52,633 bases of DNA from NCBI GenBank assembly GCA_946553095.1, contig CAMNRN010000002.1, positions 1-52,633 on the forward strand, in the 5' to 3' direction. How positions within the stretch are numbered: the stretch's first letter is position 1; each line of letters begins with the position of its first letter. Below the pieces are notes generated by a model. The model was given only the letters and a program-made list of their open reading frames with translations. It was not told where the DNA came from and searched no databases. This stretch comes from an uncultured Mycoplasmatota bacterium (GTDB lineage Bacteria > Bacillota_I > Bacilli_A > RF39 > UBA660). Made by a program: the position numbers and the translations under genes. This document shows positions 1 to 52,633 of this stretch, piece by piece.

Positions 1-1
1 C

Positions 2-97
2 TTTATATTTTCCCCGGAGGAAAATTTTGAAAACGGGTTCTGGGTTTCTGGACCCCGTGATATTTATTCACCAAACTCGAAAAGAACCTATACATAA
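2..97 (+). CDS. Partial small protein, 3' end (start lies at the other end of the window)
   Basis: A frame open from the left edge to a TAA at 95-97 encodes the tail of a small protein containing the stretch GFWVSGPRDIYS. If the window is circular, an ATG at 52629 behind the good ribosome binding site AAGGAAGAG reads across the junction into this frame and gives a 33-residue protein. That continuity is visible in the sequence; circularity is inferred. I recognise no function. The stretch is GC-richer than its surroundings (ACGGG...CCCCGT, 34-57) and could also form a hairpin. Confidence 0.45.
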   Translation, partial: FIFSPEENFENGFWVSGPRDIYSPNSKRTYT

Positions 98-99
98 TA

Positions 100-346
100 T
101 TAATAATCTAATAAGCACTACTTAAAGCGGCTTATAAGATTACAAACTATGGCTCCAAATAATCATTAAGCCCAAATGATTTCATAGTTAGACATATATA
201 CCTCCTTAGGTAGTAAAAAATACTAACCAGTAATAAGTATTGTTCTGTTAACATAATCGCATATCGATATAAAATCTTTTCAAGTTCTTAAAAAATATAT
301 TAGAAGTATCTTATAAGTCGCTTTAAGTAGTGATTAGATGATTGTA
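100..346. repeat. Long inverted repeat flanking a control region
   Basis: The left arm (about 100-140) is, on the minus strand, ATCTTATAAGCCGCTTTAAG followed by TAGTG. The right arm (about 309-332) reads ATCTTATAAGTCGCTTTAAG followed by TAGTG on the plus strand. About 25 bases match with one change, separated by about 165 bases of AT-rich spacer. Each arm points outward into an AT-rich -10-like sequence: TATAAT at 345-350 on the right, TATTAATATTATG on the left. The layout fits a pair of divergent promoters or regulator binding sites placed symmetrically. No minus-strand gene is seen to the left. Confidence 0.7.
166..195 (-). CDS. Possible 9-residue leader peptide on the minus strand
   Basis: On the minus strand a perfect AAGGAGG (about 201-207) precedes ATG (195-193), followed by nine codons (MSNYEIIWA) and TAA. 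It lies between the arms of the inverted repeat. Everything else in the window is plus-strand, so a strong ribosome binding site here is unexpected. It could be a leader peptide of an antisense transcript or a relic. The peptide is too short to judge by composition, and chance is possible. Confidence 0.25.
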   Translation of the reverse strand: MSNYEIIWA

Positions 347-350
347 TAAT
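322..350 (+). promoter_or_regulatory. Putative promoter for the packaging and structural genes
   Basis: TATAAT at 345-350 lies 17 bases after TTTAAG (322-327). The -10 is perfect and the -35 weak. The -35 lies inside the right arm of the inverted repeat, so a protein binding the repeat would control it. The first gene starts 33 bases downstream, behind AGGAAAGGAG. Confidence 0.55.
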
Positions 351-382
351 ATTATAGAAGACTTAGGAAAGGAGTAATAAGT

Positions 383-718
383 ATGGCAAAAGTTAAGTCG
401 GTGAATAGTGAAACTAAAACCAAAAAAATGAGACCAGCCTTAACACCTGAAGCTAGGGAGAATCAGATGATTTATCTTGCTACAGAATTAGCTGAACAAC
501 AACTTCGTGATGGAACTGCTTCATCACAAGTTATTACTCACTTTTTAAAACTAGGTTCTACTAAAGAAAAACTTGAACATGAAATATTAGCAGAACAGAA
601 GAAGCTTATTACAGCTAAAACTGAGCAATTAGAATCAGCTAAACGAATTGAAGAGCTTTATGCTAATGCCATAAACGCTATGCGTGAATATGGTGGACAT
701 GGAGGATCTGATGAATAA
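383..718 (+). CDS. Putative small terminase subunit or packaging-associated protein
   Basis: This 111-residue protein is mostly helical and charged. It has a conserved-looking centre (LTPEARENQMIYLATELAEQ, then GTASSQVITHFLKLGS) followed by a heptad-like helix rich in E, K and A (about 60-95). It is the first gene of the packaging block, just before an HNH endonuclease and upstream of the large terminase. That place and size suit a small terminase subunit. I recognise the family from gut phages only as a conserved hypothetical, so the packaging role is an inference from position. The start has a strong AAAGGAG site, and the end overlaps the next gene by eight bases. Confidence 0.45.
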   Translation: MAKVKSVNSETKTKKMRPALTPEARENQMIYLATELAEQQLRDGTASSQVITHFLKLGSTKEKLEHEILAEQKKLITAKTEQLESAKRIEELYANAINAMREYGGHGGSDE

Positions 719-1133
719 AATTCGTTGTTACTCAGAATTAATAAAGCTAAAAACATTCAAAGAGCGATATGAATATCTAAAGCTTGATGGTAAAGTTGGT
801 GAAGAAACATTTGGATTTGATAGATGGCTTAATCAAGCATTCTATAAATCTAAAGAATGGCAAAGAATCAGAAATGATGTAATTGCTAGAGACTTAGGTT
901 GTGACCTAGGTTGTATAGATCGAGAGATCATAGATGAAATGATACTAATTCATCATATGAATCCTATATCAAAAGAAGATATCATTAATAAAACGGATTT
1001 TCTTCTTAATCCAGAATATCTTATAACTACAATCGACAATACACACCGTGCAATACATTACGGTAATGAGGAGATGCTATATCAGCCTCCTATTGAAAGA
1101 TTTAAAAATGATCAGTGTCCATGGAGACACTAA
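711..1133 (+). CDS. HNH endonuclease of the packaging region
   Basis: This 140-residue protein carries an HNH-type core: IHHMNPIS, then NPEYLITTI...NTHRAIHYGN, with the paired His, the Asn and the final His of the beta-beta-alpha metal motif. HNH nucleases beside the large terminase are known, as in HK97 gp74, to help the terminase cut DNA during packaging. The position four genes before terL supports the same role. ATG 711 was chosen over 684 because GGAGG (701-705) sits at the right distance. It overlaps the preceding gene by eight bases, suggesting coupled translation. Confidence 0.75.
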   Translation: MNKIRCYSELIKLKTFKERYEYLKLDGKVGEETFGFDRWLNQAFYKSKEWQRIRNDVIARDLGCDLGCIDREIIDEMILIHHMNPISKEDIINKTDFLLNPEYLITTIDNTHRAIHYGNEEMLYQPPIERFKNDQCPWRH

Positions 1134-1150
1134 GAAAAGAGGTTATAATT

Positions 1151-1669
1151 ATGGGAAATAAAAATTACAATAACTACTACAATAATAAACATGAGATGGC
1201 TCAGCATAGTCACAATGTTCCGCCTATTGTAGAGGAGACTCCTGTCGAGGAGGTTAAACAAGTCGAAACTGAAATAGAAAAAGTTGAAGATACTATTGTT
1301 GAATCTACTGATCCTTCTACAGTTGAAACAACTCCTATTTCTGGTATAAATGAAACTCTTGTTGAAGACGAAAATACTGGTGAAGTAACTGTTGAACCAG
1401 TTGAGAATGCTGAAGAACAAATTCGAAATGAAAATGTTTTAGAAGAAACTCCAACAAGTACTCAATCTAATGTTGTAAATGTTAGAGTAAATGCTAACGC
1501 ATTAAATATCCGTAAGGAACCAAAGAAAGACGCAGACATTGTAACTATTGTTTATAAAGATGAACTTTTAGTTTTACTTGAATCTACATCTATTGATGGA
1601 TTCTATAGAGTTAAAACTCTTACAGGTATTGAAGGTTATTGTATGGAACAATTTGTTGATTTAGTTTAA
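1151..1669 (+). CDS. Acidic protein with C-terminal SH3-like domain
   Basis: The 172-residue product has an Asn/Tyr-rich N-terminus, a long acidic Glu/Val/Thr-rich linker (about 25-110) and a C-terminal bacterial SH3-like domain (about 115-172). That domain has the typical NALNIRKEP opening and the closing GIEGYCMEQFVDL. Such domains bind peptidoglycan or peptides. Here, among packaging and head genes, a virion decoration or structural role is possible but not shown. The start at 1151 follows AAGAGGT. Its best match is a gut-phage family of SH3-tailed proteins with variable linkers. Confidence 0.6.
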   Translation: MGNKNYNNYYNNKHEMAQHSHNVPPIVEETPVEEVKQVETEIEKVEDTIVESTDPSTVETTPISGINETLVEDENTGEVTVEPVENAEEQIRNENVLEETPTSTQSNVVNVRVNANALNIRKEPKKDADIVTIVYKDELLVLLESTSIDGFYRVKTLTGIEGYCMEQFVDLV

Positions 1670-1682
1670 GGAGGTGTTTAGG

Positions 1683-2102
1683 ATGGAAGAGAATGTTGAA
1701 ACTAAAGATCCAATAGTTGAAGAACCAAAAGTGGGAGCTTTAGAAAATAGTATACTTGGTGATATTAAAAGTATGTTAGGACCGACTTATGATGATGAGA
1801 GTTTTGATACAGATATAATCATATACATAAATTCAACATTTACAATTCTTAGACAACTTGGTGTTGGACCAAAAGATGGATATCGAATAAAAGATAAAAA
1901 CAATATTTGGTCTGAATTTGTTAAAGATACAGAAGGCTTAGATGCGGTTAAAACTTACATTTATTTGAAAGTTAAACTTGTATTTGATCCCCCATTAAAT
2001 GCTTCTTTAGTTGAAGCTTTTAACACTCAAGTTAAAGAGTTGGAATGGAGATTAAATGTATCTGTTGAATCTGATCCGATTGGAGGAGAGAATAATGAAT
2101 AA
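1683..2102 (+). CDS. Putative head-tail connector (gp6-like adaptor)
   Basis: The 139-residue protein has an acidic N-terminus, then SILGDIKSMLG and the helical stretch TDIIIYINSTFTILRQLGVG. It continues with a central Trp-containing region and the helix LDAVKTYIYLKVKLVFDPP, ending in a helix with LEWRLNV. The helical layout and hydrophobic pattern match head-tail connector adaptors of HK97-like siphophages. The ribosome binding site AAGGAGGTG (1668-1676) selects ATG 1683 rather than the in-frame GTG 1674. The end overlaps the next gene by eight bases. Confidence 0.55.
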   Translation: MEENVETKDPIVEEPKVGALENSILGDIKSMLGPTYDDESFDTDIIIYINSTFTILRQLGVGPKDGYRIKDKNNIWSEFVKDTEGLDAVKTYIYLKVKLVFDPPLNASLVEAFNTQVKELEWRLNVSVESDPIGGENNE

Positions 2103-2883
2103 TGAAGAAGTTATTGCTCACCATGGTGTAAGAGGTCAGAAATGGGGGATTAGAAGATATCAGTATTCTGATGGAAGTCTAACTCCTGCCGGTAGAAGAA
2201 GAGCTCAAAAACTCAAAGAAGATTATAAATCTTTAACCGGTAAAAAATTAAAGGGTAAGATACCAAAAGAAAGTCCCGAAGGAAAACCAGTTAAAAAATT
2301 GAATGATACTGAGTTATCAGATAGAATTAATAGACTAAGAAAAGAGAAAGAAGCTCTTGCGTTAGAAAAGGATTTATCTAGTAACGGCAGTAAATTTATT
2401 AGAACTGTTGGATCACAAGTTATTGCTCCAGCAGCAATTAGTGCTGGTAAAAGTTTGTTAGAAAAGAAACTTATGGAATGGGGTTCATCGGCTTTAGGTT
2501 TAAATAAGAAAGAAGTAAAATCTACTTATGAAAAATTAAAAGAAGAAGCCAATATATCCGATCTTAAAAAAAAGATTGCTGATAATAAAAGATGGTTAAA
2601 CGATGAAGCTGCCGGATTACATGATACAAAGAGGCAGAAAGAATCGAAACAAAATCAAAATAAGAAATCGGAATCGAAAGATAATAATAAAAGTTCGGGT
2701 AATAACTCAACCTATAATTTTAATTTCTTCGCAAATGAAAAGAAATATAATGAATATCGAGATGCTGGTAAAAAAGTATATGATGCAGTATATGAAGAAA
2801 AATCATCTACAAACATATATGACCAAGCATTATTAAAAGATAAAAGAAAGGGACAAAAGTTATTAGGTTTCTATGGTAGATAG
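2095..2883 (+). CDS. Structural-region protein with N-terminal HHGVRGQKWGIRR motif
   Basis: The 262-residue, very basic, Lys/Asn-rich protein begins almost at once with HHGVRGQKWGIRR and then LTPAGRRRA. This tag is widespread in Bacillota phage proteins, alone or at the end of minor head proteins, and its function is not established. The rest is predicted helical with a low-complexity Lys/Asn/Ser segment at about 180-210. GGAGGAG places the start at 2095. The neighbours, a connector and the large terminase, suggest a role in head assembly or packaging. The gene overlaps terL by 11 bases. Confidence 0.6.
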   Translation: MNNEEVIAHHGVRGQKWGIRRYQYSDGSLTPAGRRRAQKLKEDYKSLTGKKLKGKIPKESPEGKPVKKLNDTELSDRINRLRKEKEALALEKDLSSNGSKFIRTVGSQVIAPAAISAGKSLLEKKLMEWGSSALGLNKKEVKSTYEKLKEEANISDLKKKIADNKRWLNDEAAGLHDTKRQKESKQNQNKKSESKDNNKSSGNNSTYNFNFFANEKKYNEYRDAGKKVYDAVYEEKSSTNIYDQALLKDKRKGQKLLGFYGR

Positions 2884-4627
2884 TAATCTATCTAATACCG
2901 CTGTACCCAAATATTATGGTGAATTTAGAGACGCTGTAATCCGTGGTGAAACACCAGTTTGTGAAACAATATCTATGGAAATGAATCGAATAGATCAATT
3001 GATAGCAAATCCTGGTATATACTACGACTGTAATGCGGTTGAAGGATTTATAAGATATTGCGAAAGAGAATTAACGTTAACAGATGGAGAGGATTTAATA
3101 CTATTAGATTCTTTCAAACTTTGGGCTGAACAATTACTTGGTTGGTATTATTATGTTGAACGTAGTGTCTATGTTCCATCAGAAGATGGTAGAGCTGGAC
3201 ATTACGAGAATAGACGAATTAAAAAACGTCTTATAAATAAGCAATATTTGATTGTAGCGAGGGGTGCTGCAAAATCACAGTATGAATCTTATGTTCATAA
3301 CTATTTTTTGAATGTTGATACAACAACAACTCATCAAGTACATACTGCTCCTACAATGAAACAAGCTGAAGAGGTCTTATCACCTATTAGAACTGCTATA
3401 ACTAGATCTAGAGGTCCGTTGTTTCAATTCCTTACTGAAGGATCAATAAATAACACAACTGGATCTAAAATAAATAGAGTTAAGTTAGCATCTACCAAAA
3501 AGGGTATTGAAAATTTCTTAACCGGATCTTTATTAGAAATTAGACCGATGACTATAGACAAATTACAAGGTTTAAATAGCCGAATTAATTCTGTCGATGA
3601 ATGGTTATCTGGAGATATCAGAGAAGATGTTATAGGTGCGCTGGAACAGGGTGCTTCTAAGAATGATGACTATTTAATATTAGCCGTTAGTTCTGAGGGT
3701 ACAGTTCGTAATGGACCAGGTGATACAATAAAGATGGAGTTAATGGACATCCTAAAAGGAGAATACGTTAATCCACATGTATCTATATTTTGGTATAAAC
3801 TTGACAATTTGGATGAAGTTTCTGAACCAGATAAATGGGTCAAGGCTAATCCAAATATTGGTAAAACTGTTAGTTATGAAACATATCAGTTAGATGTTGA
3901 AAGAGCCGAAAAGGCCCCAGCAAACAGAAATGATATTTTAGCTAAAAGATTTGGTATACCAATGGAAGGTTATACTTATTTCTTTACTTATGAAGAAACA
4001 CTTCCTCATAGGAAAAGGGATTACTGGCAAATGCCTTGCGCTCTTGGAGCGGATTTATCACAAGGTGATGACTTCTGTGCATTTACCTTCTTATTTCCAC
4101 TTCCTAGAATGGCTTTTGGCATAAAAACCAGAAACTATATCAGTGAAAGGACATTAATGAAATTACAGCCAGCAATGAGAATAAAATATGAGCATTTTAT
4201 CAAAGAAGGTTCTCTAATAGTAATGGATGGCACTGTTCTTGATATGATGCAAGTATATGAAGATCTAGATGAACATATTATCGCTACCGGTTACGATATA
4301 CGAGCATTTGGATATGACCCATATAATGCGAAAGATTTCGTTGAGAGATGGGAAAGAGAAAATGGTCCATTTGGAATTGAAAAAGTTCCACAAGGTGCCA
4401 AAACAGAGTCAGTTCCTTTGGGTGAACTAAAGAAAATGGCTGAAGACAGGTTATTGATCTTCGATGAGGAATTAATGACATTTACTATGGGTAACTGTAT
4501 AACTCTAGAAGATACTAATGGTAACCGAAAACTTTATAAGAAACGTTACGATCAAAAAATAGACGCTGTTGCAGCTATGATGGATGCGTACATTGCTTAT
4601 AAGAATAATAGAGATGCGTTTGAATAG
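2873..4627 (+). CDS. terL: Terminase large subunit
   Basis: This 584-residue packaging motor and nuclease has a deviant Walker A, ARGAAKSQ (about residue 129), and a Walker B-like NSVDEW (about 240). The nuclease motif is LGADLSQGDD (about 392-398), and the closing acidic motif is KIDAVAAMMDAY (about 562-573). Length and motif order match phage large terminases of the HK97-associated group. It pumps DNA through the portal and cuts concatemers. It follows the HNH gene and precedes the portal gene, the classic order. The start overlaps the preceding gene, so translation is probably coupled. Confidence 0.95.
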   Translation: MVDSNLSNTAVPKYYGEFRDAVIRGETPVCETISMEMNRIDQLIANPGIYYDCNAVEGFIRYCERELTLTDGEDLILLDSFKLWAEQLLGWYYYVERSVYVPSEDGRAGHYENRRIKKRLINKQYLIVARGAAKSQYESYVHNYFLNVDTTTTHQVHTAPTMKQAEEVLSPIRTAITRSRGPLFQFLTEGSINNTTGSKINRVKLASTKKGIENFLTGSLLEIRPMTIDKLQGLNSRINSVDEWLSGDIREDVIGALEQGASKNDDYLILAVSSEGTVRNGPGDTIKMELMDILKGEYVNPHVSIFWYKLDNLDEVSEPDKWVKANPNIGKTVSYETYQLDVERAEKAPANRNDILAKRFGIPMEGYTYFFTYEETLPHRKRDYWQMPCALGADLSQGDDFCAFTFLFPLPRMAFGIKTRNYISERTLMKLQPAMRIKYEHFIKEGSLIVMDGTVLDMMQVYEDLDEHIIATGYDIRAFGYDPYNAKDFVERWERENGPFGIEKVPQGAKTESVPLGELKKMAEDRLLIFDEELMTFTMGNCITLEDTNGNRKLYKKRYDQKIDAVAAMMDAYIAYKNNRDAFE

Positions 4628-4666
4628 GGTTATCCTATCGACAAATTATTAAAGGGAGGATTCAAA

Positions 4667-5956
4667 ATGGAAAATAATTTAGGATCACGTATTAAAAAAG
4701 CGTGGAACATATTTCTAAATCCAAACCTCTTTGTTAATTCTACTTCTGGTGGTTCTTATAGTAGACCAGATAGACCTAGATTAAGAAATCTCAATGAACG
4801 AACTATAATAACATCTGTTATAACAAAACTTGCAGTTGATGTTAGCACTATAGATATAATGCATTGTAAATTAGATGATAAAGATAGGTATAAAGATGTT
4901 CTTAATACTAAATTAAATGAACGTTTAACAATAGATGCAAATATCGATCAAACATCAAGAGCATTTATAAGAGATGTTGTTATGACAATGCTTGATGAAG
5001 GATGTGCAGCAATAGTGCCTGTTGACACTACGCTAGATCCTAACGATACGCAATCATATGAAATCGACAGTATGCGTGTCGGTAAGATTGTTGGTTGGTA
5101 TCCAAAACATGTCATGGTCAGTTTGTACAATGATAAAGTTGGATATAGACAAGACGTTTTAGTGCCTAAAAAGAATACAGCTATTATTGAAAATCCATTA
5201 TTTCCAGTAATGAATGAATCCAATTCAACTTTAAAAAGACTTACTAGAAAACTAGCGTTACTAGATGTTATAGATGAACAAAGTGGATCTGGTCGATTAG
5301 ATTTGATTATTCAATTGCCTTACACTGTTAAATCCGAGGCAAGAAGAAGTCAAGCTAATCAAAGAAGAGACGAAATTGAACAACAGTTAAGAGGTACCAA
5401 ATATGGTATTGCTTATACTGATGGTACTGAAAAGATTACTCAGTTAAATCGTCCTGTTGAAAATAATCTGATGAAACAAATCGAATATTTAACGAGCATG
5501 CTTTATAGCCAGTTATGTATTTCGCAGACCGTTTTAGATGGTACGGCAGACGAGAAAACCATGAATAATTATTATACTAGAACCGTTGAACCTATTATTA
5601 CATCTATTGTTGATGAAATGAATAGGAAGTTCATTAGTAAAACTGCTAGGACTCAAAAACAAAAGATTTTATTCTTTAGAGATCCATTTAAGTTAGTTCC
5701 TGTAAGTCAAGTAGCTGAAATAGCTGATAAATTTACAAGAAATGAAATCTTGTCTTCTAATGAGGTTAGACAAGTTATAGGACGTAAACCATCAGACGAT
5801 CCTAAGGCAGATCAACTTATAAATAGTAATATATCTCAAGCTAAGACTGATGTCCAAGCTAATCAAACTCCTACTGCACCAACTTCTGGTGAGGAATCTG
5901 ATAAAAAGACTGATACAATTTATGGTAACCTGCCTAAAGAAGAATCAGATACATAA
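4667..5956 (+). CDS. Portal protein
   Basis: The 429-residue protein sits between the large terminase and the protease-capsid gene, with the length and features of HK97-type portals. It has the early NERTIITSVITKLAVDVS helix, an alpha/beta core and the region ERTKYGIAYTDGTEKI-like near the middle. Then comes a long clip/stem helix (LTSMLYSQLCISQTVLDGTA) and a flexible polar C-terminus. It forms the dodecameric DNA channel at one capsid vertex. The start follows AGGGAGGATTC with the A-rich leader TTCAAAATGG, a pattern repeated before several late genes. Confidence 0.88.
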   Translation: MENNLGSRIKKAWNIFLNPNLFVNSTSGGSYSRPDRPRLRNLNERTIITSVITKLAVDVSTIDIMHCKLDDKDRYKDVLNTKLNERLTIDANIDQTSRAFIRDVVMTMLDEGCAAIVPVDTTLDPNDTQSYEIDSMRVGKIVGWYPKHVMVSLYNDKVGYRQDVLVPKKNTAIIENPLFPVMNESNSTLKRLTRKLALLDVIDEQSGSGRLDLIIQLPYTVKSEARRSQANQRRDEIEQQLRGTKYGIAYTDGTEKITQLNRPVENNLMKQIEYLTSMLYSQLCISQTVLDGTADEKTMNNYYTRTVEPIITSIVDEMNRKFISKTARTQKQKILFFRDPFKLVPVSQVAEIADKFTRNEILSSNEVRQVIGRKPSDDPKADQLINSNISQAKTDVQANQTPTAPTSGEESDKKTDTIYGNLPKEESDT

Positions 5957-5974
5957 TGAAAAGGAGGATTCAAA

Positions 5975-7981
5975 ATGGAATATGATTTTAGTGGATGGGC
6001 TACCAAAAATAACATTAAATGTTCCGATGGTAGAACTATTATGCGTGATGCTTTCAAAGATAACGATGGACAAAAAGTTCCATTAGTTTGGAATCACCAA
6101 CATAATCATCCTGATGAGGTTCTAGGACATGCTTTATTGGAAAATAGAGCAGAAGGTGTTTATGCTTATTGTAAGTTCAATGACACTGAGTCTGGACAAA
6201 CCGCTAAAAAGCTCGTAGTTAATGGCGATGTAGACCAATTATCTATATATGCGAATAAACTAAAATCTCAAGCTAATAATGTTATCCATGGTTGCATTCG
6301 AGAAGTTAGTTTAGTATTAGCTGGAGCAAATCCTGGTGCTTTTATTGATTCTGTAATTAGTCATAGTGAAGACGGAGATGATGAAGAAGAAGGTGTAATT
6401 TACACTGATGAAAACATCGAAGTTGAAACTACTAAGGAAGAATCAGAAGAAGATACTGGGGTTGTTGAAACTGATGAAGTTGTTATTGATGATCCAGAAG
6501 AGTCTAAAGAATCTGAGGAATCAGAGAAAAAAGATGAATCTGAAGAAGATAAAACCGATTCAGGAAATGATGAATCTGGAGAAGAAGTTAAGCATTCAGA
6601 TGATAAAACTATCGAAAGTGTGTTTAATACTTTGAATGAGGATCAAAAGAAAGTCGTTAATACCATGACTGGTATTGTTTCTAAAGGTAAAAGTTTAGAT
6701 GAACAAAGCGATGAATTCAAAACTACTGTAAGTAATATGATGGACTCTTTGAATGATGAACAAAAAGACGTTGTATACGCTTTAGTAGGATCTGCTTCAG
6801 AAGTAAAATCTTCTGATAGTGGAAAAGAAAACAAAGATAATGAAGGAGAGGATTCTAATATGAAACATAATGTTTTCGAAAATGAAGAGAAGAATGACAC
6901 TTTAGTACATTCAGAAATCATAGCTGATGCCCTTGCTGATGCTAAAAAATATGGTTCTATGAGGGATAGCTTTATAGAACATGCTGCTGCTAATAATATC
7001 GAAAATATCGATTATTTATTCCCAGAAGCAAAAGAACTTAATACCCCACCAGTAGTTATCAAAGATAACGAAGAATGGGTTGGTGTTATCATGAACTCTG
7101 TTAGACGTAGTCCATTCTCAAGAGTAAAAACTACTTTTGCTAAAATGGATGAAACAACTGCCAGAGCTAAAGGTTATATTAAAGGTAACATGAAAGCTAA
7201 TATTGCTTTATCATTACTTAAACGTATAACTACTCCAACAACTGTATACATCAAAAATACTATGGATAGAGATGATGTTATCGATATCACTGATTTTGAT
7301 GTAGTTGCTTGGTTAAAAGGAGAAATGAGAGGACAACTTAATAAAGAATTAGCATTAGCTATGTTATTAGGTGATGGTAGAGATGTTTCTGATGATAATA
7401 AAATCAACGAACAAAATATCAGACCTATCGTTTCTGATGATAATCTTTATACTATTAAATATGAAGTTAAGAGTGGTAGAGATTATAAAAATACTGCTAA
7501 TAGTGTATCAGAAAATGATTCATTATCTAAAGGTATTATTCGTGCTGCTATTAAGTCACGTAAAGATTATAAAGGATCAGGTAAACCAACATTCTTCACT
7601 ACTGAAGATATCTTAACTGATCTATTATTAATCGAAGACCAAAATGGTCGTATTATTTACGATTCTATTGAAAAATTAGCTACTGCTATGAGAGTAAGTA
7701 AGATCGTAACTGTTCCAGAAATGGAATCAAGAACTGATATCTATGGTGTTATCGTTAACTTCAACGATTATACTGCAGGTGCAGACAAAGGTGGACATGT
7801 TGGTATGTTTGATGATTTCGATATCGATTACAACCAAATGAAATACCTAATGGAAACAAGAATGTCTGGCGCATTAACTGTTCCATATTCAGCTATTGTC
7901 CTTAAGAAGGAAACAACTACTTCTAGCAGATCTAGTTCAGGTACCACTGGAGGCGAAGAAACTAATCAACCACAAGGTTAG
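5975..7981 (+). CDS. Fused prohead protease, delta-like linker and HK97-fold major capsid protein
   Basis: The 668-residue polyprotein has three parts. Residues 1-135 resemble an S78-type prohead protease, with His in VWNHQHN, Ser in QLSIYAN and the family signature EVSLVLAGANPGA. Residues about 136-290 are an acidic Glu/Asp/Ser-rich, coiled-coil-like linker suited to a scaffolding delta domain. Residues about 296-668 are an HK97-fold capsid protein with an N-arm, the GYIKGNMKANIAL region and a GDGRDVSD-like loop, ending in a Ser/Thr/Gly tail. Protease and capsid are usually separate genes. An in-frame ATG at 6860 has its own ribosome binding site, so free capsid protein may also be made. Confidence 0.88.
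   Translation: MEYDFSGWATKNNIKCSDGRTIMRDAFKDNDGQKVPLVWNHQHNHPDEVLGHALLENRAEGVYAYCKFNDTESGQTAKKLVVNGDVDQLSIYANKLKSQANNVIHGCIREVSLVLAGANPGAFIDSVISHSEDGDDEEEGVIYTDENIEVETTKEESEEDTGVVETDEVVIDDPEESKESEESEKKDESEEDKTDSGNDESGEEVKHSDDKTIESVFNTLNEDQKKVVNTMTGIVSKGKSLDEQSDEFKTTVSNMMDSLNDEQKDVVYALVGSASEVKSSDSGKENKDNEGEDSNMKHNVFENEEKNDTLVHSEIIADALADAKKYGSMRDSFIEHAAANNIENIDYLFPEAKELNTPPVVIKDNEEWVGVIMNSVRRSPFSRVKTTFAKMDETTARAKGYIKGNMKANIALSLLKRITTPTTVYIKNTMDRDDVIDITDFDVVAWLKGEMRGQLNKELALAMLLGDGRDVSDDNKINEQNIRPIVSDDNLYTIKYEVKSGRDYKNTANSVSENDSLSKGIIRAAIKSRKDYKGSGKPTFFTTEDILTDLLLIEDQNGRIIYDSIEKLATAMRVSKIVTVPEMESRTDIYGVIVNFNDYTAGADKGGHVGMFDDFDIDYNQMKYLMETRMSGALTVPYSAIVLKKETTTSSRSSSGTTGGEETNQPQG
6843..6862 (+). 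promoter_or_regulatory. Internal ribosome binding site and start for a separate capsid protein
   Basis: AAGGAGAG (6843-6850) lies nine bases before ATG (6860-6862), in frame with the long protease-capsid gene. Residue 296, where this start falls, is where the acidic linker ends and capsid sequence begins (MKHNVFENEE). Initiation here would yield a 373-residue capsid protein. The motif is seen directly; its use is inferred. Confidence 0.5.
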
Positions 7982-7985
7982 TAGT

Positions 7986-8003
7986 GAGAGGGAGTTTCCT
8001 CTC
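7986..8003 (+). other. Stem-loop after the capsid gene
   Basis: GAGAGG (7986-7991), six-base loop, CCTCTC (7998-8003), with an alternative GGGAG/CTCCC pairing. No U-run follows, so this is more likely an mRNA-stabilising or attenuating hairpin at the 3' end of the highly expressed capsid message than a full terminator. Confidence 0.4.
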
Positions 8004-8032
8004 TCCCAATAAAAAGTAAAGGAGGAATCAAA

Positions 8033-8353
8033 ATGGCAAAATTTAGCGGTAAAATAGGTTTTATGGTTACTGTTGAAACTGAACCTGGATACTGGGAAGA
8101 GACAATTGTTGAAAAACCATATCGAGGAGATGTTACAAGAAATACTAGCCGTATGCAACCTAATTCAAACACTATTGATGATATAACTATAAGTAATAAC
8201 ATTAGTATTGTTGCAGACCCATTTGCTAATGAGAATTTTATGCATATGAAATATGTTACATTTATGAAAAATAAGTGGAAAATTTCTAATGTTGAAATTC
8301 AGTATCCAAGAATACTCTTGACTTTAGGAGGTTTGTATAATGAGCAAAAATAA
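8033..8353 (+). CDS. Putative head-closure / head-tail joining protein
   Basis: This small 106-residue beta-rich protein has the core ISIVADPFANENFMHMKYV and the closing WKISNVEIQYPRILLTLGG. It lies directly after the capsid gene and before the tail terminator and major tail protein, where siphophages encode the head-closure (stopper) protein. I recognise the family from many gut phages as a short conserved protein of the neck. The exact assignment comes from place, size and strand pattern. The ribosome binding site AAAGGAGG is strong. The end overlaps the next gene by 14 bases. Confidence 0.5.
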   Translation: MAKFSGKIGFMVTVETEPGYWEETIVEKPYRGDVTRNTSRMQPNSNTIDDITISNNISIVADPFANENFMHMKYVTFMKNKWKISNVEIQYPRILLTLGGLYNEQK

Positions 8354-8651
8354 ACGATTAGAACTACATCAAAAATTAGTAGATTTATTCGGGAATGATC
8401 ATGTTTATTATCGACCTCCTGAAAATCTCAAGAGAGAATATCCTTGTATACAATATAAAAAAGACGATATAGAGCTAGAGCACGCTGATAATATCGCCTA
8501 TCGAAAGACTGATCGATATGTACTAACTATTATCGATAAGAAACCCGATAATCCTGTGATTAATAAATTATTAGATTTACCAATGTGTAGTTTTAATACT
8601 CACTATGAATCTAATGGTTTTAATCATGATGTGCTCACAATATATTATTAA
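8340..8651 (+). CDS. Putative tail terminator / tail completion protein
   Basis: The 103-residue alpha/beta protein opens with a helix (LELHQKLVDLFG), followed by PPENLKREYPCIQYKKDD and strands with RYVLTIIDKKPDNPV. It matches the usual form of siphophage tail-terminator proteins, which cap the tail tube and join it to the head. It sits immediately before the major tail protein, as expected. The start ATG lies inside the end of the previous gene behind TTAGGAGG, so translation is coupled. Confidence 0.55.
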   Translation: MSKNKRLELHQKLVDLFGNDHVYYRPPENLKREYPCIQYKKDDIELEHADNIAYRKTDRYVLTIIDKKPDNPVINKLLDLPMCSFNTHYESNGFNHDVLTIYY

Positions 8652-8669
8652 TAAGGGAGGAATTTTATT

Positions 8670-9323
8670 ATGCCTAAAATAGAATGGGATAAAACTGGCG
8701 AAAGATATTACGAAACTGGTGTCAGTAAAGGTGTTCTTTACCCTATGGCTAGTGGTACATATGGTAAAGGTGTTGCTTGGAATGGTTTGACTAACGTTTC
8801 TGAATCTCCAGAAGGAGCTGAAGCAACAGCATTATATGCAGATAATATCAAGTATCTTAACTTGTTATCAAATGAGGAGTTTAAAGCTACTATTGAAGCT
8901 TATACTTACCCAGATGAATTTGCTGAATGTAATGGTGAGAAGGCTCTTGTTGAAGGAGTTAACGTTGGTCAACAAAAACGTAAAGCATTCGGTTTAAGTT
9001 ATCAAACTAAAGTTGGTAACGATGTTGATAGTGATCTTGGTTATAAGATTCACTTAGTTTACAATTGTTTAGCTGCTCCAAGTGAGAAAGCTTATGCAAC
9101 TGTAAACGATAGTCCAGAAGCAATTACTTTCTCTTGGGAAGTTTCAACTACTCCAGTTGAAGTACCAGGTATGAAACCAACTGCATTATTGACTATTGAT
9201 TCTACCAAAGTTGATGCTGCAAAATTAGTTGAATTAGAGAAAATCCTTTATGGAGATGAAACTAATGAACCTAAATTACCTACACCAGCTGAGGTAGCGG
9301 CTCTTTTTAATACAGCCGGATAA
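8670..9323 (+). CDS. Major tail (tube) protein
   Basis: The 217-residue protein has the hallmarks of a siphophage tube protein. It begins with EWDKTGERYYETGVSKGVLY, continues with LLSNEEFKATIEAYTYPDEF and GLSYQTKVG, and has C-terminal strands around AITFSWEVSTTPVEV. Stacked hexamers would form the tail tube. It follows the tail terminator gene and is followed by a strong transcription terminator, which fits a gene expressed at high level. The start has AAGGGAGGAA at a good distance. Confidence 0.82.
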   Translation: MPKIEWDKTGERYYETGVSKGVLYPMASGTYGKGVAWNGLTNVSESPEGAEATALYADNIKYLNLLSNEEFKATIEAYTYPDEFAECNGEKALVEGVNVGQQKRKAFGLSYQTKVGNDVDSDLGYKIHLVYNCLAAPSEKAYATVNDSPEAITFSWEVSTTPVEVPGMKPTALLTIDSTKVDAAKLVELEKILYGDETNEPKLPTPAEVAALFNTAG

Positions 9324-9365
9324 TATTAATATTAAATTATCTGGTAGAAAACTAGAGAATATTTA

Positions 9366-9404
9366 AAAGGACTTGTATTATAATCGAACAGGTCCTTTTT
9401 TTTT
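9366..9404 (+). terminator. Rho-independent terminator after the major tail protein
   Basis: AAAGGACTTGT (9367-9377) pairs with ACAGGTCCTTT (from about 9388) across an 11-base loop, followed by a run of U (nine T from about 9396). This is the clearest terminator in the late region and probably sets capsid/tail tube expression above the downstream tail genes. Confidence 0.85.
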
Positions 9405-9434
9405 AATTTAAATTTTGAAAGGATGGATACGATT

Positions 9435-9953
9435 ATGTTAAAAAAAACTATTAAATATACTGATTACAATGGAGTTGAAAGAACTGAAGATTTCTTATTC
9501 AACTTAACAAAAGCTGAAATTATGGATATGCAAATGGGAACTGCTGGAGGATTAGCTGATATGATAGCATCTCTAGTTAGATCTCAAAACATGCCTGAAA
9601 TCATAAGAATCTTTAAGAACATTATTCTTAAAGCTTATGGTGAAAAAAGTGCTGATGGTAAGAGATTCGTTAAAACTGGACCTAATGGTGAATCTTTGGG
9701 ACAACAATTTAGCGAAACTGAAGCATTCTCTATTCTTTATATGGAATTAGCTACAGACTCTAAAGCTGCTGCTAAATTCGTAAATGGTATTATACCTGCA
9801 GATATGGAAGTTAGTGAAGCTAAACAAAATGAAGTAATGAAGGAATTATTCGGCGAAAGTGCTCCCGAGGTTGCTTCACAAGAAACAGCTCAAATAACTC
9901 AAGCTCCTGTAGAGGAAGTTGTAAATCCTGTAGTAAACAATACACAAAATTAA
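9435..9953 (+). CDS. Tail assembly chaperone (first protein)
   Basis: The 172-residue protein lies between the major tail protein and the tape measure. It has a short beta start (KYTDYNGVERTEDFLFNLT), then a helical core (EIMDMQMGTAGGLADMIASL, EIIRIFKNIILKAYG) and a variable acidic Gln/Val tail. This is the usual form of G-type tail assembly chaperones, which coat the tape measure during assembly. ATG 9435 is preferred over 9423 because AAAGGATG leaves correct spacing. No slippery frameshift site joins it to the next gene; that gene is separate. Confidence 0.65.
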   Translation: MLKKTIKYTDYNGVERTEDFLFNLTKAEIMDMQMGTAGGLADMIASLVRSQNMPEIIRIFKNIILKAYGEKSADGKRFVKTGPNGESLGQQFSETEAFSILYMELATDSKAAAKFVNGIIPADMEVSEAKQNEVMKELFGESAPEVASQETAQITQAPVEEVVNPVVNNTQN

Positions 9954-9982
9954 TTATTGGTTAGTTAAAAGGAGGTAAGAGA

Positions 9983-10522
9983 ATGTTAAAGATAACTATA
10001 CCTGGTAGAGAAATGTTCAATGAGAAAACTCAGGAATTTTTTTATACGAAAGAGTATACTCTTCAATTAGAACATTCTCTTGTGTCTGTTTCAAAATGGG
10101 AATCCAAATGGAATAAACCGTTTCTAGGTAAACAAGCAAAAACTATCGAAGAAACAATTGACTATATCCGATGTATGACTATTACACAGAATATTAGTCC
10201 CGATGTATATAATAATTTGACTCAAGAGAATATTGATGAGATTAATAAATACATCGATGCTCCTATGACAGCTACAACATTTTCTAATAATAAAGGTAAA
10301 ATTAATAATGAAGTTATTACTTCTGAATTGATTTACTATTGGATGACAGCACTTAATATTCCAATGGAAGCTCAAAAGTGGCATCTCAATAGATTGTTAA
10401 CTTTGATCCGAGTATGTAATGTTAAGAGTCAACCTGGTAAGAAAATGTCTAAACGAGAGTTAATGCAACGTAACGCATCACTTAATGCTGCTCGTAGGGC
10501 TAAATTAAATTCCAAGGGTTAA
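9983..10522 (+). CDS. Second tail assembly protein (chaperone partner)
   Basis: The 179-residue protein contains TLQLEHSLVSVSKWESKWNKPFLG, a central IDAPMTATTF, and ITSELIYYWMTALNIP followed by WHLNRLLTLIRVCN, with a basic tail. I recognise this family in gut siphophages between the tail tube and tape-measure genes, the slot of the GT-type chaperone. Unlike lambda, it has its own AAAAGGAGGTAAG ribosome binding site and does not depend on a ribosomal frameshift. The function is inferred from position. Confidence 0.55.
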   Translation: MLKITIPGREMFNEKTQEFFYTKEYTLQLEHSLVSVSKWESKWNKPFLGKQAKTIEETIDYIRCMTITQNISPDVYNNLTQENIDEINKYIDAPMTATTFSNNKGKINNEVITSELIYYWMTALNIPMEAQKWHLNRLLTLIRVCNVKSQPGKKMSKRELMQRNASLNAARRAKLNSKG

Positions 10523-10535
10523 TGGGTAGAGTAAA

Positions 10536-10607
10536 TTAAGTTAGTTATTACACTAACTTAAAGAAGCATATTATGTCCAGTCACCCCGGATACATAGTGT
10601 GTTTCTT
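10536..10607 (+). other. Two stacked RNA hairpins between tail-assembly genes
   Basis: The first is a perfect ten-base stem (TTAAGTTAGT at 10536-10545 with ACTAACTTAA at 10552-10561) on a six-base loop. The second follows directly: 10561-10576 can pair along its whole length with 10592-10607 using three G-U pairs, leaving a 15-base C-rich loop. No good U-run follows, so simple termination is uncertain. They separate the chaperone genes from the tape-measure pair and could protect the mRNA end or attenuate transcription. Confidence 0.55.
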
Positions 10608-10640
10608 TAAATTAATGTAATAAGAAAGAGGCGATGAACG

Positions 10641-11015
10641 TTGATTACAATAAGACAAAGAGGCGATTTTAAGAATTTAACATCGTTTCTTGAGCGCTCT
10701 AAAGAAGCGTTTAACTTGGGCATATTAGATAAATATGGGAGACAAGGTGTCGCCGCTTTAAAGGCATCTACACCAAAAGACACAGGAAAGACGGCTGATT
10801 CTTGGTATTATAGAATAAACAGAAATAATGGTACGGTGTCATTATCCTTTCATAATTCTAATGTGAATAAAGGTGTTCCAATAGCAATCATATTACAATA
10901 TGGTCATGCTACAGGAAATGGGGGATATGTTGAAGGAGTGGATTATATAAATCCAGCTCTACAACCAGTATTCCAAAAACTTGCCGACGAGGCATGGAAG
11001 GAGGTTAAGAAATAA
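10641..11015 (+). CDS. HK97 gp10-like tail/neck component
   Basis: The 124-residue protein reads like the HK97 gp10 family. It has an early helix (LTSFLERSKEAFNLGILDKYG) and ALKASTPKDTGKTADSWYY, the hallmark 'P.DTG.l..S' turn of that family. Then come IAIILQYGHATG and GGYVEGVDYINPALQPVF. This family acts in head-tail joining or tail completion. The start is a TTG at 10641 behind AAGAGGCG; the nearby ATG 10634 is out of frame and ends after 12 codons. Its stop overlaps the tape-measure start by one base (TAATG). Confidence 0.68.
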   Translation: MITIRQRGDFKNLTSFLERSKEAFNLGILDKYGRQGVAALKASTPKDTGKTADSWYYRINRNNGTVSLSFHNSNVNKGVPIAIILQYGHATGNGGYVEGVDYINPALQPVFQKLADEAWKEVKK

Positions 11016-14000
11016 TGGCTACTACAATAGATCAAAAAGTAGTTGAGATGAAGTTTGATAATAAAGATTTTGAAAGAAATACAAGACAAACAATGTCCAC
11101 TCTTGATAAACTTAAAGCTAAACTTCATTTTAAAGGTGCTTCTAATGGATTAGAGGAAGTTGGTAAAGCTGCTAGAAAAGTTAATATGAATGGTCTAGCC
11201 GATAGTATACAAACTGTAAGTGCTAAATTTAGTGCTATGGAAATTATCGGTACAACAGCGTTGGTTAATATAACTAATAGCGCGGTTAATGCTGGTAAAC
11301 GAATGGTTTCATCTATAAGTTTCGATCAGATAGCTTCTGGTTGGAATAAGATGGGTCAACAGATGTCATCTATGCAAACTCTAATGAATTCTACAGGTAA
11401 AGGTATAGAAGAAATCGAAGGATACTTAGACGAGTTAATGTGGTATTCAGATGAAACTTCATATAGCTTTACTGATATGACAGCTGCATTAGCAAACATG
11501 ACAGCTACTGGAGGTCAAATAGAGAAGTTAGTACCTATGATTATGGGTATGGCTAATGCTACTGCTTATGCTGGTAAGGGTGCGGCTGAATTTAGTAGAG
11601 TTATCTATAACTTAAACCAATCTTATGGTGGTGGATACTTAACTTTAATGGACTGGAAATCTGTTAAGTTGGCAGGAGCAAATTCTAAACAATTAACAGA
11701 ATCATTAATTCATTGGGGTGAAGCGTTAGGAACTATTAAGAAAGGTCAAGTTTCAATTGCAAATTTTGACGATACTTTAAAAGATAAATGGGTAACAACT
11801 CAAGTAATGGAAAAAGCATTTGGAGAATTTGCCGATTTTACTTTAAAGGTTAAGGAAGCAGTTGATTCTGGTAAATATGATACAGCTTCAGAAGCAATTG
11901 ATGCTTTAGCTGGAGGTTATGAAGGAATAAGTAAGGACGCATTTAAAGCCGCACAAGAAGCAAAAAGTTTTTCGGAAGCGATTGATGCAACCAAAGATGC
12001 AGTTTCTTCTAAGTGGATGCAAGTATTTAAAACTATATTTGGTAATTATAATGAACAAAGACAGTTATGGACTGATTTAGCTAATAGTTTATGGGAAATA
12101 TTTGCTGAACCAGTTGAAAAGCTAAATTCGTATTTACAGAAAGCTTTAGGATTTACCGCTATTAAAGAAGTGTGGGATAAAATTAATAATAATCCTATGA
12201 TCCAAGCTATTAAAGAAGTAGATGGAGCTATAAAGAAAAGCTCTAGATCATTAGAAGAATATCAAGCTATAGTTAAAAAAGTATGGCGAGGAGATTTCAA
12301 TAATAGAGGAGATAATCCAGATAGATTTGATTTGCTATCACAAGCTGGATGGGATCCTAGAGTTGTTCAATCGTTGGTTAACAAAACTGATGAAATGGCA
12401 GGACACGGAAAAGGTTGGACTGTAATTGACAAATTAACAATTGATGATGTAACAGCTGCAGAACAGAAATATGGTATTCAAGTTGATAAGACAACCATGT
12501 CTGTAAAAGAACAGCAAAAAGCTCAAAAAGCTTTAGATAAATTAACAGATGATTATTTAAGAGATACCTGTGATTTAACAGAAACTCAAATAGAATTATA
12601 TCATGATTTGGTTGCTGCTTCTCGTAAGTATGGAATTTCTATTGATGAAATAATTAAGAAAATGGAAACAACTAATGGTCGCCAACATTTAGAAGGTTCT
12701 TGGAGAGAAATAGGTACAATAATTAAAGAAACTTTAGGTGCTATAGGCAAGGCATTTGGAGAAGTATTTCATTTCAATCCAATTAATTTATATTTATCAT
12801 TAGAAAAATTACATGAAAAATTAATTCATATAAGAGAAGTCTTAATCGGTAAATGGATCGAAAAAGATGGCGAAAAGGTAATGGAATATTCTAAACATTA
12901 TCAAAATCTTGTTGATACTCTTAAAGGATTTATATCTATACTTAAATTAGCAGGAACGATTGTTGGTGGAGGATTTAAAATTGCTTTAACAATAGTTAAT
13001 ACAATTCTTAAAACTTTCGGTTTAACAGTATTAGATGTAACAGGGGCAATAGGTAATGTTGTAAGTGAACTTGTTGCTTGGATAGAAGAAAATGAATTTA
13101 TATTAAAAGGTATCCAATGGCTTGTAACAACATTGATGGGCGGTCTAAGTAAATTATGGGATTGGGCTGACGCACAATGGGGTGTAAATAAAGCCGTTAA
13201 AGCATTTTTATCAATATTAAAAAGTGGAAAGAACGGTCTTAAAACATGGATCGAAGGTCTTATGGCTGCTGATGATGTTGGAGAATACTTAGCAGATACT
13301 TTTGGTAAAATACCAGCAAAAGTAAAAGAATTATGGAATGCATTTAAACAAACCAAAATAGGTCAAGTTATACTTGGTTGGTGGGACGCTATAAAGAAAT
13401 CTGATTTCGGAAAAGCTATAGCTGGATGGATTAATGATCTTAAAAACCTAGATTTTATTCAGGATTTAAAGAATTATTTTAATTCATTTGATACTGGTTC
13501 TATAGGAAAAAATATAATGCTTGGTCTATGGGAAGGTATTAAAAAATATGGTAAGATAGCAGTCGATGGAATTAAGAATTTTGGTTTATGGTTGCTTGAA
13601 GGAATAAAGAAGGTATTAGGTATTCATTCACCTTCTGTTGAATTCTTTGAAATTGGTAAGAATATAGTTCTTGGTTTATTCAATGGTATTAAATCTATTA
13701 TTGGAATGGTTTATACACTAATAACAACGGTTGGCGGAAAGATAATAGAGATAATAAAAGATTTTGATATCGGTTCGGTTTTTGTAGCATTAGTTAGTGC
13801 TGGAGCCATATTCGGTTTAGTGAAATTAGCTCAAGCGTTAAACATATTAGCTGGTGGATTACAAAATATAAATGCTGTTATTGGAGAATTTGCTGGTGTA
13901 TTGAAAGCATTTAAGAGCGTATTAAAAGCATTTAAAGTTAAATTAATAACTTCTGCCATGAAAGATTTTGCAATATCAGTTGCAATATTAACGGCGTCAA

Positions 14001-17000
14001 TCTTTGTGTTAACAAAATTAGATGTAGGTCAAGTTTTTACAGCAATAGGTGCAATAGCTGCTCTTGCTGTAGTAATGGGAGTATTAATTGCTTGTGCTGG
14101 AAGATTTGGAAAAGGTGAAGGTCTTAAATTTGGTAAATTAGCATTAACTATATTGGCTGTTGGTGTTGCTATGGGTCTTATGGCTTCAGCTTTAAAGAAA
14201 ATAGCAAGTATAGAAAACGTATCATGGCAAGCATTAACAATATTTGGCTCTATGTTGTTAACTTTAATAGCAATAGCAATACTATCTGGAAGGAATAGTG
14301 CTAAAATATTAGAGTTAAGTGGAACAATGGTCGGCATTGGTGTTGCTATATATTTAATGGCTAAAGCAGTAAAAGGTCTTAAAGATTTATCACGGGGAGA
14401 GATAGCTAGAGGTATAATATCCCTTGGTGGATTTATGGTAATGATTGGTATATTAGCTTTATGTACAAAGAAAATATCTAAAAGTCAAAATATAGACAAA
14501 TTTGCTAATATGCTATTAAAAGTTGGCGTAGCTTTTTATATGATGGCTGTGGTAACTAAGAAATTAGGTAGAATGGATCCTGGCGAATTAAAACAAGGTA
14601 AAAATGCTTTGTGGTCATTTGTTGGTATGATTTCCGTTCTTATGGTTGCGACTAGAATGCTTACTGGTAGTAAAAATGTTGCTGCTATAGGCTCTACTCT
14701 TGCTGCTGTTGGTGGCGCTATTTTCATGATGGGATTGACTACTAAATTACTTGGTGGTATGGATGTTGGTCAATTAAAAAAAGGCGGAATAGCTGTTACA
14801 GCATTTGTTGGTATAATAATTGGACTTATATATGCAATAAAGAAAATAGGCGGAAAAGATATTAACAATATAAATAAGACACTATTAGGTGTTGCCGCTT
14901 GTATAGGTGTGATGGCATTAACTACTGCATTGTTAGGTTTAATGGACATTACAAAATTAGCTATAGGAATAGGTGCGGTTGGTATATTAACATCCTTTAT
15001 AAAAAAACTTATAAAGGCTACAGAAAATGCTAGAAATGTTGGTAAAGGTCTATGGCCTATAGTTACAGCAATAGGCGTATTAGCTTTAGCTGTCGGTATA
15101 TTATCGCTATTGGATCCTATACGTTTAATCGCTCCAACAATAGCTATGGGATTGCTAATGGGTGTATTCTCTATAATGATCAAAATGGCTAAAGATATAG
15201 GTGGTCAAAAAGGCGTATTTAAAAACATCATGATGATGACTATATTAGTTGGATTGATTGGTGGATTAATATTTGCATTATCATTTATTAATATAAAAGA
15301 TCAATTAGGTGTTGTTGCTTCTATATCATTATTGTTGTTAGCTTTAGCCGGAGCAGTAACAATGCTTGGTAAGGTTAAAATAAACCCAAAAGATTTACTA
15401 GTTGGAATTGTTGGTATGGTCGCAATAATTTTAGCATTAATACCTTTATTGGCCGTAGTTGGTGTATTATCATTATTTGGTAATGCTGCGCCTACATTAC
15501 TTGCTTTATCTGTATTCCTTGGTGCTCTAACTGTTATGCTATTGGGAATAGCTGCTGTCGGTGCAATTTATACTGCTACTGGCGGAATGGCTATGCTTGG
15601 TATAGTAGGAGTATATGCCTTAATACCAGCATTAATACAATTAATGACCGGTGTTGTAGCATTAGTAGCACTTTTAAGTATAATACCAAATGCGATGCAA
15701 GGTTTCGTTATGTTATCATCAATGTTTGGTGTTTTAACAGCAATGTTATTAGTATTGGCATTAGTTGGTCCTATGGCTTTGGTTGGAGTAACCGCTCTTG
15801 GATCATTAATAGGTTTAATGGTCCCATTAATGTTATTCTGTACATTGATTGGAGCTTTGGTTACTTATATACCAGCTCTTGAAGAATTTATGAATAAAGG
15901 CCTTGGTCTTTTAATAACACTTGCTGGTGGTCTTGGTCAAATGATCGGAGCGTTTGTTAGTGGAATAATGACACAAATATCTGGTTCACTACCACAAATA
16001 GGTAAAGATTTATCACAATTTATGATGAACGTTATGCCATTTGTAATGGGTGCAAAACTAGTTGATGGTAAAGTATTAAAAGGAGTAAGTATTCTTACAC
16101 TAGCTATACTAGAATTATCTGCAGCTAGTTTAATCCGAGGTATAACAAATTTATTACCATTATGTCCAAGTATGGCTCAAATGGGTAAAGACTTATCGCA
16201 ATTCATGTCATACGCATTACCATTTATAATGGGGGCTAAGATGATAGATCAAAGTATTGCTACTGGTATAAAAGCCTTGGCAAGTGCTATGTTATCATTA
16301 ACCGCTGCCGAATTATTGAATGGTCTTGCTGGTTTCTTAGGACAACAAGCATCATTAGATGAGTTTGGTAGACAATTACCTGGTTTAGGAACAGGTCTTG
16401 CTGGGTTTGTTAAGGAACTTGGTGAGTTCTCGGAAGCTCAAGTAACTACTGTTGAATGTGCTGGTACAGCTGTTGAAAAATTAGCTGACACAGCTAAGAA
16501 ATTACCTCCTGAAGGTGGAGTATGGGAAGCTTTAGCTGGCAAAAGTAGCCTAGCTGAATTCTCTAATTCATTACCAAATGTTGCTAAAGGTATTGTTGGG
16601 TTTGTCAAAGAACTTGGAGAGTTTAGCGATCCTCAAATAAAAACAACAGAATGTGCTTGTAAAGCTTTAGAAGCATTAGCTGACGTAACTAAAAAATTAC
16701 CTGAAGAAAAGGGATTCTGGCAAAAATTAGCTGGAGAACAAAGTTTAAAAGCCTTTGCTTATAATTTACCAGAGGTTGCTAAAGGTATTGTCGGATTCGT
16801 TAATAAATTAGGAAATTTTGGTGATAAGACAAAATGCGTTGAAGCTGCTGGAAATGTTATTAATGGTTTAGCTGAATTAGCAAAGCAAGATCTTAAAAAG
16901 GCTAGTGAAAATCTTCCAGCATTTGGAGACAAAGCTAATCAATTCGGCGATAAATTAAAAACATTTATCGATAAATTTAAAGATGTTAGTGAATCAGATG

Positions 17001-17788
17001 CTAAGAACACAACCGGAGTAATAGCTATAGTGGCTGAGGCAGCTAAGACTATGATTGAAAAGATTAAATCTACATTTAATGAAAATGCAGATGGGGTTAT
17101 AACTAGTGTTTCTGATGTAGCTAATAAAGCTGCTGATGCATTAGGTTCAGATAGCGTTTTAAATAAAGTAAAAGACAAAGCTAAAAACTTTGTTCAAGGT
17201 TTTGCTAATGGTATAACAGAAAATCAAAATCTAGCAACTTATGCTGCCGAACAACTTTCTAAGAAGGCTTTGATACAGATGGATAAGACCCTTGATGAGC
17301 ATTCACCTTCTAGAGAAACACACAAACAAGGTGCTTTCTTTGGTGAAGGATTTGTTATGGGTATTAATGAATATCAAAGTAAGGTTTATAAAGTTAGTGA
17401 AAATGTTGGTAATGAAGCTAAAAGAGGTCTTTCAGCTGCAGTTGCTAAAATTTCAAATCTTATGGAAACCGACATGGATGTTAATCCTACAATAAGACCA
17501 GTTCTTGATCTAAGCGAAATTAGTGATGGCGCTGGTTACATAAATTCTATGTTTGGAAATCCATCATTACAATTAGCATCTAATTTAAATTCTATTAGTT
17601 CTGGAATGAAATCAAGAATTCAAAATGGAAATTCAGATGTAGTTTCAGCTATAGATAAATTAGGTAAAAATTTAGGAAATGGTGGTAACACATATAATTT
17701 AGGTAATGTATCATATAGTGATGACAGCACTATCGGTAAAGCTGTACAAGAACTTGTAAGAGCGATCGAAGTTGAAAGGAGAGTGTAA
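11015..17788 (+). CDS. Tape measure protein
   Basis: At 2,257 residues this is the largest gene and by family rule implies a long tail. The N-terminus has the classic tape-measure region (YSDETSYSFTDMTAALANMT, NLNQSYGGGYLTLMDWKSVK). Residues about 920-1700 are a long series of hydrophobic helices. Two HSPS motifs followed by Gly-rich GEGFVMGI-type segments lie near residues 867 and 2094. Residues about 1778-1960 hold three tandem units of about 60 residues, each with a GFVKELGEFS-like core. It sets tail length and helps DNA cross the membrane. Confidence 0.95.
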   Translation: MATTIDQKVVEMKFDNKDFERNTRQTMSTLDKLKAKLHFKGASNGLEEVGKAARKVNMNGLADSIQTVSAKFSAMEIIGTTALVNITNSAVNAGKRMVSSISFDQIASGWNKMGQQMSSMQTLMNSTGKGIEEIEGYLDELMWYSDETSYSFTDMTAALANMTATGGQIEKLVPMIMGMANATAYAGKGAAEFSRVIYNLNQSYGGGYLTLMDWKSVKLAGANSKQLTESLIHWGEALGTIKKGQVSIANFDDTLKDKWVTTQVMEKAFGEFADFTLKVKEAVDSGKYDTASEAIDALAGGYEGISKDAFKAAQEAKSFSEAIDATKDAVSSKWMQVFKTIFGNYNEQRQLWTDLANSLWEIFAEPVEKLNSYLQKALGFTAIKEVWDKINNNPMIQAIKEVDGAIKKSSRSLEEYQAIVKKVWRGDFNNRGDNPDRFDLLSQAGWDPRVVQSLVNKTDEMAGHGKGWTVIDKLTIDDVTAAEQKYGIQVDKTTMSVKEQQKAQKALDKLTDDYLRDTCDLTETQIELYHDLVAASRKYGISIDEIIKKMETTNGRQHLEGSWREIGTIIKETLGAIGKAFGEVFHFNPINLYLSLEKLHEKLIHIREVLIGKWIEKDGEKVMEYSKHYQNLVDTLKGFISILKLAGTIVGGGFKIALTIVNTILKTFGLTVLDVTGAIGNVVSELVAWIEENEFILKGIQWLVTTLMGGLSKLWDWADAQWGVNKAVKAFLSILKSGKNGLKTWIEGLMAADDVGEYLADTFGKIPAKVKELWNAFKQTKIGQVILGWWDAIKKSDFGKAIAGWINDLKNLDFIQDLKNYFNSFDTGSIGKNIMLGLWEGIKKYGKIAVDGIKNFGLWLLEGIKKVLGIHSPSVEFFEIGKNIVLGLFNGIKSIIGMVYTLITTVGGKIIEIIKDFDIGSVFVALVSAGAIFGLVKLAQALNILAGGLQNINAVIGEFAGVLKAFKSVLKAFKVKLITSAMKDFAISVAILTASIFVLTKLDVGQVFTAIGAIAALAVVMGVLIACAGRFGKGEGLKFGKLALTILAVGVAMGLMASALKKIASIENVSWQALTIFGSMLLTLIAIAILSGRNSAKILELSGTMVGIGVAIYLMAKAVKGLKDLSRGEIARGIISLGGFMVMIGILALCTKKISKSQNIDKFANMLLKVGVAFYMMAVVTKKLGRMDPGELKQGKNALWSFVGMISVLMVATRMLTGSKNVAAIGSTLAAVGGAIFMMGLTTKLLGGMDVGQLKKGGIAVTAFVGIIIGLIYAIKKIGGKDINNINKTLLGVAACIGVMALTTALLGLMDITKLAIGIGAVGILTSFIKKLIKATENARNVGKGLWPIVTAIGVLALAVGILSLLDPIRLIAPTIAMGLLMGVFSIMIKMAKDIGGQKGVFKNIMMMTILVGLIGGLIFALSFINIKDQLGVVASISLLLLALAGAVTMLGKVKINPKDLLVGIVGMVAIILALIPLLAVVGVLSLFGNAAPTLLALSVFLGALTVMLLGIAAVGAIYTATGGMAMLGIVGVYALIPALIQLMTGVVALVALLSIIPNAMQGFVMLSSMFGVLTAMLLVLALVGPMALVGVTALGSLIGLMVPLMLFCTLIGALVTYIPALEEFMNKGLGLLITLAGGLGQMIGAFVSGIMTQISGSLPQIGKDLSQFMMNVMPFVMGAKLVDGKVLKGVSILTLAILELSAASLIRGITNLLPLCPSMAQMGKDLSQFMSYALPFIMGAKMIDQSIATGIKALASAMLSLTAAELLNGLAGFLGQQASLDEFGRQLPGLGTGLAGFVKELGEFSEAQVTTVECAGTAVEKLADTAKKLPPEGGVWEALAGKSSLAEFSNSLPNVAKGIVGFVKELGEFSDPQIKTTECACKALEALADVTKKLPEEKGFWQKLAGEQSLKAFAYNLPEVAKGIVGFVNKLGNFGDKTKCVEAAGNVINGLAELAKQDLKKASENLPAFGDKANQFGDKLKTFIDKFKDVSESDAKNTTGVIAIVAEAAKTMIEKIKSTFNENADGVITSVSDVANKAADALGSDSVLNKVKDKAKNFVQGFANGITENQNLATYAAEQLSKKALIQMDKTLDEHSPSRETHKQGAFFGEGFVMGINEYQSKVYKVSENVGNEAKRGLSAAVAKISNLMETDMDVNPTIRPVLDLSEISDGAGYINSMFGNPSLQLASNLNSISSGMKSRIQNGNSDVVSAIDKLGKNLGNGGNTYNLGNVSYSDDSTIGKAVQELVRAIEVERRV

Positions 17789-17791
17789 TAT

Positions 17792-20410
17792 ATGGCAATG
17801 GAAGGCGATAAATGGCGTGTTCGGAGAGGCGATTGTCTTTGGAATATTGCTAAAACTGTTTACAAAAATCCATATAAATGGACTCTAATTGCTGATTATA
17901 ATGGTGTAAGTCGTAAAACAGCATTAATATATCCAGGTCAATTATTTACTCTTCCTGGTATAACAGCTGGTACAAATGGAGGAGGAGCGTCTACTCCTGC
18001 TCCAACACCAGTATCAAATAAAGTAACTATACAATGGTGGGCCCTTGATGCTGGTACAGATAAAGACATGTTTTGTACTTGGACATTCAACAGAGAACAT
18101 ACCGCTGGATACAATATAGAAGTATGGTATGATACAGGATCTGGCGGATGGCGAAATCAAGTAAAAGATACTAATACGACATTACAACAATATGGTTTTA
18201 CAGCTAATGCAAGTGCTAAAAAAGTAATGTTGAAAATAAAGCCATACTCAACAACACATAAAGTTGGCAACAATGAAGTCAATTGGTGGACAGATGGACA
18301 ATGGGTCGAAGTTATTTATGACTTTTCTAATAATCCACCGCTTATTCCATCTACACCAACTGTTGTTTTGGATTCAAATACTGGAAAGTTAACTTGTTCG
18401 TTAAGTAATATTTCAGAAGATATTAATGGAAATCAAATAGAATTTGTAGTTTATAAGGATAATACTTATAAATACAAATCTGGTATTGGTAATATTAACG
18501 CTGAGACCAGACATGTTAGTTTTACATTCGATGTTGAACCGGGTGGTTCTTATACAGTAAAATGTAGAGCTATTAGAAATGGGAACATCTATAGTAACTG
18601 GTCTGATTATACAGATTCTATAAAAACTATTCCTTTAGCACCTACTGCTATTACAGAATTAAGACCACAAGTTATAAGCGAACAGGGTAGTAAACAATAT
18701 GGGGTTTATATAGAATGGACTCCTGTTGATACTGCTAAAAATTATGAAATTCAATATACTACAGATCCAACTTACTTTGATGTATCAAGTAATGTTGAAT
18801 CGGTTACTACTGATGAAACTCAAGGTAATAAAATGCTTATTACTGGAATTGAGTTAGGTCATGAGTATTTCTTTAGAGTTAGATCAATAAATGACTCTGG
18901 TAATTCTGGATGGACACCAATTAAATCTACAAAATTAGGAAGTAGACCTTCTGCTCCTACAACTTGGTCTAATACTCAGAATTGTATTACAACAGAGATT
19001 TTAAGACTTTATTGGACACATAATTCTACAGATGGTTCATTAGAATCACTTGCTAGAATACACTTTACAATAACAAATACTATGCATCCAGAACTTCCAC
19101 CAAATGAAATAATAAAAACTATTAGAAACGATAGACCCGAAGAAGATAAAGGTAAAACAAGTGTCTTTGAACTAAATCCTCAAGATTCTAGTTGGGGTTT
19201 ATCTGAAGGTTGTATTATTAAATGGAAGGTTCAAACCGCTGGTGTAGTTGAGGAATATTCCGATTGGTCAATTGAACGCGAAATAAACGTTTATGTTCAA
19301 CCAGAGGTAGCGGTTGATATAAAAAATCAAAATGGACAATCTATGAATGAAGTTAGTTCGTTTCCTTTCTATATCAACGTTCTTGCCACTCCACCATCTC
19401 AAATTCCTATAAGTTATTATGTAGAAATAATAGCTAATCAAGGATATGAAACAGTAGATGATGTTGGTAAACGATTAGTAGTCAATCAAGGAGACAAAGT
19501 ATATCAAAAATACTTTGATCCTACTGATAGTGCATGGGAGTTTATGTTAGAGATGACTCCTGGAAATATAGATCTTATGAGCGGAATAAGTTATACTGTA
19601 AATTGTACAGTAGCAATGAATTCTGGTCTTACAGCATCTAATTCTACAACTTTTGATGTTATATGGAATGATTTATTCTATGAAGTTGGAGCTAATATTA
19701 TTCTAAATAAAGATACTTTAGAAGCAAGTATTAATCCTTATTGTAATGAATTTTACACAGACGAAGCATCTGGAGAAATTTTACCAAAACTTACAGAAAA
19801 TTGTACTTTATCAGTTTATAGAAGAGAATATGATGGATCATTTACTTTAATAGCTGAAGGAATAGATAATAGTGAAAATACGTATGTTATCGATCCTCAC
19901 CCAGCTTTAGACTATGCTCGTTATCGTGTTACAGCTATTAGTAAGGATACTGGATCGATTAGTTTCGGAGACATTAAAGCTGTTAAATTTGGAGAACCAT
20001 CATTGGTAATTCAATGGGCAGAAGAATGGACTAAATTTGAAACTACAAATGAGGAATTAGAAGAACCAGTTTATGCAGGATCAATGATCAAAATTCCTTA
20101 TAATGTAGACATATCAGAAAGTGCTAAAATTGATGTCGAGAAAATTGATTATGTTGGACGTCAACATCCTGTTAGTTACTATGGTACGAAAACTAATGAA
20201 TCATTTACAGGTAATGTGGAAATTCCTAGAGAAGATACTAACCTTATATATGATTTAAGAAGACTTGCTAAGTATGCTGGAGATGTTTACGTACGTGAAC
20301 CTTCTGGTATTGGTTATTGGGCGACTATTACAGTTTCATTTAGTTTGAAACATAATGCTGTAACAGTTCCAGTAACATTTAATATTACACGTGTGGAAGG
20401 AGGAATTTAA
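17792..20410 (+). CDS. Tail protein with N-terminal LysM and fibronectin-type domains
   Basis: The 872-residue protein starts with a LysM-like domain (residues about 7-55: WRVRRGDCLWNIAKTVY ... LIYPGQLFTLP). It continues with several beta-sandwich modules. At least two look like fibronectin type III (about 285-385 ending GNSGWTPIKST, and the preceding module around 190-280). In siphophages of this group the gene after the tape measure encodes a distal-tail component, and LysM can bind peptidoglycan. The start has GAAAGGAGAG. Order and domains are visible; the exact tail position is inferred. Confidence 0.75.
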   Translation: MAMEGDKWRVRRGDCLWNIAKTVYKNPYKWTLIADYNGVSRKTALIYPGQLFTLPGITAGTNGGGASTPAPTPVSNKVTIQWWALDAGTDKDMFCTWTFNREHTAGYNIEVWYDTGSGGWRNQVKDTNTTLQQYGFTANASAKKVMLKIKPYSTTHKVGNNEVNWWTDGQWVEVIYDFSNNPPLIPSTPTVVLDSNTGKLTCSLSNISEDINGNQIEFVVYKDNTYKYKSGIGNINAETRHVSFTFDVEPGGSYTVKCRAIRNGNIYSNWSDYTDSIKTIPLAPTAITELRPQVISEQGSKQYGVYIEWTPVDTAKNYEIQYTTDPTYFDVSSNVESVTTDETQGNKMLITGIELGHEYFFRVRSINDSGNSGWTPIKSTKLGSRPSAPTTWSNTQNCITTEILRLYWTHNSTDGSLESLARIHFTITNTMHPELPPNEIIKTIRNDRPEEDKGKTSVFELNPQDSSWGLSEGCIIKWKVQTAGVVEEYSDWSIEREINVYVQPEVAVDIKNQNGQSMNEVSSFPFYINVLATPPSQIPISYYVEIIANQGYETVDDVGKRLVVNQGDKVYQKYFDPTDSAWEFMLEMTPGNIDLMSGISYTVNCTVAMNSGLTASNSTTFDVIWNDLFYEVGANIILNKDTLEASINPYCNEFYTDEASGEILPKLTENCTLSVYRREYDGSFTLIAEGIDNSENTYVIDPHPALDYARYRVTAISKDTGSISFGDIKAVKFGEPSLVIQWAEEWTKFETTNEELEEPVYAGSMIKIPYNVDISESAKIDVEKIDYVGRQHPVSYYGTKTNESFTGNVEIPREDTNLIYDLRRLAKYAGDVYVREPSGIGYWATITVSFSLKHNAVTVPVTFNITRVEGGI

Positions 20411-20411
20411 T

Positions 20412-21470
20412 ATGGTTGATTGGACCAAGTCAATGGAACAAACTTTTGAATATTACGAAGTTGATCCTATATCTTGGAAAGATAAGAAGAGGTTAACCAA
20501 TATTAAATCCTCTTCTATCACTCGTGATTTAGAGACTGATACTCTTGGATCAGCTACGATAGATGTTACGAATATGGTAGGAGAATCATACATTAGAATT
20601 TATCTTGTAACAAATCAAAATGGACAAAAAGAGAAACATCCATTAGGTACATATTTAGTTCAAACACCTCAATCGGATTTTGATGGTAAAGTGAATAGTG
20701 TGTCTTTGGATGCTTATACTCCATTGATTGAGTTAAAAGAAAACCCTCCACAATTAGGATATAGTTTACTTGAGGGTGAAAATATAATGGAAAACGCTTA
20801 TCGTATAACTAAGGAAAATTGTAGATGTCCAGTTATAGAAACTAAGTCGGATAAAACTTTACAAAAAGATTTTGTGTCAAATGCTGATGATAAATATATG
20901 ACATTCCTGATTGATTTAATAGCTCAAGCTGATTATAAGTTTGATTGTGATGAATTAGGAAGAATATTATATAGACCAAATCAGAAGACAGAAGCTCTTC
21001 AACCAGTTCATACATTCGATGATGGAAATAGTTCAATATTATATCCAGATTTAACTTTGAAACACGATATATTCGCTACACCAAATGTAGTTGAAGTATA
21101 TTGTACTACTGGAGGAGAAGTTCTTTATAGTAGAGTCGAGAATAGAGATATTAATAGTCCTGTTTCTATACAAAATAGAGGAAGAGAAATTATTCAAAGG
21201 ATAACTAATCCTAATTTACCTGGAGTTACAACCCAGGCGCAAATAGATGAATATGCTCAAAACTTGTTAGAGGAGTTATCCACTTCTACATATACTATTA
21301 CTTTTAGTCATGGTTATTACCCATGCAGACCTGGCGATTGCATAAGACTTAATTATAAGGCGGCCGGATTAGAAGATATTAAGGCTAAAATTGTTAGCCA
21401 AAATATAAAATGTACTCAAGGGGTAGAAGTTAAAACCACTGCTACATTTAGTAAAAAACTTTGGAGTTAG
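20412..21470 (+). CDS. Tail hub / tail-associated protein (gp27-like)
   Basis: The 352-residue protein resembles siphophage tail hub or Tal N-terminal domains. It has a beta-rich start (SITRDLETDTLGSATIDVTN), then GTYLVQTPQSDFDG with SVSLDAYTPLIELKEN. A middle region follows with LIAQADYKFDCDELGRILY, and a C-terminal region with YPCRPGDCIRLNYKAAG. It would join the tube to the fibre. ATG 20412 is selected by GGAAGGAGG two codons after the previous stop region. The gene directly follows the LysM/FN3 gene and precedes the fibre gene. Confidence 0.72.
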   Translation: MVDWTKSMEQTFEYYEVDPISWKDKKRLTNIKSSSITRDLETDTLGSATIDVTNMVGESYIRIYLVTNQNGQKEKHPLGTYLVQTPQSDFDGKVNSVSLDAYTPLIELKENPPQLGYSLLEGENIMENAYRITKENCRCPVIETKSDKTLQKDFVSNADDKYMTFLIDLIAQADYKFDCDELGRILYRPNQKTEALQPVHTFDDGNSSILYPDLTLKHDIFATPNVVEVYCTTGGEVLYSRVENRDINSPVSIQNRGREIIQRITNPNLPGVTTQAQIDEYAQNLLEELSTSTYTITFSHGYYPCRPGDCIRLNYKAAGLEDIKAKIVSQNIKCTQGVEVKTTATFSKKLWS

Positions 21471-21485
21471 AGAGGAGAGTGAAAT

Positions 21486-23618
21486 ATGGCATTATCTCAA
21501 GATATTAAAATGCAGTTTGCAAAGACTGTAGTACCAAAAAGAGTATCACAAGAAACAACTGTTGAAGGTACTTTTAAAACTATTAATGGTAAAGAGTATG
21601 TTCAATTAGATGGTTCTGATATATTAACGCCAGTTAAAAGTATAGTTTCAGCTGAAATTGGAGATAGAGTTAAAGTTTTAATAAAAGAGCATGAGGCCAC
21701 AGTAAATGGTAACATCACTTCTCCTTCTGCTCGAAGTAAAGATTTAGATAATATTAAAGATAAAGTTGATGAATACGGTAATACCATCAAACAATTGGAT
21801 ACAAATATTCAACAACAAGAAACTAGCATTATACAAATGCAAACCAATATTAATCAACACGAAGTTACAATAAACCAACATGAGACGACAATACAACAAC
21901 AAGGTGATAATATTGTTAGTATTAATAATGACTTATTACTTAAAGGTAATGAAATATCAGCAATTAATACTGATTTAGCATTACAAGGTTCCAAAATAGA
22001 ATCTATGGATGATACTATTAAATCTCATGGAAATAGTATAACTGAATTTAATAACACTATAGTAGAGGTCAATAATAAAGTAGAATCTTATGATAATAGT
22101 ATTAAAGAAATGGGTAACCAGATAGAACTATTTAATAATAAGATAATCGAACAAAATACTCAAATAACAGCTATAGATACAAAAGTACAATCGTATGATA
22201 CAACTCTGATTACCATGGGTAGTGATATTTTAATTCTTAATTCTGGTTTTCAAATAGTTGATGGTAAACTCACTGGACTATCAGAAGCTGTTATAGAATC
22301 ATTAAAAACAGGAAGTTTAAATGCTGAATACGCAACTATAGATTTTTCTAATATTGGTGAAGCAGCAGTAGAAAAGTTATTTACAGAATCTGGTATAATC
22401 AAAGATTTAGTTATGTCAGAAGGTCAAGTAACAGGAGAATTAATCGGTGTTGTTATTAAAGGTGATTTAATTGAAGCTAATACAATAAGAGCTGATAGTT
22501 TAGTTATTCGTGGTGAAAACGGTTTATATTATCGATTAAATCATACAGGAGAAACTATCGAGGCTCAACAAACAGATCAAAATAGTTTAAATGGACAATT
22601 AATAACAGCTAAGACAATAACAGCAAATAAAATAGCTGTAGAAGATTTAGTTGCTTTTGGAGCTACTATTGGAAAATTTATAATAGGTCAAGATGCATTA
22701 TATTCTGCTGGAAAAGGAAATGTTGACGCCACTACTCCTGGTATATATCTTGGTTCTGATGGACAAATGTGTGTCGGTGATGATAAAAATGCTATTAAGT
22801 TTTATAAGGACGAAGAAGGAAACTGGAAACTAGGAATTAGAGCGGACACATTACAATTTGGTGCAGACGGTATATCTGTTGAGATGGCTATGGGTAGTAT
22901 GACAACTACTATACAAAATAGTGGTGGTTCCAACCTATTACGAAATTCTGTTGGTTATGCTGGATTGGATTTCTGGACTAGATCTAACACTTCAAAAGAA
23001 ATAACAACATATCAGGATGAATTAATGTCTTTATCTGGTAGTAAATTTATAATTACAGGTAATCAATCAATCTCTCAAAAATATAATACAGAAATTGGTG
23101 CATCATATATGATAAGTTGTAAAGTTACTCATAAAAGAGTTGGATCTGGTGGTAATCTGAAAATTGAAATAAAAGACTCATCTAGTACTAAAAATATTGT
23201 TGTATACGATTCAAATGAGGTTTTAACTAATTGGACAACAATAGCATTAAATGAACCTTATATAGCTAGTATATTACAACCAGAATTAGTTATAACAGTC
23301 GGTGGATCAGATGTGGTAGAGATTACAGACCTAATAATTAGTAATGGTGATTCAAGAGTATGGTCGTCATATTTTGATGAACTTTATGGATCTGGTCACA
23401 GATTAGATGGTAAAGGATTGAAATTCTACGATACAAAAACCGATAGAGAATCTAATTATACTATTAGCGGTTTAAACTATATAGTTAAGGATTCTGATGT
23501 AGCAGGTATCAATCCAGATAGAATGTATAGTAGAAAATCTGAAGTAACAAATGAACAAGTTATTGGTAAATTAAGAACAGTTGTTCTAGATGCTAATAAT
23601 ATAATCGAATATATATAG
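21486..23618 (+). CDS. Tail fibre / minor structural protein with coiled coil
   Basis: The 710-residue protein has a small N-terminal beta domain (about 20-75, an OB-like region around GDRVKVLIKEHEATVNG). A long low-complexity coiled coil follows (about 90-260) in which NINQHEVTINQHETTIQQQ-type heptads repeat. Beta-rich domains then run to the C-terminus, one of which (about 485-640) looks carbohydrate-binding-like. Such proteins form the central trimeric fibre at the tail tip. The adjacent hub and DUF859-like genes support this. The GAGAGGAGAG site lies before the ATG. Confidence 0.7.
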   Translation: MALSQDIKMQFAKTVVPKRVSQETTVEGTFKTINGKEYVQLDGSDILTPVKSIVSAEIGDRVKVLIKEHEATVNGNITSPSARSKDLDNIKDKVDEYGNTIKQLDTNIQQQETSIIQMQTNINQHEVTINQHETTIQQQGDNIVSINNDLLLKGNEISAINTDLALQGSKIESMDDTIKSHGNSITEFNNTIVEVNNKVESYDNSIKEMGNQIELFNNKIIEQNTQITAIDTKVQSYDTTLITMGSDILILNSGFQIVDGKLTGLSEAVIESLKTGSLNAEYATIDFSNIGEAAVEKLFTESGIIKDLVMSEGQVTGELIGVVIKGDLIEANTIRADSLVIRGENGLYYRLNHTGETIEAQQTDQNSLNGQLITAKTITANKIAVEDLVAFGATIGKFIIGQDALYSAGKGNVDATTPGIYLGSDGQMCVGDDKNAIKFYKDEEGNWKLGIRADTLQFGADGISVEMAMGSMTTTIQNSGGSNLLRNSVGYAGLDFWTRSNTSKEITTYQDELMSLSGSKFIITGNQSISQKYNTEIGASYMISCKVTHKRVGSGGNLKIEIKDSSSTKNIVVYDSNEVLTNWTTIALNEPYIASILQPELVITVGGSDVVEITDLIISNGDSRVWSSYFDELYGSGHRLDGKGLKFYDTKTDRESNYTISGLNYIVKDSDVAGINPDRMYSRKSEVTNEQVIGKLRTVVLDANNIIEYI

Positions 23619-23634
23619 GGAGGTGTAAATCAAA

Positions 23635-25386
23635 ATGGCAAGTATATATATGGGTAGATTTAACGGTTTAAATGGAAACAGTAATTATGGTAGTTATAAC
23701 GTTTATTTCAATTATAATTCTAATGGAACTACATTAACCGATATGTCTATATCATTCGCAGATGCTACTGGTAATGGAAAATACACCACAAATTCTATGT
23801 GGCTTGCAGATGTCAGTGTTGCTGGACAAAAACCAGGTTTTGATTCATCTAAACAAAAAGGTTATGTTAATGGTGGAAAAGTATACAACTGGTCTAGAAG
23901 TATATATGGTTCTATAAATGCCGGAGGGACTAGTGCTTACATATGGGTAAGAATCTATAGATCTGGTAATACATATACTGATTTGGATTGTACTGTAACT
24001 GGTTTAGCCACACCACCTACAGGTGTTTGGTGTAGTGCTAGTGCCGCAAGTGAAACTGGTATTAATCTATCTGGAGGATATTCATCAAATGGTGGTGCTG
24101 GTGTAACCGGTACACAATTCCAGTATTATACGGTAGGTGGTAGCTGGACTAATTGTGGTTCATCGTTAACTGGTTTATCAGCTAACACAACTTATTATTT
24201 TAGAGTTGGATACACTAATGCTGCTGGTACTAGTTGGTCTGGTGAAACGTCAGCAACTACATATGATTACCCAAAACCAACTTCTTTAAATGATGTAACA
24301 ATTGGTGGGGCTATAACTACCGAGATATACAATCCACTTAAACGAGCTATAACTATAGGTTTCTATGATAGTGGAGGAACACTATTATTTAGTAGAACAT
24401 CATCGGCAAATGGATCTCATAGTTATACACCAACAACCGCAGAATACGATAAATTTTATGCGCGTATACCGAATGATAAACGGGGTTCATATTATGTTAA
24501 GGTCACATATGGATCTTCTAATAAGACTTACGGAAATAGAACATATTCAATAAAGAATACAGAGAACCCAGTATTTGATAGTTCATATATTATTAATGTA
24601 GTTAATACAAAGCACACAGATATAGCTGGTAGTAGTAAATTTATTAGTGGACATAATACCTTATCTGGTTCTATTAAGCCGATGATTCCACAAAAGTCGG
24701 CAAATGGTAGTAAGTATAGTTTATCCACATCTGGACAAACTCAAGAAAAAACTTTCTCAACTAGTAATATTCCGTTCACATTTAATGATATAACAAATAA
24801 TACTTTAAGTATAACAGCCCAGGATTCAAGAGGTTTAACAAAACAAGCATCTGTAACTTTAGATATAGTTGCTTATAATAAACCATCGGTTAGTAGTTAT
24901 ACATTAGTTAGACAGAATGGTACCGGCACTCATGCTATTTGGAATGTTACCGGAGTATATACCAACTGGACTGGGCTAACCAAATCAAATACTATAAAGA
25001 AAGTTGAATGGAGATGGAAACCTAATACAACATCTGGAACGTGGTCCAATTGGGCTGATATTACTTCAAGTCTGGCTACGAACGCTAATGGAGTATGGAA
25101 AGTTTCAATTATCCCATCACAAACGTTTAATAATGCTTCTGAATTCTTATTGCAATTGAGAGTTACAGATATGTTAGAAACGGTAGAAATGTCAGAAATG
25201 ACTTTATCTACAGCCAATGCTTTTATATGGAAAGATTTAGCTAATAAAAGAGTTGGTATTAATAAAAAACCTACTGAAGCATTAGATGTCGCTGGTAATA
25301 TAAAAGGTAGCGGTAATGTCGAAGCACCAAATATCAAAGGCAATGCTTTATATATTAATGGTATTAAAATGCTTTGGTATGAATAA
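23635..25386 (+). CDS. DUF859-like siphovirus minor structural (receptor-binding) protein
   Basis: The 583-residue Gly/Ser/Thr/Tyr-rich beta protein resembles the DUF859 family of Streptococcus-type siphophage minor structural proteins. It has an N-terminal beta module rich in Asn and Gly. A fibronectin-like module follows (about 120-215, TTYYFRVGYTNAAGTSWSG), then several Ig-like repeats. The C-terminal signature KRVGINKKPTEALDVAGNIK is common at the ends of tail fibres. It likely contacts the host surface. The start has GGGAGGTG and the TCAAAATGG leader. Confidence 0.7.
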   Translation: MASIYMGRFNGLNGNSNYGSYNVYFNYNSNGTTLTDMSISFADATGNGKYTTNSMWLADVSVAGQKPGFDSSKQKGYVNGGKVYNWSRSIYGSINAGGTSAYIWVRIYRSGNTYTDLDCTVTGLATPPTGVWCSASAASETGINLSGGYSSNGGAGVTGTQFQYYTVGGSWTNCGSSLTGLSANTTYYFRVGYTNAAGTSWSGETSATTYDYPKPTSLNDVTIGGAITTEIYNPLKRAITIGFYDSGGTLLFSRTSSANGSHSYTPTTAEYDKFYARIPNDKRGSYYVKVTYGSSNKTYGNRTYSIKNTENPVFDSSYIINVVNTKHTDIAGSSKFISGHNTLSGSIKPMIPQKSANGSKYSLSTSGQTQEKTFSTSNIPFTFNDITNNTLSITAQDSRGLTKQASVTLDIVAYNKPSVSSYTLVRQNGTGTHAIWNVTGVYTNWTGLTKSNTIKKVEWRWKPNTTSGTWSNWADITSSLATNANGVWKVSIIPSQTFNNASEFLLQLRVTDMLETVEMSEMTLSTANAFIWKDLANKRVGINKKPTEALDVAGNIKGSGNVEAPNIKGNALYINGIKMLWYE

Positions 25387-25408
25387 ATTCAAAATGGAGG
25401 AATTTAAA

Positions 25409-25600
25409 ATGAAAAAAATATTAAATAGAAATGGGGGAGGGGCAAAACTATTAAGTAGCCCTTCTCCTGAAGGAATTCTATATTATAATCACCTCTTAAA
25501 ATCGGGGGGGGGGGTGCACAGAATAATTTATGTGCCTCTTTTAACGATTTTAGAGGACTCTATACCAAGTTTGGAGGTGAGCGTTATAACTTACGCTTAA
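25409..25600 (+). CDS. Small ORF with an 11-G tract, probably frame-shifted version of a 73-residue protein
   Basis: Behind GGAGGAA, ATG 25409 opens a 63-residue frame that passes through GGGGGAGGGG (25432-25441) and an uninterrupted run of 11 G (25504-25514). As written, the frame after the tract ends at 25600. With one extra G the frame instead continues GAQNNLCASFNDFRGLY, then YTKFGGERYNLRL, and stops at 25627-25629, overlapping the start of the next gene (ATGTCTAA). A related small ORF with TKQGGERR precedes the next fibre paralogue (27033-27173), which supports the longer frame as the real protein. The function is unknown. Confidence 0.55.
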   Translation: MKKILNRNGGGAKLLSSPSPEGILYYNHLLKSGGGVHRIIYVPLLTILEDSIPSLEVSVITYA

Positions 25601-25621
25601 CCTCTAATGAGGTGTCATATT

Positions 25622-26038
25622 ATGTCTAATCCAAGAATTAATCAAGATTTAATGATTGGCGAAAGCGATGTAACATTAGCGGATATTAATTATACAAGGA
25701 CCAAACTAAATAATGCTAATTTAAAATTCAAATCGCAAACAAATTATGTTGATGATATGGGACCAGATACAAATTATCAAATACCCTATCCAAATGGAGA
25801 ACCTATATTTGTAGAACCGTTATTTAAAATGGCTGGTACAGATTTTTCTGGTGGTCATTTCGTAATACCAGGATCATCATTCACATATATTCCATGTAAA
25901 GAACAACCAGGAAGTGGTTATACGGGGGTATATGTGTTTTGTTCATCCAATTTATATATATCAATATCAGCCTATTGTCATTGTGGCAATACTATTAAAG
26001 GCTTTAGAACATGGTATTTAGACAAATATGACTCTTGA
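25622..26038 (+). CDS. Fibre-like protein A of the receptor-binding module
   Basis: The 138-residue protein begins with INQDLMIGESDVTLADINY, paralogous to the start of the gene at 27170 (INENTEIGNTGITLKELL). The rest is beta-rich with an aromatic Gly-Ser pattern (GGHFVIPGSSFTYIP, YTGVYVFCSSNLYISI). It probably forms part of a variable tail-tip adhesin. The start lies inside the stop region of the alternative frame of the preceding small ORF (ATGTCTAA), a coupling arrangement seen again at 27170. GAGGTG lies ten bases before the ATG. Confidence 0.5.
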   Translation: MSNPRINQDLMIGESDVTLADINYTRTKLNNANLKFKSQTNYVDDMGPDTNYQIPYPNGEPIFVEPLFKMAGTDFSGGHFVIPGSSFTYIPCKEQPGSGYTGVYVFCSSNLYISISAYCHCGNTIKGFRTWYLDKYDS

Positions 26039-26054
26039 GTTATAACTTAAATTA

Positions 26055-26525
26055 ATGGAATTAAAATGTTCTGATGATTTAAAAAAGTTATTCTTAGATT
26101 TTGCTTATCCGATAGGTAGTGTATATATGACCAGAACTAATAACGATCCAAATGAATTATTTGGTGGAACTTGGGTTAGGAATAATAATGCCTATATTTA
26201 TGCTTGCTCAGGAGATATCACAGATGGATATCAAGGAAATGGTAATATAACTAGACCGTCGTCTGGAAACACGGGGAGTACTATATTAACCATTGATCAA
26301 ATCCCATCACATACGCATGCTATAAAATCAGGTTACGGCGGTGAAGATAATATAGCTTATGATAGTTATAGATATCAATATTGGGGACATTATTCAAATG
26401 GATGGAAAAGTGGTGACTTAGGAACAGGCGCAAATGGCGGCGGAAAGGGTCATACTCATACATTAGGAGATCATACTCATACCATTCCATGGATAGGAGT
26501 ACATTTTTGGTATAGAACAGCATAA
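26055..26525 (+). CDS. Tail-collar-type baseplate/fibre protein, copy 1
   Basis: The 156-residue protein has the signature of phage collar/baseplate tip proteins. It contains FAYPIGSVYMTRTNNDPNELF, then GGTWVR, the core LTIDQIPSHTHAI, a Gly-rich loop (GTGANGGGKGHTHTLGDHTH) and a closing aromatic IGVHFWYR strand. It is paralogous to the next gene. No ribosome binding site is visible before the ATG, so the start is uncertain and coupling or a relic is possible. It likely belongs to the exchangeable receptor-binding set. Confidence 0.7.
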   Translation: MELKCSDDLKKLFLDFAYPIGSVYMTRTNNDPNELFGGTWVRNNNAYIYACSGDITDGYQGNGNITRPSSGNTGSTILTIDQIPSHTHAIKSGYGGEDNIAYDSYRYQYWGHYSNGWKSGDLGTGANGGGKGHTHTLGDHTHTIPWIGVHFWYRTA

Positions 26526-26541
26526 ATAATTCAAAATCAAA

Positions 26542-27000
26542 ATGGCTACATTAAAAGCTAGTTCGGATTTACAATCACTAATTAAAAAAATTGTTTTAGA
26601 TACATATTTTCCAGTTGGAAGTATATATCTTTCAGTTAATAAAACTAATCCTGGATCTACATTTGGTGGAACTTGGGAGTTAGTAACTAATGATTCATAT
26701 TTACATTGTTATAATCCTAATAATCAATGGTTTGCTAATATAGGTGTGAATAATAAGGGAACTGGTAATCAACAAGGAAGCTTCAATACTAATGATACAG
26801 TATTAACGATTGAACAATTACCGCCTCATACACATAATGCGAAACATTTAGCATCATTGCGAGGTAATAGTAATGGTTGGGCTGGTTCTCTTGGTACATT
26901 ATCTGGAGAAGTCACAGGTCCGATGGGATCTGCAAAGGGACATAGTCATTATCATGTCTTACCCTTTTACATAGTTGCTGTATGGAAAAGAATTAAATAA
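26542..27000 (+). CDS. Tail-collar-type baseplate/fibre protein, copy 2
   Basis: The 152-residue protein has the same plan as the previous one: YFPVGSIYLSVNKTNPGSTF, GGTWEL, LTIEQLPPHTHNA, a Gly/Ser region, then GHSHYHVLPFYIVAVWKR. The C-terminus is closer to the standard family ending than that of copy 1. The leader ATTCAAAATCAAAATGG matches the A-rich leader of other late genes but lacks the GGAGG part, so the ribosome binding site seems lost or the gene relies on coupling. Tandem duplication followed by divergence is the simplest reading. Confidence 0.75.
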   Translation: MATLKASSDLQSLIKKIVLDTYFPVGSIYLSVNKTNPGSTFGGTWELVTNDSYLHCYNPNNQWFANIGVNNKGTGNQQGSFNTNDTVLTIEQLPPHTHNAKHLASLRGNSNGWAGSLGTLSGEVTGPMGSAKGHSHYHVLPFYIVAVWKRIK

Positions 27001-27032
27001 TATAGAATTTACTTAAAAACTTGCCAAAATAT

Positions 27033-27173
27033 ATGATACAAAATATCTTAAGTCATATATATACGCAAGAATCGAGGTGGATCACAAGTAATTTATGGTC
27101 CACTAAACAAGGAGGCGAAAGGCGTTTAATATCTTATTCGTCTTTACCTCTTGGAAGCTGGTGTTATCTATGA
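27033..27173 (+). CDS. Small ORF with GGER motif, coupled to fibre-like protein B
   Basis: This 46-residue frame (MIQNILSHIY...) ends with TKQGGERRLISYSSLPLGSW and overlaps the next start as ATGA. The GGER region resembles the alternative-frame product of the small ORF at 25409, which also overlaps the next fibre gene. Conservation of the pair (small ORF plus fibre paralogue) is the main evidence that it is real; there is no good ribosome binding site. The stretch also folds into several hairpins at the RNA level, which is a rival explanation for conservation. Confidence 0.45.
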   Translation: MIQNILSHIYTQESRWITSNLWSTKQGGERRLISYSSLPLGSWCYL

Positions 27174-27592
27174 ATAGTCTTCATATCAATGAAAATACTG
27201 AAATAGGTAACACAGGAATAACTTTAAAAGAGTTATTAAATAAATTAAATGATAAAGCTGAGAATTCAGCGATAACATCTATAAATAACAATATTGAAAA
27301 TCTAACTACCATTACAAATAGGCTTAATACATATCGTTTTTATTATGGAACTGAACATTCTACAGATTATTGCAATGAAATGATACACAATGGAGTATAT
27401 TGGTGGGGACCAGAACATGCTAATCGACCAGGTTCACAATATGGAACAATGATCGTGGTTAATTCCACTGGTATTGAATATAATAAAATAAATAACTGGT
27501 GTAATCAATTAGCATTTGGAACTGATGGTGTTATATGGTTTAGACAAAGTATAAATGCTGGTCCATTTGGTAATTGGGTTAGAGTTAATTAA
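27170..27592 (+). CDS. Fibre-like protein B with pyocin-knob-like C-terminus
   Basis: The 140-residue protein opens with INENTEIGNTGITLKELLNKL, paralogous to the start of the gene at 25622. A short coiled coil (about 25-55) follows. The C-terminal domain resembles the pyocin-knob domain found at tail-fibre tips (NNWCNQLAFGTDGVIWFRQS, then AGPFGNWVRV). It probably binds the host surface. ATG 27170 overlaps the stop of the preceding small ORF. It ends seven bases before the GGAGGA site of the lysis block. Confidence 0.65.
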   Translation: MNSLHINENTEIGNTGITLKELLNKLNDKAENSAITSINNNIENLTTITNRLNTYRFYYGTEHSTDYCNEMIHNGVYWWGPEHANRPGSQYGTMIVVNSTGIEYNKINNWCNQLAFGTDGVIWFRQSINAGPFGNWVRVN

Positions 27593-27611
27593 AAAGGAGG
27601 AACTGAAAAGA

Positions 27612-27992
27612 ATGGATGCTTTTTGGCAATTTCTTAGTGCTGTCATAGTAGCTGGTATGGGTGTTATAACAGTGGTTATACAAACTAGAAATAAAAATAA
27701 GTTAGATAATCAAAAAACTTTACTTGATACAGTAAATGCAAATATTGCAGCTATGCGAAAAGAAAGTAAAGATGATGATGAAAAACTTAGTAAAAAGCTA
27801 GATACTCACGAACTAACCTCGCTGAAAAGATTCTTAGTAGATGAATTAGCAAAGATTAAAAACGGGGTTTATATCCCTACTGACAATCAGAAATCGTTAA
27901 TACACGAAGCTAAAAAAGAATACAATGATTTAGGCGGAGATAGTTACGTAGATGAAATGTTTGATGATTTAGTAGAAAAAGGTCTACTTTAA
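27612..27992 (+). CDS. Small membrane protein of the lysis block (holin-associated)
   Basis: The 126-residue protein has one N-terminal membrane segment (about 6-24, FLSAVIVAGMGVITVVIQ). A basic stop-transfer region and a charged helical coiled-coil domain (about 30-75) follow, with an acidic C-terminus. This layout resembles XhlA-type or holin-partner proteins. It lies directly before an SPP1-type holin and the endolysin, supporting a lysis role. ATG 27612 is chosen over the upstream in-frame codon because AAAAAGGAGGAA precedes it correctly. Confidence 0.55.
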   Translation: MDAFWQFLSAVIVAGMGVITVVIQTRNKNKLDNQKTLLDTVNANIAAMRKESKDDDEKLSKKLDTHELTSLKRFLVDELAKIKNGVYIPTDNQKSLIHEAKKEYNDLGGDSYVDEMFDDLVEKGLL

Positions 27993-28023
27993 TCATAAAT
28001 TTAATAAAGGAGGTGAAATCAAA

Positions 28024-28323
28024 ATGGAATTCTTTGAAGTAGTAAAAGATTATATTAAACCAGAATTACTAATATTAATCCCAGTATTATATCTCATAGG
28101 TATGGGAATTAAAAAGACAGCTTTGAAAGATGAAATTATACCATTCCTATTAGGAACTGTAGCAATCATTCTAAGTGCCTTATATATATTTGCCACTGGT
28201 GATATACATACGGCTAAAGAAGTTGCTATGGCTATATTTACGGCTATAACCCAAGGTATATTAGTATCTGGAGCTAGTGTATATTTCAACCAATTATACA
28301 AACAAATTAAAAAGTTCGATTAA
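28024..28323 (+). CDS. Phage holin, SPP1/Hol44-type
   Basis: The 99-residue protein has three hydrophobic segments (about 14-28 LLILIPVLYLIGMGI, 40-57 IPFLLGTVAIILSALYIF, and 70-88 AIFTAITQGILVSGASVY) and a Lys-rich C-terminus. Length and pattern match the Hol44 (SPP1) holin family. It would form membrane lesions that let the endolysin reach the cell wall. The gene has AAAGGAGGTG and the TCAAAATGG leader and lies two genes before the endolysin. Confidence 0.8.
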   Translation: MEFFEVVKDYIKPELLILIPVLYLIGMGIKKTALKDEIIPFLLGTVAIILSALYIFATGDIHTAKEVAMAIFTAITQGILVSGASVYFNQLYKQIKKFD

Positions 28324-28342
28324 ATGAGGGAGGTGTTCTTAA

Positions 28343-28564
28343 ATGAACGAAAATAGCGAACAAGTTGTAGAAGTTGAATACAACAAAGATCTTGTAGAAG
28401 AGTACAAGAAAAATTATATTATGGAAGAGGAAGGAACTGGGGCAGATCCTGATGCTGAACCATTCGATACTCAGACAAATATTAACGAAGTACCTTTAGA
28501 GAACATGTTTGATGAAGGTGAAGTTACTGTAGAGGAGGTAGTTGAAGATGATAAGAACAACTAG
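28343..28564 (+). CDS. Small acidic protein between holin and endolysin
   Basis: The 73-residue protein is highly acidic (many Glu and Asp), with no membrane segment and no domain I recognise. It ends in [15 protein letters not shown]. It has a strong GGGAGGTG site and overlaps the endolysin start by 17 bases. Its place suggests a lysis-timing or endolysin-related role, but this is only inference from position. Confidence 0.5.
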
Positions 28565-29435
28565 ACCTGGTGCAGGTAATAAATATTTCATAACTAGAAG
28601 TGCTGGAGGTTATTCTACGTGTATCGTAGGTAAACCAACCGATGCTTTATGTAACGTATTATCTAACTGTGTTGGATATGCATGTGGCGCAGCCAATGAA
28701 GAATTAGGTTTAGGATATGAAAAGTATCATTTAAATTGTAATGCTGAAAACTTTATCGAAAGAGCTATTGCTTCTGGTTTATCAGTATATAAAACTCCTC
28801 AAGTTGGAGATATTATTTGTTGGGAAGGTAAAGGAAGTCTAGCAGGACATGTTGGTATAGTTATTGAAGTAATCAATAGTAATTGTATTAAAGTTGCTCA
28901 AAGTGGTTATGGTTCATCTAATCCTTTCTATATAACTACTAACTATAACAACAACGGTCGTTGGGGATTAAGTGCTAACTATCCATTCAGAGGGTTTATT
29001 AGAATTTTACCAAATCAACCAAAACCTGTACAACCTACTCCAAATCAAACACCAGCACCAAGTACAGACGGAGAAACAGTTTATACTGTAGTTGCTGGTG
29101 ATACTTTAAGCGGTATTGCTTCAAGATATGGTACTACATATCAAAAGTTAGCAGAATATAATGGTATTGCTAATCCAAATCTTATTATTGTAGGACAAAA
29201 GATTAGAATTCCAGGAGCTAACAAACCTACTCCAACACCTACACCAACTCCAAGTAGAGAATTTAAAGTTGGTGATAGAGTTGCTCCAACAAGACTTGTA
29301 GACTATAACGGAACTCATTTAAGACAATATGATGATTCATATACTATTTCTGAACTAAAAGGAAATAGAGCAGTTCTTGTAGCTAGAGGTCAAGTATGGG
29401 CTGCAATGAGAACTGAGGATTTAAAACACGTATAA
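28548..29435 (+). CDS. Endolysin: CHAP amidase/peptidase with LysM and SH3-like domains
   Basis: The 295-residue lysin has no signal peptide, so it depends on the holin. A CHAP-type domain covers about 1-150, with the catalytic Cys in [14 protein letters not shown] (Cys41) and the His in [10 protein letters not shown] (near 106). A LysM domain lies at about 180-225 ([20 protein letters not shown] ... [11 protein letters not shown]), between Pro/Thr linkers. An SH3-like wall-binding segment forms the C-terminus (about 240-295, [17 protein letters not shown]). ATG 28548 follows GAGGAGG at the correct distance. A terminator follows directly, closing the late block. Confidence 0.92.
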
Positions 29436-29444
29436 TTCAAAATG

Positions 29445-29476
29445 GAAAGCGGAATAAACATTCCCTTTTCTTTTTT
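29445..29476 (+). terminator. Terminator after the endolysin
   Basis: GAAAG(c)GGAAT (29445-29455), loop AAAC, ATTCC(c)TTTTC (29460-29470), with one mismatch and one G-U pair, followed by six T (29471-29476). The T-run directly abuts the first repeated promoter-like element. It ends the structural/lysis transcript. Confidence 0.75.
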
Positions 29477-29502
29477 CGCTTTGAAAACATAGTGTATTAT
29501 AG
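29471..29502 (+). promoter_or_regulatory. Repeated promoter-like element, copy 1
   Basis: CGCTTTGAAAACATAGTG then TATTATAG. It is a member of a nine-copy family with the plan T-rich, CGCGT, three bases, AAACA, variable bases, TATTAT, AGAAGG. The -10-like hexamer is at 29495-29500. No coding sequence follows in the next 130 bases. Confidence 0.6.
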
Positions 29503-29630
29503 AGAGGTTAGAAGCGAACTTTAGAAAGACAAATTTATAAGATCTGGACGTCTATACTAGGTGATTATAGCAATATAAGTATCTAGAGGTATTAACGCAT
29601 CCCAGGCCCTTTCTATTTTATTTTCGCGTG
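29503..29630 (+). ncRNA. Candidate structured small RNA
   Basis: About 130 bases lie between promoter-like elements 1 and 2 with no plus-strand gene. TAGAAAG (29522-29528) can pair with CTTTCTA (29609-29615), and CTGG (29544-29547) with CCAG (29601-29604). Inside, CTATA/TATAG (29552 and 29566) forms a further hairpin. A T-rich tail (TTTTATTTT) follows the closing stem, as in a terminator. The layout promoter, nested stems, U-rich end suggests a small RNA. I match it to no known family, and no expression evidence exists here. Confidence 0.35.
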
Positions 29631-29660
29631 GTTTACACGTCTTATTATAGAAGGAAAAGG
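29631..29660 (+). promoter_or_regulatory. Repeated promoter-like element, copy 2
   Basis: TTTTCGCGTGGTTTACACG then TCTTATTATAG; -10-like TATTAT at 29653-29658. CGTG...CACG forms a short inverted repeat within it. It drives the gene at 29672. Confidence 0.65.
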
Positions 29661-29671
29661 AGATGTAGATT

Positions 29672-29890
29672 ATGACAAAAATATTTGGAATCATTTGTTT
29701 AGGAGGTGTAGGTTTACTATACGGAACTGTATTATCAATGATGTATATATTAAGTTTAGGATACTTAGTTATTACTGAAATTATAGGTACAAAGAAGTTT
29801 AATGGTAGATTCAAGAAATTAAACCAACTAATATTTGGTGAATTCAAAGAAACAATCAAAACATTTAAATCTATATTTGAATTAGTCTAA
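29672..29890 (+). CDS. Small membrane protein
   Basis: The 72-residue protein has two adjoining hydrophobic stretches (about 3-37: IFGIICLGGVGLLYG, then LSMMYILSLGYLVITEIIG) and a basic, amphipathic C-terminal half (FKKLNQLIFGEFKETIKTF). I recognise no family. It is a single-gene unit: promoter-like element 2 upstream with AAAAGGAGATG, and a hairpin terminator overlapping its stop codon. It is part of a cluster of tiny membrane proteins. Confidence 0.65.
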   Translation: MTKIFGIICLGGVGLLYGTVLSMMYILSLGYLVITEIIGTKKFNGRFKKLNQLIFGEFKETIKTFKSIFELV

Positions 29891-29908
29891 CAAAGACTAT
29901 TCATTTTT
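29883..29908 (+). terminator. Hairpin terminator
   Basis: TAGTCT (29883-29888), loop AACAA, AGACTA (29894-29899), then TTCATTTTT. It overlaps the stop codon of the preceding gene and runs directly into promoter-like element 3. Confidence 0.7.
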
Positions 29909-29936
29909 ACGCGTGAAAAACACTCTGTGTAATGAA
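29904..29936 (+). promoter_or_regulatory. Repeated promoter-like element, copy 3
   Basis: TTTTTACGCGTGAAAAACAC then TCTGTGTAATGAAG. The -10-like hexamer is TGTAAT (29928-29933). It precedes the 46-residue membrane protein gene. Confidence 0.6.
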
Positions 29937-29954
29937 GAAAGGATGATGAAATTT

Positions 29955-30095
29955 ATGAGAAATTTTGTATTAGGAGTTATTGCAACGATTGGAGCTTTAG
30001 CAGTAGGTAATAAAATCTACGAAAAAGGTTACAATGAAGCAATAGAGGATTCAAAAACTAAAAAAGAATCATCAAAGAAAAAAGAGGAAAAATAG
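29955..30095 (+). CDS. Small single-pass membrane protein
   Basis: The 46-residue protein has MRNFVLGVIATIGALAVGNKI as an N-terminal membrane segment, then KGYNEAIEDS and a Lys/Glu/Ser-rich tail. AAAGGATGAT (29939-29948) fits the anti-Shine-Dalgarno sequence, so ATG 29955 is preferred; upstream in-frame ATGs at 29943 and 29946 lie inside the binding site. It is a single-gene cassette with its own element 3 and terminator. No known function. Confidence 0.6.
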   Translation: MRNFVLGVIATIGALAVGNKIYEKGYNEAIEDSKTKKESSKKKEEK

Positions 30096-30110
30096 TACTC
30101 TTTTATTTTT
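30080..30110 (+). terminator. Hairpin terminator
   Basis: AAAAGAG (30080-30086) pairs with CTCTTTT (30098-30104), followed by ATTTTT. It contains the stop codon of the preceding gene and abuts promoter-like element 4. Confidence 0.6.
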
Positions 30111-30137
30111 CGCTTGATAAACATTCTATATTATGAA
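30106..30137 (+). promoter_or_regulatory. Repeated promoter-like element, copy 4 (no gene behind it)
   Basis: TTTTTCGCTTGATAAACAT then TCTATATTATGAAG; -10-like TATTAT at 30129-30134. The 38 bases between it and the next terminator hold no plausible gene. Confidence 0.55.
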
Positions 30138-30174
30138 GCGTTATTACTAATCATAGTTCAAAAGATACTAAAGA

Positions 30175-30207
30175 AAAGACTGAAGCATAGTCTTTACTTT
30201 TTTATTT
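30175..30207 (+). terminator. Hairpin terminator of an empty cassette
   Basis: AAAGACT (30175-30181), loop GAAGCAT, AGTCTTT (30189-30195), then ACTTTTTTATTT. A perfect seven-base stem with a good U-run. The unit from element 4 to here is only about 100 bases and has no ORF, so it yields either a very short RNA or marks a deleted gene. Confidence 0.75.
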
Positions 30208-30236
30208 CGCGTAAAAAACACGCCTTATTATAGAAA
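30203..30236 (+). promoter_or_regulatory. Repeated promoter-like element, copy 5
   Basis: TATTTCGCGTAAAAAACACG then CCTTATTATAGAAAG; -10-like TATTAT at 30226-30231. GCGT...ACGC can pair. It precedes the gene at 30254. Confidence 0.65.
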
Positions 30237-30253
30237 GAAGGAGTGTTATTATT

Positions 30254-30490
30254 ATGAAAACAATTAACAAAGATGAAATTAAAATGGATTCAATCAGAAA
30301 GGATATTGAAGATAGACACGAAAGTGTAAAGGAAATGATTTCTTGTCTTGATGAATGGAAAGATTCAGAAGAGATTAGAGGATTATTACTTGGACAAATT
30401 CGTAAGGCTAATTTTGATATAAAGATGATGGAAGCTAAATTAAAAGTAATGAATGTTATACAAGGTTTCAAAACTAAGGTAACAGCTTAA
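30254..30490 (+). CDS. Small helical protein of unknown function
   Basis: The 78-residue charged protein (78 codons) is probably all helical and has no membrane segment. A heptad-like pattern runs through most of it (MDSIRKDIEDRHESVKEMIS, then LLLGQIRKANFDIKMMEAKL). A coiled-coil dimer is plausible. It is a single-gene cassette with element 5, an AGAAGGAG site and a terminator overlapping the stop. I recognise no family. Confidence 0.6.
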   Translation: MKTINKDEIKMDSIRKDIEDRHESVKEMISCLDEWKDSEEIRGLLLGQIRKANFDIKMMEAKLKVMNVIQGFKTKVTA

Positions 30491-30525
30491 GTCACGGTCA
30501 GCAATGGCTTTGACTTTTAGTTTTT
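30489..30525 (+). terminator. Hairpin terminator
   Basis: AAGTCA (30489-30494) pairs with TGACTT (30511-30516), with AGC/GCT pairing inside, followed by TTAGTTTTT. It overlaps the stop codon of the preceding gene. Confidence 0.6.
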
Positions 30526-30552
30526 ACATAAATTTAAGGAGGTGGATCAAAA

Positions 30553-30810
30553 ATGGAGTATTTTGTTCCTATTATATTTTTTACACTAGGATTCATAATT
30601 GGGGGAATCCTAATAAAAATATCTGTAGGAAAAGAACGAGTAACCGGTGTTGTACAGATCGATCACTCGAGTGGGCTATGCAGATTTCGAGTCGAAGATG
30701 AGACTTTGTCTGATTTGAAATGCAAAAAAGTAGTATTTAGAGTCGACCATAATGCTATTATTAATGAAGACACAGTATTCAATAATTCGCAAGAAAAACA
30801 AGTACTATAA
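30553..30810 (+). CDS. Membrane-anchored small protein
   Basis: The 85-residue protein begins with a membrane segment (about 4-23, FVPIIFFTLGFIIGGILIKI). A soluble beta-like domain follows (about 28-78) with GVVQIDHSSGLCRFRVEDET and KKVVFRVDH. The fold pattern of a short anchor plus small beta domain recurs in gut phages, but I cannot name it. It has AAGGAGGTGG and forms a two-gene unit with the next gene; no promoter-like element precedes it. Confidence 0.6.
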   Translation: MEYFVPIIFFTLGFIIGGILIKISVGKERVTGVVQIDHSSGLCRFRVEDETLSDLKCKKVVFRVDHNAIINEDTVFNNSQEKQVL

Positions 30811-30844
30811 TGAGTAAGTAATTAGTTTGATAAGGAGGAAAATT

Positions 30845-31204
30845 ATGAAAAAAACTAGAGAATTACTAATGAATGACTACAATGCAGTAGGTGATTTGTT
30901 AAAAGTTGTTCAAAACGAAGATGAAAGGCAGGGTAAACTGTTAAAAGAAAAGGATGATATTCGTAAGGAATTAATTGAATTAGATTCTATCGAAATGCAG
31001 GCTAAGATGAAAGAAGCTGAAATTAAGGCAGAAGATAAAAGAGAGAAAATTCGTAATGGAATAACAATTGGAACTTTTGCAGTGACATCCCTAATAAGCA
31101 TCTGGGCAGTTGTGAAAACATTTAAATTTGATCAGGAAGGCACTGTAACCAGCACATTAGGTCGAGGTATTTTGAGTGGTATTATACCTAAGTTCAAAAA
31201 ATAA
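30845..31204 (+). CDS. Coiled-coil membrane protein
   Basis: The 119-residue protein has an N-terminal charged helical region that looks like a coiled coil (about 15-75, rich in E, K and D). One membrane segment follows (about 78-96, ITIGTFAVTSLISIWAVV), then a short basic tail that includes GRGILSGIIPKFKK. Its function is unknown. ATG 30845 follows AAGGAGG correctly; the in-frame codon at 30827 does not. A terminator follows its stop. Confidence 0.6.
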   Translation: MKKTRELLMNDYNAVGDLLKVVQNEDERQGKLLKEKDDIRKELIELDSIEMQAKMKEAEIKAEDKREKIRNGITIGTFAVTSLISIWAVVKTFKFDQEGTVTSTLGRGILSGIIPKFKK

Positions 31205-31219
31205 CTAGCTCAGAGATTT

Positions 31220-31249
31220 ACAGCATATAACAGGTGCTGTTAGTCTTTC
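31220..31249 (+). terminator. Hairpin terminator
   Basis: ACAGCA (31220-31225), loop, TGCTGT (31235-31240), then TAGTCTTTCT. It closes the two-gene unit before promoter-like element 6. Confidence 0.6.
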
Positions 31250-31283
31250 TACGTACGCGGCTCAAACATGAGCTATAATGGAA
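31250..31283 (+). promoter_or_regulatory. Repeated promoter-like element, copy 6
   Basis: ACGTACGCGGCTCAAACATG then AGCTATAATGGAAGG. The -10 is the consensus TATAAT (31274-31279). GCTCA...TGAGC forms an inverted repeat around AACA, equivalent to CGTG...CACG in other copies. Confidence 0.65.
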
Positions 31284-31293
31284 GGAGAACAAT

Positions 31294-31386
31294 ATGCAAA
31301 AGAAATCTATTTGGAAATGGGTATTCTTCGGATTAATTGGAGTATTTATATCTGGGTTTATCTATTTAGTATTTAGAAGGAAGTAA
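31294..31386 (+). CDS. Tiny 30-residue membrane protein
   Basis: MQKKSIWKW is followed by a single membrane segment (about 10-26, VFFGLIGVFISGFIYLV) and a basic end (FRRK). It has a perfect AAGGAG site, its own promoter-like element 6 and a terminator whose stem begins inside its last codons. Such a complete set of signals around so short a frame makes it likely real. Topology by the positive-inside rule is ambiguous. No known function. Confidence 0.6.
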   Translation: MQKKSIWKWVFFGLIGVFISGFIYLVFRRK

Positions 31387-31405
31387 TTTGTTTCCTTTGA
31401 TTTTT
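31377..31405 (+). terminator. Hairpin terminator
   Basis: AAGGAA (31377-31382), loop, TTCCTT (31392-31397), then TGATTTTT. It overlaps the preceding stop codon and abuts promoter-like element 7. Confidence 0.65.
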
Positions 31406-31434
31406 CGCGTAGAAAACATCGCTTATTATAGAAG
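31401..31434 (+). promoter_or_regulatory. Repeated promoter-like element, copy 7
   Basis: TTTTTCGCGTAGAAAACATC then GCTTATTATAGAAGG; -10-like TATTAT at 31424-31429. It is the closest copy to the family consensus and precedes the gene at 31446. Confidence 0.65.
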
Positions 31435-31445
31435 GAGATGAAAGT

Positions 31446-31613
31446 ATGATTTTATTATCAATTTTATTATTGACGTTATTATTATTAATTGTGATTGGAG
31501 TGGTATTATTTAGCGTATTTGGCGCAGGTGTTATCATTGTATTCGGAGATGTAATAGTTTGTGCAATAATTATTATATGGTTGATCAAAAAACTACTTAA
31601 GAAAAGAAAATAG
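31446..31613 (+). CDS. Tiny 55-residue integral membrane protein
   Basis: Almost wholly hydrophobic: MILLSILLLTLLLLIVIGVV, then a Gly-containing turn and a second membrane segment (about 28-46, with VIVCAIIIIWLI), ending in a Lys/Arg cluster (KKLLKKRK). It probably makes two passes with the basic tail in the cytoplasm. It has an AAGGAG site, its own promoter-like element 7 and a terminator at its stop. Size and composition resemble small phage membrane toxins or superinfection-exclusion proteins, but nothing more specific can be said. Confidence 0.6.
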   Translation: MILLSILLLTLLLLIVIGVVLFSVFGAGVIIVFGDVIVCAIIIIWLIKKLLKKRK

Positions 31614-31638
31614 TGTTTACAGACACTATATCTTTTTC
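31611..31638 (+). terminator. Hairpin terminator
   Basis: TAGTGT (31611-31616), loop TTACAG, ACACTA (31623-31628), then TATCTTTTTCT. It overlaps the stop codon of the preceding gene and closes the array of single-gene units. Confidence 0.7.
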
Positions 31639-31667
31639 TATTAATTTTTAAGAAAGGACTTGTTAAG

Positions 31668-32420
31668 ATGAATAATATTCAATATTTATTAAAGAAACAT
31701 TCGACTTTAATAATGACTGTTGTTGCATCTGGAGGAGTTATAGCTACTACGGTATTGGCCGTAAAAGCAACCCCTAAAGCTCAAAAATTGCTAAAGCAGG
31801 CAGCATTATCTAAAGGCAAACCATTAACGACTATTGAAAAAATTAAATATGGTTGGAAACCATATATTGGTTGTGGTATATCTTGTCTTGCTACACTAGG
31901 TTGTATAGCTAGTATAGAATATTTAAACCATCAAAAACAAATCTCACTTATCTCTGCTTATACTATATTGCAAAACTCCTTCGAGCAGTATAGAGGTAAT
32001 ATTAAACAAATTTGTGGAGATGATGTAGATTTGTTAGCTCGACAAGAGATTGTTAGAGCGAGATATGAGGGTATGGATGATCCTCATATGCCGGAGGACG
32101 AAGAAATATTGTTCTTTGATTATCAAGGAATGAGGTTCTTTTGGAGTTCATTTCATAATGTAATGACTGCAGAACATAAGCTTCTAGAGTCATTACATGC
32201 ACGAGGGTATGCTTGTCTTAATGAATATTACGACTATTTAGGTATACCGCGATTAGATTATGGTTATCAACTGGGGTGGGCAGACTATGAGAGCTGTGAT
32301 CCATACAATGTTCATGAATTAGAATTCAACTACGAACAAACATTTATGGGTAAAGATAAAGACGTACAATGCTTTATTATATCAGCTAGTTTACCCGCAA
32401 CATTTGATTATATATTATAG
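31668..32420 (+). CDS. DUF6353-like membrane protein, paralogue 1
   Basis: The 250-residue protein has the family start KKHSTLIMTVVASGGVIATT followed by LAVKATPKA, giving one membrane segment (about 14-32). A second membrane segment follows (about 68-88, YIGCGISCLATLGCIASI). The cytoplasmic C-terminal domain has the shared region ARGYACLNEYYDYLGIPRLD and then GYQLGWADYE. I recognise the KHSPEIL...AVKATPKA plan as DUF6353 of gut phages; its function is unknown. It is the shortest linker version of the three paralogues here. Confidence 0.75.
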   Translation: MNNIQYLLKKHSTLIMTVVASGGVIATTVLAVKATPKAQKLLKQAALSKGKPLTTIEKIKYGWKPYIGCGISCLATLGCIASIEYLNHQKQISLISAYTILQNSFEQYRGNIKQICGDDVDLLARQEIVRARYEGMDDPHMPEDEEILFFDYQGMRFFWSSFHNVMTAEHKLLESLHARGYACLNEYYDYLGIPRLDYGYQLGWADYESCDPYNVHELEFNYEQTFMGKDKDVQCFIISASLPATFDYIL

Positions 32421-32438
32421 GAAAGGAGATATGCAAGT

Positions 32439-32648
32439 ATGAAAAAAGTTCTAAAAAAGATAGATTGGTTTCAAGTTGGTGTATTAGGCTTAGGAATAGC
32501 TGCATCTATAGCTAAATCTTTTTATGAAAATAAGAAATTTGACGAAGCTCTTAATAAGAAATTCGACGAAAAGATTGAGAAAAAAGTAGACCAATTAATC
32601 AAAGACGGCTTAATTAAGCCTGTAAAAGACATAAGTAAAATAAAATAG
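32439..32648 (+). CDS. Small membrane-anchored protein
   Basis: The 69-residue protein starts KKVLKKIDWFQVGVLGLG, with a membrane segment at about 10-26. A charged helical tail follows (DEALNKKFDEKIEKKVDQLI) that looks like a coiled coil. It lies between DUF6353 paralogues 1 and 2 in the same transcription unit, behind AAAGGAGATATG. It may be a partner of those proteins; this is inferred from position only. Confidence 0.55.
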   Translation: MKKVLKKIDWFQVGVLGLGIAASIAKSFYENKKFDEALNKKFDEKIEKKVDQLIKDGLIKPVKDISKIK

Positions 32649-32660
32649 GAGGATTGAAAT

Positions 32661-33425
32661 ATGAACGAGAAGATTCATAATGCTGTTAAAGCAGCAAAGG
32701 GATTCATATCCAAACATAGTCCTGAGATTCTTACTGGTATAGGACTAGCTAGTATGGTAACTTCTACTGTATTTGCAGTTAAAGCTACTCCAAAAGCTTT
32801 AGAATTAATACAAAAAGAAGAGTACGAACGTAAGGAAAGATTGAAACCAAAAGATGTACTTCTAACTACTTGGAAAGAGTATATACCTGCTGCATCATTT
32901 GGTATAGGGGGATTAATATGTATCATATCTGGATGTAGGATTGGTGCAAAAAGAGGAGCTGCATTAGCAACCGCTTATACTGTGTCCGAACGAGCTTTCA
33001 GAACTTATAGAGAAAAAGTTGTTGAAACTATAGGTGAGAAGAAAGAAAAAGATATCAGACAAAAGATAAACCAAGAGGATATAGATAAGAATCCTCCAGT
33101 TGAATCTAAAATTGTTATTACTCAAAAAGGTAATACTTTGATTAAAGATGAACATTCTGGTAGATATTTTAGATCTGATTTAGATACTATAAGAAAAGCT
33201 GTGAACGAACTCAATAGAGAGATGTTACACAGCAATTATATTTCACTAAATCAATGGTATAGTGCTATTGGACTGGAAATGGTTAAAGATGGTCATAGAC
33301 TAGGGTGGAATATAGATAGAGGTCTTATCGAATTAGACTTTGGAACATGTCTTGCTGGTGATGAACCATGTATAACTATGGAATACTCAAGACCACCAGA
33401 GTATAATTTTGATATGATGTTTTAA
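32661..33425 (+). CDS. DUF6353-like membrane protein, paralogue 2
   Basis: The 254-residue protein has the classic start ISKHSPEILTGIGLASMVTS then VFAVKATPKALELI. After a basic linker comes a second membrane segment (about 75-95, IPAASFGIGGLICIISGC). The ALATAYTVSERAFRTYREKV helix follows, shared with paralogue 3, and then the C-terminal domain with ISLNQWYSAIGLEMVKDGHR and LGWNID. Membrane anchoring is visible; the function is unknown. It sits in one unit with paralogue 1 and the small protein between them. Confidence 0.78.
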   Translation: MNEKIHNAVKAAKGFISKHSPEILTGIGLASMVTSTVFAVKATPKALELIQKEEYERKERLKPKDVLLTTWKEYIPAASFGIGGLICIISGCRIGAKRGAALATAYTVSERAFRTYREKVVETIGEKKEKDIRQKINQEDIDKNPPVESKIVITQKGNTLIKDEHSGRYFRSDLDTIRKAVNELNREMLHSNYISLNQWYSAIGLEMVKDGHRLGWNIDRGLIELDFGTCLAGDEPCITMEYSRPPEYNFDMMF

Positions 33426-33460
33426 AATACGCGTGAAAAACACGTTATTTAATGAAGAAA
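33425..33460 (+). promoter_or_regulatory. Repeated promoter-like element, copy 8
   Basis: AATACGCGTGAAAAACACG then TTATTTAATGAAG. CGTG-AAAAA-CACG is a perfect short inverted repeat. The -10-like hexamer TTTAAT (33448-33453) is weaker than in the other copies. It begins within the stop codon region of DUF6353 paralogue 2. Confidence 0.6.
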
Positions 33461-33499
33461 TAAGTTCTTCATGATTATTGATTAAAGGAGGAAATTATT

Positions 33500-33694
33500 A
33501 TGGAAAATCAAAATGAAATCATGGAAGTTGTAGAACAAGGAGGTTCTAAGAAAGTACTAAAGAAAGTAGCAATAGTTGCAGCTGGAATTGCAGCTGGTGT
33601 TGCTGGAGTAGTTCTTTGGAAGAAAAGAAAAGCGAAACAACAAATTGAAGAAATTGAGATTTCCGAAGATTCTAACGAATCAGAAGAAAACTAA
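33500..33694 (+). CDS. Small single-pass membrane protein
   Basis: The 64-residue protein has an acidic/polar N-terminus, a basic KKVLKK, then an Ala/Gly-rich membrane segment (about 27-43, VAIVAAGIAAGVAGVVL). After WKKRKAKQQ comes an acidic C-terminus. It resembles the genes at 32439 (KKVLKK start) and 41599 in plan. It has its own promoter-like element 8, AAAGGAGG and a terminator, so it is a single-gene cassette within the DUF6353 region. Confidence 0.6.
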   Translation: MENQNEIMEVVEQGGSKKVLKKVAIVAAGIAAGVAGVVLWKKRKAKQQIEEIEISEDSNESEEN

Positions 33695-33702
33695 TCTTTG
33701 TT

Positions 33703-33746
33703 AGAGGAGTGACTCATGTTGCTCCTTTGACTTTTTATATTTTTAA
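33703..33746 (+). terminator. Hairpin terminator
   Basis: AGGAG (33705-33709) pairs with CTCCT (33722-33726), with GAGT/ACTC pairing possible inside, followed by TTGACTTTTTATATTTTT. It lies between the small membrane protein gene and the gene at 33762. Confidence 0.55.
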
Positions 33747-33761
33747 GAAAGGAAAATAGTT

Positions 33762-34409
33762 ATGAGTAAAATAGACCCAAGTCAATCTATGGAAAATTTT
33801 GATTACAAATCTAACTCAAATAAGTCTAAGACTGAAGCAGTTAAGCAAGCCGAAGAAAAAAGAGTGGAAAAGGTTGTAACTGGTAAAGTGGTTACAAAGA
33901 AAAAAAGTGGATTCTCTAAATTTGCTGGTGAGTTTATATCCGAAGATGCTAAGAATATTAAATCTTATGTTATCGGAGATGTATTAATTCCAGCATTTAA
34001 GAAAGCTATATCTGATATAATAACTGATGGCATTGATATGATATTATATGGAGGAAATGGTCGAAGTCGTTCCGGAAGATCTAATGCTGATAGAGTATCA
34101 TATAGAAGTTATTATGATGATCGTAGACCATCTGATAGATTAACCACTAGTAGATATAGTAGTAATAGTTATTCATATGATGATATTATTCTTGATTCTA
34201 GAGGAGAAGCTGAAGAAGTTTTGGCTAGAATGGATGAATTAATGGATACATACGGATTAGTTAGAGTTGCCGACTTGAAGGATTTAGTTGGTATAACAGG
34301 TAGTTACACTGATAATAAATACGGTTGGACAAACATTCGTAATGCAGAAATAGTTCATGTACGTGATGGTTGGATGATCAAAATGCCTAGAGCAGTAGCT
34401 ATAGATTAA
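33762..34409 (+). CDS. Conserved gut-phage protein of unknown function
   Basis: The 215-residue protein has a charged N-terminus, then VVTGKVVTKKKSGFSKFAGE and an amphipathic region (IGDVLIPAFKKAISDIITDG) ending in MILYGGNG. A Ser/Arg/Tyr-rich low-complexity stretch follows (about 98-145). The C-terminal domain contains LDSRGEAEEVLARMDELMDT, VADLKDLVGI and YGWTNIRNAEIVHVRDGW. I know the family from many gut siphophages as a hypothetical always near DUF6353 genes. No catalytic motif is apparent. Confidence 0.6.
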   Translation: MSKIDPSQSMENFDYKSNSNKSKTEAVKQAEEKRVEKVVTGKVVTKKKSGFSKFAGEFISEDAKNIKSYVIGDVLIPAFKKAISDIITDGIDMILYGGNGRSRSGRSNADRVSYRSYYDDRRPSDRLTTSRYSSNSYSYDDIILDSRGEAEEVLARMDELMDTYGLVRVADLKDLVGITGSYTDNKYGWTNIRNAEIVHVRDGWMIKMPRAVAID

Positions 34410-34427
34410 TAAAGGAGGAGTATAATA

Positions 34428-35363
34428 ATGGAATTATTAGATAAAGCAACTAGATTATTTTACGCTAGTAAAGCTACAATAGTAAAACATAGTCCTGAAA
34501 TCTTAATGGTTGCAGGCATAGCTGGTACTGTTGCTACTACAGTAATAGCTTGTAAACAAACTTTAAAAGTAGACAAAATAATGAAAGAGCATAAAGAAAA
34601 AGTGGATGCTGTTCATACTTGTATAGAAGAAAAAAGAGCAGATTACACTGAACAAGATGCTCAAAAAGATTTAACTATAACTTATACCCAAACCGGAGTT
34701 CAATTAGTTAAATTATATGCCCCAGCAATAGGATTAGGTGTATTATCTATTACAGCAATCGTGTCTGGTCATAAAATATTAAAGAAAAGAAATGTCGCAC
34801 TTGCAGCTGCTTATGCAATTGTTGATAAAAGTTTCAAGTCATATCGTTCTAATGTTGTAGAAAGATTTGGAGCACAAGTTGATGATGAGTTAAGACATAA
34901 TATTAAGGCTCAAAAAATGAAAACTAGGAATGAAGATGGAAAATCTGTTAATGAAGAAGTACAACTTATTGATGGAGATCTATCTCAATTAGAATGTAGT
35001 GATTATGCTAGATTCTTTGACTCTAGTTGTCAAGGTCATACAAAAGATCCAGAGTATAATTTAATGTACTTACGTCAACAACAATCTTATTGTAATGAGA
35101 TACTAAAATCACGAGGATATCTATTCTTGAATGAAGTATATAAAATACTTGATATACCTCAAACTAAAGCGGGTCAAATAGTTGGATGGGTATACAATAA
35201 GGATGAAAACAAAGTCGACGGTGATAATTATGTTGACTTTGGAATTTACAACACAAAATATGAACCTAGTAGAAGGTTTGTAAATGGTTGTGAATACAAT
35301 ATACTTTTGGACTTTAATGTAGATGGTCCAATTTTAGATAAAATAGGATTCGGTAGAATCTAA
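34428..35363 (+). CDS. DUF6353-like membrane protein, paralogue 3
   Basis: The longest paralogue, 311 residues. VKHSPEILMVAGIAGTVATT and VIACKQTLK give the first membrane segment. A charged loop with about 40 extra residues follows, then the second segment (about 95-115, APAIGLGVLSITAIVSG) and the AAAYAIVDKSFKSYRSNVV helix shared with paralogue 2. The C-terminal domain has KSRGYLFLNEVYKILDIPQT and GQIVGWVYN. Three diverged copies within 3.7 kb indicate old duplication with separate roles. A strong AAAGGAGGAG precedes it. Confidence 0.78.
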   Translation: MELLDKATRLFYASKATIVKHSPEILMVAGIAGTVATTVIACKQTLKVDKIMKEHKEKVDAVHTCIEEKRADYTEQDAQKDLTITYTQTGVQLVKLYAPAIGLGVLSITAIVSGHKILKKRNVALAAAYAIVDKSFKSYRSNVVERFGAQVDDELRHNIKAQKMKTRNEDGKSVNEEVQLIDGDLSQLECSDYARFFDSSCQGHTKDPEYNLMYLRQQQSYCNEILKSRGYLFLNEVYKILDIPQTKAGQIVGWVYNKDENKVDGDNYVDFGIYNTKYEPSRRFVNGCEYNILLDFNVDGPILDKIGFGRI

Positions 35364-35375
35364 TAAGGAGGATAT

Positions 35376-35942
35376 ATGAAAAATTTATTTATATTTTTAG
35401 CTGGTGGCGCAGTTGGAGCCGTTGTCACAGCAAAATTAGTTGAGAAATACTACAGACAAATAGCAGATGAAGAAATTGCTGATGTAGTTGAACATTTCAA
35501 GAATAAAGAAAAAGAATTAAAAAAATTAGAAGAAGAAAAAGTTGAGGATACTAATAAAACCGAAAAGAAAAATACGAAAAAGAATGAAAAGAAACAAGCC
35601 GCTAAAATAATTAACTCAGAAAATTATGGTGAGGCTAGTGTTGAAGAGGTTGAAGAAAAACTAATAAATACTCCAATAGAGAGTGTAACGGGAATCGAAA
35701 TCATAGACCCAATTGAATTTGGTGAAGAAGAGGGTTTTGATAGTAAAACTTGGATGTACTGGAACGATAATGTACTCACGAATGAATTTGATGAGATCGT
35801 AGAACCAGATGATATTGTAGAATTTATTGGTGATGCTTTAACACATTTCGGTGATATTGAACAGGATTCTGTATATGTTAGAAATAGAGCTAACAACACA
35901 GACTATGAAATCTTAAAATCAGAAAAAGAATTTTATGCATAA
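35376..35942 (+). CDS. Membrane-anchored conserved gut-phage protein
   Basis: The 188-residue protein has one N-terminal Gly/Ala-rich membrane segment (about 3-22, NLFIFLAGGAVGAVVTAKLV), then EKYYRQIADEEI. A long Lys/Glu low-complexity linker follows (about 40-80). The soluble C-terminal domain contains IIDPIEFGEEEG, TWMYWNDNVLTNE and HFGDIEQDSVYVRN, then TDYEILKS. The same plan is common next to DUF6353 genes in gut siphophages. The function is unknown. It shares an operon with paralogue 3. Confidence 0.6.
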   Translation: MKNLFIFLAGGAVGAVVTAKLVEKYYRQIADEEIADVVEHFKNKEKELKKLEEEKVEDTNKTEKKNTKKNEKKQAAKIINSENYGEASVEEVEEKLINTPIESVTGIEIIDPIEFGEEEGFDSKTWMYWNDNVLTNEFDEIVEPDDIVEFIGDALTHFGDIEQDSVYVRNRANNTDYEILKSEKEFYA

Positions 35943-35958
35943 TAGGAGATAAAACATA

Positions 35959-36519
35959 ATGTCATATAGTGATCAAATTACCAACGAGTACTTTGATTGG
36001 ATGTATAATTATGTTTGTGAAGGTAGAGCTCATAAAGAAATATCATACAGAAAACTGTTTGTTTATTTACATGATACAGAATTTACGTATTCTATTGAAA
36101 GAGATGAAAATAGAGCATATGATGGAATATGTTTAAGAAAACGTTTTGCACATACAAAACCAGAAGAAGATTACAACTATATTCTTGATATTTTGGATGG
36201 TCCATGCTCAGTATTGGAAATGATGATAGCATTAGCTATTCGTTTCGAAGAAGAGATTATGGATAATCCACAATATGGTTGTAGGACTCAACAATGGTTT
36301 TGGTCTATGTTAAAAAACATGGGACTTAATCTTATGACAGATGCTGTATTTGATAGAAGATATACTGAACAAGCTGTAAATATTATGTTAAATCGCGAAT
36401 ACGAACGAAACGGACGTGGAGGCTTGTTTTATATACCAAATTGTAAAGACGATTTACGTAGATTCGAAATATGGACTCAACTTTGTTGGTTTTCAAATGC
36501 ATTTTTAAGTGATTTTTAG
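35959..36519 (+). CDS. Conserved phage protein of unknown function
   Basis: The 186-residue, aromatic-rich soluble protein contains YFDWMYNYVCEGR near the start, LDGPCSVLEMMIALAIRFEE in the middle, WFWSMLKNMGLNLMTD after it, and LFYIPNCKDDLRRFEIWTQL towards the end. I recognise the family as a gut-phage hypothetical in early regions. No motif of a known enzyme class is obvious. It has a weak TAGGAGAT site and follows the membrane-protein operon. Confidence 0.58.
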   Translation: MSYSDQITNEYFDWMYNYVCEGRAHKEISYRKLFVYLHDTEFTYSIERDENRAYDGICLRKRFAHTKPEEDYNYILDILDGPCSVLEMMIALAIRFEEEIMDNPQYGCRTQQWFWSMLKNMGLNLMTDAVFDRRYTEQAVNIMLNREYERNGRGGLFYIPNCKDDLRRFEIWTQLCWFSNAFLSDF

Positions 36520-36545
36520 TTAATTGAAAAAGGAAGATGTAAATT

Positions 36546-36755
36546 ATGACAAAATTAGATAATACACGTATCGATGGTTGCATCCCTTGGCTTAAGAAAG
36601 AAATGGATAAAAACGATCTATTTATATTTAGAGTCATAGATGAAGACCATATAGGGGCTTTCTTTAAAAATGACCCTGACCATTGTTTTTGTGTGTTTTA
36701 TGTCAAAGTTGTACAGCGTATTATTGATGAGGAGTTTGAATCGGAAGGAGGGTAA
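36546..36755 (+). CDS. Small protein before the replication gene
   Basis: The 69-residue protein has no recognised domain. It contains IPWLKKEMDKNDLFIFRVID and a Cys/Phe-rich strand (HCFCVFYVKVV). It ends five bases before the replication fusion gene, whose ribosome binding site lies in its last codons (GGAAGGAGGG), so the two are probably translated together. No function can be assigned. Confidence 0.5.
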   Translation: MTKLDNTRIDGCIPWLKKEMDKNDLFIFRVIDEDHIGAFFKNDPDHCFCVFYVKVVQRIIDEEFESEGG

Positions 36756-36760
36756 GTAAG

Positions 36761-39700
36761 ATGCCAGATTTCTTGATCATATCCATTCGACCTACTAAGG
36801 CCGGAGTTGATATAACGCCTACGTTCCGATTATATCCAAAGTCTCAAGATCTTATGATAAGAGGAGGAGACTTTTATGCGGTATGGATCGAGGAACGTGG
36901 ATTGTGGTCTACAAATGAAGACGATGCGTTAAATTTAATCGATCTACAACTGGCAAAGGCTTACGAAGAGTATAAATCCGAACATCCAGATGTAAGAGCT
37001 AATGTTCAATATACTTGGGATTCAAGCTCAGGGTCAATAGACCGTTGGCATAAATATTGTCAAAAACAAAAGAGAGATTCTTTTGAAATGCTAGACGAGA
37101 CTATTATATTTGCTAACACTCAAACAGATAAGAAAAATTATGCTAGTAAGAAACTTCCTTATTCTTTAGAACAGGGTAATATAGATGCTTATGATAAACT
37201 CATAGGAACTTTATACTCTGCAAAAGAAAGGCATAAAATTGAATGGGCTATAGGGTCGATAATACAAGGTGACTCTAAATTCATACAAAAATTCTTAGTG
37301 TTTTATGGTGCTGCAGGTACAGGTAAGTCAACAATATTAAATATTATACAGAAATTATTTGAGGGATACTATTCAGTATTTGATGCAAAAGCTTTGGGCT
37401 CTGCTAGTAATAGCTTTGCACTTGAAGCTTTTAAAGGTAATCCTCTTGTTGCAATTCAACACGATGGTGATTTATCAAGGATTGAAGATAATACTAGATT
37501 AAATAGTCTAGTTTCTCATGAATTGATGACTGTAAATGAGAAATTCAAGTCAACTTATGCAAATAGGTTCAAATGTTTCTTATTTATGGGTACAAACAAA
37601 CCAGTTAAGATTACGGACGGTAAGTCTGGTCTTATAAGACGTTTAATTGATGTACATCCATCTGGTGATAAATTACCAGCAAGAGAGTATAAAGATACTG
37701 TAAAGAAAGTAGACTTTGAATTGGGGGCAATAGCATGGCATTGCAGAGAGGTATATTTAAAGGACCCTGATGCATATGACGATTATATTCCTACTGCTAT
37801 GTTAGGAGCATCAAATGACTTTTATAACTTTGTTATTGATGCATATCATGTGTTTAAAAAACAGAATGGTACAACATTAAAAGCAGCTTGGGAAATGTAT
37901 AAAACTTATTGTGATGATGCAAAGGTTGGGTATCCTTTGTCTCAAAGAGCATTTAAGGAGGAATTGAAAAATTACTTTATAGAGTATAGTGATCGATTTA
38001 ATCTTGACGATGGAACAAGAGTTAGAAGTTATTATGAAGGATTCAAGACCAGTATCTTTGAACAAGAAGATAAGAAAGAAGAACCTCCTTCTACTACAGA
38101 TATTGATATTTTTGCCGATTTCAAAGAGCAGGATTCGATATTTGATAGAGAATGTAAAGATTGTCTAGCTCAATATGCTTCAACAAAAGAGACTCCTAGT
38201 AAAAAATGGGAGACTGTCAAGACTACATTAAAAGATTTAGACACATCAAGAACTCATTATGTTGCATTACCAGAAAATCATATAGTTATAGATTTTGATA
38301 TAAAAGATGATACTGGTAAAAAATCTTTCGAAAAGAATCTGGAAGCAGCTTTAAAATTTCCGGCTACGTACGCTGAACTCTCTAAAAGTGGAGAAGGTAT
38401 ACATCTTCATTATATTTACAAAGGAGATGTAACTAAACTTAGTAGGGTTTATGCAGATAGTGTAGAAATAAAGGTGTTTACAGGCAAAAGTTCTTTACGT
38501 AGACGATTAACTAAATGTAATAGTTTACCTATAAAGAGCATAAGCTCTGGATTACCTACGAAAGGAGAAAAGAAAATGGTAAGTTCGGATGTTATAAAGA
38601 GCGAAAAAGGGCTCAGACGAATGATTGAACGAAACATGCAGAAAGAGTTTCACCCAGGCACAAAACCTAGTATTGATTTTATTAATAAAATATTAGAGGA
38701 TGCATATGAGGGTGGAATGAAATATGACTTGAGTGATATGAAAAACGAAGTCTATGCTTTTGCTATGAATAGTACAAATCAAGCAGAATATTGTGTTGCT
38801 TTAGTTAAGCAAATGCATTTCAAGTCTGATGAAGCTTCTTCTCCAGTTGATACAAAAGAGGATACTATAGTATTTTATGATATAGAAGTATTTCCCAATT
38901 TGTTCTTGGTTAATTGGAAAAAAATGGGAGAAGAAAATAAGGTTGTTAGGATGATTAATCCTACATCTGAAGAAATAGAAGAACTACTAAAGTATAAATT
39001 AGTTGGTTTTAACTGTAGAAGATACGATAATCATATTATATATGCTAGATTAATGGGATATAGTAATGAGCAATTATATAACCTATCTCAGAGAATTATT
39101 AACGGAGAACGTAACGCATTCTTTGGTGAAGCATATAATTTATCATATACTGATATTTATGACTTCGCTTCTGCAGGAAATAAGAAATCTCTTAAGAAAT
39201 TAGAGATTGAGATGGGTATACATCATCAAGAATTAGGTTTACCATGGGATCAACCAGTACCAGAGGACAAATGGGAACAAGTAGCAGAATATTGTGATAA
39301 TGACGTTATTGCAACAGAAGCAGCTTGGTCTTATTTAAAATCTGACTGGACAGCTAGAGAAATTCTTGCAGATTTAGCTGGTTTAACGGTTAATGATACT
39401 ACTAATACACTTACTACTAGATTTATATTTGGAAGTAATAAAACTCCACAAGGAGAATTCTGTTATAGGAATATGGCAGAACCAGTATTTGAATTAGATC
39501 CTGAAGTAGAACAATTCTTAAAAGAAGCTTGTCCAGCTATGATGTCTCAGAAACATGGAGAAGCTAAAAGTTTGCTTCCATATTTCCCAGGATATACTTT
39601 TGAAGGTGGAAAATCTATCTACAAAGGCGAAGAAGTTGGAGAAGGTGGATATGTATATGCTGAACCAGGTATGCATTATAATGTAGCATTACTTGATATA

Positions 39701-40762
39701 GCATCAATGCATCCACACAGTCTAATCGGAGAGTGTTTCTTTGGACCACATTTCACCAGACGATTTAAAGAAATCGTTGACGGACGTGTTACAATTAAAC
39801 ATGAAGATTGGGACGAAGTTAATAAAATGCTTGATGGAAAACTTACCAAATATGTTAATGAAGTTAAAGCTGGAAAGATGAAATCTAAGGATTTGGCTAA
39901 CGCATTAAAGACAGCTATTAACTCAGTATATGGTTTGACATCAGCAAACTTTGATAATCCATTTAGAGATATTAGAAATAAAGATAACATTGTTGCAAAA
40001 CGTGGTGCTTTATTTATGATTGATTTAAAGGAAGAAGTACAAAAGAGAGGATTCACTGTTGCACATATTAAGACGGATTCTATCAAAATACCTAATGCCA
40101 CTCCAGAGATTATACAATTTGTTATGGACTTTGGACAAAAGTATGGTTATACTTTCGAACATGAGGCTACATACGATAGGATGTGCTTAGTTAACGACGC
40201 AGTTTATATTTGTAGATATGACGATGGTCATTGGGATGCAACGGGTGCACAATTCGCCGTTCCATATGTATTCAAGACATTATTTAGCAAAGAGTCAATA
40301 GAATTTGACGATAAAGTGGAAACCAAGTCTGTTACTTCTGCATTGTATCTAGATATGAACGAGAGTTTACCTGATGTTTCTTTAGAGGAAAAAGAATTAG
40401 CCAAACTTGAAAGTTCATTTAGAAAAGGATCAATGGATGAAGCAGAGTACAATACTAGGAAAGAAGGATTCAATTTGGCTATTGCTAAAGGTCATGATTA
40501 TCAGTTTGTTGGAAAAGTTGGTGCATTCTGTCCAATAAAACCTGGATGTGGTGGAGGATTATTAGTACGTGAAAAAGACGGAAAATATTATGCTGCTACT
40601 GGTAGTAAAGGTTATAGATGGCTTGAATCTGAAATTGTACGAAATAATCCAGATATTATTGATGAACAATATTATAAAGATTTAGTTAATGATGCTGTTG
40701 ATACAATATCTCAATATGGAGACTTTGAGATGTTTGTTAGTGATATAAAGGAGGAGAATTAA
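36761..40762 (+). CDS. Replication fusion protein: SF3-type helicase, primase-like (AEP) part and DNA polymerase with 3'-5' exonuclease
   Basis: This 1,333-residue protein joins three replication activities. Residues about 150-400 form a DUF5906/D5-type helicase with Walker A GAAGTGKST (near 183) and QHDGDLSRIEDNTRLNS. Residues about 495-590 resemble an archaeo-eukaryotic primase fragment with DFDIKDD (near 510) and SGEGIHLHY (near 542). From about 700 comes a DNA polymerase: exonuclease motifs YDIEVF (705), FNCRRYDNH and YCDNDV, then family B-like motifs LLDIASMHPHS (976), NSVYG (1055) and HIKTDS (1103). Motif C has KTDS in place of the usual DTDS. I know similar fusions from gut siphophages. 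Confidence 0.88.
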   Translation: MPDFLIISIRPTKAGVDITPTFRLYPKSQDLMIRGGDFYAVWIEERGLWSTNEDDALNLIDLQLAKAYEEYKSEHPDVRANVQYTWDSSSGSIDRWHKYCQKQKRDSFEMLDETIIFANTQTDKKNYASKKLPYSLEQGNIDAYDKLIGTLYSAKERHKIEWAIGSIIQGDSKFIQKFLVFYGAAGTGKSTILNIIQKLFEGYYSVFDAKALGSASNSFALEAFKGNPLVAIQHDGDLSRIEDNTRLNSLVSHELMTVNEKFKSTYANRFKCFLFMGTNKPVKITDGKSGLIRRLIDVHPSGDKLPAREYKDTVKKVDFELGAIAWHCREVYLKDPDAYDDYIPTAMLGASNDFYNFVIDAYHVFKKQNGTTLKAAWEMYKTYCDDAKVGYPLSQRAFKEELKNYFIEYSDRFNLDDGTRVRSYYEGFKTSIFEQEDKKEEPPSTTDIDIFADFKEQDSIFDRECKDCLAQYASTKETPSKKWETVKTTLKDLDTSRTHYVALPENHIVIDFDIKDDTGKKSFEKNLEAALKFPATYAELSKSGEGIHLHYIYKGDVTKLSRVYADSVEIKVFTGKSSLRRRLTKCNSLPIKSISSGLPTKGEKKMVSSDVIKSEKGLRRMIERNMQKEFHPGTKPSIDFINKILEDAYEGGMKYDLSDMKNEVYAFAMNSTNQAEYCVALVKQMHFKSDEASSPVDTKEDTIVFYDIEVFPNLFLVNWKKMGEENKVVRMINPTSEEIEELLKYKLVGFNCRRYDNHIIYARLMGYSNEQLYNLSQRIINGERNAFFGEAYNLSYTDIYDFASAGNKKSLKKLEIEMGIHHQELGLPWDQPVPEDKWEQVAEYCDNDVIATEAAWSYLKSDWTAREILADLAGLTVNDTTNTLTTRFIFGSNKTPQGEFCYRNMAEPVFELDPEVEQFLKEACPAMMSQKHGEAKSLLPYFPGYTFEGGKSIYKGEEVGEGGYVYAEPGMHYNVALLDIASMHPHSLIGECFFGPHFTRRFKEIVDGRVTIKHEDWDEVNKMLDGKLTKYVNEVKAGKMKSKDLANALKTAINSVYGLTSANFDNPFRDIRNKDNIVAKRGALFMIDLKEEVQKRGFTVAHIKTDSIKIPNATPEIIQFVMDFGQKYGYTFEHEATYDRMCLVNDAVYICRYDDGHWDATGAQFAVPYVFKTLFSKESIEFDDKVETKSVTSALYLDMNESLPDVSLEEKELAKLESSFRKGSMDEAEYNTRKEGFNLAIAKGHDYQFVGKVGAFCPIKPGCGGGLLVREKDGKYYAATGSKGYRWLESEIVRNNPDIIDEQYYKDLVNDAVDTISQYGDFEMFVSDIKEEN

Positions 40763-40885
40763 ATGAATAATATATCATTTTATTTAACTACTTTTACTCT
40801 AGGTATGGTGGGTTACTTCGGTGTTAAAACCGGAGAACTTGTTTGGGGTAAGGTAGTAGAACCTAAACTAGTTTCAAAGAAATAA
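40763..40885 (+). CDS. Tiny 40-residue membrane-like protein
   Basis: The ATG overlaps the stop of the replication gene closely (TTAAATG) behind AAAGGAGGAG. The 40-residue product has one weakly hydrophobic segment (about 5-20, SFYLTTFTLGMVGYFG) and ends VVEPKLVSKK. A good ribosome binding site and coupled position make it likely real. No family is recognised. It lies directly before the putative ssDNA-binding protein. Confidence 0.5.
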   Translation: MNNISFYLTTFTLGMVGYFGVKTGELVWGKVVEPKLVSKK

Positions 40886-40923
40886 TTTATATTTGTAAAA
40901 AATAATAGGAGGAAAGAAAAATT

Positions 40924-41394
40924 ATGCAAATTAGATTTAGAGGAGACATCTTAGAAATTGAAGATGCTCGAATTATTTATCGCAACTTTGAAGGAGTTGC
41001 TAGTAAATTTAACCGTGAAGGAGATAGAAACTTTGCAGTTATTATTCCAAATGAAGAGATAAAAGACCAACTAATAGAAGCTGGATGGAATGTTAAGGTT
41101 AAACCACCTCGTGATGAGGATGAAGGACCATTTATGTTCTTACCAGTTAAGGTTAAGTTTAATAACAGAGGACCTTCTGCTTATATTAGATCAGGTGAGA
41201 ATGTTACGCGACTTAATGAAGAAACAATCGCTATGCTTGATGAAGTGGATATCCAAAGTGTAAGTTGTGATGTGCGTCCATATGATTGGGATGTTAATGG
41301 AAAACAAGGTCGTACTGCATATTTGCAAGCAATTGATGTTATACAAAGTATAGATAGATTTGGTGATAGATATGCACAAGAAGGTAAAATTTAG
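40924..41394 (+). CDS. Putative single-stranded DNA-binding protein
   Basis: The 156-residue, beta-rich, acidic-ended protein starts FRGDILEIEDARIIYRNFEG. It has DRNFAVIIPNEEIKDQLIEA, VKVKPPRDEDEGPFMFLPVK and a closing RPYDWDVNGKQGRTAYLQAI. The strand pattern suits an OB-fold. It follows the polymerase gene, and related proteins occupy this place in many gut phages. The ssDNA-binding role is inferred from fold pattern, acidic tail and position, not from a diagnostic motif. An AGGAGG site lies upstream. Confidence 0.45.
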   Translation: MQIRFRGDILEIEDARIIYRNFEGVASKFNREGDRNFAVIIPNEEIKDQLIEAGWNVKVKPPRDEDEGPFMFLPVKVKFNNRGPSAYIRSGENVTRLNEETIAMLDEVDIQSVSCDVRPYDWDVNGKQGRTAYLQAIDVIQSIDRFGDRYAQEGKI

Positions 41395-41578
41395 TCAGAT
41401 AGTAGCTCAACTTTTAGAGCTGCTTTCGATATGGCTAAGAAGCTGGGGTATAAATGCTATCATGGTAGCGCTTATATGCTGGTGTTTTAATATTAATTGT
41501 ACACTAAAATTGTGTACTGGAATTTGGCTAATATTTCTACTCATAAACATGAGTGTGAAAATTAGATATAGAAAGTAA
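41372..41578 (+). CDS. Small membrane protein overlapping the putative SSB gene
   Basis: The 68-residue protein has a basic N-terminus, an amphipathic start (VAQLLELLSIWLRSWG) and two close hydrophobic segments (INAIMVALICWCFNI, and LCTGIWLIFLLINM). ATG 41372 lies inside the preceding gene (23-base overlap) with GGTGAT at short spacing. An in-frame GTG at 41360 is an alternative. Function unknown; it continues the pattern of small membrane proteins around replication genes. Confidence 0.5.
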   Translation: MHKKVKFSQIVAQLLELLSIWLRSWGINAIMVALICWCFNINCTLKLCTGIWLIFLLINMSVKIRYRK

Positions 41579-41598
41579 CAGATAAGGAGGAAATTAAA

Positions 41599-41802
41599 AT
41601 GAAAGAAAAAATGTTACAAGTAAAAGAATATGTTATTGCTCATAAAAAGCAAATTATTATTGGGGCTGGGGTTTTAGCAATTGCTGCTATTAGTGCTAAA
41701 CCTATTATTAAAAAGCTTAAGGCTGTAGAAGTATCTGATGATACTCTTGAAGAAATCACAGGTGGAGCTATCGAAGAAGTAACATCTACAGAGGAGGCTT
41801 AA
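41599..41802 (+). CDS. Small single-pass membrane protein
   Basis: The 67-residue protein has a basic start (MKEKMLQVKEYVIAHKKQ), a membrane segment (about 19-35, IIIGAGVLAIAAISAKP), Lys-rich IIKKLK, and an acidic C-terminal tail. Its plan matches the small protein at 33500. An AAGGAGG site precedes it. It is probably translated with the next gene, whose GAGGAGG site lies in its last codons. No known function. Confidence 0.55.
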   Translation: MKEKMLQVKEYVIAHKKQIIIGAGVLAIAAISAKPIIKKLKAVEVSDDTLEEITGGAIEEVTSTEEA

Positions 41803-41803
41803 C

Positions 41804-42142
41804 ATGGAAGAAGTAAGAGAAGAAAACATGGTTTATGCTGCTAAAACAGCTGAAGATTATGTAAAAGCTTTAAATAACACAAATGGTATATCTTTGGATA
41901 TGACTATTGAAATGATGGAATCTACTGATTATAAAGTTAGATTTATCGCTGAATACGTACAAAATAAAATACGTTATAACAGTTTACATCAAATGCTAGT
42001 TAAGTTAGATGCTGGAACTTTGGAATTTACTCCAGATTGTCCTGCACAAATACTTAGAAACCAAAAAGCATTTATGGGAAATTATCTTAATCAATTAGAA
42101 ATTAGAGCCGAAATAGAAAAGATACCTTTACCTCATATGTAA
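41804..42142 (+). CDS. Conserved small phage protein
   Basis: The 112-residue soluble, helical protein contains TAEDYVKALNNTNGISLDMT, YKVRFIAEYVQNKIRYNSL and HQMLVKLDAGTLEFTPDCP. I know similar short proteins from many gut-phage early regions, always unnamed. The start is two bases after the previous stop region and is set by GAGGAGG. The helical layout suggests a binding or adaptor role, but nothing in it is diagnostic. Confidence 0.5.
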   Translation: MEEVREENMVYAAKTAEDYVKALNNTNGISLDMTIEMMESTDYKVRFIAEYVQNKIRYNSLHQMLVKLDAGTLEFTPDCPAQILRNQKAFMGNYLNQLEIRAEIEKIPLPHM

Positions 42143-42172
42143 TACGCGTTTTAAACATGTCGTATAATGAGG
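42140..42172 (+). promoter_or_regulatory. Repeated promoter-like element, copy 9
   Basis: TAATACGCGTTTTAAACATG then TCGTATAATGAGGAG. The -10 is consensus TATAAT (42163-42168). It is separated by 8.7 kb from the next nearest copy, so the element is not confined to the small-gene array. Confidence 0.65.
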
Positions 42173-42182
42173 AGATGATATT

Positions 42183-42440
42183 ATGGAAACATTGATTGAC
42201 GTTGATGAAGCAATTAAAAATGTTAAAAAAGAAAAGGAAATGACAGAAGCTGATTTACAAGCTTTTATTAAAACATGTAAATGTTTAGTAAATGAGAGTA
42301 AATTAGAAGAAGGAGTATTTGATATTTTTGAAACATATACAAAAGCTATCAGAGACTTAAACAATGAACTTAATGTATTATTTAAATACAAAGGTTGGGC
42401 TACTTGTAGAGATGAGCAGACAAGGCTTAAAAACAAGTAG
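42183..42440 (+). CDS. Small helical protein of unknown function
   Basis: The 85-residue charged protein is likely an all-helical bundle (DEAIKNVKKEKEMTEADLQA, CLVNESKLEEG, IRDLNNELNVLFKYKG). It has GAGGAGATG and its own promoter-like element 9, and a hairpin terminator overlaps its end. It is therefore another single-gene cassette. No family is recognised. Confidence 0.55.
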   Translation: METLIDVDEAIKNVKKEKEMTEADLQAFIKTCKCLVNESKLEEGVFDIFETYTKAIRDLNNELNVLFKYKGWATCRDEQTRLKNK

Positions 42441-42460
42441 TCTTGCTCTTTATATTTTTG
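42414..42460 (+). terminator. Hairpin terminator
   Basis: GAGCA-GAC (from 42415) pairs with GTCTTGCTC (42440-42448, one bulge), with CTT/AAG pairing near the loop, followed by TTTATATTTTT. It contains the stop codon of the preceding gene. Confidence 0.5.
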
Positions 42461-42475
42461 AAAGGACTCTAAAAT

Positions 42476-42724
42476 ATGAAAAAAAGTGAAGTATTAGAAC
42501 TTAGCAAGTCTAAGGCGAAAGAATTATTTAAGGAATTAAAAAAATCGGGGGATTTGGATATTTTAAATGAGGAAATAGAAGTTATTGGACTAAAGGAATA
42601 TGAACATAAATTTAGAATTATGATAATGTATACAAAGTTAAAGAATATCTATATAGAATTCATTATGCCAAAAAAGTCCGGACGATTGACTCACACTATA
42701 TATAAAAAGATTGATATTAAATAA
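42476..42724 (+). CDS. Small protein of unknown function
   Basis: The 82-residue protein is Lys/Glu-rich, with an N-terminal helix (VLELSKSKAKELFKELKKSG) and then two to three strands (YEHKFRIMIMYTKL, IYIEFIMPKKSG). The plan, helix then strands with an 'I.IEF' strand, is like the next gene (LVLQVSIDIWIEYHVEY), so the two may be distant paralogues. AAAGGAC site. No function assigned. Confidence 0.48.
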   Translation: MKKSEVLELSKSKAKELFKELKKSGDLDILNEEIEVIGLKEYEHKFRIMIMYTKLKNIYIEFIMPKKSGRLTHTIYKKIDIK

Positions 42725-42737
42725 AAAGGAGTAAAAC

Positions 42738-42995
42738 ATGAATCTCGAAGATTTTAAAGATATGTCCAAACGAATGGTAGTGGAATATTATAATAGATAT
42801 GTTCATAACGTAGAACCCGACTATGAAGGGATAAAAATAGATAAAAATTATGTTAAAATAATTGAGGAGAACTTACAAAGTAATGGTATTATAGAGTTAG
42901 TTCTTCAAGTATCTATTGATATTTGGATTGAATACCATGTGGAGTACAATCCTAAAGCTAAGAATCAAATAAGTTCATTCGTCACTTTAAGTTAG
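42738..42995 (+). CDS. Small protein of unknown function, possible paralogue of its neighbour
   Basis: The 85-residue protein has an N-terminal helix (DFKDMSKRMVVEYYNRYVHN), a middle acidic part and terminal strands (IIELVLQVSIDIWIEYHV). Size and secondary-structure order match the gene before it, though sequence similarity is weak. AAAAAGGAG site. It is in one unit with the DUF5662-like gene downstream. Confidence 0.48.
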   Translation: MNLEDFKDMSKRMVVEYYNRYVHNVEPDYEGIKIDKNYVKIIEENLQSNGIIELVLQVSIDIWIEYHVEYNPKAKNQISSFVTLS

Positions 42996-43005
42996 GAGGT
43001 GTAAC

Positions 43006-43563
43006 ATGAGTGCTAGATACAATGAATATATTCATGAGCATCAGAATGCAGTAAAGATGGCCTTTGATTGGTTATTAAAAAATACTTCTGGAATAACATC
43101 TGAAGATGTATGGAATAAAGCTTCTGAGTTAATAGATAAACATGATATGTCAAAATATTCTGAAGATGAATACCAAGCTTATGATCAATATTTTTATGGC
43201 AATAAATCATATCAGGCAACTGTAGATTTTGAACAAGCATGGAATTTACATATTCATAGAAATCCTCACCACTGGCAATATTGGGTATTAATACATGATG
43301 ATCCAAATAAACCATACACATATTTACCTATGCCATCTGAGTATATTATTGAAATGATATGTGATTGGTGGAGTTTCTCTTGGAGAAATGGAAATCTATA
43401 TGAAATTTATTCTTGGTATGAAGAACATAAAACAACAATGAAACTTAATGTGGGAACTCGAGAAACTGTAGAAATGATTCTTGAGACTATAAAAAATATT
43501 TTAATAAAAACCTATCATAAAGACATCGAAGAAATGATGGGTGATAATCATGAAGAAAATTAA
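43006..43563 (+). CDS. DUF5662-like protein with HD-type metal-binding pattern
   Basis: The 185-residue protein shows the DUF5662 pattern: an early His (EHQNAVKMAF), then IDKHDMSKYSEDEYQAYDQY, FEQAWNLHIHRNPHHWQYW and MICDWWSFSW. The clustered His and Asp residues suggest a metal-dependent hydrolase related in plan to HD domains. The substrate is unknown. The strong AGGAGGTG site sets the start. Its end overlaps the helicase gene by 14 bases, so the two are co-expressed. Confidence 0.75.
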   Translation: MSARYNEYIHEHQNAVKMAFDWLLKNTSGITSEDVWNKASELIDKHDMSKYSEDEYQAYDQYFYGNKSYQATVDFEQAWNLHIHRNPHHWQYWVLIHDDPNKPYTYLPMPSEYIIEMICDWWSFSWRNGNLYEIYSWYEEHKTTMKLNVGTRETVEMILETIKNILIKTYHKDIEEMMGDNHEEN

Positions 43564-44785
43564 TAAAGAGGCTACACCTTTCTTATTTGACTATCAAATG
43601 GAAGCTGTCGAAAATATGAAAGATGGATGTATACTAAATGGTGGAGTTGGTTCTGGTAAATCTAGAACCTCTCTATACTATTATTTTAAATCTCAAGGTG
43701 GAAAAATAGAACCAGGAAAGTATACACCAATGAAAGAAAAACCTCTTGATCTTTACATTATTACAACTGCGAGAAAAAGAGACACTCTTGAATGGGAAGG
43801 TGAATTGGTGCCATTCATGATGACATCTTTTGCTGATCATACTCATCTATATAATCATACTGTGGTAATAGATAGTTGGAATAATATTAAAAAATATCAA
43901 GATGTTAAAAATACATTCTTTATATTTGACGAGCAAAGAGTTGTTGGATATGGGGCTTGGACAAAGGCATTCCTAAAAATAGCTAAAGCTAATAGATGGA
44001 TATTGTTATCGGCCACACCAGGAGACTCTTGGTCAGATTATATCCCTGTATTTATTGCAAATGGATTCTATAAAAATAAATCCGAATTTAATAGAGAACA
44101 TGTTGTATTCTCAAGATTCACAAAGTATCCTAAGATTGATCGATATGTTAATACAAAACGATTAATTAGACAAAGAAATGATATTCTTATTAATATGGAT
44201 ACTAATAGAACTTTTGTTGAACATCATAATGAAATTTATTGTCCATTTGATAGGGAAAAGTATAAAGAGGCTATGAAAAATCGATGGGATCCATTTAAAA
44301 ATCTACCTATGCAACAAGCAAGTGATTTGTGTTATGTATTGCGTAGAATTGTCAATGAATCTGAGATGAGAGTTGTAGCATTATTAGAGATTCTCGAAAA
44401 AGTAGATAGGGCTATTATATTTTATAATTTTGACTACGAACGAGAAATTCTATTAAATCTTGATGTAAGCTATACTATAACTGAATGGAATGGTCATAAA
44501 CATCAGGAAATTCCAGACTGTGATAGATGGTTATATTTAGTACAGTATGCAGCTGGTAATGAAGGTTGGAACTGTATTAAGACAGATACCATTATATTTT
44601 ACAGTCAAACTTACTCTTATAAGACATTAAAACAAGCCTGTGGGAGGATAAAAAGATTAAATACCCCCTACAATGATTTGTATTATTATCATCTTAAGAG
44701 TAATAGTAATATTGATTTAGCGATAAGTAGATCGTTAAAAAATAAGAAAAACTTTAATGAAGGAAACTTCGTTAAATGGAATTAA
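43550..44785 (+). CDS. SF2 DNA helicase / DEAD-type ATPase
   Basis: The 411-residue protein has a Q-like FLFDYQMEAVENM start and Walker A NGGVGSGKSRT (about 30-40). A DEAQ-like FIFDEQ follows (about 127-132), then motif III LLSATPGDSW (about 155) and the C-terminal lobe motif QACGRIKRLNTP near residue 372. This is the layout of compact phage SF2/Snf2-like helicases, which unwind or remodel DNA during replication or recombination. ATG 43550 is favoured by the GGGTGAT site and overlaps the DUF5662 gene. Confidence 0.85.
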   Translation: MKKINKEATPFLFDYQMEAVENMKDGCILNGGVGSGKSRTSLYYYFKSQGGKIEPGKYTPMKEKPLDLYIITTARKRDTLEWEGELVPFMMTSFADHTHLYNHTVVIDSWNNIKKYQDVKNTFFIFDEQRVVGYGAWTKAFLKIAKANRWILLSATPGDSWSDYIPVFIANGFYKNKSEFNREHVVFSRFTKYPKIDRYVNTKRLIRQRNDILINMDTNRTFVEHHNEIYCPFDREKYKEAMKNRWDPFKNLPMQQASDLCYVLRRIVNESEMRVVALLEILEKVDRAIIFYNFDYEREILLNLDVSYTITEWNGHKHQEIPDCDRWLYLVQYAAGNEGWNCIKTDTIIFYSQTYSYKTLKQACGRIKRLNTPYNDLYYYHLKSNSNIDLAISRSLKNKKNFNEGNFVKWN

Positions 44786-44807
44786 AAGGAGAAGAATATA
44801 CAATTAT

Positions 44808-45392
44808 ATGAAAAAAATCATTAAGATAATAAAAATATTATTAATAGTAATGGTTTATGTAATTATGTTTTGGGGGTTAATTAAATGGATATCTTATCCG
44901 TTTACACATAAGACAGAACCTAAGTGTGAATGCGCATGCAACTGTGAATATACAGAACCTGTGATCAAGGAAGAGGTTCAAGAGACTGCTGTTGTAGTTG
45001 AAGAACCTCAACCTATTCCAGAGGAAACAAAAAAGGAGCCTCCCTCGAAAAAAGAAAGCAAGCCTGTAATTAAAGAAGTAAAAACAGCTAGCAAAGATAC
45101 ATACAAGGCGTTTGCATATGATTTAGTTATTAATGAGTATTTATGGTCAGAATCTGATTATCAAGCATTAGTTAAGCTTTGGACAAGAGAATCTGACTGG
45201 AATCCAAACGCAGTTAATAAATCAAGTGGAGCTTGTAATATACCTCAGGCTTTACCTTGTAGTAAAATTTCTAATATGTATGGAGATAATAGTTGGGATA
45301 GTGGAATTAAATGGGGCCTTGTCTACATTAAAAATAGATACGGAACACCTACAAAAGCATGGCAACATTTTCAAAACAAAAATTGGTACTAA
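44808..45392 (+). CDS. Membrane-anchored lytic transglycosylase-like protein
   Basis: The 194-residue protein has an N-terminal membrane segment (about 5-28, IIKILLIVMVYVIMFWGLI) and a Cys-rich patch CECACNC just outside it. A Pro/Glu/Lys linker follows (about 50-100), then a C-terminal transglycosylase-like domain. That domain has LWTRESDWNPNAVN (putative catalytic Glu), SGACNIPQALPCSK, IKWGLVYIKNRYG and a final AWQHFQNKNWY. Relatives usually read GACGIPQ; here Gly is Asn. It would cut peptidoglycan from the outer face of the membrane. The AAAAGGAG site is rather far (about 15 bases) from ATG 44808. Confidence 0.78.
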   Translation: MKKIIKIIKILLIVMVYVIMFWGLIKWISYPFTHKTEPKCECACNCEYTEPVIKEEVQETAVVVEEPQPIPEETKKEPPSKKESKPVIKEVKTASKDTYKAFAYDLVINEYLWSESDYQALVKLWTRESDWNPNAVNKSSGACNIPQALPCSKISNMYGDNSWDSGIKWGLVYIKNRYGTPTKAWQHFQNKNWY

Positions 45393-45417
45393 TTGTATAT
45401 AGAAAGATTTGATATTT

Positions 45418-45660
45418 ATGGGCAAGTATAAAGATCATGCTATAGATGCAATAAGATATGCTCACGGTCAATTGGGCTTTCTAGAAAATTGCTATGGTGG
45501 CGATGAAAAAGTTATCCAAAGTGAAATAAAAATACATAATAAATATTTAAGTATATTGGAAGGAGATAATTATGGAAAAAGAAAGAGTAAGTTTCGAACT
45601 AAGGCAAGACGACGTAATGGAATCTATAGCCTTATATGTAAGAGACGACAAAATAAATAG
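45418..45660 (+). CDS. Small protein of unknown function, overlapping the next gene
   Basis: The 80-residue frame starts at ATG 45418 (GKYKDHAIDAIRYAHGQLG) and continues to 45660. It overlaps the next gene by 89 bases, and its last 30 residues read through that gene's ribosome binding site as a Lys/Arg-rich tail. The first part looks protein-like; the tail does not. A lost stop or small frameshift near 45545 would explain this. No function recognised. Confidence 0.4.
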   Translation: MGKYKDHAIDAIRYAHGQLGFLENCYGGDEKVIQSEIKIHNKYLSILEGDNYGKRKSKFRTKARRRNGIYSLICKRRQNK

Positions 45661-45973
45661 AGCTTTGAATGAATTGAGAAGAGTTGATAAATCAAACTTA
45701 GCAATTATTCAAGACACTATAAAAATATTAGAAGAAGGATTTGTAGTTTCAAATAAGGAATTTGTAGATAAGTCATTTGCTGATTTAGCGACACCTTTAA
45801 CTCCGGATCCAAAAATTCATACGGCCGGATTATGTCAACCTATTGGGGAACCAGCTATACCTAATACAATAAAAGAAGGAAAAGTTGTACTCCCTAAAAT
45901 TGAAATTGCTTGTACAGATGAAGACTTGATTAAAAGTATGCAAGGAAATATGTTTAAAGGTGGTATGTTTTAA
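45572..45973 (+). CDS. Conserved hypothetical protein
   Basis: The 133-residue protein has a strand/helix N-terminal part (RVSFELRQDDVMESIALYVR, then INRALNELRRVDKSNLAIIQ). A Pro-rich region follows with LCQPIGEPAIPN, then a short acidic C-terminal segment. Its strong GGAAGGAGAT site shows that it is real even though it overlaps the previous frame. Its stop overlaps the next start by one base. No family is recognised. Confidence 0.52.
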   Translation: MEKERVSFELRQDDVMESIALYVRDDKINRALNELRRVDKSNLAIIQDTIKILEEGFVVSNKEFVDKSFADLATPLTPDPKIHTAGLCQPIGEPAIPNTIKEGKVVLPKIEIACTDEDLIKSMQGNMFKGGMF

Positions 45974-46476
45974 TGAAATTAGAAAATGGATTATATAATG
46001 CATTATTTGGAGAGAATGAGCATGCCGATCAGTTACTTGATATCTTAGATCTTGATAGATCAATGTTCGGACGTTATAGAGATTGTTTTCCTAATGATAT
46101 CGGTACCAAGATTATAGTTCTAACCAGATGTGGTGGAGATAATCGAAATGAATATGAAATAGTATTTGATACTATGAGAAAACATCCACAATATTTAGGT
46201 GATTATGACGATCCTACAGATGAGACTTATTGTTATTTTGAGTTTCAGGTTCCAGTTTTATATTTACCACAGACCAGACCTCTATCTACTGGAAAGAGAC
46301 CATTGACAGTTGGTGAAAAAATGGAGCAGGAGATGAAACTATTAAATAATAATGATCCTGGAGCTTTAGCAAGGGCCGAAAAGATTGCTAAGTCTATGCA
46401 AAAACAAATAGACGCTCAACCAAATGGTGGTGTTATATTTGTGGGTGATCCAGATTGGAAATATAATAATGAATAA
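45973..46476 (+). CDS. Conserved gut-phage protein
   Basis: The 167-residue protein has an early LLDILDLDRSMFGRYRDCFP, a central strand-rich part (GTKIIVLTRCGGDNRNEYEI and TYCYFEFQVPVLYLPQ), and a charged helical end with GVIFVGDPDWKYNNE. It is a known hypothetical of gut phages near helicase genes. Its stop (TAA 46474-46476) overlaps the start of the ATPase gene region as ATGAATAA. No enzymatic motif is visible. Confidence 0.52.
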   Translation: MKLENGLYNALFGENEHADQLLDILDLDRSMFGRYRDCFPNDIGTKIIVLTRCGGDNRNEYEIVFDTMRKHPQYLGDYDDPTDETYCYFEFQVPVLYLPQTRPLSTGKRPLTVGEKMEQEMKLLNNNDPGALARAEKIAKSMQKQIDAQPNGGVIFVGDPDWKYNNE

Positions 46477-46531
46477 ACAAATGAAAGCTTTCTGTGATAA
46501 AAAAAGAAAGATCCAGAATATTATGAAGTAA
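46469..46531 (+). pseudogene. Frame-broken N-terminus of the P-loop ATPase gene
   Basis: ATG 46469 overlaps the previous stop (ATGAATAA) and reads MNKQMKAFCDKK before a run of seven A (46499-46505). As written, it stops at 46529-46531. One more A would give KKKKDPEYYEVIQKYKIDM and join in frame to the ATPase at 46552, forming a 211-residue protein. The join is coherent, and the ATPase's own ATG has no ribosome binding site. A real frameshift, slippage at the A-run or a base-call error would all produce this pattern. Confidence 0.5.
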
Positions 46532-46551
46532 TACAAAAATATAAGATCGAC

Positions 46552-47100
46552 ATGACTCCCATAAATATTTTATTAGGACCTAATGGAACTGGAAAGACAA
46601 TGTCCTTACGAACTATTGAGGAAGAATGTAAAGATAAAGGATTGGTAGTATGTAGATTTTACACAGAGGGTTTTAATCCTGTAAATGATAGATATTTTAG
46701 GTCTGAAAGATTAATTACAGCTTTTCATTCAGAAGGAGAACATTTAAAGGAATCTATAGAATTTTGGTTTGGGGATTATGTTATAAAGGAATTATTATCT
46801 CACGAAAAAGATGTTTATATTTTGATTGACCAAATTGATAGCGGTATGTCTATAGATAAGATGTTAGGTTTTGTAAATAATATGTTATTTATTCTAAACG
46901 AGGAGAAGAAAAAACATCCTAATAGAAAAATAAGATTTGTGTTTACTAGTAATAGTTATGAGTTTATTGATATTTTCAAAAATGATACATTTGTATCTAT
47001 ATATTGGGTTCCTACCAAGTCTATAATAAAGGTCGGAACTTATGAAAAATTTAGGGAAAGATATTTAGAATATTATTCTTATATGCATAAGGAGGAATAA
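46552..47100 (+). CDS. P-loop ATPase (AAA/ABC-like), probably N-terminally truncated by a frameshift
   Basis: The 182-residue ATPase starts MTPINILLGPNGTGKTMSLR with a perfect Walker A (residues 9-16). It has a Walker B-like VYILIDQID (about 89-97) and KIRFVFTSNSYEFID after it. This is an RecF/SMC-like or DUF2813-like small ATP-binding protein of unclear role, in a region of helicase and replication genes. No ribosome binding site precedes ATG 46552. The likely original start is 46469 in another frame (see that entry). Confidence 0.7.
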   Translation: MTPINILLGPNGTGKTMSLRTIEEECKDKGLVVCRFYTEGFNPVNDRYFRSERLITAFHSEGEHLKESIEFWFGDYVIKELLSHEKDVYILIDQIDSGMSIDKMLGFVNNMLFILNEEKKKHPNRKIRFVFTSNSYEFIDIFKNDTFVSIYWVPTKSIIKVGTYEKFRERYLEYYSYMHKEE

Positions 47101-47102
47101 AA

Positions 47103-47348
47103 ATGGATTCTAAAGAACATATAGTGGAATTTGATAAATATTGTGAACACTGTATTTATAAAGACCACCCAGACGATGTAACACCTTGTCACGAATGTTT
47201 AACAGAACCGGTTAATACTGATTCAAGAAAACCTGTATTTTTTGAAGGAACTAAAGAGTTTAAAAGAAAAGAAAAATGCAGAAACGAACGATTAAGGTTA
47301 GAGTCTAAAAGTCGAATGAAGACTATAAATTTAAACAAAGTTAAATAA
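47103..47348 (+). CDS. Small zinc-ribbon-like conserved phage protein
   Basis: The 81-residue protein has two Cys pairs, YCEHCIYKDHPDDVTPCHEC, followed by PVNTDSRKPVFFEG. The spacing C-x2-C ... C-x2-C is that of a zinc ribbon. The family with this PVN...KP ending is common in gut phages, and its function is not known; DNA or RNA binding is plausible. AAGGAGGAAT site two codons after the ATPase stop. The C-terminal part is basic. Confidence 0.62.
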   Translation: MDSKEHIVEFDKYCEHCIYKDHPDDVTPCHECLTEPVNTDSRKPVFFEGTKEFKRKEKCRNERLRLESKSRMKTINLNKVK

Positions 47349-47389
47349 AAAATGATATTTTAAGGTATATATGTTAAGGAGAAATAAAT

Positions 47390-47800
47390 ATGAATCAATT
47401 AAATAATGATATGAGGGGATTTAAAAGAAGAGCGGTTGGAAAAAAGGAAGAGTTTAATGAGGAATTATTATATGAACTGTATAAGGAGAAACCGTTTGAT
47501 AATTCTCAAGAATTCAGGGGGTTCATATTTAGACAGCATGGTGTTTATGCTAGTACTAATCTAATCACTAGAATTACAAACTATCAAATTAGAAAATATG
47601 GTTGCATAAAATCTAGTGGTACAAGTCTAATTCCTATTATATTAGGGGGTAGAAAATCTTCTAATAGAAGACACAAAGAAAAGATTAATAGACAGAACAA
47701 TAATAAAACAAAAAGTTTCTTAAAAAGAACTGATAGGAGGAAATATAATGATGGGATTAAGAGATATGATGACACAAAGAAAAGCCAAAAAGAATTCTAA
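47390..47800 (+). CDS. Basic small protein, C-terminal end uncertain
   Basis: The 136-residue frame has a helical first half (EEFNEELLYELYKEKPFDNS, then RGFIFRQHGVYASTNLITRI) that could form a winged-helix or similar fold. A very basic, low-complexity second half follows (GGRKSSNRRHKEKINRQNNN). The last 17 residues overlap the next gene and read through its ribosome binding site, which is unusual. An A-run near 47765 or a lost stop could explain this. DNA binding is possible from charge alone. Confidence 0.45.
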   Translation: MNQLNNDMRGFKRRAVGKKEEFNEELLYELYKEKPFDNSQEFRGFIFRQHGVYASTNLITRITNYQIRKYGCIKSSGTSLIPIILGGRKSSNRRHKEKINRQNNNKTKSFLKRTDRRKYNDGIKRYDDTKKSQKEF

Positions 47801-48164
47801 TGAGCCTGAAAGAAATCCTTATTTTATGCATGATTATTGTATAATAAAAAATAAGGTAACTCATCAAGACATAGGAGGCAAGAAGGGATATTTTGACCGA
47901 TCATTAACTATAGATGATATTTTAGAACAATATAGAGGCATGCAAAATATTGCAGTTCTTAATTTTGTATCTAGAAGACCTGACTTATTTGATGAAAGTC
48001 AACCACAATATAGAATGGATAAATCAAAAGCTAGAGATTTAAAATATCATTATGTCAAAGTTTGGAATACAAATACTATGATATATCCAGAATATTCATA
48101 TCTAGGATATGTAATAGCTTCTGACGAAATTAAAAAGACTGTGAAGGTGAAAAGAAATGACTAA
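47748..48164 (+). CDS. Conserved gut-phage protein
   Basis: The 138-residue protein has a basic N-terminus, a core with DYCIIKNKVTHQDIGGKKGY, LTIDDILEQYRGMQNIAVLN, and a C-terminal part with YHYVKVWNTNTMIYPEYSYL. AGGAGG sets ATG 47748 (a second ATG follows directly). The mixed alpha/beta order with many aromatics suggests a folded soluble protein. No family name known to me. It overlaps the next gene by eight bases. Confidence 0.5.
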   Translation: MMGLRDMMTQRKAKKNSNEPERNPYFMHDYCIIKNKVTHQDIGGKKGYFDRSLTIDDILEQYRGMQNIAVLNFVSRRPDLFDESQPQYRMDKSKARDLKYHYVKVWNTNTMIYPEYSYLGYVIASDEIKKTVKVKRND

Positions 48165-48435
48165 ATTGCCTGAAAGACCGGCCACTAAAACATATAATAA
48201 ACTTGGTAATGGGCTTATGAATGTGCCAGGTTGTAAATATGTTATAGAGTCTTATATTGGTGAGTACAAACGTTTAAATCAAAGTATAATGTTTAATCAT
48301 AACGATGATAGAGAACGCGAATATTATCGATCTACTGTTCATCCAATATTGTTTTTAAGAAAAAGAGAGTATTTTGATGAAAAAGGTAAATTGATATTTT
48401 TGGAGGATCATAAACATGAAACGAGAGATTCCTAG
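48157..48435 (+). CDS. Small conserved protein
   Basis: The 92-residue charged soluble protein contains NVPGCKYVIESYIGEYKRLN, then HNDDREREYYRSTVHPILFL and a C-terminal RKREYFDEKGKLIFLEDHKH. No recognised domain. Its start lies inside the previous gene (GAAGGTG site). Its last codons contain the GGAGG site for the next gene, so these small genes form a chain of coupled cistrons. Confidence 0.48.
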   Translation: MTKLPERPATKTYNKLGNGLMNVPGCKYVIESYIGEYKRLNQSIMFNHNDDREREYYRSTVHPILFLRKREYFDEKGKLIFLEDHKHETRDS

Positions 48436-48637
48436 AATACAACCAGTTTATAACTGTGTTAAAGTTAGAGAAAATTATAGAGATTCTAAAGGAAACCTTT
48501 ATTGGTGTTGGTTTAATCCTAAAGATAAACAAATAGCAGAAGGTATGAGATTAAAAATTCATGCTTATGATATGAAATTAGTTAGTAGAATTTATTATAA
48601 TAGTGAAAATAAAACTATATTTACGGAGGTATTTTAA
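48416..48637 (+). CDS. Small conserved protein
   Basis: The 73-residue, mainly beta-type protein contains PVYNCVKVRENYRDSKGNLY, WCWFNPKDKQIAEGMRLKIH and MKLVSRIYYNSENKTIF. It could be a small beta-barrel. No family name is known to me. It overlaps the previous gene by 20 bases and the next by one (TAATG). GGAGG precedes it. Confidence 0.48.
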   Translation: MKREIPRIQPVYNCVKVRENYRDSKGNLYWCWFNPKDKQIAEGMRLKIHAYDMKLVSRIYYNSENKTIFTEVF

Positions 48638-49179
48638 TGTTAAATGGATGGGATGTATTAGCCATATTTGTAATAGGATTTATGGTTTATACAATTATTA
48701 AACAAATTTGTCTTGCTGTAGTATCAGCTAAAGCTGTCAAACAAGCTGGTATATTTGGTAAGACACAAGAAGAGATTCTTGATCAAGTTGACAGTATTGT
48801 AGCAAAAGCTATAAAAGATTCTCAAATCGCTATATTTAAGAAAGTTGGAGAATTAGATGAAAAATCTGAAGAAAAAATTGTTAAATTAGTAGATGAAGAG
48901 AGTAAAAAAATAGGACTTGTTGTAAAAGCTATCAAGAAAGATGTTGAGGCTATGCAAGAAGTTAAAAAACAAGTAGAAGATATGGGGGAGGCCTTTGGAA
49001 AACTTGGAACAACGGTTCTAGGTGAAGGTACGGACGAACCCAAGAAAACTACTAGAAAAAGAAAGATTAAAAAAGATACTGATATTCTTGATGAAACAGT
49101 TAAATCTTTTGATAAATTGAGTAAAAAGACACCGGTGAAAAAAACTTCAAAAAGTAAGAAAAAATCGGATGATAAATAA
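48637..49179 (+). CDS. Membrane-anchored coiled-coil protein
   Basis: The 180-residue protein has an N-terminal membrane segment (about 6-27, DVLAIFVIGFMVYTIIKQIC). A long charged coiled coil follows (about 45-125, e.g. DEKSEEKIVKLVDEESKKIG), then a Lys/Thr-rich tail (about 133-180). It would project a rod into the cytoplasm. The basic tail may bind nucleic acid. It overlaps the glycosyltransferase start by 11 bases. A scaffold role is inferred only. Confidence 0.55.
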   Translation: MLNGWDVLAIFVIGFMVYTIIKQICLAVVSAKAVKQAGIFGKTQEEILDQVDSIVAKAIKDSQIAIFKKVGELDEKSEEKIVKLVDEESKKIGLVVKAIKKDVEAMQEVKKQVEDMGEAFGKLGTTVLGEGTDEPKKTTRKRKIKKDTDILDETVKSFDKLSKKTPVKKTSKSKKKSDDK

Positions 49180-49762
49180 AGATCTTAGTATAATAGTTAC
49201 AAATCATAATAGATGTCCTATGTTAAATTATGTTCTTGATACATTAATTGAAACAAATATGTATTCTAATGTTGAGTTAATATTAATTGACGATTGTTCA
49301 GAACAACCAATACAAAAATTAGAATATTATAAAGGTTTTATTAAATATTATAGAAATGATAAAAACATGGGGATCGGATATACACGACAAAAAGGATTAG
49401 AATTAGCTTCTGGGGAATATATAGTTTACATAGATGCAGATAATATACCTACAGAAAATTATATTAATATTATTTTAGACTGGATAGGATCTAAAAAAGA
49501 TATTTATAACTTTTATGGGATGTCTTATCCTGATCGTGATATATTTGATTTGAAAGCATCTTGTGTTTGTAATGTGTACAGACGAAAATTTTTATTAGAT
49601 AACAACATTAAATTTTCAAATGAACGTAACGGAGAAGATTTATATTTTTATGATGAAATTATTAAACATAATCCAAAAATAGAAGAGAAGAGATATATAA
49701 TGTTTTATTATAATAAAATAATAAATAGTTTATCACATGCCGGTTATATTCATGAACTATAG
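49169..49762 (+). CDS. Family 2 (GT-A) glycosyltransferase
   Basis: The 197-residue protein has the GT2 layout: LSIIVTNHNRCPML (about 7-19), LILIDDCSEQ (37-46), MGIGYTRQKGLELASGEYIV and the DXD motif YIDADNIP (87-94). Later comes NERNGEDLYFYDEI, the acceptor/catalytic region. It transfers a sugar from a nucleotide-sugar to an unknown acceptor: phage DNA, a virion protein or a host surface glycan. It lies after a membrane-anchored coiled-coil protein and before a tiny membrane protein. Shorter than most GT2 enzymes (usually 230 or more), so it is a minimal version. Confidence 0.85.
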   Translation: MINKDLSIIVTNHNRCPMLNYVLDTLIETNMYSNVELILIDDCSEQPIQKLEYYKGFIKYYRNDKNMGIGYTRQKGLELASGEYIVYIDADNIPTENYINIILDWIGSKKDIYNFYGMSYPDRDIFDLKASCVCNVYRRKFLLDNNIKFSNERNGEDLYFYDEIIKHNPKIEEKRYIMFYYNKIINSLSHAGYIHEL

Positions 49763-49770
49763 GAGGAAAA

Positions 49771-49941
49771 ATGAATTATAGTATTGGAGCAATTATTTGC
49801 TTTATATTAGTTGGGGCTTTAGCTTTAGTTGGATTAATATTATTATATTGGAATCCAAGTAAGAAAAAGGATAAGGGTCCTAGAATCACTAAAGTAGAAA
49901 GTGATTTTACTAAAACTATAAAGAATAAAAAGAAAAAGTAA
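49771..49941 (+). CDS. Tiny single-pass membrane protein
   Basis: The 56-residue protein has one clear membrane segment (about 5-26, IGAIICFILVGALALVGLIL), then YWNPSKKKDKGP and a Lys-rich end (KTIKNKKKKK-like). AGGAGG precedes ATG 49771 eight bases after the glycosyltransferase stop. It may work with that enzyme at the membrane, but this is inference from adjacency. Confidence 0.55.
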   Translation: MNYSIGAIICFILVGALALVGLILLYWNPSKKKDKGPRITKVESDFTKTIKNKKKK

Positions 49942-49960
49942 TTTGGAGGTATTTATATTT

Positions 49961-50353
49961 ATGAAATGCGATTTAAGTTCAGATGCGCTGAAGGGAATAT
50001 CAGATGGTATGAAAAAACCTGCAAATAGTGCAATTGAGATAGTAGAGTCTACAAGATTTTATGCTGATGGTAAAGTTATAGCTAAAGTTGATACTACCAC
50101 TAAAGTTTTATACGAAACTAAAGGTAGTGTTGATTTAATAACTTTATTAGAATGGTTAGCTTCGGGTAAAGTTTTACCAAGAAAGATTGTATATGATGAT
50201 ATAATATATACAAATGTAACTAGAACTGGTATGGCTTTGTTATATTATAATGATGAAACAGAACAAAATTTTAAAGACACACTATTTCAAAGAAAACCAG
50301 GAGAGACAGATATTGATATTCTTAACAGAGAAATAAGAGTGATAGAATGGTGA
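49961..50353 (+). CDS. Hypothetical protein
   Basis: The 130-residue soluble protein begins MKCDLSSDALKGISDGMKKP. A strand-rich middle follows (ADGKVIAKVDTTTKVLYETK), then a helix (SVDLITLLEWLASGKVLPRK) and an acidic end. No family is recognised. ATG 49961 is favoured over the in-frame codon at 49943 by TTGGAGGT. Its stop overlaps the next start (ATGGTGA). Confidence 0.48.
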   Translation: MKCDLSSDALKGISDGMKKPANSAIEIVESTRFYADGKVIAKVDTTTKVLYETKGSVDLITLLEWLASGKVLPRKIVYDDIIYTNVTRTGMALLYYNDETEQNFKDTLFQRKPGETDIDILNREIRVIEW

Positions 50354-50688
50354 AGAAAACTAAAACTCAAATTTATCAAGCAGGTAGGGCTAGTGGTAAA
50401 ACTAGCCTTCAACTTGAGATCTATGACATATGTCACAAGTATATTTGGGTAAAAAGGTGGCTCCTTGTAGTATCTATATTATGGTTTTTAACGAGTGTTT
50501 GGTCTTTTATGGAGAGTAATACGATAAATAGGCTAAAACGCGAAAATGAAGGCTTAAAACGCCAAATAGAGGTATGTTACGAGCAAAAAGACCGTTTAGA
50601 CAACGATGTTAGGTCTTGTTTAGAATTTGAACAAAATATAGACAAGTATTGTACTTGTAAGGAGGATATATATGAGAATAATGATTAG
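50347..50688 (+). CDS. Membrane protein with an N-terminal P-loop-like sequence
   Basis: The 113-residue protein starts with TQIYQAGRASGKTSLQLEIY, which contains a Walker A-like GRASGKT (residues about 13-19). Soon after comes a membrane segment (about 37-55, WLLVVSILWFLTSVWSF) and then a coiled coil (about 58-95). There is no Walker B, so an active ATPase is unlikely. The P-loop segment may be a relic joined to a spanin-like membrane protein. It overlaps both neighbours. Confidence 0.5.
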   Translation: MVKKTKTQIYQAGRASGKTSLQLEIYDICHKYIWVKRWLLVVSILWFLTSVWSFMESNTINRLKRENEGLKRQIEVCYEQKDRLDNDVRSCLEFEQNIDKYCTCKEDIYENND

Positions 50689-51001
50689 TCAGCCAATGGC
50701 TGGTGTTTCTGACGAGGAATTAAGAATGAAATTTAATGCTTTAAGTAAGGAGTTTGCTAAACTACACATTGATGTAGTTGATAATATTTGGCAAGATGCT
50801 CCTACAGAGGGTAATTATTATACAGAACCTCTATTCTATTTAGCTAAAAGTATTAACGCTATGGGACAAGTGGATGCTGTATATTTTTCACCAGGATGGC
50901 AAAATGCTAGAGGTTGTTGCATAGAGCATAAAATTTGTGAATTATATGGTATAACAATCTTAGATGGTGATTTCTTAGATCAAATTAAATACAAAAAATA
51001 A
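50672..51001 (+). CDS. DUF4406-like protein (nucleoside deoxyribosyltransferase relative)
   Basis: The 109-residue protein has the family pattern MRIMISQPMAGVSDEELRMK, YFLAKSI-like (FYLAKSINAMGQVDAVYFSP) and GWQNARGCCIEHKICELYGI. The GWxxARGCxIEH motif is that of nucleoside 2-deoxyribosyltransferase-type folds, and the Glu could be the nucleophile. It may act on nucleotide pools or nucleotide signals in the infected cell; substrate unknown. An AAGGAGG site precedes the start, which overlaps the previous gene by 17 bases. Confidence 0.78.
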   Translation: MRIMISQPMAGVSDEELRMKFNALSKEFAKLHIDVVDNIWQDAPTEGNYYTEPLFYLAKSINAMGQVDAVYFSPGWQNARGCCIEHKICELYGITILDGDFLDQIKYKK

Positions 51002-51034
51002 TAATTGAATAAAAAGAATGAAAGGATTTATAAA

Positions 51035-51280
51035 ATGAATTACAAAGATAAACAAAAAATTGTAGATGATAATTTAAGTGAATTCAGGAGGGTTTGTAAA
51101 TGCGGGAGACATTGTATAGTAGCTCCTAGGGGTAAAGACGAGTATGTTGTTTGTACTTGGTGTGGAGGTAGACTATATCGCGACCCTGAGATGCAAAAGA
51201 TATGGGATGCTAAGTGTGAGAAAGAAGAATTTAGATTTAGGTTTGCTCAATTCTTGAAAACGAGAAATGCAGACGCATAG
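51035..51280 (+). CDS. Zinc-ribbon-like small conserved phage protein
   Basis: The 81-residue protein contains YKDKQKIVDDNLSEFRRVCK, CGRHCIVAPRG and VVCTWCGGRLYRDPEMQ. Two Cys-x-Cys-type pairs (CKCG ... CTWCG) form a probable zinc ribbon. A charged helix follows. It is a common gut-phage hypothetical. ATG 51035 has AAAGGAT at correct distance, better than the in-frame ATG-less codon at 51005. It may bind nucleic acid. Confidence 0.6.
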   Translation: MNYKDKQKIVDDNLSEFRRVCKCGRHCIVAPRGKDEYVVCTWCGGRLYRDPEMQKIWDAKCEKEEFRFRFAQFLKTRNADA

Positions 51281-51289
51281 GAGAAAGTA

Positions 51290-51499
51290 ATGAATATAAG
51301 TAATGTTAAGACAAGAGTCTTTAAAGATAATAACAAATATTTTAAATTCTCTAAAAGAGAGGACATTAGAATATATTCAGTGGGGTTTACTAAATCTCGT
51401 GATATTAGGGTTTATTATAAAACGGTTGCGGGAGACACGAAAAAAGTTATTAAGAAGAATAAAAAGCATGGGTTAGCTAGTAGTGTACTTTGTGTATAG
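51290..51499 (+). CDS. Small basic protein
   Basis: The 69-residue very basic protein (Lys/Arg) is mainly strands (FKDNNKYFKFSKREDIRIYS, DIRVYYKTVAGDTKKVIKKN). The start has TAGGAGA and lies nine bases after the previous stop. A nucleic-acid-binding role would suit its charge, but no domain is recognised. Confidence 0.48.
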   Translation: MNISNVKTRVFKDNNKYFKFSKREDIRIYSVGFTKSRDIRVYYKTVAGDTKKVIKKNKKHGLASSVLCV

Positions 51500-51514
51500 G
51501 GAGGAATTATATTT

Positions 51515-51940
51515 ATGAATTGGTTAGATATTATAATGATATTTGTTGTTATAGCATGTTTCATCTGTGGACTTGTATGGATGATATTTGCTATTAAAGA
51601 AGATCAAACAGGAATTGGGGTATTCGGATTTTTTATTGCTTTAGGTTTATCTATATTTATAGGGGCTTGTACTTGGTTAAGTACTGATTTTAAATCTGGT
51701 CAGACTGTTGGAGAAATTACTAGTGTTGATAAGAATTTATTTGGTACTACTGCTGTTTATATTAAGACTACTGCTAATCAAGAAGAGGAGTATTGTGTTG
51801 AGTCCGATAACCTAGCCAAAGAAGCTAGCGAGTTAGTTGGAAAGAAAGTTAAAATCACTTATGGGAAGAGATTGGGATTCTATTCTACTGGAAAATGCGA
51901 TGATGCTCCGATAGATTCTATAACAGTTATTGAAGAATGA
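51515..51940 (+). CDS. Membrane protein with small soluble C-terminal domain
   Basis: The 141-residue protein has two membrane segments (about 4-25, IIMIFVVIACFICGLVWM, and about 33-50, GVFGFFIALGLSIFIGAC). The soluble domain (about 60-141) has SGQTVGEITSVDKNLFGTTA, YCVESDNLAKEASELVG and KITYGKRLGFYSTGKCDDAP, an OB-like arrangement of strands. I know this family from gut phages as a hypothetical. GGGAGGAAT site. Its TGA overlaps the next ATG (ATGA). Confidence 0.58.
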   Translation: MNWLDIIMIFVVIACFICGLVWMIFAIKEDQTGIGVFGFFIALGLSIFIGACTWLSTDFKSGQTVGEITSVDKNLFGTTAVYIKTTANQEEEYCVESDNLAKEASELVGKKVKITYGKRLGFYSTGKCDDAPIDSITVIEE

Positions 51941-52125
51941 TAAAGATTACTGGATATAGTACATGGATGCCGGAAGACTTTGAGATTAAATCTGTAGAGA
52001 ACCCCGGTTATGGTACGGACGAAAAAACAATAATTTTAAAGGGTATTGCGATTCTTGCATATCCTTTTGTTTTATTCTGGTTTAAATGCTTTTTTGACTG
52101 GATTATTATCGATAAAAAATGGTAA
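51937..52125 (+). CDS. Tiny membrane protein
   Basis: The 62-residue protein has a polar N-terminal half (TGYSTWMPEDFEIKSVENPG) and a C-terminal membrane segment (about 38-58, IAILAYPFVLFWFKCFF). It is tail-anchored in plan. The start is coupled to the previous stop by ATGA overlap. It is the last gene before the repeat-rich control region. Function unknown. Confidence 0.5.
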   Translation: MIKITGYSTWMPEDFEIKSVENPGYGTDEKTIILKGIAILAYPFVLFWFKCFFDWIIIDKKW

Positions 52126-52196
52126 AAATCTGGCCATTTTTGGTCAAAAAAAGTGGGCTTTGGTCAAATCCAAAGTGGGCAGAGCTGTTTTTTGAG

Positions 52197-52214
52197 TATA
52201 ACCTAAAGGTTATA
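52197..52214. promoter_or_regulatory. Palindromic operator-like site 1
   Basis: TATAACCTAAAGGTTATA is a perfect palindrome, eight-base arms around AA, the size of a dimeric helix-turn-helix regulator site. A second, near-identical palindrome lies 152 bases downstream within the same repeat region. Confidence 0.55.
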
Positions 52215-52348
52215 TGGTCAAAAAAAGTGGGCTTTTGGTCAAGTTTTTTTGAAAAGTGGCCAGCCGGAAACCCGCATAAATAAAGGGATTGCGCCGTTTT
52301 TGCCCACTTTCCCACTTTTTTCTTTAACCGGACAGTTTTTTTAGAAAA

Positions 52349-52366
52349 TATAACATATAGGTTATA
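52349..52366. promoter_or_regulatory. Palindromic operator-like site 2
   Basis: TATAACATATAGGTTATA shares arms TATAAC and GTTATA and the AGGTTATA half with site 1, with an altered centre. Two such sites flanking the iteron-like repeats suggest binding by one dimeric protein. No candidate repressor is seen in the window. Confidence 0.5.
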
Positions 52367-52447
52367 AATTCAAAAAAAATAAGAGTTTGGCAAATAAAAG
52401 TGGGCTTTTGACCAAAACTTCAAATTTTTGTTAAAAAGGTGATAAAT

Positions 52448-52633
52448 ATGAGAGAATCAAATATTAGGCCTTTAACGAGGCAAGAACAGCTAGAATGGCT
52501 AGTTCCATTCCTAGAAGGGCAAATTAAAAGTTTGGAGCAAGATTTATATTTAGCAAGACAAGAACTTGAAGAAGAAAAGAAAAAGAATGAGGGAAAGAAA
52601 TTGGTGTTAACAAAGAAGGAAGAGAATTATGGA
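52448..52633 (+). CDS. Helical protein, partial at the right edge
   Basis: ATG 52448 behind AAAGGTGAT opens a frame of 62 codons to the window edge. The product is a charged helix or coiled coil (QEQLEWLVPFLEGQIKSLEQ, then ARQELEEEKKKNEGK). If the window is circular, ten more codons at positions 1-30 (LYIFPGGKF, then TGA) complete a 71-residue protein. It is the first gene after the iteron region, so a role in replication or regulation is possible. Confidence 0.6.
   Translation, partial: MRESNIRPLTRQEQLEWLVPFLEGQIKSLEQDLYLARQELEEEKKKNEGKKLVLTKKEENYG

Follow-up and report, generated by a model that had tools for sequence, protein, structure and literature searches.

The run of 11 G residues at 25504-25514 (+) of the window, by which we mean the whole 52,633-nucleotide stretch of DNA that was analysed, is an instance of a recurring gut-phage design, in which a short repeat-bearing leader gene stands before tail-tip genes. 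The tract probably supplies the slippage-prone repeat of a phase-variable leader ORF, and this ORF probably controls the tail-tip gene that follows.

The G tract and leader ORF 1

The window is one entire contig (C2) of a 1,300,737-base assembly of 97 contigs, and its gene content is tailed-phage-like, with terminase, tape measure, tail fibres and a CHAP-LysM lysin. The G run is exactly 11 nt long, a length that was taken from the assembly and may be miscounted by one, and the second-longest G run within the window is 5 nt. No other G run in the window reached 8 nt, and the four G 8-mers observed were not equalled in any of 100 shuffles. When both strands of the whole assembly were searched for runs of at least 9 G, this tract was again the only one found. 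The tract is therefore not explained by chance composition, and it is a long simple repeat of the kind that marks simple-repeat (SSR) contingency genes. The features of the region are as follows.

23635-25386 (+), tail fibre or tail protein, 583 aa, ending ..YINGIKMLWYE (phrog_372, E=8.8e-27)
25396-25400 (+), Shine-Dalgarno (SD) sequence GGAGG of leader 1 (from the sequence)
25409-25629 (+), leader ORF 1 (same place and layout as the leaders of other phages)
25433-25468 (+), hairpin A, GGGGGAGGGGC / GCCCTTCTCC (from folding)
25492-25556 (+), hairpin B, which encloses the G tract through G-C and G-U pairs with CTCTTTT (from folding)
25504-25514 (+), simple repeat G11 (proposed switch), part of the 5' arm of hairpin B
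25571-25607 (+), hairpin C, TTGGAGGTGAGCGT / ACGCTTAACCTCTAA (from folding)
25601-25614 (+), anti-SD CCTC facing the downstream SD GAGGTG (CCTCTAATGAGG; from the sequence)
25622-25629 (+), ATGTCTAA, start of the next gene over the 9/12-G leader stop, 8 nt shared (from the computed repeat phases)
25622-26038 (+), proposed switched tail-tip gene, 138 aa (from its position)
26055-26525 (+), Gp10_C collar/tip gene, without a clear SD (PF21939, E=1.2e-10)
26542-27000 (+), second Gp10_C collar/tip gene, without a clear SD (PF21939, E=1.8e-14)
27021-27173 (+), probable second leader ORF, ..TKQGGERRLISYSSLPLGSWCYL, without a clear SD (from the ATGA overlap, a shared motif and the fold)
27170-27592 (+), tail-tip gene, 140 aa, behind leader 2 (from its position)

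The first-pass annotation had placed the 11-G run and the sequence GGGGGAGGGG inside a small gene at 25409 and had predicted where this gene would end with 9, 10, 11 or 12 G, and all of this was reproduced. The tract lies within the ORF as assembled (25409-25600, 63 aa) and GGGGGAGGGG lies at 25433-25442. The stop falls at 25526 with 10 G, at 25600 with 11 G and at 25629 with 9 or 12 G (72 or 73 aa), and in the last case it overlaps the next ATG (25622), as had been described. Relative to that start, the stops are at -95 (10 G), -21 (11 G) and +8 (12 G), and changes of a single G give distinct reading outcomes, as in SSR contingency genes. The motif FGGERYNLRLTSNEV is carried in the 9/12-G frame only and resembles GGERYLISSLPRGV of locus L324 and GGGYKYLVASREVML of locus L311. 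The short peptide motif GG-x-Y-L-x-S, which recurs in leaders, was found in the window leader only in the post-tract part of the 9/12-G frame.

Codon statistics favoured neither post-tract frame of leader 1. The scores of the pre-tract part and of both post-tract frames were about 2 SD below those of the phage's real genes and near those of shuffled sequence. No homologue of the leader 1 protein was found in IMG/VR, INPHARED, GTDB contigs or 386 host-family genomes. Similarity searches at the DNA level gave matches mainly at the ribosome-binding site and start among phages, and short AT-rich matches only among the host-family genomes. Since the window leader has no close relative, its membership in the group described below rests on position, layout, the phase rule, folding and the GG-x-Y-L-x-S motif.

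The genes around the leader were also analyzed. Fibre-type genes stand 5' of the leaders in L149, L151, L197 and L276/L007 as well. Receptor-binding or fibre genes had been proposed downstream of the tract; collar/tip domains were recognised in the two Gp10_C (PF21939) genes, but not in the directly adjoining 138-aa gene, which had no Pfam or PHROGs family and no homologue in IMG/VR or INPHARED. The N-terminus of the 138-aa protein is weakly similar to that of the 140-aa tip gene at 27170 (BLASTP E=0.005). A PDB search with a Gp10_C gene returned nothing useful. The stop of leader 2 overlaps the start at 27170 by 4 nt (ATGA), its fold has z = -3.27, and it has a motif in common with L324 (FKGGERYLISSLPRGV). 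Leader 2 carries no long repeat and is apparently locked.

Leaders of other phages and prophages

Relatives of the terminase were abundant, and the tail-tip region was hypervariable among them. Their G tracts lie elsewhere in the genome and none is at the tail locus, so the idea of a conserved poly-G was dropped in favour of a conserved position with a variable repeat. The first-pass annotation had looked to relatives for the same tract; the tract itself is not conserved, but several relatives have a leader with TA, GA, AT, AGCA or G8 at this place.

Loci were gathered in which the tail gene at 20391 has a relative (1.61 Mb, window included), and only eight simple repeats in them passed the thresholds. 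Three of the eight, namely the window G11, (TA)10.5 in L149 and (GA)10.5 in L197, are located within a short ORF between a fibre gene and the next tail-tip gene. The same leader layout, with GGGGGAGGGGC and without a longer repeat, was seen in L151, and L007/L276, from a host-family genome, has (TA)8.5 at the leader position. Host-family genomes searched for Gp10_C genes yielded L264 (G151:C36) and L263 (G307:C4), two related loci in MAGs labelled uncultured Bacilli, in which eight or nine stand-alone Gp10_C tip genes (MKLNIDFIYPVGSIYMS..) follow each other in tandem. Some of these tip genes are preceded by (AT)9-14 leaders, and no SD precedes most of the rest. The leader of L270 contains G8, and L303 and L311 have (TA)9.5 and (TA)13, respectively, each before small tandem tip-like genes. 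In L324 (CANRQF010000011.1), (AGCA)19 occupies positions 1-77 at the contig end, directly 5' of tail-tip genes. The break in this assembly was probably caused by the repeat, and counts of such leaders may therefore be too low.

Among the dinucleotide repeats listed (at least 6-7 units, about 2.1 Mb of loci), nine of the ten outside the window were in leaders directly before tail-tip genes. Repeat-bearing leaders are nevertheless a minority, and most phages of the window phage's lineage have none. A scan of viral contigs for (TA)7 followed by RAAGGAGG gave 16 loci, of which only L303 and L311 had the leader/array layout; the remaining ones look like chance.

The three repeat phases were computed for each leader. 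All repeat-bearing leaders computed had one phase whose stop lies within the next gene, by 4, 8 or 11 nt. The overlap is 8 nt in the window, L149, L276, L197 and L303, 4 nt in L264a, L264d/L263c, L270 and L311, and 11 nt in L264c/L263b. The remaining phases stop 12-216 nt upstream, except in L197, which has a further phase with its stop exactly at the start. The repeat-less leader of L151 also overlaps the next start, by 8 nt. When the sequence from repeat to start was shuffled, the probability of obtaining such an overlapping phase was 0.0008-0.18 per leader, and the product over eight leaders was 1.5e-10, a value that is optimistic because some start codons (L149, L197, L264c) were chosen by hand and three leaders come from one array. 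The assembled repeat lengths place L263c and L303 in the coupled phase; the window, L149, L276, L263b, the three L264 leaders, L270 and L311 are in other phases.

Repeat number was compared between the two arrays. Three homologous leaders had 14 and 10, 9 and 10, and 11 and 9 units in L263 and L264, respectively. All of these differences change the frame, and the flanks outside the repeat align almost without differences. The arrays are about 95% identical and their genomes are placed in different genera, so L263 and L264 may represent a single phage that was shared recently, and not two independent lineages.

Folding of the leaders was also investigated. The stretch of leader 1, with its three hairpins, was top-folding among 240-nt windows sampled along the phage (z=-5.6). 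The mean fold z of 14 leader segments, taken 3' of the repeat where possible, was -4.1, while that of 32 regions upstream of the window phage's other genes was -0.45. The exception among the 14 segments was L151, whose leader has the hairpin A motif AATAGAA..GGGGGAGGGGC. Typical leader hairpins have a GGAGG-like 5' arm and a C/U-rich 3' arm. The SD/anti-SD pair in the window amounts to 4 bp only; short CCTC-like elements near the tip-gene SD (CCTC/GAGG pairs) were found in several other leaders too. An Rfam search gave no match. The view that the stretch is simply a non-coding structured RNA was dropped once leaders with repeats and overlapping stops emerged.

The proposed switch and its alternatives

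We propose that slippage during DNA copying would add a G to the tract or remove one. With 9 or 12 G, and thus at every third length, ribosomes would traverse the hairpins and reach the stop 8 nt past the next start. Translation of the leader through the hairpins would unmask the SD, and the ribosome could begin again at the tail-tip gene (ON). At 10 or 11 G, ribosomes would leave 95 or 21 nt too early and the start would stay masked, giving less tip protein (OFF or low); 11 G is the assembled state. Different repeats are found at this position in related phages, some of which carry tandem alternative tip genes and several leaders of this kind. With several switchable leaders per array, the phages of one population would differ in their tip repertoires.

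The first-pass annotation had already proposed that a small ORF, coupled to a tail gene downstream of it, is switched by strand slippage, and the repeats of the relatives, their phases and the L263/L264 repeat lengths support this. In that proposal the tract varied a protein and possibly the downstream level; the second part is retained, but a mainly regulatory role, as a structured RNA/ORF, appears to fit the leader better than that of a varied structural protein.

An error of assembly or sequencing is unlikely to account for the data. On that account the true tract would be fixed at 12 (or 9) G, and the small ORF would be an ordinary constitutive gene that overlaps the next one. Homopolymer length errors are common in such data and the 9/12-G frame looks intended, but the equivalent leaders of other phages hold dinucleotide and tetranucleotide repeats, the repeat numbers of L263 and L264 differ between near-identical flanks, and 11-12 G is expected to be unstable even if its length was miscalled here. 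We give a limited chance to the same switch acting on transcription, with translation of the leader blocking a terminating hairpin, as in Pil1 (PMC3894217), instead of unmasking an SD and coupling. The short ORF, repeat, hairpins and adhesin-like genes do match that system, and purine/pyrimidine hairpins with U-rich trailing sequence are present in several leaders. However, a terminator scan, which covered loops of up to 8 nt and misses larger ones, found one weak site in the window leader (a 5-bp stem at 25460-25473 with the tail AATTCTATAT), none in the L276 leader and no convincing classical terminator in the leaders, and the recurrent stop-start overlaps of 4, 8 or 11 nt together with the anti-SD pairing favour translation.

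The recurrence of GG-x-Y-L-x-S across leader peptides would also fit a switch whose target is the small protein (a tip accessory or chaperone, for instance) rather than the downstream gene. We regard this as quite improbable, because the leader bodies are otherwise dissimilar and often consist of (IY)n from AT repeats, the coding statistics of the window leader are poor, one phase ends at the next start, and GG-x-Y-L-x-S coincides with GGAGG-containing hairpins. The hairpin-rich stretch could instead be mainly a recombination site for the exchange of tail-tip cassettes, with an incidental repeat; the tail-tip region is hypervariable between relatives, and the leaders of L263 and L264 are better conserved than some of their tip genes. 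Neither stops placed by frame over the next start nor a concentration of repeats in leaders is predicted by such a site, and this explanation is very improbable. A repeat-switched leader, probably acting on translation of the tail-tip gene, remains the preferred reading.

Under this reading, gain or loss of one repeat unit should switch the amount of tip protein and perhaps the bacteria to which the phage attaches, and so might alter host range. The prediction is explicit: every third repeat length would be ON, and this is readable from existing metagenomic reads. For gut phages of Bacilli and other Firmicutes, the chances seem evenly balanced that tandem alternative tips, some with hypermutable leaders switched independently, give each phage stock a combinatorial mixture of receptor specificities.

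Known systems and other tracts

Phages vary their host-recognition proteins by DNA inversion or by diversity-generating retroelements. If the proposal is true, a leader switched by repeat slippage would be a third and very compact route beside these two, and a virus-encoded counterpart of the phase-variable adhesin families of bacteria that can do without an invertase or a diversity-generating retroelement. Such a route would matter for the way in which gut phages keep pace with hosts that phase-vary their receptors. It is also a caution that apparent frameshifts at the tail loci of assembled phage genomes may be biology, not error.

The closest precedent, with experimentally proven logic, is Pil1/Pil3 of Streptococcus gallolyticus (GCAGA repeats; PMC3894217). 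Control of a surface adhesin by a repeat-switched leader is established for Pil1, where the output is transcription attenuation (PMC3894217). As in that system, the repeat of the window leader lies in a short leader ORF with its own ribosome-binding site (SD GGAGG, ATG at 25409), a stable hairpin lies around or downstream of the repeat, the genes that follow at the 3' side are surface-adhesin genes in Pil1/Pil3 and tail-tip genes here, and repeat number decides the end point of the leader. A ribosome-binding site and start codon are also clear in several of the other leaders. In contrast, Pil1 works by anti-termination at an intrinsic terminator of a bacterial pilus operon, whereas the genes here are phage tail-tip genes and classical terminators are not evident. 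The leaders described here also differ in that the repeat unit varies by leader, the stop of the predicted ON phase overlaps the next start, and several switches per array are possible.

Slipped-strand frame switching is likewise known from the SSR contingency genes of Campylobacter, Neisseria and Haemophilus, which have poly-G/C or tetranucleotide tracts. In those genes the repeat usually belongs to the switched gene or to its promoter, whereas here a leader in the tail-tip locus of the virus itself carries it. In phage biology the varying partner is normally the bacterial receptor (e.g. PMC10877375). Changes in poly-G length have been reported for Klebsiella phage MMNM, one of them frameshifting a hypothetical protein (PMC11633184); this protein is not a virion component, and the passage on these changes describes no leader or tail-tip control. 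The Gin system of Mu, Cin of P1 and the shufflons provide, as the proposed switch would, alternative tail-fibre specificities within one phage population, but they use a site-specific invertase and inverted sites, and the present loci show length polymorphism of short repeats. No inverted recombination sites were found in 25300-27700, where the inverted pairs detected were weak (16-24 nt, 71-88%). Our searches of the open literature did not turn up any report of repeat-switched leaders before phage tail-tip genes.

Several other homopolymer tracts were observed in the loci and genomes collected. In L098/L230 (IMGVR_UViG_3300027904_000033, 19445-19455), a C11 tract on the coding strand shifts a 149-aa gene out of frame, and 9 or 12 C would restore the frame. 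This gene has the motif HYGVKGMKWGVRK and adjoins the terminase, and a second tract, G8, lies about 770 nt away at the start of a similar gene. L345, from the cultured isolate Gemmiger formicilis MCC627, has C11 at 4385-4395 and G8 at 4776-4783, each close to the start of a small ORF; the two ORFs follow a Gp10_C-like gene and are short as assembled, and another phase would open 122 and 306 aa. In L282 (G122:C38), a putative lipoprotein gene is preceded by TTGACA and TATACT with a spacer of 19 nt, and G10 at 11136-11145 lies within this spacer. Judged from this arrangement it looks like a phase-variable promoter spacer, here in a host-family genome. G11 at 1501-1511 of L094 and C10 at 1501-1510 of L096 are near the terminase side of two relatives and close to CCCCGG..TTTT motifs that resemble the window's first 40 bases, and this DNA could be an end or packaging-site sequence.
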